Assembly: GCA_022561985.1 (NCBI GenBank)
Contig: JADFQE010000005.1
Location: forward strand, 1 to 46,900
Length of the DNA: 46,900 nucleotides
Origin: Chloroflexota bacterium
GTDB lineage: Bacteria > Chloroflexota > Dehalococcoidia > Lucifugimonadales > Australimonadaceae
Direction: 5' to 3'
The notes below the pieces were generated by a model. The model was not told where the DNA came from and did not search any database. It worked only from the letters and a program-made list of their open reading frames with translations. Shown in pieces: positions 1 through 46,900 of this stretch; within the stretch, counting starts at the first letter, position 1, and each line of letters opens with the position of its first letter. The translations under genes and the position numbers were made by a program.

Positions 1-345
1 CCCGTGCTCGCGGACGACGCGCACGACGACGACGCGTTCCTGGCGCGCTGGCGCGAGGCCGCGAGCGAGGCCATCGCCGCCTCCGAGACCGCCGCCGAAG
101 CTGCGCTCGCCGCCTGCCGGCCGTCCGCCGCCTTCGTCGACGCCGTGTACTCGCCGGACGAGACCGTGCTGCTACGCCAGGCGCGGCTGGCGGGCCACCG
201 CACCCTCAACGGCAAGGGCATGCTCATCATGCAGGCGGCCTCCGGCTTCGTGCAGCGCATGGCCCGCCGCCACCTCGAAGCGGCCGGCCAAGACCCGGAC
301 GCGCTCCACGGCCGCGTCGTGGCCGCGATGGCAGCCGCTTTCTAG
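1..345 (+). CDS. Shikimate dehydrogenase-like protein, C-terminal part (5' end outside window)
   Basis: Only the last ~114 codons are present; the frame is open from base 1, so the start lies upstream of the window. The segment DAVYSPDETVLLRQA (about residues 47-61) followed by GHRTLNGKGMLIMQA has the spacing of the C-terminal AroE signature, in which a Val-Tyr-x-Pro strand precedes a Gly-x-x-Met-Leu and a Gln that contacts shikimate. Established family role: NADPH-dependent reduction of 3-dehydroshikimate in the chorismate pathway, in the cytoplasm; quinate/shikimate dehydrogenase paralogues share the motif. The stretch before the motif is Ala/Glu-rich and not diagnostic. It ends with TAG at 343-345, just before the promoter of the next gene. 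The family call is fairly sure; the exact substrate is not. Confidence 0.6.
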   Translation, partial: PVLADDAHDDDAFLARWREAASEAIAASETAAEAALAACRPSAAFVDAVYSPDETVLLRQARLAGHRTLNGKGMLIMQAASGFVQRMARRHLEAAGQDPDALHGRVVAAMAAAF

Positions 346-365
346 AAGTCGGGCCGGGCGGCGGC

Positions 366-371
366 TACAAT
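366..371 (+). promoter_or_regulatory. Putative -10 box (TACAAT) for the amidohydrolase gene
   Basis: TACAAT matches the TATAAT consensus at five of six positions and lies 28 nt before the ATG at 399, leaving room for the AGGAGG ribosome site at 385-390. No good -35 hexamer is visible 16-18 nt upstream, so this is a suggestion only. Confidence 0.35.
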
Positions 372-398
372 ATCGGGCGCACGCAGGAGGCGAACGCC

Positions 399-1580
399 AT
401 GGTGGACGTGAAACGGCCCGCGACCAAGAACAGGGCCAAGACCAAGGCCAGGCGCATCGACGGCGACAGCCACTTCTTCCCGCCCGTCGACTTCGACGGC
501 GTGGCCGAGACGCTCGGTGTGTCCCAGCAGGCGCTGGACATGCTGCTGCGCGACTCGTCGATGTTCTCGGACCGCGAGGCGCGGCGCGGCGGCTTCCGGA
601 CCTCCACGGCCGGCAAGGCCGCGGGCGCCATCAACCCCACCGCCGCGACCACCTCGCAGGACCGGGGGCCGATCGGCCACGGCGTCGCCGCCTCGCGCGT
701 GAAGCTGCTGCCCGAGACGGGCTTCGACATGCAGGTGCTCATCCCCGACGGCATCTTCGCCAACCCCTTCGGCTCGCCCATCGAGCGCACCTGGGACAAG
801 GGGCTGCGCATGGCGCTGTCCATGTCGTACAACAACGCGACGGCCAAGGCCCAGGCCGAGTACCCGGACCAGCTCATCGGGACCGGCGTCGTGCCCTTCG
901 GCAGCGACAGCGTCGAGGCGTGTGCAGCCGAAGCCCGGCGCGCCGTCGAGACGCTGGGCCTCAAGGCCATCACCATCAGCGGCAACTGGCGGGGCGAGAA
1001 CCTGGACTCCGTCGAGCTCTACCCGTTCTGGGAGACGATGAACGACCTGGGCGTGCCGCTCTACGTCCACGGCAACCCCTTCCAGTGCCAGGTCAACGAC
1101 CACATCCCGACGACGTTCACGCTGGGATGGGAGCGCATGCGCCGGCTGCACGTCTCGAACTACCTCGGCTTCGCCTTCGAGTACATGATGGCCATGGCGA
1201 GCCTCACCCTGGGCGGGCTGCTCAAGGAGTTCCCGAACCTGCGCTTCGCCTTCTTCGAGGCGGGCGGCTCCTGGCTCCCGTGGATCATGTACACCCTCGA
1301 CCGCGTCTACGAGGTCGAGCCCCAGTGCGCCCGGTGCGAGATACCGCCGAGCCAGCACATCCGCGAGTCCTGCGTCGTCGCGGTCGAGCCGGACGAGCGG
1401 GCCATCGTCGGCGCCATCGCGACCATCGGCAGCAAGAACTTCATCATCGGCAGCGACTACCCGCACCCGCCCTCCACCTACCCCAACACCGCCGCGGGCA
1501 TCGAGGAGATGGAAGGGCTCTCTGCGGAGGCCAAGGACGACATCCTCGGCCGGAACCTGGTCTCGTTCTTCAACCTGTAG
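399..1580 (+). CDS. Metal-dependent amidohydrolase (Amidohydro_2 superfamily), long subtype
   Basis: This 393-residue TIM-barrel hydrolase or decarboxylase of the amidohydrolase-2 group (relatives of ACMSD and gamma-resorcylate decarboxylase) is probably cytoplasmic. The first metal strand appears as DGDSHFF (residues 21-27), a family form in which one His of HxH is replaced. Further motifs are FFEAGGSWLPW (about 285-295) and GSDYPHPP (about 350-357), where the Asp is the usual catalytic/metal residue. The start is fixed by AGGAGG at 385-390, eight bases before ATG. A paralogue lies at 21605-22777 with the same SDYPH ending. The last 11 bases overlap the convergent epimerase gene. Substrate cannot be read from sequence; a ring-derived carboxylic acid is likely by family. 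The N-terminal Lys/Arg-rich leader (first ~20 residues) is unusual. Confidence 0.82.
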   Translation: MVDVKRPATKNRAKTKARRIDGDSHFFPPVDFDGVAETLGVSQQALDMLLRDSSMFSDREARRGGFRTSTAGKAAGAINPTAATTSQDRGPIGHGVAASRVKLLPETGFDMQVLIPDGIFANPFGSPIERTWDKGLRMALSMSYNNATAKAQAEYPDQLIGTGVVPFGSDSVEACAAEARRAVETLGLKAITISGNWRGENLDSVELYPFWETMNDLGVPLYVHGNPFQCQVNDHIPTTFTLGWERMRRLHVSNYLGFAFEYMMAMASLTLGGLLKEFPNLRFAFFEAGGSWLPWIMYTLDRVYEVEPQCARCEIPPSQHIRESCVVAVEPDERAIVGAIATIGSKNFIIGSDYPHPPSTYPNTAAGIEEMEGLSAEAKDDILGRNLVSFFNL

Positions 1581-2496
1581 CGCGGAGCGACTCGACCGTT
1601 GCCACGAGGCCTGCTTCCAGGCCAACCGCGGCCGACCAGCCGAGGTCCTCGCGGGCCTTGCGGACGTCCAGGTAGATCTTGGAGACGTCCCCAGCGCGCG
1701 CGGGGCGGTGCTTGGGCGGGCGCGCGTAGCCCGTCGCTGCCGCGAGCGTGCCGAAGACGGCGTTCACGCTCGTCCCCTCGCCCCGGCCGATGTTGAAGAC
1801 GCCGCCGGCCGGGCCCGCGAGCGCTTTCACGTTCGCCTCCACCACGTCGCTCACGTACACGAAGTCGCGCTCCTGCTCGCCGTCGCCGTAGATCACGACG
1901 TCGCGTCCATCGAGCATGCGCCGCGCGAAGATGGCGACGACGCCCGCCTCGCCGTGCGGGTCCTGGCGCGGGCCGTAGACGTTGGCGTAGCGCAGCACGG
2001 TGGCCTCGAACCCACCGAGCGCCGCGATCGTGTGCACGTAGCCCTCGACGGCGCTCTTGGCCGCGCCGTAGGGGGACAGCGGCCGGACCGGGTGGGCCTC
2101 GTCGCAGGGGAGGTAGGCCGGCTCGCCGTAGAGCGCGCCGCCCGTCGAGCTGAAGACGAAGCGCTCGATACCGAGCCGCCTCGAGAGCTGGAGCACGTTG
2201 ATCGAGCCCATCACGTTGGTGCGGGCGTCCTTCGCCGGGTCCCGCACCGAGCCGGAGACACTCGCCGCGGCCGCCAGGTGGAAGACGACCTCGGGCCGCT
2301 CGCGCTTGAACAGGTCCCCGAGCCTGGGCGAGCGGACGTCGATCTCGAAGAAGGCGGCACCGGCGTGGAGGTTCTCCCGCCGGCCGGTGGCCAGGTTGTC
2401 GGCCACGAGCACGCGGAAGCCGTCGGAGATCAGCCGGTCGACGACGTGCGACCCGATGAACCCCGCGCCCCCGGTCACCAGCGCCGTCCGCGCCAT
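1570..2496 (-). CDS. NAD-dependent epimerase/dehydratase (UDP-glucose 4-epimerase-like)
   Basis: A 308-residue extended short-chain dehydrogenase. It shows the N-terminal NAD motif GGAGFIG (residues 9-15), a FHLAA strand, SSTGG (116-120, catalytic Ser/Thr region) and YGAAK (143-147, catalytic Tyr and Lys), then LRYANVYGPRQDP typical of sugar-nucleotide epimerases such as GalE or GDP-mannose dehydratase relatives. It probably acts on a nucleotide sugar in the cytoplasm. The start at 2496 was chosen over an upstream in-frame ATG at 2568 because the NAD strand begins directly after it and GGGAGGAG precedes it by a few bases. It is convergent with, and overlaps by 11 bases, the amidohydrolase at 399-1580. 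No other polysaccharide gene is adjacent; the O-antigen-ligase-like gene lies at 16.8-19.0 kb. Confidence 0.85.
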   Translation of the reverse strand: MARTALVTGGAGFIGSHVVDRLISDGFRVLVADNLATGRRENLHAGAAFFEIDVRSPRLGDLFKRERPEVVFHLAAAASVSGSVRDPAKDARTNVMGSINVLQLSRRLGIERFVFSSTGGALYGEPAYLPCDEAHPVRPLSPYGAAKSAVEGYVHTIAALGGFEATVLRYANVYGPRQDPHGEAGVVAIFARRMLDGRDVVIYGDGEQERDFVYVSDVVEANVKALAGPAGGVFNIGRGEGTSVNAVFGTLAAATGYARPPKHRPARAGDVSKIYLDVRKAREDLGWSAAVGLEAGLVATVESLRATG

Positions 2497-2522
2497 GCGT
2501 CTCCTCCCGCTCCCGCAGGTAG

Positions 2523-2528
2523 TATGCT
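2523..2528 (+). promoter_or_regulatory. Putative -10 box (TATGCT) before the class II aldolase
   Basis: TATGCT lies within the ten bases TAGTATGCTC, which recur exactly at 16619-16628 ahead of another gene. The same hexamer is a better supported -10 at 15075-15080. No clear -35 is seen here. Confidence 0.3.
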
Positions 2529-2600
2529 CCGTCGCGCGCCGGAGGCGCACCCCGAAGCGCGCGCCCACAACATGCGCCGGAGGCGCGAAGGAGTTTCCCC

Positions 2601-3332
2601 ATGTCGGAGATCGACGACCTCAAGGAGCGCGTGGCCCTCGGCTGCCGCGTCCTCGCGAAGCTCTCGCTCACCCGCGAGCCGGCCGGCCACGTGAGCGCCC
2701 GCATCCCCGGCACCGACCACATCCTGATCCGCGGGCGCGGCCAGACCGAGTCGGGCGTCCGCTACACGAAGCCGGAGGACGTGATCGTCGTCGACCTCGA
2801 CGGCAAGAAGGTCGGCGACTCGGAGCACAACCCCCCGCGCGAGGTCTTCATCCACACGTGGATGTTCAAGACCCAGCCCCAGGTCCAAGCCGTCATCCAC
2901 ATCCACCCGCCGACCGTCGTGCTCTTCACCATCGTCGGCAAGCCGCTGCTGCCGCTCTACGGCGCCTACGACCCCTCGAGCCTGGCGCTCCACCGGCGCG
3001 GCATCCCGCTCTTCGACCGCTCGATCCTGATCAACGACGACGCGCTCGGCAAGGAGTTCGCCGAGACCATGGGCGACAAAGAGGTCTGCCTCATGCGGGG
3101 CCACGGCATCACGACCACCGGCACCAGCGTGGAGGCGGCCTGCCTGAACGCGATCCGCCTGAACGAGCTCGCCGAGATGAACTACCGCGCGGCGCTCCTC
3201 GGCACGCCGCGGCCCATCTCCGACGAGGACTACGAGGCGTTCAAGACCCAGGGCGCGGGGTCGCAGGGCCCCCCGCGCGACGCCAGCCGCGACGCCACGT
3301 GGCTCACCTACAAGGAGATGGTCGGCGAGTAG
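2601..3332 (+). CDS. Class II aldolase/adducin family protein
   Basis: 243 residues, the normal length for the zinc aldolase/epimerase fold of L-fuculose-1-phosphate aldolase and ribulose-5-phosphate 4-epimerase. Visible residues: GHVSARIP (29-36), a candidate catalytic Glu at E81, the zinc pair H100 and H102 in HIHPP, and a third zinc His at H168 in MRGHG. Decarboxylases and aldolases acting on non-sugar substrates also belong here, and with amidohydrolases on either side a role in cleaving a small hydroxy-acid is as likely as sugar metabolism. AAGGAG at 2588-2593 sets the ATG at 2601. A TATGCT box at 2523-2528 may be its -10. Its stop lies six bases from the stop of the convergent gene at 3339. 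Confidence 0.82.
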   Translation: MSEIDDLKERVALGCRVLAKLSLTREPAGHVSARIPGTDHILIRGRGQTESGVRYTKPEDVIVVDLDGKKVGDSEHNPPREVFIHTWMFKTQPQVQAVIHIHPPTVVLFTIVGKPLLPLYGAYDPSSLALHRRGIPLFDRSILINDDALGKEFAETMGDKEVCLMRGHGITTTGTSVEAACLNAIRLNELAEMNYRAALLGTPRPISDEDYEAFKTQGAGSQGPPRDASRDATWLTYKEMVGE

Positions 3333-3338
3333 CCGCCG

Positions 3339-4388
3339 TTACTCCTTGTAGAGCGCGAACACCTTCTTCGTGGTCTCGCTGAAGAGCATCTTCTTGTCGT
3401 CCGCCGTCAGGAAGCTGATGCGGTCGATCACCGGCACCATGTCGTCGGCGGGCTTGCCGGTGTCCGGGTTGAGCACGCCGGTGCCGCTGCCGGGGGCCTC
3501 CGTCCCGAACATCATCTGGCTCACCCCGCGCTGCTTGAGGGCCGTCTCCAGGAAGTCCTGGTCGTAGGAGCAGGTGTCGAAGAAGAGGTTGTCGCTCCAC
3601 TCGTGCTCCTCGATGTGGGCAGGCGCGCGCGTGCTGATCCCCACCTGGCCGCCGCCGGCGATGCCGGAGGACTGCGCCCGCGGGATGAACCGGCTCAGCG
3701 TGCCGCCGCAGTGGCAGATGATGATCTTGAGCTCCGGGTAGCGCGTGAAGACGTCGCTGTTCTCGAGCAGCAGCGTCGCCAGCGACTGCTCCGTCATGAA
3801 GTTGTACTGGTAGTTGTGCGGGATGATGGTGATGCGCGGGTCGCGGCTGATGGACGCGTGCACGATCAGCGGCGTCTTGAGCTCCTGCGCCTTCTCGTAC
3901 AGCGGGAACCAGTAGGGGTCGTTCATGCCTGGTGTCTGCCGGTCGCCCGCCGGGTCAGGGTTGAGCGTCGCCGCGATGAAGCCGAGCTCCTTCACGCAGC
4001 GCTCGAGCTCCGCGAGGCAGTTCGAGGTGTCGGGCGAGTACTTGACCGAGACCTGCGGGAGCTGCGCCACGCCGCGGAAGCGGGTGGGATGGAGCCCGAC
4101 CGTCTGGTGGATCACGTCGTTCGTCGTCATCGTCCAGTGCTCGACCAGGTTGGGCTGCTCCCAGTGCATCATGGCCACGGGGCGGGGCGAGATGAACTGC
4201 ACGTCGACGCTGCGCTCGTCGAGGATCTTCAGGTGCCGCGCCATGGCCTCCCCCATCGCCTCGTCGGTGATGGTGAGACGGCTGCCCATCGGTGTGCGCA
4301 GCGCGATGAGGTTGTAGGCGTAGGCACGGAACTGTGGGGGCGTCGAGTGGTGCCCGTGGATGTCGAGGACCTTCTCGCCGTTGAACAT
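3339..4388 (-). CDS. Amidohydrolase (ACMSD/LigJ-like Amidohydro_2), short subtype
   Basis: 349 residues. The N-terminus carries DIHGHHSTPP (residues 9-18), close to the HGHYTT start of 4-oxalomesaconate hydratase (LigJ) and related ACMSD enzymes. SPRPVAMMHWEQP follows near residue 70, an ICHCGG strand supplies a metal His near residue 235, and a GTEAPGSG segment near 300 takes the place of the usual catalytic Asp loop. A paralogue with the same SPRPxxMMH and GTExPG pattern lies at 27896-28897. Family role: hydration, hydrolysis or decarboxylation of ring-cleavage products such as those of protocatechuate or gallate; the substrate here is inferred only. The start at 4388 is supported by AGGAGGG just upstream; a longer frame to 4586 would run through the divergent promoter. 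Confidence 0.8.
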   Translation of the reverse strand: MFNGEKVLDIHGHHSTPPQFRAYAYNLIALRTPMGSRLTITDEAMGEAMARHLKILDERSVDVQFISPRPVAMMHWEQPNLVEHWTMTTNDVIHQTVGLHPTRFRGVAQLPQVSVKYSPDTSNCLAELERCVKELGFIAATLNPDPAGDRQTPGMNDPYWFPLYEKAQELKTPLIVHASISRDPRITIIPHNYQYNFMTEQSLATLLLENSDVFTRYPELKIIICHCGGTLSRFIPRAQSSGIAGGGQVGISTRAPAHIEEHEWSDNLFFDTCSYDQDFLETALKQRGVSQMMFGTEAPGSGTGVLNPDTGKPADDMVPVIDRISFLTADDKKMLFSETTKKVFALYKE

Positions 4389-4448
4389 ATCGTCCCTCCT
4401 GCGTTCTTCCCGATTGTGCGGGGCCGATGCTACCACGGCACGGCAGCG

Positions 4449-4454
4449 TATGAT
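4449..4454 (+). promoter_or_regulatory. Putative -10 box (TATGAT) for the alpha/beta hydrolase
   Basis: TATGAT sits 33 nt before the ATG at 4488, in the 99-bp divergent gap with the amidohydrolase. The GGGAGGG ribosome site at 4474-4480 lies between them, which is a natural leader arrangement. No convincing -35 is present. Confidence 0.4.
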
Positions 4455-4487
4455 TGCGCTCATCACCAGGGACGGGAGGGACCCGCC

Positions 4488-5309
4488 ATGCAGACCGTTG
4501 CGGCCGGACAGTTCGTCGACGTGCTGGGGCTCAAGACGCACTACCTCACCGCGGGCAGGGGCGGTCAGCCGCTCGTGCTCATCCACGGGGGCGCCCCAGG
4601 CGCTTCAGCCGGGCTCTCCTGGAAGAACAACATCGAGCCGCTGGCCGAGGCGGGCATCGAGGTGTACGCCTTCGACCAGCCGGGCTTCGGGCACACCGAG
4701 ATCCCGTCCGACCACTCGGCGGCGTTCCGCCTCGCCCACGCGCGGGCGTTCATCGACGCGATGGGCCTGGGGAGCTATTCGCTGATGGGCAACTCCGCGG
4801 GCTCCGACGTCGTGGCGCGCATCGCGCTCGAGGACGACCGCGTCCAGCGCCTGGTGCTGGTCGCCAGCGGGACGCTCGCGCCCGTGGGCTCCGCGGCGGC
4901 GCAAGCGATCTCGAAGGCGCACGCGGAGCGGCTGGCGGCGTACACGCCAAGCCTGGAGAACGCCCGTGCGATCTCCCTCGGCACGCTTTATCACGCCGAG
5001 CTCGTGACGGACGCCTTCGTGCAGGAGCGCTACGAGATGAGCTCCGGCGCGCTCTATGAGGCCTCGCTGGAGCGGCGCAAGCAGCCGCGGCCCGAGAAGA
5101 TCTACGACAGGCTCGGTGGCCTGCGCATGGAGACGCTCATCATCTGGGGGCGGCACGATGGCGGGGCCTCGGTCGAGAAGGCGCTGCTGCTGTTCGAGAC
5201 GATCCCCCACGCACAGCTTCACGTGTTCTCGGAGAGCGCGCACTGGGTCATGTGGGACGAGGCCGTGCGGTTCAACCGGCTCGTCTCGGACTTCGTCACC
5301 GGCGGATAG
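4488..5309 (+). CDS. Alpha/beta hydrolase (meta-cleavage-product hydrolase-like)
   Basis: 273 residues with a complete catalytic triad. The nucleophile is S103 in GNSAG (101-105), the acid is in WGRHDGG (about residue 221), and the base is the His of SESAHW (about 252). The oxyanion strand is LIHGGAPGAS (31-40). The proportions and the HGGAPGAS box resemble MhpC/BphD-type C-C hydrolases, which cut 2-hydroxy-6-keto-dienoates after ring meta-cleavage, but ester or lactone hydrolysis is possible. It is transcribed away from the LigJ-like amidohydrolase, and the two could share regulation from the 99-bp gap. The start follows GGGAGGG at 4474-4480; longer upstream frames would overlap the neighbouring gene. 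A strong hairpin terminator follows. Confidence 0.82.
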   Translation: MQTVAAGQFVDVLGLKTHYLTAGRGGQPLVLIHGGAPGASAGLSWKNNIEPLAEAGIEVYAFDQPGFGHTEIPSDHSAAFRLAHARAFIDAMGLGSYSLMGNSAGSDVVARIALEDDRVQRLVLVASGTLAPVGSAAAQAISKAHAERLAAYTPSLENARAISLGTLYHAELVTDAFVQERYEMSSGALYEASLERRKQPRPEKIYDRLGGLRMETLIIWGRHDGGASVEKALLLFETIPHAQLHVFSESAHWVMWDEAVRFNRLVSDFVTGG

Positions 5310-5342
5310 CCCCCTGCCCAGGCAGACCAGCCCGGACACATA

Positions 5343-5372
5343 ACGACGCCCGGCGGGGATGCCGGGCGTCGT
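5343..5372. terminator. Bidirectional hairpin terminator
   Basis: A perfect 12-bp stem (ACGACGCCCGGC / GCCGGGCGTCGT) closes a six-base loop between two convergent genes ending at 5309 and 5399. There is no U-run on either side, so it is an intrinsic-like hairpin lacking the classic tail. Confidence 0.7.
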
Positions 5373-5398
5373 CGTGCGTTCGCTCCAGACTTTCGAGA

Positions 5399-6604
5399 CT
5401 AGGGGTCCTCGTTGATGGATGCGACGTGGGACCAGTCGGAGGGCCAGACGCTGTGGCCCTCGGGGCGTATCTTGAGCCAGACCCTGTCCGTCTCCTCGAA
5501 CGGGGCGTGCCGCGGGCCGTAGACCTGGATCTTCGACTGGCCGTCCACCTCGACCTCGTACTCGAGACGCTCGCCGATGAACAGCGCCGTCACCACGGTC
5601 GCGCCGATGGTGCCGGACGGCGCGGCGCCGCTGTCGCCCGCCATGATCTCAAGGTCCTCCGGCCGCACGGCGATGTACACCTCGCGCCCGTCCTCCAGCT
5701 TGCCCGTCTCGTAGCTCCGGCCGAACACCACGCAGTCGGGTGCGCCTCCGATGGCCACGGCGACCTGCCCGGAGGGGTTGGCGGTCCGCACCTCACCCTT
5801 GAACAGGGCGGTCTTCCCGACGAAGTCCCGGACGAACTCGTTGGCGGGCTCCTCGTACAGGAGCCGCGGGTGGCCGCGCTGCTGCACCACGCCCAGGTTC
5901 ATGAGCGCGATGCCCGTCGAGAGGCTGAGCGCCTCGATCTGGTCGTGCGTCACGAACAGCACGGCGATGTTGAGCCGCTGCTGGAGGTGCTTGAGCTCCG
6001 CGCGCATCTGCTCGCGCAGCTTCGCGTCCAGGTTGGAGAAGGGCTCGTCCAGGAGCAGCACCCGCGGCTCGGTGACGAGCGCGCGAGCCAGCGCAACGCG
6101 CTGCTGCTGACCACCGCTCAGGAGCGGGCCGGGGCGCTTCTCGAGGCCGGGCATGCCGACCAGCTCCAGCACGTTGGCGACGCGGTCCTTGATCTCCCCA
6201 CGCCCCATGTGGCGCGTCTTGAGCGGGAACGACACGTTCTGCTCGACGGTCATGTGCGGCCAGATCGCGTAGGACTGGAACACCATGCCGATGTTCCGCT
6301 TCTCCGGCGGGACGCGGCGTCCCCGCTCGGTGATGACGATCTCCCGGTCGCCGAAGTAGATATCGCCCTGGTCCGGGACCTCGAGGCCCGCCACCATCCG
6401 CAGCGTGGTGGTCTTGCCGCATCCGCTGGGCCCCAGCAGCGTGAACACCTCGCCGTCGGCGATGTCCAGCGACAGCGTGTCGACGGCGGGAACGTCCGTT
6501 CCCGGATACGTCTTCGACAGATTCTCCAATCGTACGGCCACCGCCTTGTCGGGGCCCTTCGTGGGGGTCATGACGGCCGCACCCCGGGTCTCGCTCGTTG
6601 CCAT
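5399..6604 (-). CDS. ABC transporter ATP-binding protein (Fe3+/polyamine/thiamine importer class)
   Basis: 401 residues. Walker A is GPSGCGKTT (58-66), the signature is LSGGQQQR (about 161), Walker B is LLLDEP (about 181), and the switch region is VTHDQ. About 150 residues after the nucleotide domain form a TOBE-like tail (VRPEDLEI segment) typical of the FbpC/PotA/CysA group. It energises import through the fused permease encoded 27 bases upstream. It is the last gene of the importer operon and ends at the hairpin at 5343-5372. The start at 6604 has a weak AAGGGG; an internal ATG at 6571 is an alternative. Substrate is not determined by the ATPase; the binding protein is of the iron/polyamine class. 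Confidence 0.9.
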   Translation of the reverse strand: MATSETRGAAVMTPTKGPDKAVAVRLENLSKTYPGTDVPAVDTLSLDIADGEVFTLLGPSGCGKTTTLRMVAGLEVPDQGDIYFGDREIVITERGRRVPPEKRNIGMVFQSYAIWPHMTVEQNVSFPLKTRHMGRGEIKDRVANVLELVGMPGLEKRPGPLLSGGQQQRVALARALVTEPRVLLLDEPFSNLDAKLREQMRAELKHLQQRLNIAVLFVTHDQIEALSLSTGIALMNLGVVQQRGHPRLLYEEPANEFVRDFVGKTALFKGEVRTANPSGQVAVAIGGAPDCVVFGRSYETGKLEDGREVYIAVRPEDLEIMAGDSGAAPSGTIGATVVTALFIGERLEYEVEVDGQSKIQVYGPRHAPFEETDRVWLKIRPEGHSVWPSDWSHVASINEDP

Positions 6605-6631
6605 TGGTCGAATCCCCTTTCGGTCCGTTCT

Positions 6632-8461
6632 TTATCTTGCTGTCGTACCCGTGGACTGTGGCGCGGTCGAGGTGCTGGACGCTGCTCGCTCGTCCTGGCT
6701 CCGTGCCCTGACGTCGTGGCTCACGCCGACCCGCAGTCCGAACCGGCGTGCGACCACCGCCACGATCACCGTCATGCCGACGATGAAGAGGCTGACGATC
6801 CCCGCCCCTTCCAGGTCCTTCCCGTCGCTCCTAGTCATCATCTCCAGCGCGAGGATGGAGAGGGTCTGTGTGTCCCGGCTGGCCAGCAGGATGATACTCG
6901 CTGTGGCGCCAGCCGCAATGACGAAGTTGAGGACCCCGATCAGGATCAGCGTAGGCATGATCAGCGGGACCCATATCCGGAAGTAGGTGCGCAGCCAGCT
7001 CGCGCCGGCAACGCGCGCCGCCTCCTCCATGTCGGCCCCCATCTGGAGGAAGACGCCCTTGATGAGCTGCGTGCTGGTGAGCTTCCCCTGGAGGATGACG
7101 ACAAGCAGCAGCGCGAAGATCGTTCCGTACAGCGGTACCAGCAGATCGAACCCTCCGAAACCGAGGAACAGCCACAGGAGGCCGAGGCCGGAGAGCATAC
7201 CCGGGATCGCCGCAGACATCCAGAAGACGCCCTCAAGCACGGCGCGGCCCCTCCATTGGGTCCGCACGAAGATGTACGCGATAACGGAGAAGAGCAGCGG
7301 TGAGATGATGGCCGTCGCGGCGCTCAGCGTCAGCGTGGTGCGCAGCGAGCGCATGAAGAACCGGTCGCCGAGCACATCGGCCCAGTGAGCGGTGGTCCAC
7401 ACGGTGTTGACGTTGAAGAATCCAACACGCGTCATGAAGCTCCCGCCGATCAGCGTCACGATCGGCACCACCGTCAGGAACACGAGCAGCACGATGATGC
7501 CGGCGGTCACGAAGGACTGGCCGCGGCCGAGGTCGATCAGGCCCGGCTTGAACGAGCCGCTCACGGTCGTGAAACGCTTGCGGCCCGTGAGCCACCGGGA
7601 GAGGGGGTAGATGATCGCGATGATGATGAGCGTGATGCTCGCCAGCGCCGTCGCGGCGCCGTACTGCGGCGGGTCGAAGAAGCGGACGAACTGGAAGATC
7701 TTGGTGGAGTAGACGTAGAACCCGATGGGCGTGCCCAGGATCTGCTCCGTCTCGAAGGACTGGAAGACGCGCACGATCTGGAGCACGAAGACGATCACCA
7801 TGATCGGGACCATCAGCGGCAGCGTCACCCGGAACATGGTCCGCAGGTTGGACGCGCCGGAGACCCGGGCCGCTTCCTCCAAGAGGACGTTCATGTTCCG
7901 GAAGGCGGGGGTCATCAGCATCACCTTGGCCGAGATGGCGTTGGCCATGAGGTGCACCCAGATGATGCCCGGCACGCTGTAGATGTTGAAGATGCCCGAA
8001 TCCACGAACGGCAGGTACGTGAGCGCCTTGTTCAGCATGCCGATGTCCGGGTCGAGCAGGTACGTCCAGCCGATGGTCACCGAGATGGTGGGGATCATGA
8101 AGGAGACCCAGAACATGAACTCCAGGCCGTAGCTCCAGCGCACCTTCGTGCGTGAGAGCGCCCAGGAGATGCCCACCGCGATCGGGAAGCTGACGAGCGT
8201 GTAGAACCCGAACACGATCAGCGTATTGAGCAGCGCCTGGCCGATGGAGGCCGTGGAGAATGCGAGCCGCCAGTTGTCCAGCGACCAGACGGCCGGCTGG
8301 CCGACCTGAGAGAGGTTGAAGCTGTTGATGAAGATCAGCAGCACCGGGCCGCCGATGTAGGCCCCGAAGACGATGATGAGCAACGCGACGATGAACGTCC
8401 CGGCTCGTGGACGCCCGATGCGCACCAGCGGCTTATTGCGGATCTTCGTTGTTGCTGCCAT
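6632..8461 (-). CDS. ABC transporter permease, two-domain fusion (FbpB/ThiP-like)
   Basis: 609 residues with about twelve hydrophobic segments arranged as two copies of the binding-protein-dependent permease domain. Each half has its own EAA loop, which docks on the ATPase: EEAARVSGASNLR near residue 195 and EEAARVAGASWLR near residue 477. A single-chain permease of this kind is typical of ferric iron (FbpB), thiamine (ThiP) and related class importers. It is located in the cytoplasmic membrane. It is flanked by the binding protein (79 bases upstream, with a strong hairpin in between) and the ATPase (27 bases downstream). The ribosome site before 8461 is weak (GAAGAG). The C-terminal ~30 residues are Ser/Thr-rich and cytoplasmic. 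Confidence 0.9.
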   Translation of the reverse strand: MAATTKIRNKPLVRIGRPRAGTFIVALLIIVFGAYIGGPVLLIFINSFNLSQVGQPAVWSLDNWRLAFSTASIGQALLNTLIVFGFYTLVSFPIAVGISWALSRTKVRWSYGLEFMFWVSFMIPTISVTIGWTYLLDPDIGMLNKALTYLPFVDSGIFNIYSVPGIIWVHLMANAISAKVMLMTPAFRNMNVLLEEAARVSGASNLRTMFRVTLPLMVPIMVIVFVLQIVRVFQSFETEQILGTPIGFYVYSTKIFQFVRFFDPPQYGAATALASITLIIIAIIYPLSRWLTGRKRFTTVSGSFKPGLIDLGRGQSFVTAGIIVLLVFLTVVPIVTLIGGSFMTRVGFFNVNTVWTTAHWADVLGDRFFMRSLRTTLTLSAATAIISPLLFSVIAYIFVRTQWRGRAVLEGVFWMSAAIPGMLSGLGLLWLFLGFGGFDLLVPLYGTIFALLLVVILQGKLTSTQLIKGVFLQMGADMEEAARVAGASWLRTYFRIWVPLIMPTLILIGVLNFVIAAGATASIILLASRDTQTLSILALEMMTRSDGKDLEGAGIVSLFIVGMTVIVAVVARRFGLRVGVSHDVRARSQDERAASSTSTAPQSTGTTAR

Positions 8462-8484
8462 GTCAGTTCTCTTCGCTCTTGCTG

Positions 8485-8518
8485 AGGGGAGGGCCGCCCG
8501 TGACGGCGGCCCTCCCCT
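8485..8518. promoter_or_regulatory. Intercistronic hairpin between binding protein and permease
   Basis: A perfect 14-bp GC-rich inverted repeat (AGGGGAGGGCCGCC and its complement) encloses a six-base loop. It lies inside the operon, after the binding-protein stop and before the permease start. Such structures in other importers protect the upstream message or partly terminate transcription, giving more binding protein than membrane parts. There is no U-run on the minus strand, so message stabilisation is more likely than termination. Confidence 0.65.
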
Positions 8519-8540
8519 TTGGGGTTCCCTATCGGCTTTC

Positions 8541-9728
8541 CTAGCGACCGGCCAGCACTTCCTTGGCGAAGTCTACCGCCTCGTTCAGCTTGTCGTTGAA
8601 ACCGGGGTCGCGCTCGAACATCAAGTAGGTGCTGCCCTCCTGCCGGATGTTGCCGGCATCGACGTTCGCGGTCCCGATGTCGATCCGGAGGGACTGCTCG
8701 TTGGTGAGGGTCTGGTAGTGGGTCTGCCCCACCTTCGAGAGCCACCAGTTGACCCACAGCTTCTGCGCGGCGGGGTGCGGGGCGCTGTCGAGTGCCATCA
8801 GCGTGTTGCCGCCGGTGGAGATCCGGCCGCCCTCCTCGAGCAGGTGCGGGAAGACGTCCTCCACGGGGAGGCCCTGCTCCTTGGCGTTCCCCACCTCGGT
8901 GCCGCAGGCGAAGAGACACATCGCGTACGTGCCCTGGGCAAGCTGGTCGGCCGCCTGACGCGCGTCGCCGGTGATCACGACCCCCTCGAGCAGCTCTCTG
9001 AGGAAGTCGGGGCCCATCAGCAGGTAGTACAGGGCAGTGCTCTGGGACGAGCCTGCCTCTCGTGGGTCCCGTGCGACCCGGAGGCCGTCCCACCTGGGAT
9101 CGAGCAGGTCATTGAACGATTGGATGTCGTTCGGGTCCAGGAGGTCGGTGTTATAGGTGATCGGGGCGCCTTCAGCGCTGCCGCCGTAGGCGAACACCTT
9201 GGTCAGGTTCTCGGTGGACCCGGGCGCCAGGTCGAAGTCCGCCCAGAAGGGCCCCTCGAACCAGAGCGAGTCGTCGATGACCTCCGGGTGGAACAGGAGG
9301 GGCTTGATGGGCGCCAGTGCGCCGCCCGGCAGCAGCCGGTTGATGGACGTGTTCAGCCCGCCGGTCCAGATATCCAGCTCGAACTTGCCCGCGGCTCGCT
9401 CCGCCTGCACGCGGTCCCACTGCTGCCGCGACGATCCGGTGGAGTTGATCCACTTGATGCCGAACTCGGCCTCGAACTCGGGGATGATCGCGTCGACCTT
9501 CCGGCCGAGGTCGCAGCACAGGAAGGTGACGATCTCACCTTCCAACTTCGCCTCCTCGATGAGGGCGGCCCACTCGGCCTCGAAGCCGGTGGCCTCATCC
9601 GCCGGAGGCTGCTCGACCGGCGGCGGAGCCGGGGTGGCCGTCGGGTCTTCGCCGCCGCAGGCTGCCACGAGCAGCCCCAACACGCCGGCGAGCATCAGTA
9701 CCAACATCGTCTTACGGGTCCTCTTCAT
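8541..9728 (-). CDS. ABC transporter substrate-binding lipoprotein
   Basis: 395 residues. A basic start (MKRTRK), a hydrophobic stretch and the lipobox LVAAC (about residues 20-24) mark an exported lipoprotein. It continues with a Thr/Pro linker (EDPTATPAPPP). The mature part has the periplasmic-binding fold of the iron/spermidine/putative-organic family (ITYNTDLL and FNDLLDPRW segments). It delivers substrate to the fused permease encoded next. The start at 9728 follows GGGGGA; an upstream in-frame ATG at 9788 would put 20 non-signal residues before the signal peptide. The gene follows two Rieske oxygenase genes by 99 bases, suggesting that the imported compound is what those enzymes oxidise. 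The linker style hints at Chloroflexota. Exact ligand unknown. Confidence 0.87.
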   Translation of the reverse strand: MKRTRKTMLVLMLAGVLGLLVAACGGEDPTATPAPPPVEQPPADEATGFEAEWAALIEEAKLEGEIVTFLCCDLGRKVDAIIPEFEAEFGIKWINSTGSSRQQWDRVQAERAAGKFELDIWTGGLNTSINRLLPGGALAPIKPLLFHPEVIDDSLWFEGPFWADFDLAPGSTENLTKVFAYGGSAEGAPITYNTDLLDPNDIQSFNDLLDPRWDGLRVARDPREAGSSQSTALYYLLMGPDFLRELLEGVVITGDARQAADQLAQGTYAMCLFACGTEVGNAKEQGLPVEDVFPHLLEEGGRISTGGNTLMALDSAPHPAAQKLWVNWWLSKVGQTHYQTLTNEQSLRIDIGTANVDAGNIRQEGSTYLMFERDPGFNDKLNEAVDFAKEVLAGR

Positions 9729-9827
9729 GTCGTCCCCCGTATCCTTTCCTTGATCCCTGATCCCAAGATTCGATACCCAAGATGCCAAAAGTTACGAAGC
9801 CCGCGGCGTGCCTGATTCAAGCGCGCC

Positions 9828-11006
9828 TCAGGCTTGCGCCGGCGCCCGGGTGGGCGCGCGTGCGGAAGAGCCTTCGCGCTGCTGCGCGATGGACTCCATG
9901 AGGTTCGTGTCGATCGTCTCGTGGTCCGGGTCGCGGACGAGGCCGAAGGGGTCGAGTCCCTGGGCCACCCGCTCGATGTTCTCCTTGAGCACCCGCCGGT
10001 AGAGCACCACGCCGCGGTCCGAGTAGCTGAGGTGCTCGGTCGCGCGGTTCGCGCGCGGGCCTTGAGTCTCCCACGCCATGTGGTCCTGCGGCTGCACGCT
10101 CTCCATCGTGAACTTCGTGAAGGGGTGCAGCCGGTCCGCCGGCTGCTTGTAGGAGGGGATGAACTCGACCGGAAGGCCGTCGGGGTCGTCCACGACCGAG
10201 CCGTCCTCGGTGGGCGTGAAGCGCACGAAGAAGATCCTCGTGTGCTCGTCGTCGATGGGCACGCGGATCTGCGTCGCGTTGCCCTGGCGGAGGATGTTGG
10301 GAAAGATCAGCGGGTGGTAGTCAACCGTCCCGTTGGCATACGTGCGCTTCTTGACGATGCCGAAGTCGTTCAGATAGAACTCGTAGCTTTCGACGTCGTC
10401 GGTGAAGCCACGGGTGGTGCTGACGGGCGTCCGGCCGCGGCCGATCACGGTCTGATGCAGGATCTGGAGGTGGGCCGGATCCACGGAGTTCTCCATGGGC
10501 TGGAGCCAGTTCGCATCGAGCTGCGGCTGCACGTAGCGGTTCCGGTGGCCGTCGGTCCGGACCCAGACGTCGTAGTGCGGGATCACCGGCGCCGGGGACG
10601 GCCCCATGTACGCCCAGTAGAGACCGATGAAGCTCTGCACCGGGTAGGCCGTGTGCTTGACACTTCTCATGATGGCGTCGTTGCGCTCGGGCGGCGTCTC
10701 GAGGATGTTGCCCTCGCAGTCGTAGAGCCAGCCGTGATACGCACAGGAGATGCCGCGCTCCTCGACGCGCCCGTAGAGCAGTGAGGCCCCGCGGTGCGAG
10801 CAGTGGTCTGCCAGCAGGCCGACGCGTCCGGACTTGTCTTTGAACAGCACCAGGTCCTCGCCGAGCACGCGCACGAACTTCGTCGGGTGCTCGGCGGAGA
10901 GCTCCTCGTGGACCCCGACGGGCAGCCAGTAGCGGCGCAGGAGCGCGCCTGCCGGGGTGCCGGGTCCAACCTGTGTGAGGAAGTCGTTCTCTTCTTGCGT
11001 CAGCAT
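9828..11006 (-). CDS. Rieske non-haem iron oxygenase, large subunit (copy 1)
   Basis: 392 residues. The N-terminal Rieske [2Fe-2S] site is C69-x-H71 and C88-x2-H91. The catalytic-domain segment ENSVDPAHLQILH (about residues 170-185) carries the bridging Asp and the mononuclear-iron histidines. Length and segment order fit the phthalate/vanillate-type single-component oxygenases, which hydroxylate or demethylate aromatic substrates with electrons from a separate reductase. No ferredoxin or reductase gene is in the window, so the partner is elsewhere. It lies 39 bases downstream of its paralogue and 99 bases upstream of the importer. The start at 11006 follows TGGAGT. A 62-nt block (10639-10700) is identical to copy 2. 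Confidence 0.9.
   Translation of the reverse strand: MLTQEENDFLTQVGPGTPAGALLRRYWLPVGVHEELSAEHPTKFVRVLGEDLVLFKDKSGRVGLLADHCSHRGASLLYGRVEERGISCAYHGWLYDCEGNILETPPERNDAIMRSVKHTAYPVQSFIGLYWAYMGPSPAPVIPHYDVWVRTDGHRNRYVQPQLDANWLQPMENSVDPAHLQILHQTVIGRGRTPVSTTRGFTDDVESYEFYLNDFGIVKKRTYANGTVDYHPLIFPNILRQGNATQIRVPIDDEHTRIFFVRFTPTEDGSVVDDPDGLPVEFIPSYKQPADRLHPFTKFTMESVQPQDHMAWETQGPRANRATEHLSYSDRGVVLYRRVLKENIERVAQGLDPFGLVRDPDHETIDTNLMESIAQQREGSSARAPTRAPAQA
10639..10700. repeat. 62-nt block identical to 11869-11930 (Rieske copy 1)
   Basis: This stretch of the first Rieske gene matches the second gene base for base, including silent positions. Identity stays high for about another 130 bases beyond it, then falls. 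It encodes part of the region just after the Rieske cluster. Confidence 0.85.
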
Positions 11007-11045
11007 CCGCTACTCCAGGGACGTGCGACCCGCCACGGGGGGCGC

Positions 11046-12236
11046 CTAGCTCTTGGTGCCGGCCTTCTTGCTCATGGCCTTGCCCTCGTTGACCGAGCCG
11101 CGGCCGCCACGCTGCCAGAAGTCCTCGTCGATGTTCGTGTTGATCATCTCGTGGTCCGGGTCGCGCTGCACGCCCAGGGGGTCGAGCCCCTGCGCCACCC
11201 GCTCGATCTGCTCCTTCATAACCCGGCGCAGGAGCACGACGCCGCGGTCGGAGTAGCTCAGGTGCTCCCCGGGGCGGTTCGCGACCGGCCCTTGCGTCTC
11301 CCAGGCCATGTGGTCCTGCGGGATCACCGCGTGCAGCGTGAAGCGCGTGTTCGGGTACAGCCGGTCGGCCGGCTCCTTGTAGGCGTCCATGTATTCGACC
11401 GGCGGGTCGAACGCGTCGTCGGGTGAGCTTCCGTCCTCGGTCAGGCGGAAGTTCACGTGGAAGTGCAGCGTGTGCTCGTCGTCGATGGGGGTCCTGAACT
11501 GGGTGCTGGGGCCCTGGCGGAGGATGGAGGGGAAGCAGACGGGGTGCTCGTCGACCACGCCGTTCTTGTAGGTCCGCTTCTTCATCAGGCCGTAGTCCGT
11601 CAGGGAGAACTCGAAGCTCTCGACGTCGTCGGTGTAGCCCCTGGTGGTGCTCACCGGCTTGCGGTCGCCGCCGACGAACTCCTGGTGCAGGATCTGCAGG
11701 TGCGCCGGGTCCATGGAGTTCTCCATGGCCTGGAACCAGTTGCAGTCCAGCACGGGGTGGACGCGGATCGTGCGGTGACCGTCGGGGCGGAACAGCGTGT
11801 CGAAGCGTGTCATCGGGGGCACGGGCGTCGGGCCCATGTAGGCCCAGACGAGGTTCAGGTACTCTTTGACCGGGTAGGCCGTGTGCTTGACACTTCTCAT
11901 GATGGCGTCGTTGCGCTCGGGCGGCGTCTCCAGGATGTTGCCCTCGCAGTCGTACAGCCAGCCGTGATACGCACACGAGATGCCGCGCTCCTCGACCCGC
12001 CCATAGACCAGCGAGGCGCCGCGGTGCGAGCAGTGGTCGGCGAGGAGCCCCAGCCGTCCGGACTTGTCGCGGAAGATGACGAGGTCCTCGCCCAGGATCC
12101 GCACGAACTTGGTCGGGTGCTCGTCGGTGATCTCAAGCGAGACGGAGATCGGGTGCCAGTAGCGGCGGAGCAGCTCGCCGGCCGGCGTCCCCGGTCCCAC
12201 CTTCGTCAGCTGCTCGTTCTCCTCGTGCGTGAGCAT
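11046..12236 (-). CDS. Rieske non-haem iron oxygenase, large subunit (copy 2)
   Basis: 396 residues with the same Rieske ligands (C69, H71, C88, H91) and the catalytic segment ENSMDPAHLQILH. It is a tandem paralogue of the downstream gene; the ~45 residues around and after the second Rieske pair are identical while the C-terminal substrate-pocket halves differ clearly, so different but related substrates are likely. It is the first gene of the five-gene Rieske-importer run. A perfect AGGAGGT stands eight bases before the ATG at 12236. The promoter region carries a -10-like TATAAG at 12278-12283 and an inverted repeat over the -35. The C-terminal tail is Lys/Gly-rich (SVNEGKAMSKKAG), absent from copy 1. 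Confidence 0.9.
   Translation of the reverse strand: MLTHEENEQLTKVGPGTPAGELLRRYWHPISVSLEITDEHPTKFVRILGEDLVIFRDKSGRLGLLADHCSHRGASLVYGRVEERGISCAYHGWLYDCEGNILETPPERNDAIMRSVKHTAYPVKEYLNLVWAYMGPTPVPPMTRFDTLFRPDGHRTIRVHPVLDCNWFQAMENSMDPAHLQILHQEFVGGDRKPVSTTRGYTDDVESFEFSLTDYGLMKKRTYKNGVVDEHPVCFPSILRQGPSTQFRTPIDDEHTLHFHVNFRLTEDGSSPDDAFDPPVEYMDAYKEPADRLYPNTRFTLHAVIPQDHMAWETQGPVANRPGEHLSYSDRGVVLLRRVMKEQIERVAQGLDPLGVQRDPDHEMINTNIDEDFWQRGGRGSVNEGKAMSKKAGTKS
11869..11930. repeat. 62-nt block identical to 10639-10700 (Rieske copy 2)
   Basis: Partner of the identical block in the downstream Rieske gene. Direct orientation, 1230 bases apart. Confidence 0.85.
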
Positions 12237-12598
12237 GGGTCCTACCTCCTGTGCCCTACACCTACGAACACCACACCCTTATAAAGAGCACAGCCGTCTC
12301 TGTTGCAGATGGCTGTGCTTGAAGGTCGGATCTGTGGGGGGCAGGGTAACACGACCCAGCGGTCGGTGCAGGCGGATGATCCGCCCCTGAAGGCCGGCGC
12401 TGCGTGCGACAGCCCTGCTGCGCCATGCCGTGAGCCTTTCGGCGGTTCACTCCGCCTCCGCAACGCCTGGCAGATCCTCGCTGCGGCTGAGAACGACCAG
12501 CGTTCCGCCTCGCGCCATGCGGGCGTCAAGGAACGGGGCGGACGCCGAGCGGACCGGAACCGGCGAGGTGACGATGTGGTCGAGCACCTTCTCGCTCG
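12237..12598. other. 362-bp intergenic region upstream of the Rieske operon
   Basis: No convincing gene. It contains the Rieske promoter and operator candidates (12278-12318), a 15-bp palindrome GGCGGATGATCCGCC at 12371-12385, and on the minus strand an open run of about 50 codons (12447-12598) directly after the oxidoreductase stop. That run has protein-like composition but no start with a ribosome site, so I leave it uncalled. Confidence 0.5.
12278..12318 (-). promoter_or_regulatory. Putative promoter with overlapping operator for the Rieske operon
   Basis: On the minus strand TATAAG (12278-12283) lies 17 bases from GCAACA (12301-12306), a weak -35. An imperfect inverted repeat, GCACAGCCGTCT (12288-12299) and AGATGGCTGTGC (12307-12318), covers the spacer and the -35, as a repressor or activator site would. 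It could instead act as a hairpin. It lies about 42-82 bases before the ATG at 12236. Confidence 0.45.
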
Positions 12599-13804
12599 CT
12601 AGAAGCCGGGCGGCACCGGGACCTGGTGCTCCAGCATGATCTCCCTGCGCTGACGGCCCGATTCGATGATGGCCCACTGGACCTCGGCCGTCGCCATGCC
12701 CCAGCGGCCATCGTGGAAGAGGGGCTTGTCGGCCCGGATGGCGTCGTAGAGCTCCAGCACCTCGGAGTCGAGGGCCATGCCGGCGCCGCCCGCCTGGGGG
12801 ACCACCACCTCGCGCATGCCCTCGTTGTCGTAGATGGTCAGCCCGGCCGACGACATGCGGATGTCCCCGTTCTCGCAGGAGACGATGTAGACGCCGAGGT
12901 TGCTCGGCATCCAGGGCCGGTCGGCCGCCCCGCCGACCGACGCGTTCTCCCCCGGCGAGCCGAAGCGGGCGCGGTCCTTCGCCGTCTCCTCGTCGGCCTC
13001 GCCCGCGAGCAGCGCCGCGCGGAGCTTGACGCGCCGATCCGGGTTCGGGTCCCCGCCCCAGGACACGAGCGCGGCGCTGTCGAAGTAGCCGTTGCCGTTG
13101 TAGACGAGCGAGACCGGCGTGCCGTCCTCGAATTCGAGGTGGGCGGCGTAGTAGCCGGTGGCATTCGGCCGCTCCGGGCGCCACCGCCCCGTCGTCGCCC
13201 GGACGCTCCGCACCATGCCCCCGCCCAGATAGCGGATGGTCTCGAGCTGGTGTGGCGCCTGGCGCCAGACGACCCCGCCGCCGAGGCTCTCATCCACCTC
13301 CTGCGGCATGCGGGGCTGGAGCATCCAGCCCGTGTAGGCCCAGATGTTGATGGCCCGCAGCGGTCCCAGCTCGCCGGAGGCGATCACTTTGCGCAGCGCG
13401 TGGGTCAGCGGGCTCGTGCCCTGGGTCTGGCCGCCCGCGAGGAGCTTGACGCCGTTGCGCTCGACCGCGTCCAGGACGCGCTGGCACTCCTCCATGGTGA
13501 TGCCCATGGGCTTGCGGAGCAGGATGTGCTTCCCGTGCTCGGCCGCCGTGATGGCGTTCTCGGCGTGGAACTGGTTGGGGGTGGAGATCCAGACGGCCTC
13601 CACGTCGGGGTCGGCGCAGAGCTCCTCGACGCTCAGGTAGCCCCGTCCGCCGTAGCGCGACTCGAAGACGTCGAGGGGGTGCTGCCGGACGTCGGCGCCC
13701 GCCACGATCTCGATCTGCGCCAGCCGCTCCAGCGTGGGCAGGAACTCGGTACACCCGAAGCCGAGCCCCGCTATGCCAACCTTCAGGACCGCATCGCTCG
13801 CCAT
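12599..13804 (-). CDS. Gfo/Idh/MocA family oxidoreductase
   Basis: 401 residues with an N-terminal Rossmann domain (GIAGLGFG at about 10-17). The family's EKP catalytic-lysine box appears as LLRKPMG (K98), with Arg replacing Glu. The C-terminal alpha/beta domain has WRQAPHQLE, in which the His is the usual catalytic histidine. Members oxidise or reduce sugars, inositols and related hydroxy-acids with NAD(P), in the cytoplasm; some act on aromatic-derived dihydrodiols. The start at 13804 is supported by GAGGAGGG; the same frame stays open far upstream, but that part lies over the neighbouring genes. It sits between the small barrel protein (26 bases upstream) and the Rieske genes (362 bases downstream), so a role in the same pathway is a fair inference. 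Confidence 0.85.
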   Translation of the reverse strand: MASDAVLKVGIAGLGFGCTEFLPTLERLAQIEIVAGADVRQHPLDVFESRYGGRGYLSVEELCADPDVEAVWISTPNQFHAENAITAAEHGKHILLRKPMGITMEECQRVLDAVERNGVKLLAGGQTQGTSPLTHALRKVIASGELGPLRAINIWAYTGWMLQPRMPQEVDESLGGGVVWRQAPHQLETIRYLGGGMVRSVRATTGRWRPERPNATGYYAAHLEFEDGTPVSLVYNGNGYFDSAALVSWGGDPNPDRRVKLRAALLAGEADEETAKDRARFGSPGENASVGGAADRPWMPSNLGVYIVSCENGDIRMSSAGLTIYDNEGMREVVVPQAGGAGMALDSEVLELYDAIRADKPLFHDGRWGMATAEVQWAIIESGRQRREIMLEHQVPVPPGF

Positions 13805-13830
13805 CGCGCCCTCCTCTCGATCCCGTCCCC

Positions 13831-14184
13831 TTACGTAGCTCGCTCCAGCAGCACGTGCCGCCGGTTCGTCGTGTGCGGCCGGACTCGCTCCGGCCAACGG
13901 CCCTGCTCCACCGCCTCGCTCCACGCCTCGCTCACCAGCACCTCCGGCGAGGCGAGCTCGTAGATCGCCGTGTACGCCGGCTCGTCCGCGAGCTCGATCC
14001 TCTGGAGCTTGCCGCCGAGCATCATCGTGAGCTCGCGGCGCTTGAAGCGCGCGATGGACAAGACCCCCGGCACGGTGCTCAGGAGCGGCACGTGCTCGGT
14101 GTCGTACACGTCGTTGAACTCGGCCTCGTGGGCCGGGTCGACGTCCATCCTCGCCATGAACAGGTAGCCGCCGGTGATGGCCAT
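13831..14184 (-). CDS. Small dimeric alpha+beta-barrel protein (EthD-like)
   Basis: 117 residues. The pattern FNDVYDTEHVPLL (about 24-36), then ARFKRRE, then YTAIYEL with a C-terminal WPERVRPHTTN, resembles EthD and related ferredoxin-like dimeric barrels found beside oxygenase genes. Such proteins act as monooxygenases, isomerases or unassigned accessory proteins in degradation clusters; no catalytic residue can be named here. A GAGGAG stands nine bases before the ATG. It is spaced 51 bases from the diiron-protein gene upstream and 26 from the oxidoreductase downstream, so co-transcription is likely. Confidence 0.65.
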   Translation of the reverse strand: MAITGGYLFMARMDVDPAHEAEFNDVYDTEHVPLLSTVPGVLSIARFKRRELTMMLGGKLQRIELADEPAYTAIYELASPEVLVSEAWSEAVEQGRWPERVRPHTTNRRHVLLERAT

Positions 14185-14235
14185 CGCTCGAAGCTCCTCG
14201 TCGTGTCGGTTCTGGCGGCGCGGGCGGGTCTGGGG

Positions 14236-14988
14236 CTAGGCGTGGGCGCCGGCGGGCTCGCGCCACGCGGCGTAGAGCGGGTCCTCGTCGACGAAGGCCC
14301 GCACGATGCCGTCGTAGGTCAGCCAGAAGATGTCCAGCGTCGTCTGCACGGCCTCCCGCACGCGGGCTTGCTCCAGGTCGCTGATCGCATAGCGCTCGAT
14401 CGCGTAGGGCCCGACGAGCATGTGCTCCTCGTCCACGGAGATGTGCACGGTCCAGTACTGGATGTCGGCGCTCTCTCGCTCGAACCCGTAGTGGTCGACG
14501 AGGCCCTTGACCACGCGCACCATGCGCCCGTTGGCCGTGCCCTCCAGGCAGAGGCCCTGGGACGCGTAGAGCTCCAGCCACGAGCGCTGGGAGATGAGCA
14601 GCTCGCGCCACAGCAGCAGCGCAGAGGTCTCGGGCAGCGGCTTGGTCGCATCGAGCTCCGCGCGGGAGATCCCGAGCGCCGCGCCGAACCGGACGTAGAG
14701 GTCCTTGTGGCCGGCCGTGCCCGTCTGCGCCCCCTCGGCCTCCTCCATCAGGTTCTCCGCCCACATGCGCTCGAGCTCCGAATCCTCGGGTGAGCGGGCG
14801 AACATGGCGGCGATGGGCTTCGGGAAGGGCTTGGGGAAGAGCAGGTAGAACTGCTTGGCGAACCCCTGGAGCTGCGCCTTGGTGAGCTCCCCGCGCTCGA
14901 TCAAGCCGAAGAGCCGGTGGTCCTTGCTGTGCTTGGCCGCCACGAGGCCCCGCATCTCTTCGAGGAATGCCTTGCTGTCTATCGCCAT
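14236..14988 (-). CDS. Haem-oxygenase-like diiron oxidase / TenA-PqqC fold protein
   Basis: 250 residues, predicted all-helical. The late helix holds H182, D186 and H189 in VHISVDEEH, which fits the HxxxDxxH signature of haem-oxygenase-like diiron oxidases (CADD, UndA, SznF, BesC). Candidate further ligands are E149 (GLCLEG), H94 (AGHKDLY) and one of E78/E82/E83 in ENLMEE. Together they would make the usual three-carboxylate, three-histidine site. Known members cleave, oxidise or fragment amino acids and fatty acids using O2; substrate unknown here. It is the first gene of the minus-strand run and has a good promoter at 15075-15103. The start at 14988 follows AGGGGG. Confidence 0.72.
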   Translation of the reverse strand: MAIDSKAFLEEMRGLVAAKHSKDHRLFGLIERGELTKAQLQGFAKQFYLLFPKPFPKPIAAMFARSPEDSELERMWAENLMEEAEGAQTGTAGHKDLYVRFGAALGISRAELDATKPLPETSALLLWRELLISQRSWLELYASQGLCLEGTANGRMVRVVKGLVDHYGFERESADIQYWTVHISVDEEHMLVGPYAIERYAISDLEQARVREAVQTTLDIFWLTYDGIVRAFVDEDPLYAAWREPAGAHA

Positions 14989-15074
14989 GGATGTGCCCCC
15001 TGACCGGCTGTTTTCCCTGCCTCGCAACCCCCACGCCGTGGGGGCGCACGCCGTGCGTCCGGCGCTCTGCCGCG

Positions 15075-15103
15075 AGCATAGCCGAGCCCCCCGCAGCACG
15101 CAA
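15075..15103 (-). promoter_or_regulatory. Promoter for the diiron-protein gene run
   Basis: On the minus strand TTGCGT (15098-15103) and TATGCT (15075-15080) are exactly 17 bases apart. It drives leftward, ahead of the gene starting at 14988, and is arranged back to back with the rightward promoter at 15112-15140. Confidence 0.55.
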
Positions 15104-15111
15104 ACGCGCCG

Positions 15112-15140
15112 TTGCGCCCACGCCAGCGCTGCTCTAGGCT
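15112..15140 (+). promoter_or_regulatory. Promoter for the M24-fold gene
   Basis: TTGCGC (15112-15117) and TAGGCT (15135-15140) are exactly 17 bases apart, about 50 bases before the ATG at 15191. Only eight bases separate the two divergent -35 boxes, so one regulator could control both directions. Confidence 0.5.
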
Positions 15141-15190
15141 GGGCGCCACCACTGCCCACGCGACGCCCACGCACCCAGCGGAGACACGTC

Positions 15191-16402
15191 ATGGCACCCG
15201 CCGACCGCTCCAAGATCGCCAAGCTCGAGGTGCCGCACTTCTCCTTGGAGGAGCGCGAGCGCCGGTGGGCGCGCGTCCGCACCCTGATGGACCGCGAGGG
15301 CATCGACGTGCTCGTCGCGCCGCCGAACACCGGGCACTGGGACCACTTCCAGGCCAACGTGCGCTACCTCACGGGCCTCGGCGGCAACTGCGTGGAGGCC
15401 GCGGCCGTCTTCCCGCGCGAGGGCGAGGTCACGGGCATCGTCGTCTCGGTCCCGCCGCTGGAGGTGCACCTGGGCTCGCAGGACTGGGTGAGGGACATCC
15501 GGGACTGCGGCAAGCTCTTCGGCGACGGCATCGCCGAGCGCCTCCGTGAGCTCGGGGCCGAGCGCGCGCGGATCGGCATCGCGGGGCTGTCCTACGCGAC
15601 GCGCATGCCGGAGGGCATCATCCACCACGGCACCTACGCGAAGATCCGCGACGCTTTCCCAGACGCCGACTTCGTGGACGCGACGCTGCTGATGGAGGAG
15701 GCGAAGTACGTGAAGTCCGCCGAGGAGCTGGCGTTCCTCCAGCGGGCCACGGACATCGTGGAGCGCGCCATCGACACGATGGTGGCCGAGGCCCGCCCAG
15801 GCGTTCCGGAGAACGTCGTGTACGCGCGGATGATCGCGACGATGGTCGAGGAGGGCGGCGAGCTGCCGACGATGTTCCAGTGGCTCGCGGCGCCGGACCC
15901 CGGCGGTCTCCAGTTCCAGCCCTCGACCCGCAAGCTCCGCTCCGGCGACATGATCAGCAACGAGATCGAGGCGCGCTGGGCGGGCTACGTCGCCCAGGGC
16001 GTGCAGCCGGTCGTGCTCGGCAAGGTGGGGGCGGAGTACGCGGCGATGTTCCGCGTGCAGCAAGACGCGCTTGAGCGCTGCTACGAGCTGCTGCGGCCGG
16101 GGCACACGGTCGCCGACCTGATCGAGGCCGCCGCGGCCGCGGGCGAGGGCACCGGCTACCGGTGCGTCCTCACGATGCACGGCCGCGGCCTCGGCGACGA
16201 CGCGCCGATCTCGTACCAGGGCGTGCAGGACGAGACGATGCGCACGTGGCCGATCGAGGAGAACGCCTGCTTCATCGTGAAGCCGCTGGTGAGCACCCTC
16301 GACGGCTCGAAGCGCATCTACTGGGGCGACACGGTCGTGGCGACGGCCGGCGGCGCCCGCCGGATGGGCAAGCGGGCGCGGGAGATCATCGAGATCCGCT
16401 AG
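15191..16402 (+). CDS. M24-fold protein (creatinase/prolidase-like) with lost metal ligands
   Basis: 403 residues: an N-terminal creatinase-type domain (to about 150) and a C-terminal pita-bread domain. In metallopeptidases of this family five ligands (Asp, Asp, His, Glu, Glu) bind two metals. Here the first Asp position reads Glu (SNEIEARW), the second Asp is Gln (GYVAQGVQ), the His is kept (TMHGRG), the first Glu is Lys (FIVKP), and the last Glu is missing (KRIYWGD). It is therefore probably not a peptidase; the metal-free creatinase, which hydrolyses a C-N bond, is the closest functional model, and DddP-type lyases are another. It is divergent from the oxidation cluster with a shared promoter region. 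A perfect palindrome follows the stop. Confidence 0.82.
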   Translation: MAPADRSKIAKLEVPHFSLEERERRWARVRTLMDREGIDVLVAPPNTGHWDHFQANVRYLTGLGGNCVEAAAVFPREGEVTGIVVSVPPLEVHLGSQDWVRDIRDCGKLFGDGIAERLRELGAERARIGIAGLSYATRMPEGIIHHGTYAKIRDAFPDADFVDATLLMEEAKYVKSAEELAFLQRATDIVERAIDTMVAEARPGVPENVVYARMIATMVEEGGELPTMFQWLAAPDPGGLQFQPSTRKLRSGDMISNEIEARWAGYVAQGVQPVVLGKVGAEYAAMFRVQQDALERCYELLRPGHTVADLIEAAAAAGEGTGYRCVLTMHGRGLGDDAPISYQGVQDETMRTWPIEENACFIVKPLVSTLDGSKRIYWGDTVVATAGGARRMGKRAREIIEIR

Positions 16403-16417
16403 CGCCGCCGGCGGCGC
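16402..16417. terminator. Palindrome at the end of the M24-fold gene
   Basis: A perfect 16-base palindrome (GCGCCGCCGGCGGCGC) begins at the last base of the stop codon. It could form a compact hairpin at the message end. No U-run follows, so terminator function is uncertain. Confidence 0.4.
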
Positions 16418-16777
16418 AACAGGACCAGGGCAAGCGCGAGCAAGCCTCCACCGCCGAAGCGCCGCGCCGTCCTTGAACCCTTCACGATCGCAACGCACGC
16501 ACATGCGCGCCAGCTTGCTAGCGCCAGCGACGCTGAGGAGCGTTCGCTGATTCTGGCGTCTGTCGACGCGTTGCGAGGTGAGGCCTTTCTGCCGCACCCA
16601 CCGGATGGTCGTTGCCTTAGTATGCTCACCTGAGCCGTGGGTGCGGCTGCAGGCCGCCAACGCCTTGTTGGGTCTGGGCCAGCCACGGCACGATGGCCGC
16701 GACGGTCCGGACATCACCGGACATCAAGGGAGACACCCTGCGAGTATCCACCCCCCAGGCCACACCAGCCAGCGGGC
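16403..16777. other. 375-bp intergenic region
   Basis: No gene seen. It holds the palindrome at 16402-16417, a second imperfect hairpin at 16526-16548 (nine pairs, one bulged T, loop GAGG), and a TAGTATGCTC box at 16619-16628 identical to the one before the class II aldolase. That box could be the -10 of the ligase gene, leaving a leader of about 145 bases. Confidence 0.4.
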
Positions 16778-18967
16778 ATGAGGAATGCCATCGAGGCCGG
16801 CTGGCTGCTGGCCGCTGCCCTGATCCCCCTGGCCGTCACCCACGAAGACTTCATGCTGGGCGCTACCGAGATGCCGAAGGTCTTCGTGCTGCGCACGACG
16901 GCGCTCTATCTCGTGGTGATGGTGACGCTCGAATGGGCGCTCAGCGGCCCGCGCACCACGAAGGAGGAGGGCGCCTTGCCCGGGCGGTTGTGGGGAGCGC
17001 TCTTGCACCATCCCGCACGCCTGGTCTACTTCGGCGCCGGCGCGGTCGTTGTTGCCAGCCTCGTCTCCGTTGCCTTCGCGCCGGTCAAGTCCATCGCGAT
17101 ATGGGGTATCGATCCGGGCTGGGATACCTACGCCCTCTTCAACCTCGCCAGCTATCTGGTGCTGTTCGCCGTCGTGGCCACGCATCTCCGGACGGGCGCC
17201 CAGCTTCGGCGGCTCGTGTGGGTGCTGACTGCCACCTCCATCGTGATCGGCCTCTACGCCTTCGGTCAGCGCTTCGGCTTCGACCCATTGAAGAACGACC
17301 CTGCTCCTGCGCTCCGTCCCGGATCGACCTTCGGCAACCCGATCCCCGTCAGCTCCTACTTGCTGATGACCCTTCCCCTGACGGTGGCGTTGTTCATGTC
17401 CTATCGCGACCGCATGTCGGCGTTGACGCACATCTGGATCGGGGCGGCCCTGATCGCTCTCCAGGCAACGGCCATCGTCTTCAGTCTGGCCCGTGGGACA
17501 TGGCTAGGCGTCGGGGTGGCCGAGATAGCGTTCGTCATCCTGTTGGCGTGGGTCGTTGGACCGCGCCATGTCGTGCGTCGCCTTGCCATCGCCGTTGTGG
17601 CTGGAGCGGTAACCGTCGTCATGATCGCCCTGCCGGTGGTGGGCAGCGCTCGTCCGGCGGGTGCCGCGGTCGTCGAACGCTTTGGCACTATCGCCCCGGC
17701 TATCGGTGGCGGCCTGAACAACCGCTTCACGATATGGACCACCGCCAAGGATGTGTATCTCAAAGTCCCCTGGGTGGACACCGAGCGCTTCCCGGAGATC
17801 CCTGACCTTGGCTTTCGGCCGCTTCGGCCCATCGTTGGCTACGGACCGGACATGTTCGGATACGCCTATCCGCTTGCGGGCGAGTCGACCTACACGTCCG
17901 AGCTGGCCGGCCACGGACACAACTTCTTCGTCCACACGGCGCTCGAGCTCGGCCTGCTGGGGGTGATGGCCTACGCGGGGCTGATCGGAGCGGTCGGGTG
18001 GTCCCTGTACCGCATGCTCCGGGCCGCGAGGGGGGGCAGGTATCCAACCTGGTTCGCGTACGTGCTCGTGGGGCTTGCGTCCGTGTTTTTCGGCCGCATC
18101 GTGGAGCAGATCACCGGGAGGGCGCAGGTCTCCGATCTCACGCTGTCGTGGATGCTCGCGGCGGTGGTCGTCGCCATGAGCGTCATGCGCCCGGACCAGG
18201 AGCAGGAGGTTCCCGCGGCTCGTGCGCCTCGCCCCCGGCGCAGGCCCCGCGCACGGGTCAACGGCCTGCGCCTCGGTGCCGCAGCCGCGGTGGCATCGGC
18301 CGTGCTCGTTCTCTGGCTCCCAGCTGTCTTCGCCCACGCGAACGCCGCGATCACGGCGGCCGACGCGCGATCGGCTGGGCAGGCCGGCCAAGGGGAACGG
18401 GCCTTCGACCTTCTCACGGAAGCGCGCGACCTCGCCCCGAGCGCATCCACGATCCACTTGGGCCTGGGCCAAGGACTGCTCGATGCCGGAAGCCGCCAAG
18501 AGGATCCGGAGCAGAAGGTAGGCCTGCTCGAGCAGGCCTACCAGGAGGCCCAGGCGGTCCTGGAACGCAACCCCCTGAACCAACGCGCGTGGCAGCTTGC
18601 AGGGGAGGTCCAGCGCGAGCTGGCCCGGGTCCGCCCGGAACGGACAGACGAGGCCATCCACGACAATCAGGTCCGCGTCGCGCTCCTGCCCGGCTTCTGG
18701 CAGGCGCGAGCGGGCCTGGCCTGGGCTTATGTGGAGCTGGAGTTGTTCGAAGATGGCCTCGCGGCGGTTGCGGTGGCCAAGGAGCTCGCCGTATCGGGAA
18801 GCGCAGGGTCGGCGGCTCACTTCGTGCACTACCTCGAAGCCCTTGCGCTCCAAGGCCTCGGCCGGAGGGCGGAGGCGATAGCTGCTGCGCGGCGGTCGAT
18901 GGCGGCGCGGCCCAACACCGCGGCGGAAGCGTTGCTCCAAGAGCTCACCGGCCAGAGCTCCTCTTGA
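16778..18967 (+). CDS. O-antigen ligase (Wzy_C)-like membrane protein with C-terminal TPR-like region
   Basis: 729 residues. About residues 1-520 form roughly twelve membrane spans, with a long outer loop ending in GHGHNFFVHTALELGLLG (about 380-397), the arrangement of WaaL/Wzy O-antigen ligases and polymerases where that His/Asn region is functional. The last ~190 residues are helical and Ala/Glu/Leu-rich (EARDLAPSASTIHLGLGQG and later repeats), like tetratricopeptide repeats seen in many bacterial O-antigen-ligase homologues. It probably joins or polymerises glycans at the outer face of the cytoplasmic membrane. The start was chosen where the first membrane span begins; no ribosome site is visible. 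Codon use looks less GC-biased than its neighbours, so transfer is possible. No other glycan gene adjoins it. Confidence 0.75.
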   Translation: MRNAIEAGWLLAAALIPLAVTHEDFMLGATEMPKVFVLRTTALYLVVMVTLEWALSGPRTTKEEGALPGRLWGALLHHPARLVYFGAGAVVVASLVSVAFAPVKSIAIWGIDPGWDTYALFNLASYLVLFAVVATHLRTGAQLRRLVWVLTATSIVIGLYAFGQRFGFDPLKNDPAPALRPGSTFGNPIPVSSYLLMTLPLTVALFMSYRDRMSALTHIWIGAALIALQATAIVFSLARGTWLGVGVAEIAFVILLAWVVGPRHVVRRLAIAVVAGAVTVVMIALPVVGSARPAGAAVVERFGTIAPAIGGGLNNRFTIWTTAKDVYLKVPWVDTERFPEIPDLGFRPLRPIVGYGPDMFGYAYPLAGESTYTSELAGHGHNFFVHTALELGLLGVMAYAGLIGAVGWSLYRMLRAARGGRYPTWFAYVLVGLASVFFGRIVEQITGRAQVSDLTLSWMLAAVVVAMSVMRPDQEQEVPAARAPRPRRRPRARVNGLRLGAAAAVASAVLVLWLPAVFAHANAAITAADARSAGQAGQGERAFDLLTEARDLAPSASTIHLGLGQGLLDAGSRQEDPEQKVGLLEQAYQEAQAVLERNPLNQRAWQLAGEVQRELARVRPERTDEAIHDNQVRVALLPGFWQARAGLAWAYVELELFEDGLAAVAVAKELAVSGSAGSAAHFVHYLEALALQGLGRRAEAIAAARRSMAARPNTAAEALLQELTGQSSS

Positions 18968-19016
18968 AACCTTATCGCAGGCTGAGCCCGCGAGGCGTCT
19001 CAGGACTGCGTCCGCC

Positions 19017-20168
19017 CTAGAAGTACCGCCAGAGCCACCACTTCTCGAAGGCCAGCTTCGCCTGGTAGATCAGCGGCGACGGGCCCCAGGTGCGGCTCTT
19101 GCCTCCGCCGAAGGGCGGCCACCCGGCCGGGTAGACGGTGCGGTTCGCGGCGGCGCTCCCGGCGCCGAAGGCGAGCAGTCATATGGTGTGCAGCCGCAGC
19201 GTCTCCGGCCGGCCGCGCCCGGTGATCGCGACGGCCAGGTTGTGCGCGACGACCTCCGCCTCCTGGTGCGCGACGATGCCCGCCTTGGAGGCCGGCACGT
19301 CGGCGCAGTCGCCGATCGCGTACACGTTGTCCCACCGCGTCGCCAGCGTGTCGTAGTCCACGCCGATCCCCGCCCGCGAGTCCACGAGCCCGCTGTCCAG
19401 GAGCACCTGCGCCGGCTCGTGGCGCGGCACCAGGAACAGCAGGTCGTAGGGCAGCGTGTAGCCGTAGAGCGCCCGCACGAGCTTCGCTTCGGGGTCCACC
19501 GACTCCACGGTGAAGCCGTAGTGCTGCTCGATGCCGCGGGCCTTGGACTGTGCGTCCATCCACACGGCCGGGTCGTGCGCCTCGCCGACCGGCTCCGGGT
19601 TGGGCGTGAAGTAGTCGATCTGGACCCGGTCGCGGATGCCGCGCCGCGTGAAGTAGTCGTCCAGCATCCACTGGGTCTCGAAGGGCGCGGGCGGGCAGCG
19701 GTACGGCCCCGGCGGGATGCCGACGACGATGCGGCCGCCCTCGAAACGCTCCAGCGCCTCGCGCGAGCGCACGGCCGCATCGAGCTCCCAGGGGTGGTGC
19801 GCGCCTTCGACCGAGCCCGGCACGAGCTCCGGCGCCGTCCGCAGTCCGAGCGAGATGATGAGGTGGTCGTAGGGCAGCGGCCCGGTGTCGAGGATGACTT
19901 GGCCCGCCTTGACGTCGATCCCGGTGATCTCCGCCTGGACGACGTTCACGTTGCGCCGCTCGAGGCGCTTGAGCTTGCGCTGGATGTCGCTCGGGCGGCG
20001 CTGGCCGACCATCAGGAACATGAACGCGGGCATGTAGACGTGCTCGGAGCGCCGGTCCACCAGCGTCACCTCGTGCTCCGCGCCGAGGGAGCGCCCGAGC
20101 CGCGTCGCGGCGACCACGCCGCCGCTGCCGCCGCCGAGGACGACGATGCTCTGGCGCGCGCCCCTCAC
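19017..20168 (-). CDS. Sulfide:quinone oxidoreductase-like flavoprotein with in-frame TGA at the redox Cys position
   Basis: 383 codons read through one internal TGA (19179-19181, codon 330). The N-terminal FAD motif is LGGGSGG (about 10-16) and the second FAD motif is AIGDCAD (about 285). The first redox cysteine is C158 in PYRCPPAPFE, as in SQR and flavocytochrome c sulfide dehydrogenase. The next redox Cys of that family would fall in LRLHTI-TGA-LLAFGAGSA, precisely at the TGA. The frame then stays open for 53 codons, through AKLAFEKWWLWRYF, the family's C-terminal membrane-binding end, to TAG. Either TGA encodes selenocysteine, or this is a fresh nonsense mutation or base error. The start is GTG at 20168, sharing bases with the upstream TGA stop. 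Family role: sulfide or related thiol oxidation to quinone at the membrane. Confidence 0.75.
19151..19167 (-). promoter_or_regulatory. Hairpin downstream of the in-frame TGA (possible SECIS element)
   Basis: In the mRNA, a 6-bp stem (CGGCGC / GCGCCG) with loop CGGGA starts 12 bases after the TGA. The loop G lies 19 bases after it, within the range reported for bacterial selenocysteine insertion elements. GC-rich hairpins are common here by chance, so this alone proves nothing. Confidence 0.25.
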
Positions 20169-20404
20169 GAAGACCCGCCCGGCGAGCGTCGTCCGCGGAC
20201 ATCCCGCGCGCGCTGCTCGCGCCATGCCGCCTGCTCGTCGCGGCCCTCGTCCACGAGCTCGGCGCCGAAGGTCGACGTCAGCCGCAGGAACGCGGAGAGC
20301 GCCACGTCCGAGGCGTCTCTGGCGAGCTCCGCGGCCCACTCGCGGCCACGCTTCGTCGCCAGCAAGAGGCCGACCACGAGGCCGATGCGCACGAGGAGAC
20401 TCAC
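20165..20404 (-). CDS. Small membrane-anchored protein of unknown function
   Basis: 79 residues with one hydrophobic span at about 2-17 (SLLVRIGLVVGLLLAT), then a charged helical part and a basic tail. I do not recognise the family; it resembles short anchored proteins of the YtxH kind only in layout. Its TGA stop overlaps the GTG start of the SQR-like gene (shared GTGA), implying translational coupling. The start is GTG at 20404, with no good ribosome site, 31 bases after the stop of the DapA-like gene. It may anchor or accompany the flavoprotein. The short direct repeats around 20420-20450 (GGCCTCACCG twice) lie just upstream. Confidence 0.55.
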   Translation of the reverse strand: MSLLVRIGLVVGLLLATKRGREWAAELARDASDVALSAFLRLTSTFGAELVDEGRDEQAAWREQRARDVRGRRSPGGSS

Positions 20405-20435
20405 CGTAAGCCCACCGGAGGCCTCACCGTGGGCC

Positions 20436-21407
20436 TCACCGGAGGAAGGTGTCCTCGCGGTCGAGGCTCGCGACCACGTCGGAGAAGGGCGGCGCTCCGC
20501 CCTCGACGCCTTCGATCAGGCCGATCTGGCGGAAGAACTGGCCGATCTGCGCGTGGTCGCGGGGCGAGACCGGCTTGTACGGCGGGCACGGGTCGCCCAG
20601 GTCGATGCCGAAGTGGCGCATGGCCGACTTCATCACGGGCGGCAGCCCGTAGGTGGCCCACTTGGCGGGGAACAGCGAGTAGAACCGCTGCCAGCGCTTC
20701 GCCTCGTCCATGTCGCCTTCTCGGAACGCGCGCACGATGCGCGCGCCGATCCGGTTGCCGGGCGGGGGCATGGTCGCGCCCGAGCCGCCCATGATCAGCG
20801 TCATCAGCAGCGGCTGCATCGTCGTGAAGTAACGGGCGTTCCCCGCGAGCTCGATCTCCTCGATGAGCCGCGAGATCTTGACGATGTCGCGGGAGCTCTC
20901 CTTGAAGAGCTGGACGTTGGGTATCTCGCTGAACCGGATCGTCACCTCGATGTTGGGGTCGGCGCCGGGGCCGGGGTTGTGGTAGGCGACGATGGGCAGC
21001 GGGCTCTGGGAGGCGACGAAGGTGAAGTAGTCGATGAGCTCCGCCATGGTCGGCTGTCCGCCCCACGGCCGCAGGGGCATGAGCACCTGGGCGTAGTCCG
21101 CTCCGATGGTCGCGGCATACTCGGCCATGTCGAGGACGACCCGCGGCGAGGGGTGCGACGTCCCGGCGAGCACGGGCACGCGCCCATCGACCATCTCCGT
21201 CCCGATGCGCAGGAGCTCCTTGCGCTCCTCGATCGAGAGCATGGTGTACTCGGCCGCCTCGACGGCACCGATGGAGATGCCGTCCGCGTCGGCGACGATG
21301 AAGTCGATCTCGCGCCCAAGCGCGTCGAAGTCGATGCCACCACCGTCCTTGAACGGCGTGAGGCACGCTCCAATGATGCCGCTGATCGCAGGCAACGCCA
21401 CGTTCAT
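20436..21407 (-). CDS. DapA-family lyase (dihydrodipicolinate synthase/N-acetylneuraminate lyase superfamily)
   Basis: 323 residues, a TIM barrel using a Schiff-base lysine. The Lys is in LFKESSRD (about residue 168), the catalytic Tyr in VAYHNPG (about 140), and the GTS motif near 85-87. Members condense or split pyruvate-type substrates; the divergence from true DapA (MPLRPWGG, PPPGNR) suggests a catabolic aldolase or hydratase rather than lysine synthesis. The start is ambiguous. ATG at 21407 has GAGGAG directly against it, which is too close, while GTG at 21401 has the ideal six-base gap, so translation may begin at GTG. The ribosome site directly follows a palindromic repeat (21413-21437). 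It leads a three-gene minus-strand run. Confidence 0.82.
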   Translation of the reverse strand: MNVALPAISGIIGACLTPFKDGGGIDFDALGREIDFIVADADGISIGAVEAAEYTMLSIEERKELLRIGTEMVDGRVPVLAGTSHPSPRVVLDMAEYAATIGADYAQVLMPLRPWGGQPTMAELIDYFTFVASQSPLPIVAYHNPGPGADPNIEVTIRFSEIPNVQLFKESSRDIVKISRLIEEIELAGNARYFTTMQPLLMTLIMGGSGATMPPPGNRIGARIVRAFREGDMDEAKRWQRFYSLFPAKWATYGLPPVMKSAMRHFGIDLGDPCPPYKPVSPRDHAQIGQFFRQIGLIEGVEGGAPPFSDVVASLDREDTFLR

Positions 21408-21412
21408 CTCCT

Positions 21413-21566
21413 CACAAGGGCACAGCCCTTGACCCACATTTAGTAGGGCCGCTGACCGCAGTATATCGTCCTCGTGCAGGAGCGACCCGGCCAGCGCCCA
21501 GCCGGGGGCCGCCATCAGTCGCGCCCTGCGCTGGCGAGTGGGTGCAGGGCTGTGCCCTGCCCCTTG
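21413..21566. repeat. Element of about 154 bp with inverted palindromic ends (copy 1)
   Basis: The left end, 21413-21437, contains the palindrome CAAGGGC-ACA-GCCCTTG followed by ACCCAC. The right end, from 21538, has the inverse order, GTGGGTGCAGGGC-TGT-GCCCTGC, then CCCCTTG to 21566. It fills the divergent gap between the DapA-like gene and the amidohydrolase. The left 25 bases are identical to those at 28964-28988. The interior contains CCAGCGCC and GCGCTGG segments, also present in the second copy. It could be a miniature non-autonomous mobile element or a divergent regulatory unit. TATACT boxes occur at 21460-21465 (minus) and 21567-21572 (plus). Confidence 0.6.
21460..21465 (-). promoter_or_regulatory. 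Putative -10 box (TATACT) for the DapA-like gene
   Basis: TATACT on the minus strand about 55 bases before the start codon. If used, the palindrome at 21413-21437 would lie in the 5' leader directly before the ribosome site and could control translation by folding. Confidence 0.4.
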
Positions 21567-21572
21567 TATACT
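21567..21572 (+). promoter_or_regulatory. Putative -10 box (TATACT) for the amidohydrolase at 21605
   Basis: TATACT directly follows the right end of the palindromic element and precedes the start codon by 32 bases. There is no standard -35; the palindrome occupies that place. Confidence 0.4.
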
Positions 21573-21604
21573 CGGCGTCGGTTCGAAGCTTGGGGAGGAT
21601 GCGC

Positions 21605-22777
21605 ATGCTGAACGGCCAGAAGGTGTTTGACGCCGATACGCACATCCACCCGTCCATCGAGTCGCTGGAGCCGTACCTCGACCCGGGATTCAGGGCGCGG
21701 CTGCCGGAGCTTGAGAAGTACAAGGTGGGTGCGCGCTCGGACCAGACCACCACGCCGCGGGAGGACCCCTCGCGCCACCACTACGCCCTCGGCCTCACGG
21801 GCTACCGGCGTCCGCTGGGCGAGGCGGAGCCGCGCGAGTCGAAGGACACGCACCAGCGGCTGCACTGGGGCCAGTACACCGGCAAGAAGCTGCCGGCCGT
21901 CGGCGTGATCGACGACGCGGCCGAGGCCAGGATCGCCGACATGGACGAGGAGGGCACGGACGTCCACATGATGGTGCCCGACGTCGGCATCGGCATCTCG
22001 CTGCTGGGGGACCCGGCGCTGGAGATGGGGCTGATCCGCGCCTACCACCGGTTCGCCGCCGACTTCTGCGGCGCGCACCCCGGCCGGTTCAAGGCGTTCC
22101 TCGTGGCCTCGGGCACCGCCATCGAGGAGTCGGTGGCCGAGATCCAGGCGTGGGGCGACGCACCGTGGGTGGCCGGCGTCTGGCCCTACCCAGGCCCCGA
22201 CCAGCCGCTCGACCACCCGCAGCTCGAGCCCTTCTGGAAGGCGGCGGCCGACAAGAACCTCGCCATCGTCCACCACTCCATGACGTGGGTGCCGCCGTAC
22301 TTCCCCGGCTACCGGGACATGGACGACAACCGCTTCCTGGCGCGTCTGTGCTCGCACCCGTGGGGCGCGATGAAGTTCATGGCCTCGTTCATCGGCGGCG
22401 GCATCCTCGACCGCTACCCGGACCTCCGGCTCGGCATCCTGGAGTCGGGCGTGGGCTGGCTGCCCTTCTGGGTGCGGCGGATGGAGGACCAGGTGGCCTA
22501 CGTGGGCTTCACGGCCGACCTCAAGCACAAGGTCACCGACTACGTGACGGGCGGGCGGTTCTTCGCCAGCATCGAGATGGTCGAGGACGAGGACATGATC
22601 AAGATGGTCATGGACTTCCTCGGCGACGACCTGCTGATGTACGCCTCGGACTACCCGCACGCGGAGTGCAAGTTCCCCGACTCGCCCTCGCTGGTCACGG
22701 GCTGGAAGAGCATCCCGCCGGCCTCGATGAAGAAGCTCATGTGGGACAACGCGCAGCGGTTCCTCGGCGGCTCGTAG
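21605..22777 (+). CDS. Metal-dependent amidohydrolase (Amidohydro_2), long subtype
   Basis: 390 residues. The N-terminal metal motif is DADTHIH (residues 9-15, HxH at 13 and 15), with ILESGVGWLPFW near 278 and YASDYPHAE near 345 carrying the conserved Asp. It is a paralogue of the gene at 399-1580, and shares the MxNGxKVxD opening with the short-subtype gene at 3339-4388. Family role: hydrolysis or decarboxylation of a carboxylated ring or related compound in the cytoplasm. The start: GGGGAGG (21593-21598) abuts a first ATG at 21599, but stands six bases before the second ATG at 21605, so the second is chosen. It is transcribed away from the DapA-like gene across the palindromic element. Confidence 0.83.
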   Translation: MLNGQKVFDADTHIHPSIESLEPYLDPGFRARLPELEKYKVGARSDQTTTPREDPSRHHYALGLTGYRRPLGEAEPRESKDTHQRLHWGQYTGKKLPAVGVIDDAAEARIADMDEEGTDVHMMVPDVGIGISLLGDPALEMGLIRAYHRFAADFCGAHPGRFKAFLVASGTAIEESVAEIQAWGDAPWVAGVWPYPGPDQPLDHPQLEPFWKAAADKNLAIVHHSMTWVPPYFPGYRDMDDNRFLARLCSHPWGAMKFMASFIGGGILDRYPDLRLGILESGVGWLPFWVRRMEDQVAYVGFTADLKHKVTDYVTGGRFFASIEMVEDEDMIKMVMDFLGDDLLMYASDYPHAECKFPDSPSLVTGWKSIPPASMKKLMWDNAQRFLGGS

Positions 22778-22802
22778 CGTGCTCGCCGCGCGGGCTTAGC
22801 GG

Positions 22803-22878
22803 CCCGGCCAGCGCGCAACCGCACCCGCCTTCGACCGACGCCCTGCGCCTAGCGAGTGGGTGCAGGGCCACGCCCTGC
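22803..22878. repeat. Half copy of the palindromic element
   Basis: The end 22856-22878 (GTGGGTGCAGGGC-CAC-GCCCTGC) matches the right end of copy 1 except in the three-base loop. About 50 bases upstream a CCCGGCCAGCGC block is shared at nearly the same distance (22803 here, 21487 in copy 1). The opposite palindrome is absent. It points rightward, toward the small membrane protein and the bicupin. Confidence 0.55.
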
Positions 22879-23045
22879 CTATGTCCTGGCGTAGGCGTCG
22901 GCTGCTATCGGGCGCGGCGCGCACCGAGCAACTCCGCAGACAGCGCATGCGCGCGCATGGTATCTTTCGATACGGCAGACGCAACGGCGGCCGAGCTCGT
23001 CAGGCAAGTCTGCCACCAGCGCGGATCCCCCCTCAGGACGGTTTC

Positions 23046-23177
23046 ATGGAAAGTGGCCCACACCCCGGATTCCTCATCGCCATCGGCACCTGGACCGCGA
23101 TCCAGCTCGTCACGATCTCGGTCGGCATTTACATGATGCGCAAGGAGCAGCGCCGCACGCAGTCCGCGGCGAGCTAG
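23046..23177 (+). CDS. Small single-span membrane protein
   Basis: 43 residues: a short polar start (MESGPHP), one hydrophobic span (FLIAIGTWTAIQLVTISVGI, about 9-28), and a basic Arg/Lys/Gln-rich end, which predicts an N-out, C-in single-pass protein. AGGACGG lies eight bases upstream of the ATG. The frame is also open upstream, but that part is Arg-rich and covers the repeat, so I take the internal ATG. Function unknown; it precedes the bicupin gene by 121 bases, including a run of ten C at 23198-23207. Confidence 0.45.
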   Translation: MESGPHPGFLIAIGTWTAIQLVTISVGIYMMRKEQRRTQSAAS

Positions 23178-23298
23178 CTCCCGGGCACGCCCTTCATCCC
23201 CCCCCCCTAGCCCCGACCCGTGGGCGAGCGCGGCCGCTTGCGTCGCGTAGAACACGGCGTCAGCAGACCAACGGATGGACCGCAGGAGGCAACGAGCG

Positions 23299-24453
23299 AT
23301 GGCAGAGGCGGCAAAGGCGACGGAGAGCGCGAGGCTCAAGTGGAAGCCGGCACCCGGCGAGCGCGTGGGCCCCTACGAATACTGGGTGCGGCAGACGGGC
23401 TTGCCGGTGCTCCGCGGTCACTACGTCGCCGACGTCCGCACCGCCGAGCTCGGCTGGTGGGCCGAGCGGGAGTGCAGCGCGGCCTTCGTGGACCTCCAGG
23501 GCCAGGGGAGCCTCATGGAGGGCAGGATCACCGAGATACCGCCCGGCGTGACGCTGCCGCCGCTCAAGTTCGGCCTCGACGAGGTGGTCTACGTCCTCAA
23601 GGGGCGCGGGTTCACGACGCTGTGGCGCGGGGACGGCGAGGGGAAGCGGACGATCGAGTGGGGCCCGCACAGCCTGATGCTGCTGCCCCGCAACTACACG
23701 CACCAGCTCACGAACGCCCAGGGCAGCGAGACGGTGCGCCTGCTCCACTACAACGCGCTCCCCATGGCGATGGCGGCGGTGCCCGACCCGTCCGTCCACT
23801 TCGACAACCCCTACCTGCAGCCGGGGATGATCCCGGAGGAGGAGACGGAGTTCTTCGCGGCCGCGAAGATGGTGCCGGGGCGCCGAAGGATCAGCGTCAT
23901 GTGGTCGGGGAACTTCTTCCCCGACCTCGCGGTCTGGGACCAGCTCCGGCGGAGCGAGAGCCGCGGCGCCGGCGGCTCGATCGTGCAGTTCTACTTCCCC
24001 GGCATCCCCTTCAACGCGCACATGTCGGTGTTCCCGAAGCAGACCTACAAGAAGACGCACCGCCACGGCCCCGGACCCTTCCGGCCGGGCGCGCTGCTCG
24101 TCGTCGTCTCGGGCGAGGGGCACACGATCATGTGGCCGCACGACGACGAGGACGCGGAGAAGGTCGTCATCCCCTGGCACGAAGGGACCATCTTCAACCC
24201 TCCGGACAAGTGGTTCCACGGCCACTACAACGTGGGTGTGGAGCCCGCCCGGTACATCGCGATCCAGCCGCCGCAGCACTTCAGCGAGCACAAGTCGATC
24301 TCGATCGACGTCGAGTACGCGGACGAGGAGTCGTGGATCCGTGAGAAGTTCGAGGCCGAGCTCGCGAAGCGCGGCCTGACGTCGTTGATGCCACCCGAGG
24401 TCTACACGGACCCCGACTACCAGTGGACGTACCGGGACGACGAGGAGTCGTAA
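23299..24453 (+). CDS. Bicupin protein (copy 1)
   Basis: 384 residues with two cupin barrels. The first (about 75-150) has the cupin pattern PPGVTLPPLKFGLDEVVYVLKG but no HxH, so it lacks a normal metal site. The second (about 235-320) has KKTHRHGPG (HxH near 254/256) followed by VVSGEG and a later HGHYN histidine, which fits a mononuclear metal centre. Layout recalls gentisate/salicylate dioxygenase-like bicupins, with the active site in one barrel, but the function is not known. A clear paralogue lies at 35364-36512; both share LELGWW or AELGWW near the start, LLHYNxxPMAM in the middle and a DPDYQWxY ending. CAGGAGG (23283-23289) fixes the ATG at 23299. Convergent with the gene at 24529. 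Confidence 0.75.
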   Translation: MAEAAKATESARLKWKPAPGERVGPYEYWVRQTGLPVLRGHYVADVRTAELGWWAERECSAAFVDLQGQGSLMEGRITEIPPGVTLPPLKFGLDEVVYVLKGRGFTTLWRGDGEGKRTIEWGPHSLMLLPRNYTHQLTNAQGSETVRLLHYNALPMAMAAVPDPSVHFDNPYLQPGMIPEEETEFFAAAKMVPGRRRISVMWSGNFFPDLAVWDQLRRSESRGAGGSIVQFYFPGIPFNAHMSVFPKQTYKKTHRHGPGPFRPGALLVVVSGEGHTIMWPHDDEDAEKVVIPWHEGTIFNPPDKWFHGHYNVGVEPARYIAIQPPQHFSEHKSISIDVEYADEESWIREKFEAELAKRGLTSLMPPEVYTDPDYQWTYRDDEES

Positions 24454-24528
24454 GGGCGCGCCTCGCGGCGAGCGACGGCCCGCGCGCAGGCTCATGGGCG
24501 CCGCGCAGCGCGGCCAACGGCCCCCGCG

Positions 24529-25590
24529 CTAGATGGTCGCGCCGTACTCCGCGGCCATGGCCTTGATCTCCGGCTCGTCCAGCAGCGTCGAGCGTCCGTT
24601 CACCCAGAAGGGCACGCCGTCGAGCTCGATCGTCTGGTCCGAGACGTACGCCGAGAGCGCCGCCGGCACCCGGCCCACATGGAAGTGCATCGTGTCCTGG
24701 TTGGACTGCTGCCCGCCGCGCCGAACGGCCTTGGGGTGCATGCCCCCGTGCCAGGAGTCCACCACGTAGGCGCGGTCTTTGCCGTAGCGCTCGGCGTTGG
24801 CGTCGAGGAGCGCAACGAGCTGCTCGCGCGTCCACACGGTGTTGCCGGTGGCGTCGTCCCGCGCTCCGGGCCGGGCCCCCTCCTCGCGCCAGGCGATGTC
24901 CGTCACGACGGAGTCGGCGACCGTGAGCATCATGGGGTTGGCGAAGCGCTCCTTGTCGGCGAAGCCGGGGTGGTCGAAGGCGATCACGCCGTTCGCATCG
25001 GCGGAGCCCACGGGCGAGTAGACCTCGCCGGGGAAGACGCGCTCCGTCCGGCCGGTGTCCGCGTCCTGGGCGAAGAAGGCGTCGGCGACCTCGCTGCCGG
25101 AGGCGACGCGCCCACGCATGTCGGTGCCGTGGGGGCTCGTGATGGACCATGCGGACGCCGCAGCGGTGACCCGCTCGACCCGCTCGGCGAGCGCGATCAC
25201 CAGGCGCCAGTCGAAGGTCGCGTGCTCGGTGGCGATCGCGTCCGCGGCGCGCGCCCGGTTGTTGACGCGCACGAGGTCCGTCCGGTCGTGGGCTCGCAGG
25301 TGCTCGAGCAGCACGACGCGGTTCAGGTTCGCGTTCAAGACGAGCTTGTCGGCCGCGGTCACCGCGCTCCCGACGACCGCAGGCAGCTCCTTGATGCCGG
25401 TGAGCGGCTCGATCCACAGCGAGTAGGCGGTGCCGCCCCCCGCCACGATGGACTCCTCCATCAGCGCGACGAGATCGGCGTCCACGCCGCCCCGCTCGTT
25501 CAGCAGCAGGATGGCCTCGCCCTTGGCGACGCCCACGCAGTTGCGGATGAGGTTCTCGACGCCGTCGCGGACCGGTTGCGCTAACGCCAT
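24529..25590 (-). CDS. M29 aminopeptidase-fold metalloprotein (2,5-dihydroxypyridine dioxygenase NicX-like)
   Basis: 353 residues. ERVFPGEVYSPVGSADANG (about 185-203) corresponds to the metal segment FP-GEV-TAP of M29 peptidases. SWHGGMHPK (about 270) and DTMHFHVG (about 285) supply the later ligands. The M29 fold includes leucine aminopeptidases and the iron dioxygenase NicX, which opens 2,5-dihydroxypyridine in nicotinate breakdown. The SW-H and HFH histidines would suit the NicX type, but this cannot be decided by eye. An AAGGAGG stands seven bases before the ATG at 25590; the upstream ATG at 25620 is not needed. It is divergent from the alpha/beta hydrolase at 25765, suggesting one catabolic unit. 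Confidence 0.68.
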   Translation of the reverse strand: MALAQPVRDGVENLIRNCVGVAKGEAILLLNERGGVDADLVALMEESIVAGGGTAYSLWIEPLTGIKELPAVVGSAVTAADKLVLNANLNRVVLLEHLRAHDRTDLVRVNNRARAADAIATEHATFDWRLVIALAERVERVTAAASAWSITSPHGTDMRGRVASGSEVADAFFAQDADTGRTERVFPGEVYSPVGSADANGVIAFDHPGFADKERFANPMMLTVADSVVTDIAWREEGARPGARDDATGNTVWTREQLVALLDANAERYGKDRAYVVDSWHGGMHPKAVRRGGQQSNQDTMHFHVGRVPAALSAYVSDQTIELDGVPFWVNGRSTLLDEPEIKAMAAEYGATI

Positions 25591-25690
25591 CTCTCGCCTC
25601 CTTGCCACTCTCCCGGCCACTCCCGGCTATCGCGGACCGGCTGCCCGCCGGGCGGTCCCGTGCAGCGGCCCAATCCTACTCCACCTCCGG

Positions 25691-25746
25691 GGGCGCTATC
25701 TCGCTGGGCGCTATCTCCCAGGGGCGCTCTCAGACAGGGGCGTCTC
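25691..25746. repeat. Four phased short repeats upstream of the alpha/beta hydrolase
   Basis: GGGCGCTATCTC occurs at 25691 and 25706, then GGGCGCTCTC at 25722 and GGGCGTCTC at 25738, spaced 15, 16 and 16 bases. The array ends ten bases before a TATGAT box at 25756-25761. Phased repeats of this kind are typical of multi-site operators, though slippage of GC-rich DNA could also make them. Confidence 0.55.
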
Positions 25747-25755
25747 CCGCCGGGC

Positions 25756-25761
25756 TATGAT
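25756..25761 (+). promoter_or_regulatory. -10 box (TATGAT) of a probably leaderless gene
   Basis: TATGAT ends only three bases before the ATG at 25765 and six before the next in-frame codon, GTG at 25768. Transcription would therefore start at or beside the coding start. No ribosome site is present. Confidence 0.45.
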
Positions 25762-25764
25762 GCG

Positions 25765-26505
25765 ATGGTGGTTGCTTCAGACGACGCGCGGGACGACCGG
25801 CCGCTGTGGGAGCGTGCGTCCATCGAGCTCCTCGGCGCTGTCGAGGGGCCTCCTCCGGACGGCGGTGCCGGGGCGGGCGGGGGCACGCCCGTGCGGCTCG
25901 ATACCTCGCGCGGCCCCATCGACTGCCTGCTGCACCGAGCGCCCGCTGGCGGCGAGACCGCCGTGCTCTTCGCACCGGGCGCGCGCGGCGGCTTCGAGGG
26001 CCCGGCCGACGGCCTCTACGCGGACGTGGCGGCCGAGCTCGCGGGACGCGGGATCACCTCGCTGCGCCTGGACTACCGGGACGCGGGCAACCTCGACGGA
26101 TCGACCCTCGACGTGCTCGCCGGCGTCTGGTACCTCGCGAGCATCGGCCGCCCGCGCACGGCGCTCGTCGGCCACTCCTTCGGCGGCGGCGTGGTCATCT
26201 CGACGGCGCGCTACTCGTCGCACGTGCGCGCGGTCGCCGCGCTGGCGAGCCAGACCCTGGGCGCCGAGGACGTGGTGCTGCTGCGCCCACGCCCGCTGCT
26301 CGTCGTCCACGGGGAAGCGGACGCCATCTTGCCCGTCGCGAACGCCGCGCTCATCTACGGCTGGGGTTTCGAGCCCAAGCGTCTCGTGACCTACGCCGGC
26401 GCCGGGCACGGCCTGCGCGAGTGCCGCGCCGAGCTCCGCACGCTGCTGCTCGACTGGCTCACGGCCAGCCTGGATGAGGAGCGTGCAGAGCCGGGCGCGA
26501 GCTAG
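25765..26505 (+). CDS. Alpha/beta hydrolase (dienelactone-hydrolase/esterase-like)
   Basis: 246 residues. The nucleophile elbow is GHSFGGG (about 135-141, Ser 137), the acid lies in HGEADAILPV (about 180-189), and the His is in GAGHGLRE (about 214). The strand LFAPGARGGF gives the oxyanion region. Class: serine esterase, lipase or peptidase-like, soluble; substrate unknown. There is no ribosome site, and a TATGAT box lies immediately upstream, so the message may be leaderless, starting at ATG 25765 or GTG 25768. Its stop TAG and the stop of the convergent gene share the palindrome CTAG (26502-26505), a four-base overlap. Confidence 0.75.
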   Translation: MVVASDDARDDRPLWERASIELLGAVEGPPPDGGAGAGGGTPVRLDTSRGPIDCLLHRAPAGGETAVLFAPGARGGFEGPADGLYADVAAELAGRGITSLRLDYRDAGNLDGSTLDVLAGVWYLASIGRPRTALVGHSFGGGVVISTARYSSHVRAVAALASQTLGAEDVVLLRPRPLLVVHGEADAILPVANAALIYGWGFEPKRLVTYAGAGHGLRECRAELRTLLLDWLTASLDEERAEPGAS

Positions 26506-27275
26506 ACGGCCACTGCGGTGGCGGCCACGCCCGCACCCAGGTGCTTGGCGTAGAAGGGCCAGATCTTCTCCCACGCGTCCGCGGCCTGCTCCGGCCGGTG
26601 GGACTTCGCCTCCCAGCGGAAGAAGGCATGGCCGGCGCCATCGTAGCGGTGGAACTCGTAGGTCTTGCCATGCTTCTTGAGCTCGGCCTCGATCTTGTCG
26701 ACCTGGTCCGGGTCGGGGTTGCCGTCGTCGTTGCCGAAGATGCCAAGGACCGGGCAGTTGACGTCGGCGAGCATGTCGAAGACAGGCACGGGCTGGTTCG
26801 GGGTGAGGCGGTCCGGCGCCGGGATGACGTTGCCGCTCCAACACGGCACCGCGGCGTCCAGCGAGGGGATCTTCGCGCTCACCATGAGCGTGACGCGCCC
26901 GCCCGAGCAGAAGCCGATCACGCCGACCTTGCCGGTGCTCGGCGTGGAGGTGCGCAGGTAGTTGAGCGCACCCTCGATGTCGCCGACGACGAGCGCGTCG
27001 ACCTGCCCGCCCGACTCGCGGATGCGGTCCGCGTTCTCCGTGGGCGTGCCGGGGCCCATGCGGTGGTGGAGGTTGGGGCAGATCGCGGCGTAGCCGTGGT
27101 GGGCGAAGCGCCGCGTGATCTCCTTGGACCACTCGTCCCAGCCGGGCATGTGGTGGGCCACGATGACCCCTGGGAACGGGCCATCCCCCGTCGGGCGCGC
27201 CAGATACGCGTCGATCCGGTCGCCGTTCGCACCCGTCACCTGGACCGTCTCGGCAATCATGCCTTCGTACGCCAT
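26502..27275 (-). CDS. Dienelactone hydrolase family protein
   Basis: 257 residues. The nucleophile is Cys in GFCSGGR (about 123-129), with Asp in FGNDDGNPDP and His in GAGHAFF, the Cys-Asp-His triad of dienelactone hydrolase (ClcD type). This enzyme class opens dienelactones formed in (chloro)catechol breakdown, although many relatives act as general carboxylesterases. HHMPGWDEW near residue 41 is the usual family N-terminal segment. GGAGGG stands just upstream of the ATG at 27275. It ends in the shared CTAG with the alpha/beta hydrolase, so the two messages converge without any spacer. Confidence 0.88.
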   Translation of the reverse strand: MAYEGMIAETVQVTGANGDRIDAYLARPTGDGPFPGVIVAHHMPGWDEWSKEITRRFAHHGYAAICPNLHHRMGPGTPTENADRIRESGGQVDALVVGDIEGALNYLRTSTPSTGKVGVIGFCSGGRVTLMVSAKIPSLDAAVPCWSGNVIPAPDRLTPNQPVPVFDMLADVNCPVLGIFGNDDGNPDPDQVDKIEAELKKHGKTYEFHRYDGAGHAFFRWEAKSHRPEQAADAWEKIWPFYAKHLGAGVAATAVAV

Positions 27276-27357
27276 GTCTCCCTCCGCGAGTATCAGTGCT
27301 TCGCGCGCATGATACCCGCTCGGGCGGCCACGGTGCGGGCAGCAGGCCGGGCGCCGG

Positions 27358-27813
27358 CTAGATCGCTCCGCCGGCGACCTGCTCGATGAGCACCCAGCCG
27401 ATCACGGTGCCTGCCACATACGCGGCGTGGTGGGTCCAGTCGAAGAGGTTGTACTTGATGCCCCAGGTCCAGGGCCAGGGCGCGATGCCGGTGATCTTGA
27501 GCATGAGGATCGCCGTGACCCACACGACCCCGAAAAAAGCGGCGGCCGCGGCGGCGAGCGGAAGCTCCGCCTTGGCGATGAGCGCCCACCACGCGAGCCC
27601 CCACACGGAGCCGTAGGCCCAGTGCGCCCATACCGATATGACCATCAGGTTCCGGCCCTCGATCTTGAGACCGACGAGCTTGAGCGGCCAGACGGCCGCG
27701 ACGCCCGGCGCCGGGCTCTCCGGGCGCCCTGTCCAGTGCATCTCGGACCCGCTCGAGAGCGTCATGGCGACGGTGCCAAGCATGGCCGCAATGATGGCTG
27801 CTAACAGTTCCAC
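27358..27813 (-). CDS. Small polytopic membrane protein of unknown function
   Basis: 151 residues, mostly hydrophobic, with about four membrane spans (ELLAAIIAAMLGTVAMTL first, AAYVAGTVIGWVLIEQVAGG last). Aromatic-rich loops (WPWTWG, WAHWAYG) and His residues near the membrane are visible. I recognise no enzyme motif; it resembles uncharacterised DUF6789/YagU-type proteins in layout. The start is GTG at 27813, preceded by GGGAGGT, a strong ribosome site that decides this start. It lies between the dienelactone-hydrolase gene and an amidohydrolase on the same strand, with gaps of 82 bases on either side. Confidence 0.6.
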   Translation of the reverse strand: MELLAAIIAAMLGTVAMTLSSGSEMHWTGRPESPAPGVAAVWPLKLVGLKIEGRNLMVISVWAHWAYGSVWGLAWWALIAKAELPLAAAAAAFFGVVWVTAILMLKITGIAPWPWTWGIKYNLFDWTHHAAYVAGTVIGWVLIEQVAGGAI

Positions 27814-27895
27814 GATGGACCTCCCACACCTGTGATCTCGTTGTTGTTCGCTCTCTAGGATGCAGGTGGGCCGTCCGCGTGACAGCGGGCGGCGC

Positions 27896-28897
27896 CTACG
27901 CCGGCGCCTTGAACCGCGTGAAGACGTCCCGAGCGTTGCCTTCGTATATCCGCTGGGTGTCGTCGCTGCCCAGGAAGTCGATGCCGTCGATCAGCGGCTT
28001 CAGGTCGTCGTACCAGCGGCCCGTCCGCGGGTCGGTCTTGGCGCCGGCGCCCGGCCGCTCGGTCCCGAACATGCAGCGGTCGGTGCCGACGACCTTGAAC
28101 AGCAATTCCAGCGACTCGATGTTGTAGAGGCCGGTGTCGAAATAGAGCTTCCGCAGCCGGTCGTCGAAGTTCTCGGTGTCGTTCTCGCCGCGGAGCTGCG
28201 AGCGCCAGCGCCCGACCTGGTAGGGGATGGACGCGCCGCCGTGGCTGATGATGAGCTTGAGGTTGGGGAAGTCCTCGAAGACCGTCGAGTCGACCAGCGA
28301 GAGGATGGCGATGCTCTCCTCGGTGATGAAGTGGTTGTGGAACGACTCCCGCGGGTTCTTGCAGGCGGCCCCGTGCACGAGGGCCGGTATGTCCATCTCC
28401 ACCATCTTCTCGTAGAGCGGATACCAGTACTCGTCGCCCATGCCCGGCGTCGCGTAGTCGCCCTCGCCGGGGTCGGGGTTGATCATGATGCCGATGAACC
28501 CCATGTCGTTGATGACGCGGTCGATCTCCTCGAAGGTGTTGGCCGGGCCCACGCCAGAGCACTGGGGCAGGCCGGCGACGCCGAAGAACATCTCCGGCTC
28601 GTTCAGGCAGGCGGCGTGGATGGCGTCGTTCACGGCCTCGGCGTACCAGTGCACGATCTTCTCCGGCTTCTCGGAGTGCATCATGGTGTAGGGGCGCGGC
28701 GAGAGGAACGCCACGTCGGTCCCCACCTCGGCCAGCAGCTCGGAGTGCTTCTTCCCATGGTTGCGGGCCGCCGCCACCGCCGCCTGGTCCACGCCGTGGT
28801 GTCCCTTGCCGTGGAAGCCGCGGCTGTTCAACAGCCCCGATTGGTAGGTGCCGAGCCGCTGCCCGGCCACCACGTGGTTGTGCACGTCGATAATCAT
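27896..28897 (-). CDS. Amidohydrolase (ACMSD/LigJ-like Amidohydro_2), short subtype
   Basis: 333 residues, a paralogue of the gene at 3339-4388. The first metal motif is DVHNH (residues 4-8, HxH). SPRPYTMMHSEKP follows near residue 72, NPDPGEGDYATPGMGD near 145, LIISHGG near 215, and a GTERPGAG loop near 270. These are shared with the other copy, and family relatives are hydratases and decarboxylases of ring-cleavage products. The start at 28897 is set by AGGAGA ten bases upstream; a longer frame to 28966 would run into the palindromic element. The C-terminal DVFTRFKAP matches the KVFALYK end of its paralogue. It is divergent from gltB across copy 2 of the element. Confidence 0.82.
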   Translation of the reverse strand: MIIDVHNHVVAGQRLGTYQSGLLNSRGFHGKGHHGVDQAAVAAARNHGKKHSELLAEVGTDVAFLSPRPYTMMHSEKPEKIVHWYAEAVNDAIHAACLNEPEMFFGVAGLPQCSGVGPANTFEEIDRVINDMGFIGIMINPDPGEGDYATPGMGDEYWYPLYEKMVEMDIPALVHGAACKNPRESFHNHFITEESIAILSLVDSTVFEDFPNLKLIISHGGASIPYQVGRWRSQLRGENDTENFDDRLRKLYFDTGLYNIESLELLFKVVGTDRCMFGTERPGAGAKTDPRTGRWYDDLKPLIDGIDFLGSDDTQRIYEGNARDVFTRFKAPA

Positions 28898-28963
28898 GAA
28901 GGCATCTCTCCTATTCCTATTTGCTCGATGGCGCCGGGATGGTAGCCCGCCGGAGCCCGTCGC

Positions 28964-29114
28964 CACAAGGGCACAGCCCTTGACCCACCCGCCAGCGCCG
29001 AGCGGCGCTGGTCCGCAAGCGCTCTCGGGCGCTGGCCGGGGCGCTTTTGGACACCGGCAGCACGCTTTCCACCGACGTCGCTACCTGTTATGGGTCAAGG
29101 GCTATGCCCTTGTG
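28964..29114. repeat. Element of about 151 bp with inverted palindromic ends (copy 2)
   Basis: The left end 28964-28988 is identical over 25 bases to the left end of copy 1. The right end 29090-29114 is its inverse with two changes (23 of 25). A perfect hairpin, CCAGCGCC-GAGC-GGCGCTGG, lies at 28992-29011. It occupies the divergent gap between an amidohydrolase and gltB. Each palindrome is oriented toward the nearer gene. Together with the flanks, it explains most of the 372-bp gap; the remaining 155 bases before gltB show no gene. Confidence 0.65.
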
Positions 29115-29269
29115 GTACTGTCTGTGGGCGGATTCGGCCTGTTCCGGCCATGGGGATCCGCCTTCCCTGGGCTTTTCTGCCAACGGAAGGGCGTCCGGGC
29201 ACCGCTTGCCGGGCGCGGCCGTGCGTTTCCCCGCCGCCGGAGCCTGGTTCCTTGAGGAGTCATCGTTTC

Positions 29270-33830
<4,561 letters not shown>

Positions 33831-33838
<8 letters not shown>

Positions 33839-35294
33839 AGCCACCGGATTCCTGGAATTCGACCGCGAGCCCCCGGAGCGCCGCCCCGTCGCCGAGCGCC
33901 TCAAGGACTGGCGCGAGAACTACGGCGAGTGGCCCGAGGAGAAGGCGCGCGACCAGGGCGCGCGCTGCATGAACTGCGCCCTGCCGTTCTGCCTCAAGGG
34001 CTGCCCGCTCGGCAACCTGATCCCGGACTGGAACGACCTCGTCTACAAGGGCCGCTGGAAGGACGCGCTCGCCGCGCTCCACGCCACCAACAACTTCCCG
34101 GAGTTCACCGGCCGCATCTGCCCGGCGCCATGCGAGGCCTCGTGCGTGCTCTCCATCAACGAAGAGCCGGTGACGATCGAGTCCATCGAGAAGGCCATCG
34201 CCGACCACGGGTTCGCGGAGGGATGGATCACCCCGGAGCCGCCTCAGAAGCGCACGGGCAAGCGCGTGGCGGTCGTGGGCTCGGGGCCCTCCGGCCTGGC
34301 CGCGGCGCAGCAGCTCAACCGCGCCGGGCACCAGGTCACGGTCTTCGAGCGCGACGAGTACATCGGCGGCCTCCTGCGCCTCGGCATCCCCGACTTCAAG
34401 CTCGCCAAGGACGTCGTGCAGCGCCGCGTGGACCTCATGGCGGCCGAGGGCATCGAGTTCCGCACCAGCGCGAACGTCGGGGTGAACGTCCCGGTCGCCG
34501 AGCTGCGCAGCGACTTCGACGCCATCTGCCTCACGGGCGGATCGACGGTCCCACGGCGGCTCAACATCCCCGGCGAGGAGCTCGACGGCGTCCATCCGGC
34601 CATGGACTACCTGACCCAGCAGAACCGCCTGGGCCAGGGAGCCTCGATCCCCGAGGAGGAGCGCATCACCGCGGAGGGCAAGCGCGTCGTCATCTTGGGC
34701 GGCGGCGACACGGGCGCCGACTGCCTCGGCACGGCCCACCGCCAGGGCGCGGAGCTCGTCGTCCAGGGCGAGATCCTGGAGGAGCCGCCGGAGGTGCGCG
34801 CCGCGAACAACCCGTGGCCGCAGTGGCCGCTCATCATGCGCACCACGGCAGCCCACGAGGAGGGCGGCGTCCGCGACTACTCCATCCTCACCAAGCGCTT
34901 CTCCGGCTCCGGCGGCCACGTGGAGCGGCTGCACTGCGTCCGGGTCGAGTGGGGGCCGCCGGATGCGAGCGGCCGCCCCTCGATGACCGAGGTGCCCGGC
35001 AGCGAGTTCGAGATGGAGGCGTCGCTGGTGCTGCTCGCGCTGGGCTTCTTGCACCCGCAGCACGAGGGGATGCTGGATGAGCTCGGCGTGGAGTTCGACG
35101 GCCGCGGCAACGTCAAGACCGACGAGGCGAAGATGACCAGCGTGAGCGGCGTCTTCGCGGCGGGCGACATGGCCCGCGGACAGTCGCTGGTGGTCTGGGC
35201 GATCGCCGAGGGGCGCCAGGCCGCCCACGGCATCGATACGTTCCTGATGGGCGAGAGCACGCTGCCCAGCGTGAAGCTCGCCGGCTGGGCGTAG
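33831..35294 (+). CDS. gltD: Glutamate synthase, small (beta) subunit
   Basis: 487 residues. The N-terminal part has two [4Fe-4S] cysteine sets: C46-x2-C49-x4-C54-x3-C58, and ICPAPCEASC near 97-105. A FAD motif follows (GSGPSGLAAAQQLNRAG, about 145-161), then a NADPH motif (LGGGDTGADCLG) and the final FAD box (GVFAAGDMARGQ). It passes electrons from NADPH to the large subunit. Translation starts at GTG 33831, eight bases inside gltB, with no good ribosome site of its own, so it depends on coupling with gltB. The end at 35294 is followed by a 69-base gap to the bicupin on the same strand. Confidence 0.96.
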
Positions 35295-35363
35295 GCCCGC
35301 CTGTCCCGAACCGCCCCAGAGCATTCAGCGAGCCCCCCCCATCGCAAAGAGAAGGAGCAGGAC

Positions 35364-36512
35364 ATGACGCAAGCACCAAGTGAGCGGCGCAGCAACCTCT
35401 TCTACGACCAGTGGATGGAGTCCATCGGCATCCCCATCCACCGTGGCCACTACCACTCCGACCTGCGGACGCTGGAGCTGGGGTGGTGGGAGGAGCGCGG
35501 GTGCAACGCGGCCTTCCTGCAGATGAAGGGCATGGAGGGCGTGAGCGAGGCCCGGATCGTCGAGATCCCACCCGGCAAGACGCTCCCGCCGCTCAAGATG
35601 GCCATCGGCGAGACGATCTACGTGCTCTCCGGCTCCGGGTTGGCGAGCGTCTGGGCGGGCGAGGGCCCGAAGAACAGCTTCGAGTGGGGCCCGCACGCGA
35701 TGTTCCACGTGCCCCGCTACGCCCACGTGCAGCTCTCCAACGCCCGCGGCGACCAGCCCGCGCGCCTGCTGCACTACAACTACATGCCCATGGCCATGAC
35801 GATCGTCCCCGACCCGGAGTTCTTCTTCAACAACCCCTTCGAGGACCCGAGCCTGCTCTACGGCCAGGGCGACGACCTCTACTCCCAGGCGCGGGCCGTG
35901 CTCGGCGCCGGGGCGAAGGACTCGATGGCGGAGGCCGCGGGCGCCGTCAGGGACGACAGCCTCAAGGCCGCCAACCACGGCGGCGCATGGTGGATCGGCA
36001 ACTTCTTCCCGGACATGGCCCAGTGGGACAAGCTCTCGCCGCACCGCGGCCGGGGAGCGGGGGGCCTCTCCGTCAAGATCCAGTTCCCCGGCTCCGGCAT
36101 GGGCGCGAGCATGTCCGTCTTCGATGCGTCGATGTACAAGAAAGCGCACCTGCACGGCCCCGGCCGGGTCATCGTGATCCCGCGCGGCGAGGGCTACTCG
36201 CTGCTGACGGAGCCGGGCAAGGAGGCAGTCGTCTGCCCCTGGGGCGAGGCCGCGGTCTTCACGCCGCCGGGCGGCTGGTACCACCAGCACTTCAACCTGG
36301 GCACGGAGCCCGCACGGTACCTCAAGTTCGGCCACCTGCCGCAGTTCTCGAGCGCCGGGGACTACCGCGACCAGATCGAGTACGCGAACGAGGACCCGTG
36401 GGTGCGCGAGCACTTCGAGAAGGAGCTCGCAGCCCGCGGCCGCGAGAGCCAGATGCCGGACATCGTCTACTCCGACCCCGACTACCAGTGGGACTACGGA
36501 GACGACAACTAG
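35364..36512 (+). CDS. Bicupin protein (copy 2)
   Basis: 382 residues, paralogous to the gene at 23299-24453. The first barrel (about 55-140) has PPGKTLPPLKMAIGETIYVLSG without HxH. The second has KKAHLHGPG (HxH near 262/264), IPRGEG, and a third histidine in YHQHFN (about 310). It also shares LELGWW near residue 40, FEWGPHAM, LLHYNYMPMAM and the DPDYQWDY ending. An extra ~20-residue insertion near 185 (GAGAKDSMAEAAGA) is absent from copy 1. A metal-dependent ring or side-chain oxygenase is possible; the true reaction is not known. AAGGAG at 35352-35357 is six bases before the ATG. It follows gltD on the same strand but probably has its own control. A hairpin follows. Confidence 0.75.
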   Translation: MTQAPSERRSNLFYDQWMESIGIPIHRGHYHSDLRTLELGWWEERGCNAAFLQMKGMEGVSEARIVEIPPGKTLPPLKMAIGETIYVLSGSGLASVWAGEGPKNSFEWGPHAMFHVPRYAHVQLSNARGDQPARLLHYNYMPMAMTIVPDPEFFFNNPFEDPSLLYGQGDDLYSQARAVLGAGAKDSMAEAAGAVRDDSLKAANHGGAWWIGNFFPDMAQWDKLSPHRGRGAGGLSVKIQFPGSGMGASMSVFDASMYKKAHLHGPGRVIVIPRGEGYSLLTEPGKEAVVCPWGEAAVFTPPGGWYHQHFNLGTEPARYLKFGHLPQFSSAGDYRDQIEYANEDPWVREHFEKELAARGRESQMPDIVYSDPDYQWDYGDDN

Positions 36513-36526
36513 CGGCCCCTCATCCG

Positions 36527-36551
36527 GGGCTGGGCTCAGGAGCCCCAGCCC
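36527..36551. terminator. Bidirectional hairpin terminator
   Basis: An 11-bp stem, GGGCTGGGCTC with its complement carrying one extra C, closes a two-base loop between the convergent genes ending at 36512 and 36536. It overlaps the last codons of the leftward gene. No U-run. Confidence 0.5.
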
Positions 36552-37330
36552 TCGACGGCGCGGGCGAAGTACGTGTCGTCGGCGAAGCGCCGGGGGTCCA
36601 CGGCCCCCCGCAGCCAGCCGACGTCCGCGCGCGTCTGGATCATCTCCCGCAAGCCCTCCCAGGAGAAGCTCGGCGCCGCGCCGGCGCCGTCGCTCAGGGA
36701 CGCCGCGGCCTTGAGCTGCGCGCGCAGGTAGCGCACGAGCAGGTCCGCGTTCGCCGCCGCCCACTCGCGGCGCGTCGCCGTCGAGCTCGCGTAGTGCGTG
36801 TAGAGCCGGTTGATCGAGTCGAGCACCCGGAAGCCGTCCGCCGCCGCGTCGCGGCCGGAGCCGACCATCGCGCCGAAGGCGCGGCCCTCTTTCATCGCGT
36901 CCACGCGCATGTGCGTCGTCCCGACCTCCACGAAGTCGTAGTCCGTGCCCTCCTTGAGCCCCGCCTGGGCCAGCAGCACGCGCAGCGGCGTCACGTAGCC
37001 GCTCTCGGCCGCATCGACCGCCAGGGTCTTGCCGCGTAGGTCCTCGTAGGTCTCGATCTCCGGGCGCACCCAGAGGTCCTGGCCCGCCCTGCCCTCCGCT
37101 GCCATGACGATGACGAGGTCCGCGCCGTTGTCCTCGCACCACCAGACGACGTTGTCGGCGTTCGTGTGCACGAGGTCCCACGTGCCGTCCACCAGCTTGC
37201 TCATCTGGTCCTTGGACGACTGCGTCACGTCCAGCTCGACCTCGATGCCCTCGGCCGCATACAGGCCGAGCTTCGCCGCCGCGGTCTGGGTCGCGCCGCC
37301 GCCGAAGGTACTCACACGAAGCTTGTCCAT
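36536..37330 (-). CDS. NMT1/THI5-like solute-binding-fold protein without signal peptide
   Basis: 264 residues. It begins directly with the first strand of the periplasmic-binding fold (LRVSTFGGGATQTAAAKLGL), followed by YAAEGIEVELDVTQSS and LRGKTLAVDAAESGYVTPLRVLLAQAG, the NMT1/SsuA pattern. There is no signal peptide or lipobox, so it is predicted cytoplasmic unless secreted otherwise; the usual role is uptake of sulfonates, nitrate or pyrimidine precursors, and no permease gene is near. It may be a cytosolic sensor or an enzyme of the THI5 type. GGGGGTGA precedes the ATG. It is divergent from another signal-less binding-fold gene with a shared promoter region. Confidence 0.72.
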   Translation of the reverse strand: MDKLRVSTFGGGATQTAAAKLGLYAAEGIEVELDVTQSSKDQMSKLVDGTWDLVHTNADNVVWWCEDNGADLVIVMAAEGRAGQDLWVRPEIETYEDLRGKTLAVDAAESGYVTPLRVLLAQAGLKEGTDYDFVEVGTTHMRVDAMKEGRAFGAMVGSGRDAAADGFRVLDSINRLYTHYASSTATRREWAAANADLLVRYLRAQLKAAASLSDGAGAAPSFSWEGLREMIQTRADVGWLRGAVDPRRFADDTYFARAVEGWGS

Positions 37331-37378
37331 CGCTCACCCCCGTGGCCCGCCGCTCGTCCCTTGGGAGCAGGCGCGTGG

Positions 37379-37407
37379 TGTGTACTACGCGGCCTCCGGG
37401 CTGTCAA
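37379..37407 (-). promoter_or_regulatory. Promoter for the NMT1-like gene
   Basis: A perfect -35 TTGACA (37402-37407, minus strand) lies 17 bases from TACACA (37379-37384). The -10 is weak. The leader to the ATG at 37330 contains the GGGGGTGA ribosome site. Confidence 0.5.
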
Positions 37408-37430
37408 CAGACCCCGCACGCCGGGCGCGT

Positions 37431-37459
37431 TTGACACCGCCCGTGCGGGGCGCTAGCGT
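37431..37459 (+). promoter_or_regulatory. Promoter for the TAXI-like gene, probably leaderless
   Basis: A perfect -35 TTGACA (37431-37436) is exactly 17 bases from TAGCGT (37454-37459). The ATG at 37468 is nine bases after the -10, so transcription would start within two or three bases of it. The two divergent TTGACA boxes are 23 bases apart and form an inverted pair. Confidence 0.55.
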
Positions 37460-37467
37460 GCCGCCGG

Positions 37468-38526
37468 ATGGGGCGCGGACGGCGCAGCGGGGGGGCGGCG
37501 ATGGCGGAGACGGTACACCGGTACAACGCGGGGACGCAGCGGGCGAAGGGTCTGCTGGAGATGGCCTCGGCCCTCTACGACACCTCGCTGTCGCACGAGA
37601 CGGTGCGGTCGGGGGTGCGCCAGGTCGACTCGCGCGTCGGTACCCACGTCGAGCTCTCGCTCGGCGCGATCCCGGGCCGGATGGCCGACGCCGTCAGCGT
37701 CTCGTTCCGGGCGGGTGGGTTCCGGGCGGCGCTCGAAGCGGTCGCCCGCGGGGACGTGTCGCTGCACTGGATCAACCCGTCCGCCGCGCTCACCATGGCC
37801 GTCGCGGGCACGGGGCCGTTCAAGGAGCCGTTGGCGCTGCGGCCCATCGCCGTCTTCCCGTCCTGGGACGTGATGGGCTTCGCCGTCCACGGGTCGACCG
37901 GCATCACGTCGCTCGAGGAGATCGCGCAGCAGCGGCCGGCGCTCAATCTCTCCACCCGGACGACCATCGAGCCGCCCTTCGACGAGGACGGGACGATGTT
38001 CACGGTGGACGCCGTGCTCTCGGCCGCGGGCTTCTCGCTGGCGGACATACGCGCGTGGGGCGGGACGATCCAGCCGGTCTCGCGGCCCAGCGACGCGGCG
38101 CGCCTCTCCGGCATCGCCTCGGGCGCGGTCAACGCCGTCTTCGACGAGGGGATCAAGACCTGGGCCGGGGACGCGCTGGAGCACGGGTTCCGGTTCCTGC
38201 CCGTCGAGGGCGTGGTCCGGGAGCGCCTCACCGCGATGGGCTTCCGGCCGGTCACGATGACGCCGGCCCAGATACCGGGGCTGCCCGAGGACGTGCCGAC
38301 GCTGGACTTCAGCGGCTGGCCGATGGTCGTCCACGCGGACATGGCCGAGGACGTCGCGTACGCTCTGTGCGAGGCCATCGCGCTGCGCACGGACGCCATC
38401 CCCACCGACAACGGCCTGCCCGTGGACATGGCGCAGCTTTGCGGGGATGAGCTCGAAGCGCCGCTCGATGTGCCGCTGCACCCCGGAGCGGAGCGCTTCT
38501 ACCGCGAGCACGGCTTCCTGAAGTAG
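37468..38526 (+). CDS. TAXI-family (TRAP-associated) solute-binding-fold protein without signal peptide
   Basis: 352 residues. Segments GAIPGRMADAVSVSF, VSLHWINPSAALTMA and ALRPIAVFPSWDVMGFAVH follow the periplasmic-binding fold of TAXI solute receptors. A normal receptor would be exported; here the N-terminus is Arg/Gly-rich and not hydrophobic, so a cytoplasmic protein is expected. No TRAP membrane gene is in the window. The start: ATG 37468 lies at the predicted transcription start of the promoter at 37431-37459; an internal ATG at 37501 follows a G-rich stretch and is the alternative. It is divergent from the NMT1-like gene and convergent with the gene at 38533, only six bases away. Confidence 0.7.
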   Translation: MGRGRRSGGAAMAETVHRYNAGTQRAKGLLEMASALYDTSLSHETVRSGVRQVDSRVGTHVELSLGAIPGRMADAVSVSFRAGGFRAALEAVARGDVSLHWINPSAALTMAVAGTGPFKEPLALRPIAVFPSWDVMGFAVHGSTGITSLEEIAQQRPALNLSTRTTIEPPFDEDGTMFTVDAVLSAAGFSLADIRAWGGTIQPVSRPSDAARLSGIASGAVNAVFDEGIKTWAGDALEHGFRFLPVEGVVRERLTAMGFRPVTMTPAQIPGLPEDVPTLDFSGWPMVVHADMAEDVAYALCEAIALRTDAIPTDNGLPVDMAQLCGDELEAPLDVPLHPGAERFYREHGFLK

Positions 38527-38532
38527 CCCCGC

Positions 38533-39183
38533 TCAGGAGCCGAGGACGATCCGCACCATCTGCCGCTCGAGCTCGGCGCCGAGCTCGGTGGCAAGCTCGA
38601 TGAACGAGGCGTCGCGCTTGGCGACGACGTACGCGACGCCGAGGAGCCGGCCCAGCCGGAAGTCGACGATCGTCGATGCGAGCACGCTGCCCTCGGGCGC
38701 CTCGTGCACGACGAGCAGCGCTGCGGCGTGCTCGTGGAAGCCGCTGACCTTCAAGCTCTCCACGCCCAGGAGCCGGGACCCGTCCGGCTCCTCCCCACCG
38801 ACGCGGTCCTTGAAGCCTGCGACGAAGACGTCGTCGATCCAGCGGTCCACATCTTTCGGCTGCTCGAACAGGTGCACCACCGTCGCTGCTTCGAGGATAT
38901 CGGCCGGCTCCTCCCGCAGCGTGGGCGCGCCCTGGGGGACGGCGAAGGCGCGCGCGTAGCCGCTCGATCGGCCGAGCTCGCCCAGCGAGGCGGTGGTGTA
39001 CCGCCCGCCCGTGTGCTTCGCCATCGTCTCGTTGTCGAGCCGCTCCTCGCGCAGGAGCTCGAAGCTCGAGAATTCGGCGGGGAGCTGGGCGTGCTCGAGC
39101 ACCATCCACGCCAGCTCCTCCGAGGTGACCGTGTCGGTCATCCGCAGGAGCTGGCTGGCCGGGTCAGACGGCGTGTCTACCAA
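38533..39183 (-). CDS. Conserved-looking protein of unknown function
   Basis: 216 residues; I do not recognise the family. There is no signal peptide or membrane span. The N-terminal half is acidic and polar (MTDTVTSEELAWMVLEH), then FDRV/HLFEQPKDVDRWID-type helices, and a C-terminal beta-rich part (STIVDFRLGRLLGVAYVVAKRD) ending in a helix. It resembles, in layout only, lipoprotein-like or PknH-extracellular domains, but without a secretion signal. The start is TTG at 39183, selected because GGAGGA stands a few bases upstream; the next in-frame ATG (14 residues later) has none. It lies 54 bases downstream of the SDR gene on the same strand and may share its message. Confidence 0.5.
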   Translation of the reverse strand: MVDTPSDPASQLLRMTDTVTSEELAWMVLEHAQLPAEFSSFELLREERLDNETMAKHTGGRYTTASLGELGRSSGYARAFAVPQGAPTLREEPADILEAATVVHLFEQPKDVDRWIDDVFVAGFKDRVGGEEPDGSRLLGVESLKVSGFHEHAAALLVVHEAPEGSVLASTIVDFRLGRLLGVAYVVAKRDASFIELATELGAELERQMVRIVLGS

Positions 39184-39237
39184 GGAAAGTCCTCCGCTGC
39201 GCTCATCGTCCGGGGGCTCCGCTCGCGCTCCGGGGCG

Positions 39238-40131
39238 CTAGCGGTCCGAGGCTGCCACCTGCCCCGCGACGGCCTCGTCCTCCCACTCCTCCTCGTTGCC
39301 GAGGCCGTGCTCCCGGTTCCAGGTCATGGTATCGAAGCAGCGGCCCGTGACGCCGGTACGCACGTCGCCGCGCGCCAGGAACAGGGAGACGGGCACGATG
39401 TGCTCCGCCCGCAGGGTCGTCTGGCCGGGGCGCGCAGCCATGCCCATCTCGCGCCGGGCCGCGTTCTGCTCGTCGTAGCCGGTGGTCCGCGTGTGGCCGG
39501 GGATCAGCAGGTTGACGGCAACGTTCTGCCCCTTCACCTCGTCCGCGAGGTAGAACATCATGGTCATCAGCGCCGACTTCGTCGCCTGATACGGCATCTC
39601 GCGGCTGCCGGGCCGGAGCGCCTGGTACCCGCCACCGCTGGAGTGGTGCAGCGCGCCGCTGCTGATGATCGAGATGACGGACCCGCGCTGGCGCTCCAGC
39701 ATCGGGGCGATGAAGCGGCGGGTGACCTTGAGCGCTCCGAACACGTTGACCGCGAACATGCGCTCCCAGTCGGCGTCCGTCGTCTCAAGGGTCGTCGTGC
39801 GGCCCGCGGGCGGGAAGAGGATGCGCTGGCGCATCGCGGCGTCGTTGATGAGCACGTCGACCGTGCCCCACCTGGCGATCGTCTGCTCATACGCCGCGTC
39901 GATCTGCTCGCCGCTCGTCACGTCCACCGTGGCCACGATGGCATCCTCGGGCCGCGCTTCGAGCTCGCGCCGGAACGAGTCGTCGGTGTCGCTGGAGAAC
40001 CCGGTGGGCTCCCAGGACAGGTCCATGGCCACGACCTTGGCGCCCTCGGCGAGGAAGCCCCGCGTGAAGGCGCGTCCCATCCCGCGCGCCGCGCCCGTGA
40101 TGGCGACGACCCGGCCCTCTAGATCAGTCAT
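39238..40131 (-). CDS. Short-chain dehydrogenase/reductase (classical SDR)
   Basis: 297 residues. The NAD(P) motif is TGAARGMG (about 12-19), the NNAG box reads NDAA (about 105), the catalytic Ser is in SIISSGA, and the Tyr and Lys are in YQATK (about 185). Acidic residues after the second strand (MDLSWEP) suggest NAD rather than NADP. Family role: oxidation of an alcohol or reduction of a ketone in the cytoplasm. It is longer than the usual ~250 residues because of insertions after GGGYQALRPGSR and a C-terminal tail. AAGGAG precedes the ATG at 40131 by nine bases; a long upstream frame is Arg/Ser-rich and rejected. The MFS transporter gene lies 79 bases upstream. Confidence 0.85.
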   Translation of the reverse strand: MTDLEGRVVAITGAARGMGRAFTRGFLAEGAKVVAMDLSWEPTGFSSDTDDSFRRELEARPEDAIVATVDVTSGEQIDAAYEQTIARWGTVDVLINDAAMRQRILFPPAGRTTTLETTDADWERMFAVNVFGALKVTRRFIAPMLERQRGSVISIISSGALHHSSGGGYQALRPGSREMPYQATKSALMTMMFYLADEVKGQNVAVNLLIPGHTRTTGYDEQNAARREMGMAARPGQTTLRAEHIVPVSLFLARGDVRTGVTGRCFDTMTWNREHGLGNEEEWEDEAVAGQVAASDR

Positions 40132-40210
40132 CACCAGGCTCCTTCGCGTGCGATGTCCCGCCGAGGCGCAGTCTACGCGCGGGGAGGCGATGCGGCAAAG
40201 CGCCCGCCGC

Positions 40211-41476
40211 TCAGGCCGGGGTTGTGCGCTCCCGCTCCTTCGCCGCGGCGCGGTCCCGCTCCTGCGGCGGGTGGACGTTCCGGAAGGCGAAGTAGAGGGT
40301 CGTGAGGTACACCGTCTTGAAGATGCCGGCCGCGACGAAGGGAGCACTCGCGGAGACGGTCTGCCAGAGCCACATCGACAGCGCCGGCACGCCCGCCCCG
40401 ACGGTGGCCTGGCTGACGTTGCTGATGCCCGCCATGGCCACGCGCTCCTCGCGGTTGACGATGGACATGGTGTAGGCCTGCCGGGGCGGATTGTCCATCG
40501 AGGAGAAGAAGGCCCGGGAGAACCAGAACGTGATGGCCAGCCAGGCCCAGGGCGCGAAGGGGATCGCGAAGGTGAAGATCACGGCGGGGATGTGCGTGAA
40601 CACGATGGTGTTGAGCATCCCGATGCGGTTGGCGAGCTTCGCCGCGACCCACAGGGACACGCCGTTCATCACCATCGAGCCGGCGAACATGGCGCTCACC
40701 TCGGCCAGGTCCAAGTCGAACTGGGTCTTGAACCACAGCGCCACCAGCGAGAAGAACACGAACCGCGTCGCGAAGCTGTCGACGGAGTAGATCGCCGCCA
40801 GGCTGAAGATCGTCCGCCGCGACGGCAGCGTGAACGGGTTCTGGAAGCCTCGGCGGGCCGACCGGCTCTCGATCGCGGGGGAGAGGCCCAGGTACACGGC
40901 GGCCGAGAGCAGCATGATCACTGTGTAGACGACGAACATCACCTTGTAGGAGTCGAGCTCGCTCAGGCCGAACCAGGCCACGAACCCCAGGGGGAGCGCC
41001 GCGGCGAGCGTGCCGGCGAAGCGCGCGATCCGCTGCCCGATGCCGGCGACCGCGTACAGGTCGGTCCGCCGCTCCGCGCTCGCGGTGTCGGGGAGCGCGG
41101 CCGTCTCCAGGGGGTTGAACGGCCCGCGGGGGCCGCTCCCGGAGATGGCCATGCTGCCCACGAAGAAGGTGATGATGGCGAGCAGCAGGTAGCGGTCGGT
41201 GAAGGCGTACCCGACGCCCGCCACCCCAGCGATCAGCGAGAAGACGATGAGCAGGCGGCGGCGTCCCACGGCCTCGCCGATGAAGATCACCAGCGTGGCC
41301 AGCACCGCGCTCCCCGCCGAGCCGACGGTGACGAGGAGCCCGATCTGCGTCAGGCTGTAGCCGAGCAGGTCCAGGTAGAAGGCGAAGAAGACGGCGATGC
41401 TCGCCTGAGCGAGGGTGCGCAGGGTACGCGCCGTGATGATGAGCCAGCCGTCCCGGCTTATCCAACCCAGCGGCAT
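40211..41476 (-). CDS. Major facilitator superfamily transporter
   Basis: 421 residues with about twelve membrane spans in two halves. The inter-span 2-3 loop has GEAVGRRRLL, matching the family motif A (GxLaDrxGRR). Charged positions within spans are few (SVDSFATRF, span 7), fitting a proton-linked symporter or exporter. Substrate not readable; the SDR and unknown protein downstream on the same strand hint at a metabolite or drug-like compound. The start is the ATG at 41476, with no ribosome site visible; a possible -10 (TATCCT on the minus strand, 41534-41539) gives a leader of about 50 bases. The C-terminal tail is rich in Arg/Glu. Confidence 0.82.
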   Translation of the reverse strand: MPLGWISRDGWLIITARTLRTLAQASIAVFFAFYLDLLGYSLTQIGLLVTVGSAGSAVLATLVIFIGEAVGRRRLLIVFSLIAGVAGVGYAFTDRYLLLAIITFFVGSMAISGSGPRGPFNPLETAALPDTASAERRTDLYAVAGIGQRIARFAGTLAAALPLGFVAWFGLSELDSYKVMFVVYTVIMLLSAAVYLGLSPAIESRSARRGFQNPFTLPSRRTIFSLAAIYSVDSFATRFVFFSLVALWFKTQFDLDLAEVSAMFAGSMVMNGVSLWVAAKLANRIGMLNTIVFTHIPAVIFTFAIPFAPWAWLAITFWFSRAFFSSMDNPPRQAYTMSIVNREERVAMAGISNVSQATVGAGVPALSMWLWQTVSASAPFVAAGIFKTVYLTTLYFAFRNVHPPQERDRAAAKERERTTPA

Positions 41477-41566
41477 CGAAGACGGGAATGACGTAGGCGT
41501 GGCTCCAGGCAGGGCTCGTGGGCAGGGCCCGCCTAGGATACCGCGCCAGGCGGGCCGGTGTACGCC

Positions 41567-41917
41567 CTACGAGTACAGGTAGACGAGCAGACCGGCGTTG
41601 TAGACGACCACGAGGCTCATCAGCCTGCTCGCCGCGCCGAGGACGGCCGGGCGTCCCATCTTCGAGATGAGGAGGCCCGCGGCCAGCGCCATGCCGAGCT
41701 TGAGAACGAGCATGGAGCCGACGCCGCCCGAAGCCAGGGCGAGTGCGAGCATCGGGTTCCCTTCGATCCCGCCGATCCCGAGCAGGTAGAACGTCAGCAG
41801 CATGTCGAGGGCGTTGACACCCATCCAGACCCCGAGCGCTCTCGGGAGCCGGGGCGCCTCGACGACGCTGGGGGCGCTGGGGGCGCTGGAACGGGCCTGA
41901 GCGTGCCACAACGACAT
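41567..41917 (-). CDS. Small membrane protein, DUF5658-like
   Basis: 116 residues with about three spans. The first, VNALDMLLTFYLLGIGG followed by IEGNPML (about 33-56), has the ALD-x-LLT and E-x-NP pattern I associate with DUF5658-type membrane proteins of unknown function. The later spans (LKLGMALAAGLLIS and the C-terminal LMSLVVVYNAGLLVYLY) follow. A GAGGAGA before the ATG at 41917 decides the start; the upstream in-frame ATG at 42031 is not preferred. It lies 90 bases upstream of the MFS gene on the same strand. Confidence 0.65.
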   Translation of the reverse strand: MSLWHAQARSSAPSAPSVVEAPRLPRALGVWMGVNALDMLLTFYLLGIGGIEGNPMLALALASGGVGSMLVLKLGMALAAGLLISKMGRPAVLGAASRLMSLVVVYNAGLLVYLYS

Positions 41918-42151
41918 CGCGTCTCTCCTCGTCGGTCGGTGCCTGCCTTGAGCAGTATGTCCCCGGCGAGGGGGGCGCGGCTTCACTCGAAGGGATGAAC
42001 CGGCGGGTGAGAACGGCGGAGGGTGCCTCACCCGGAGGCGCGAGGCGCGGGCACCCGGAGGCGCGCTTGACCCACATGGCCCCAGCCGCTATCAATGGTG
42101 CGCCGCACCGCACCGGGGGGCCGCCCCAACCCTCACTCCTGGAGAGCGTCC

Positions 42152-44446
42152 ATGGCATCGAGCCCCGCCCCCGCCTTCACCGTCGTCGGCAAGCCGCTCC
42201 GCCGCGTCGAGGGCGCCGACAAGGTCAGCGGCCGCGCGCGTTACACCGCCGACCACGAGCCGCCCGGCACGCTGTGGGCGAAGAACGTCCGCAGCCCGCT
42301 GCCGCATGCGCGCATCGTCTCCATCGACACCTCCCGCGCGAAGCAGGTCCCCGGCGTGCGGGCCGTCATCACCGCCGCGGACATACCGGACACGCTCACG
42401 GGGCGCAACATCAAGGACCTGCCGCTGCTGTGCACCGACGTCGTGCGCTACGTCGGCGACCGGGTGGCCGTCGTCGCCGCGGACGACCGCCACGCCGCCG
42501 AGGAGGGCGCGGCGGCGGTCGATGTGCGGTACGAGGAGCTGCCGGCCGTCTTCGACCCCATCGAGGCGATGGAGCCCGGCGCGCCCCTGCTCCACGCGGA
42601 CCCACGCTCCTACACCGGCTTCCCGGTGGACGTGCGCCCGGAGATGACGAACGTCTGCGGCTACGCCACCTGGGACCGCGGCGACATGGAGGCCGGCTTC
42701 GCCGAAGCGGACGTCGTCCTCGAGCACACCTTCGTGACGCAGCTCGCGCACCAGGGCTACCTGGAGCCATCGGCGTACCTGATCCAGATCACCGAGCCCA
42801 CCGGCGGCCGCCCCGAGCGCATCGAGGTCTGGTCCTCCGTCAAGGTCCCCTACGGGACGCGCAAGGAGCTCGCCCGGCTGCTGGAGCGCCCCGTCGAGGA
42901 CATCCTCATGCACGCCGTCACCATCGGCGCGGACTTCGGCGGCAAGGGCGGCGTCGGCGACCTCGCCGCCGGCTACTACCTGGCCCGCTCCCTCGGGAGG
43001 CCCATCAAGTTCGTGAATACCGCGAGCGAGGACCTGACCGCGGCCGCCCCGAAGCACGCCATCCACGTGAGCATGCGCACCGGGATCAAGCGCGACGGGA
43101 AGATCGTGGCGCACGACGCGAAGGTCGTCATCAACCGGGGCGCCTACACGGGGCTCAACACCTCCCCCAACGGGCTGCTCGGCGGCGCCGGGCGCGCGGG
43201 CAACTTCTACGACATCCCCAACCTGCACATCGAGGCCTTCGCCGCCTACACGAACCGCGTGCCCTGCGGCTACATGCGCGCACCGGGCTCGCCGCAGATC
43301 CTCTTCGCCGTCGAGTCGCACATGAACCTCCTGGCGCGGGAGATCGGGATGGACCCCTTGGATTTCCGGCGGCGCAACATGCCCGCGGAGAAGCCGAGCG
43401 GCGCGGCCCACCTGGGCAACAAGGTCCTCGACGCGGCCGCCGAGGCCTACGGATGGGCGGAGCGCGCCACGGCGCCGCGCGACGGCGGCCGCACGCTCAT
43501 CGGCCACGGCATCAGCCTCATCGACCGCACGCAAGGCGCTGGCGAGGCGTCCTCCGCCCTCACGGTGAACCCCGACGGCACCATCACCGCGGTGACGGCG
43601 ATGCCGGACAACGGCACCGGCGGGCTCACGGTGGTCGCGGCCATCACGGCGGAGACCTTCGGCGTGCCCTTCGAGCGCGTGCATCTCGTGCGCGGCGACA
43701 CCGACACCTTCGAGATCGACGTGGAGTCGGGCGCCAGCCGCATGACCAACGCGGCAGGCCACGCCGTGCTCGCCGCGGCCGAGGAGATCAAGGAGAAGCT
43801 CTCGCCGCTCGCCGCGCGCGCCCTCGGCGCCGAGACGGCCGAGTGGGTGGCGGCGGAGCCACAGCCCGACGGGAGCGTGAAGCCCGGCGGCTGGAGGGGC
43901 GGCGACGGCCGCTTCATCTCGCTGGAGGACCTCGCGTCCGAGCTCGTCAAGGAGGGCGACCCCGCCGCGCACGCCCAGGTCACGCTGCGGACCCCGCGCT
44001 CGCCCGACCCCGGCATCTGCGCGCAGATGGCCGAGGTGGAGGTCGACGCGGAGACCGGCCAGGTGACCCTCAAGCGGATGGTGACGGCCCAGGACGTGGG
44101 GACGATCATCAACTCCCTGGGCCACCAGGGCCAGATCGACGGGTCCATCGTCCAGGGGGCCGGGTACGCCCTCATGGAGGAGCTCGTGCTCGATCACGGA
44201 CGCATCACCACGCCGAACTTCAACGACTACCGGATGCCGACGATCCAAGACATCCCCGAGCTCACCACCGTGAACGTGCCCGACCCGGGCATGGGGCCGT
44301 TCACCGCGAAGTCCATCGGTGAGCTGCCGCACATCCCCACGGCCGGCGCCATCGCGAACGCCGTTGCGGACGCCATCGGCGCGCCCATGCTCGAGCTCCC
44401 CCTCACGGCCGAGCGCGTGCTCGCCGCCATCCGCAGCCGTGGCTGA
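42152..44446 (+). CDS. Molybdenum hydroxylase large subunit (xanthine dehydrogenase/CoxL family)
   Basis: 764 residues, normal for a molybdopterin-binding subunit. The a/b hammerhead domain opens with VGKPLRRVEGADKVSGRARY (about 10-29). The main Mo domain has a Gly-rich IGADFGGKGGVGD (about 267-280), a CGYMRAPGSPQILFA (about 372-386) typical of cofactor-binding loops, and a near-terminal SIGELPHIPTAGAIANAVAD where the Glu is the family's catalytic base. It oxidises an aldehyde, purine or aromatic heterocycle by hydroxylation with water. The FAD and [2Fe-2S] subunits are not adjacent, so it is an orphan or has distant partners. TGGAGAG precedes the ATG. It overlaps the HAD gene by eight bases. 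Confidence 0.9.
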   Translation: MASSPAPAFTVVGKPLRRVEGADKVSGRARYTADHEPPGTLWAKNVRSPLPHARIVSIDTSRAKQVPGVRAVITAADIPDTLTGRNIKDLPLLCTDVVRYVGDRVAVVAADDRHAAEEGAAAVDVRYEELPAVFDPIEAMEPGAPLLHADPRSYTGFPVDVRPEMTNVCGYATWDRGDMEAGFAEADVVLEHTFVTQLAHQGYLEPSAYLIQITEPTGGRPERIEVWSSVKVPYGTRKELARLLERPVEDILMHAVTIGADFGGKGGVGDLAAGYYLARSLGRPIKFVNTASEDLTAAAPKHAIHVSMRTGIKRDGKIVAHDAKVVINRGAYTGLNTSPNGLLGGAGRAGNFYDIPNLHIEAFAAYTNRVPCGYMRAPGSPQILFAVESHMNLLAREIGMDPLDFRRRNMPAEKPSGAAHLGNKVLDAAAEAYGWAERATAPRDGGRTLIGHGISLIDRTQGAGEASSALTVNPDGTITAVTAMPDNGTGGLTVVAAITAETFGVPFERVHLVRGDTDTFEIDVESGASRMTNAAGHAVLAAAEEIKEKLSPLAARALGAETAEWVAAEPQPDGSVKPGGWRGGDGRFISLEDLASELVKEGDPAAHAQVTLRTPRSPDPGICAQMAEVEVDAETGQVTLKRMVTAQDVGTIINSLGHQGQIDGSIVQGAGYALMEELVLDHGRITTPNFNDYRMPTIQDIPELTTVNVPDPGMGPFTAKSIGELPHIPTAGAIANAVADAIGAPMLELPLTAERVLAAIRSRG

Positions 44447-45155
44447 CGGGCTCCGGGCCGTCGTCTTCGACCTCTTCGGCACGCTGATCTCCACGGACCC
44501 CAACGACGTGCTCGCCACCCGGCGCTCGCTCGCGGACGACCTCGGCGTGGATGCCGACGGTTTCGCCCGCGTGCGGACCGAGATGCGCGAGGAGGCCGAG
44601 ACGGGAAGGACCGGCGGCCCGGAGGAGACGCTCGCGTTCTTCGCCCGCCGAGCAGGGGGGGCGCCGGGCCCGGCCGCGCTGCGGCGTGCGGCCGAGCGGT
44701 GGCTCGATGCGAACCGGCGGTGGCTCACGCCGGAGCGATCCACCCTCGATGCGCTCGACGGTCTGCGCGCGGCGGGCTGCCGCCTGGGGCTGCTGACGAA
44801 CTGCAGCGCCGCCGTCGCGCCTGCCTGGGCGGACTCGCCGCTCGCACCCCGCTTCGACGCGACGGCGTTCTCCTCCGAGGTCGGCTTCCTCAAGCCCCAC
44901 CCGGAGACCTACCGGGTCGTCTGCGAGCGCCTCGGCCTCGCCCCGGAGCAGTGTTTGTACGTCGGCGACGGCGGAGACAACGAGCTCACGGGCGCGGCGG
45001 CCGCCGGGCTGCACCCGGTGCTGCTCGATAGCGCGGCCGGGGCGCGCATGGCGAAGCTCCTCGTCGATCACGAGGCGGCCACGTGGACGGGGGCACGCAT
45101 CCAGGAGCTGGGGCAGGTGGCGCCGCTGCTCACGACTGAGACGCCCACGGCCTAG
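44439..45155 (+). CDS. HAD-superfamily hydrolase
   Basis: 238 residues. Motif I is VVFDLFGTL (about 8-16, nucleophile Asp), motif II LLTNCS (about 118), motif III GFLKPHP (about 150), and motif IV YVGDGGDNE (about 173). The cap between motifs I and II is helical, as in dehalogenase/phosphoglycolate-phosphatase (class I) members; 2-haloacid dehalogenase or phosphatase activity is possible. The start is GTG at 44439, inside the molybdenum-subunit gene, whose TGA at 44444-44446 it overlaps, so it is coupled to it; the long upstream frame is rejected as it copies the neighbour in another frame. It is convergent with the epimerase at 45168 (12 bases). Confidence 0.85.
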   Translation: MADGLRAVVFDLFGTLISTDPNDVLATRRSLADDLGVDADGFARVRTEMREEAETGRTGGPEETLAFFARRAGGAPGPAALRRAAERWLDANRRWLTPERSTLDALDGLRAAGCRLGLLTNCSAAVAPAWADSPLAPRFDATAFSSEVGFLKPHPETYRVVCERLGLAPEQCLYVGDGGDNELTGAAAAGLHPVLLDSAAGARMAKLLVDHEAATWTGARIQELGQVAPLLTTETPTA

Positions 45156-45167
45156 CGCGTGCGCGCT

Positions 45168-46106
45168 CTAACGCGCTTGTGCGCGCTTGAACTCCTCGAC
45201 GTAGTCGGCGAAAGCCTCTTCCAGCGAGTAGGCCGGCTCCCACTCCAGGACCTCCCGCGCGGCGGTGATGTCGAGCGGCTCGGGCGCCGGGGCCTCCGAC
45301 GGCTCGATCCGCGCGTCCAGTCCCGGCAGCGCCGTCCTCGCGGCAGCGGCCATCTCCTCGAAGGTCGAGACGACCCCCGTCGCTGCGTTGAACACCGTCT
45401 GCTGAGGCATGGGGATCGTCGCCAGGCGGTCGATCATCCGGCCCACGTCCCGCGCGTAGACGTACTCGGCCGGAGCGGCCTGCGCGGCGGGCACGTCGAC
45501 GGGCGTGCCCGCGACCCCGCCCTCGATCAGCGCGTGCACCCGCATGCCCGCCGAGGAGCCCGCGAGGTAGTGGCCGTAGCCGAAGACGGCGGCGGGCCGG
45601 ACCATCAGCAGCTCGAAGCCGTAGTGGCCGGCGTAGGTCTCCAGCAGCACCTCGTTCGCCGTCTTCGAGCTGGCGTAGGGCCCGCCGCCCCCGCGGGGGT
45701 GGTCCTCCGCGATGGGCCCATGATGGGCGATGCGCCGGTTGTAGACGCCGTTGGTGCTCACGTGGACGAAGCGCCGAACGCCGCCGAGCCGCGCCGCCTC
45801 CGCGACGTTGATGGTGCCGACGACGTTGATCTGCAGACCGGTATAGAGGGCCGCGGAGACCTGCCCGCCGATCAGGCCCGCTGTGTGCACCAGCGTCTCG
45901 GCCCCGGATCGGCGGACGGCGTCCACGAGGGCGGGCAGGTCGCGCACGTCCCCCCGGACGACCTCCGGGACCGCGTCGCCGAGCTTCACGCGCAGGTACG
46001 CGGCATCCGGGCGCGCGTCGAAGAAGACCAGCCGCTCGCCGCGCTTCGCGGCCTCTTGGGCGAAGGCCGTGCCGATCAGTCCCGCTCCGGTCACCAACGT
46101 CGTCAT
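45168..46106 (-). CDS. NAD-dependent epimerase/dehydratase family protein
   Basis: 312 residues. The NAD motif is VTGAGLIG (about 5-12), with LVHTAGLIGG, HVSTNGVY (about 118, catalytic Ser/Thr) and PYASSKTANE (about 141-150; catalytic YxxxK as Y142-K146). The closing segment EWEPAYSLEEAFADYVEEFK is typical of sugar-nucleotide epimerases and related reductases. It is less like GalE than the gene at 1570-2496; other members act on dihydroflavonols, lignin-like diols or isoprenoid aldehydes, so the substrate is open. It lies only seven bases downstream of the DUF6941-like gene on the same strand and is likely co-translated. Start ATG 46106. Confidence 0.82.
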   Translation of the reverse strand: MTTLVTGAGLIGTAFAQEAAKRGERLVFFDARPDAAYLRVKLGDAVPEVVRGDVRDLPALVDAVRRSGAETLVHTAGLIGGQVSAALYTGLQINVVGTINVAEAARLGGVRRFVHVSTNGVYNRRIAHHGPIAEDHPRGGGGPYASSKTANEVLLETYAGHYGFELLMVRPAAVFGYGHYLAGSSAGMRVHALIEGGVAGTPVDVPAAQAAPAEYVYARDVGRMIDRLATIPMPQQTVFNAATGVVSTFEEMAAAARTALPGLDARIEPSEAPAPEPLDITAAREVLEWEPAYSLEEAFADYVEEFKRAQAR

Positions 46107-46113
46107 GCGCGCG

Positions 46114-46533
46114 TCAGGCTCCGGGCGCCGCGCCCGCTGCTCCTATGACGCTGAAGGGGAACCTCCGTCCCTCTTCGCCGTTCAGCCGAGCGATGATGAC
46201 GTACGTCCCGGATCGCTTCAGGGGCACCCCCATGCCAACCGCGATCTGCGTCCGCTGTTCCTGGCCCGGCGCGATACCTGTGGGCCGGCCCACTTCGAAG
46301 GTCCCCGCGACCTTGCCCAGGGTGACTCCATCTGCGTCCGCGACTTCGATCTCGAATCGGTGCTGCATGTTCGTCTCGTTCCAGCCGACCCTGAACGAGG
46401 CGGCGACCGCCATCTGCTGCTGCACCGGGAATGGCCGGCGGATGGTGAGCCGGTCCCAGCCGCCGCCCATCAGATACAGCTTGCCCCCAGCGATCTGGGC
46501 GGCATCGGCGAGGATGAGCCATTCAACTTCCAT
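46114..46533 (-). CDS. DUF6941-like protein
   Basis: 139 residues. The opening LADAAQIAGGKLYLMGGGWDRL (about 7-28) and the later beta-rich part (MQHRFEIEVADADG, LKRSGTYVI) match the DUF6941 pattern as I recall it, a family of small beta-sandwich proteins without assigned function. There is no signal peptide or membrane span. GGAGGG stands nine bases before the ATG at 46533. The epimerase gene follows after seven bases, and the decayed dehydrogenase gene lies 76 bases upstream. No catalytic residue is visible. Confidence 0.65.
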   Translation of the reverse strand: MEVEWLILADAAQIAGGKLYLMGGGWDRLTIRRPFPVQQQMAVAASFRVGWNETNMQHRFEIEVADADGVTLGKVAGTFEVGRPTGIAPGQEQRTQIAVGMGVPLKRSGTYVIIARLNGEEGRRFPFSVIGAAGAAPGA

Positions 46534-46609
46534 ATACGCCCTCCGGCACCATGCTCTGAGGAACGGCCTGTATCAGGTTATTATCGCGCAAACCTAGGCG
46601 CCCGCCTCT

Positions 46610-46900
46610 TCAGTCCCGCGCGTCTCTGGTCTCCAGCGGCGCCGGGACGTCCGCGACCGACAGCTCCGCGGCGCTCCGCACCAGCGCGTCCCAATCGCTG
46701 TCCGCGACCGGCACGCTCCCCGGTCGGCCCACTCTCGGCCGAGCCCGTTGCCGGACAGGATGCCGCCCATGACCTCGGCGATCAGATTGAGCGCGGAGCC
46801 CTTGTGCCCCCGAAGGGCAGGATCGCCCCCCGCGGCGGGCCTCCATCTCCACGTAGTCGGCGAGCCGCCCGACGTGGCCCGCGCGCCGGACGCACACGAT
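46610..46900 (-). pseudogene. Decayed malate/L-lactate dehydrogenase (Ldh_2 family)-like gene, running off the window
   Basis: Three family-like pieces occur in three registers. RAGHVGRLADYVEM (near 46845-46890) resembles the N-terminal region. ILPFGG (46808-46823) and HKGSALNLIAEVMGGILSG then GREWADRG (46719-46806) match the NADH-binding core, but are out of frame with each other by one missing base in the G/C run near 46806. VPVADSDWDALVRSAAEL (near 46640-46690) matches the C-terminus, in another register. The long parts normally lying between these pieces are absent, so large internal deletions plus frameshifts are needed. True enzymes of this family are NAD-dependent 2-hydroxyacid dehydrogenases. 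Low assembly quality at a contig end is an alternative cause. It ends at TGA 46610-46612. Confidence 0.65.

Follow-up and report, generated by a model that had tools for sequence, protein, structure and literature searches.

A clade of sulfide:quinone oxidoreductase-like genes with an in-frame TGA at the second redox position, predicted to encode selenoproteins

The window, a stretch of 46,900 nucleotides of DNA from a Chloroflexota bacterium, carries on its minus strand a gene for a flavoprotein resembling sulfide:quinone oxidoreductase (SQR; 19017..20168) that is interrupted by a single in-frame TGA. Twenty different genomes keep this TGA, and the gene therefore very probably makes a selenium-containing enzyme, with selenocysteine (Sec) predicted at the second redox position. 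The prediction is based on the conservation of the codon, on the Sec machinery of the genomes and on the coding downstream of the TGA, from which we infer that Sec is incorporated. SQR, whose mechanism depends on a pair of sulfur atoms, is the central sulfide-removing enzyme from bacteria through to the mitochondria of humans.

Translation of 19017-20168 agreed with an earlier note on this DNA, in which one internal TGA had been seen in an SQR-like frame. From the GTG at 20168 to the TAG at 19017-19019 the sole internal stop was the TGA at 19179..19181 (predicted Sec330), which lies between LRLHTI and LLAFGAGSA, and with this codon read as Sec the protein has 383 residues. The read-through protein contained the Pfam domains Pyr_redox_2 and FCSD_central. 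The first redox cysteine, C158 (codon 19695..19697, minus strand), was present in PYRCPPAPFE and is thus intact, as the note had stated. The TGA is followed by 53 sense codons and the TAG (19017..19178, minus strand), which encode the remainder of the C-terminal domain with the end AKLAFEKWWLWRYF; any annotation that ends at the TGA would cut 54 residues from the C-terminus of these proteins.

When 85 homologues were aligned with MAFFT, the first redox column (C158) was Cys in all 85, and the second held Cys (n = 61) or TGA (n = 24) and nothing else, so that an exchange of Cys and TGA was seen at this very site. A profile of 53 sequences matched human SQOR (E 2e-77) and placed residue 330 on the Cys of DGYTSCPLVTGY, which is Cys379 of human SQOR, and C158 on Cys201 (numbering according to PMC11039317). 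Phmmer and profile alignments agreed in this position, and the TGA, previously placed on the second redox Cys by eye, stays there. An AlphaFold model built on the 53-sequence alignment had a mean pLDDT of 93.0 and a pTM of 0.91; with 17 near sequences as input, pLDDT was below 50 for residues 327-383, which was mended by adding Cys-containing relatives. In the model, residue 330 is located in strand 327-335, the first strand of the C-terminal domain, and the part of the protein after the TGA forms strands and a helix with good confidence. The corresponding strand of other SQRs holds a conserved Cys flanked by residues of the quinone pocket (PMC9666304). The top 18 entries of a fold search were all SQRs or flavocytochrome c sulfide dehydrogenases (Z 41.4-44.3; rmsd 2.0-2.6 over 363-370 residues), with other flavoproteins at Z 38.6 or less. 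Pfam, the model and the fold search thus all find the two-dinucleotide-binding flavoprotein fold of the SQR/FCSD type in the window protein, and its redox pair, a Cys and a predicted Sec, stands at the SQR positions.

The read-through protein, used as query against 84,980 genomes, returned 16 full or partial relatives (L002-L017), which were 51-92% identical by segment. In all 16 the TGA occupied the same codon and was followed by the same tail of 53 codons, and their true stops varied between TAG, TAA and TGA. Three further genomes of this clade (L048, L050 and L051), all with the TGA, came from a survey of 400 genomes belonging to the phylum of the window. With duplicates of identical contigs and coordinates left out (L049 = L008, L052 = L014, L053 = L016), all 20 distinct genomes, the window included, had the TGA at this codon. 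The clade members are 51-92% identical to the window protein, and their records are labelled Chloroflexi, Thermomicrobiota and Deltaproteobacteria/Binatia. No Cys member of the clade was found among 297 genomes around a Binatia member.

Downstream of the TGA, substitutions counted by the Nei-Gojobori method gave dN 0.043 and dS 0.314 for the window and L002, dN 0.008 and dS 0.331 for L009 and L010, and dN 0.051 and dS 1.41 for L012 and L013. As only 53 codons are compared, the single values are rough, and dN/dS was well below 1, in the same regime as upstream; the 53 codons after the TGA are under purifying selection. Many residues of the tail were invariant in 17 sequences, WWLWR among them, and the tail was conserved in the zero frame straight after the TGA with no start codon common to all members. 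The TGA shared by 20 genomes, together with a dN well below dS behind it, therefore places this codon beyond chance.

The genome of the window is 88.7% complete and was found to contain the Sec genes for which a search had been proposed. A tRNA-Sec was detected above the Rfam cut-off (68.2 bits) and was called by ARAGORN as tRNA-SeC with the anticodon tca (UCA), and SelA (514.8 bits), SelB (335.5 bits, its end lying on a different contig) and SelD (390 bits) were all present. The SelD frame itself (G000:C37:6788-7708, L130) carries a TGA where SelD usually has Sec, in SCAGUAGK, and is therefore an independent witness of Sec decoding within the same genome. SelA was above cut-off in all 13 further clade genomes with the gene that were tested by locus. 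In the same genus, SelA was not found in the sister genome G001, nor a full SelB in the sister genome G002; we ascribe the missing factors to the incompleteness of these assemblies (MAGs, 88-90% complete). Since selA and selB also occur in many genomes that have only a Cys-form SQR, the sel genes are permissive and not specific, and their presence failed to tell TGA genomes from Cys genomes. Taken with the Cys/TGA exchange and the independent genomes, they nevertheless support the Sec interpretation put forward in the earlier note.

A hairpin resembling a bacterial SECIS, CGGCGC-CGGGA-GCGCCG, follows the TGA (19151..19167, minus strand), its apical loop starting 17 nt after the codon with G as the second loop position. 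Most clade members shared this geometry, with a G-containing loop 17-18 nt after the TGA, and the Thermomicrobiota members had a longer stem and the loop GGUCA. Compared with synonymous recodings drawn from the codon usage of the gene itself, the hairpin of the window had p 0.078 by hairpin score, which is a simplified form of our own of the published bacterial SECIS rules and which must be read with the high frequency of hairpins at high G+C content in mind, and p 0.48 by folding energy; against shuffled sequences the folding energy had z -0.51. The Thermomicrobiota members reached p 0.008-0.13 by folding energy, and TGA genes of the NF049943 type described below p 0.006 or less by hairpin score. 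Four pairs of the stem showed no double change when inspected for covariation. A bacterial SECIS after the window TGA is plausible: of what the earlier note had suggested, a hairpin at the right distance was found, only marginally stronger (p ~0.08) than expected from synonymous recodings.

Three explanations other than Sec may be considered for the TGA. A single base change from TGC to TGA, by sequencing error or by a recent nonsense mutation, would suffice to make a pseudogene of an ordinary Cys SQR. Neither a read error nor a fresh mutation is tenable when all 20 genomes, which come from different studies and phyla, have this TGA, and the codons after it are under purifying selection; the probability left for this explanation is practically nil, and it is ruled out by the independent genomes. 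The TGA might instead be a real stop, giving a truncated protein of 329 residues, and the conserved tail would be translated on its own, through reinitiation, or would not be made. TGA does act as a terminator at other places, and in L008-L011 it also ends this very gene. The tail, however, continues the modelled strand 327-335 of the C-terminal domain that holds residue 330, it lacks a shared start codon, and the site is otherwise always Cys. On its zero-frame conservation, the missing common start and the continuity of the strand, a separately translated tail was rejected, and termination at this codon is very improbable as a whole.

The remaining explanation of the three is that UGA is read as Cys or Trp by code reassignment or by a suppressor tRNA, and the Cys of the relatives at this site would be in keeping with it. 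L008-L011, however, use UGA both at the internal site and as the terminator of the same SQR gene, so that UGA is not simply reassigned. A Sec-type tRNA with the UCA anticodon is present, and SelD has a TGA at a known Sec site as well. Reassignment of the genetic code was rejected on these three observations, and insertion of another residue is, taken together, extremely improbable. Sec therefore stays the preferred reading of the codon.

The product of the window gene is probably an FAD-dependent enzyme associated with the membrane, a sulfide:quinone oxidoreductase or a protein close to it in function, with Sec as its second redox residue. The codon UGA330 would be decoded by SelB and tRNA-Sec, aided by the short hairpin behind it. 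In human SQOR, HS- attacks the Cys379-S-S-S-Cys201 bridge, the persulfide is carried in the proposed mechanism by Cys379 and passes from there to an acceptor, and Cys201 forms a charge-transfer complex with FAD, the resulting FADH2 being reoxidised by quinone (PMC11039317). By analogy, hydrosulfide would attack a C158-S(n)-Se330 bridge, and C158 would pass the electrons to FAD and from there to quinone. Residue 330 would carry the sulfane sulfur as a selenopersulfide (Se-S) and hand it to the acceptor, as homology and the chemistry of Sec suggest. Selenium, being a better leaving group with a lower pKa, might at the sulfur-carrying position allow a faster hand-off of sulfur or confer resistance to over-oxidation.

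Judged by homology, sulfide is probably the substrate. An SQR-fold selenoprotein acting on another substrate, such as polysulfide, a persulfide or an organic disulfide, would also be compatible with Sec and competes only with the assignment of SQR function. Identity to solved SQRs is only 20-24%, the proteins form a clade of their own, and the genes have an unusual neighbour of the DHDPS family and a small partner, all of which would fit such a different substrate. Both redox residues are located at SQR positions, however, SQR and FCSD are the best fold matches and the Pfam domain FCSD_central is present, and we regard a substrate other than sulfide as rather unlikely.

Human SQOR and the bacterial SQRs of Acidithiobacillus and Aquifex share with the window protein the fold (Z 42-44), the two redox positions and a C-terminal helix, at 23-24% identity to the solved human and bacterial structures. 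They differ in having Cys at the sulfane-carrying position, where Sec is predicted here. The flavoprotein of flavocytochrome c sulfide dehydrogenase is likewise similar in fold (Z 41-43), in the positions of the redox Cys pair and in FCSD_central; unlike it, the window protein ends in a hydrophobic aromatic helix, and no gene for a cytochrome partner was present among the neighbours that were examined.

Directly upstream of the SQR-like gene lies a gene for a small protein of 79 amino acids (20165..20404, minus strand), the stop of which overlaps the SQR start (GTGA). The protein has a hydrophobic N-terminal stretch and the motif SD...LR.TS.F. With a home-made HMM built from 14 such proteins, it was found directly upstream at every TGA-form locus of the clade for which upstream DNA was available (18 distinct genomes), the weakest match being L051 with 28 bits; L005-L007 had a recognisable part of the protein without the hydrophobic stretch. 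The HMM found it beside none of the Cys-form or NF049943-type loci, most of whose flanks are only about 1.5 kb long, and not beside the Cys paralogue L045 in the sister genome G001. The small protein had no match above cut-off in Pfam or NCBIfam, that to YtxH being below threshold (19.9 bits vs 37.5). Farther upstream follows a gene of the dihydrodipicolinate synthase/aldolase superfamily (20436..21515, minus strand; PF00701, 107.5 bits), which lies beside the SQR gene at 11 of the clade's loci, in genomes labelled Chloroflexota and Binatia. This gene is not a plain DapA, since it fell below the cut-off of every NCBIfam equivalog. The arrangement points to the small protein, the DHDPS-family gene and the SQR as a conserved unit, in which the small hydrophobic protein would probably be a dedicated membrane or assembly partner.

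The nearest named family is NCBIfam NF049943 (SQR_III_seleno, "type III sulfide quinone reductase, selenoprotein subtype"), and because this family, with the motif HxxU, already exists, a selenoprotein SQR is not a new kind. A literature search on this subtype returned only one line in a review table, which lists it with the motif HxxU (PMC13188914), and the deep-Sep paper, in which the family appeared as an NAD(P)/FAD-dependent oxidoreductase of two Desulfosediminicola strains (PMC12013277). Like the window clade, NF049943 has the SQR fold, the TGA at the same redox-Cys column and Cys-containing relatives. The motif fits both, as DGHATU (HATU) in NF049943 and LHTIU (HTIU) in the window clade, and its H is also found in Cys members. 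The window protein scored 251.6 bits and four other clade members 255.6-273.7 bits, all below the cut-off of 525 bits, so that the current cut-off misses the clade; nor does the model single the clade out, because Cys-form neighbours score the same (G038, 258.3 bits). The window protein is about 29-34% identical to the NF049943 type and has a different C-terminal region, and its small upstream gene is not found at loci of that type. TGA and Cys members are mixed in NF049943, where 9 of 32 loci over the cut-off in genomes of the phylum of G454 had the TGA and 23 were without it, whereas the window clade is all TGA.

A tree calculated without the redox column placed the 16 rows of the window clade, all of them TGA, on one side of a branch with 100/99 support and the NF049943 rows elsewhere, separate from them. 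A single clade of all TGA rows was rejected by an AU test (p 0.000136), and the tree needs at least four Cys/TGA changes, in either direction. As the TGA clades are phylogenetically separate, the exchange of Cys and Sec happened more than once. Another TGA row, L089:1888-3144 on the minus strand in the Chloroflexota genome G077, was placed among Cys rows. It belongs to a different SQR subfamily; its TGA, within GDGYU, falls on the same redox column, its tail is intact and a hairpin (GGCCAC-GGU-GUGGCC) is present, and SelA and SelB occur in the genome. This single genome is apparently a third TGA lineage, separate from the others. New relative to the literature and databases searched are the all-TGA window clade, its small partner protein and this third lineage.

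More tentatively, the window clade might represent a stably selenium-dependent SQR lineage, in which Sec was acquired independently of the catalogued Desulfobacterota-type subtype and became fixed, and which gained an obligate small membrane partner; the pair would then be a distinct module for the oxidation of sulfide (or polysulfide), with selenium at the sulfane-carrying position. Because nature has repeatedly replaced Cys by Sec at this position, matched Sec and Cys enzymes are at hand for testing what the residue does and, more generally, why Sec is kept where Cys works. Paralogous SQRs of the TGA form and the Cys form were found within the same genome in G001 (L031 and L045), G701, G743 and G801.
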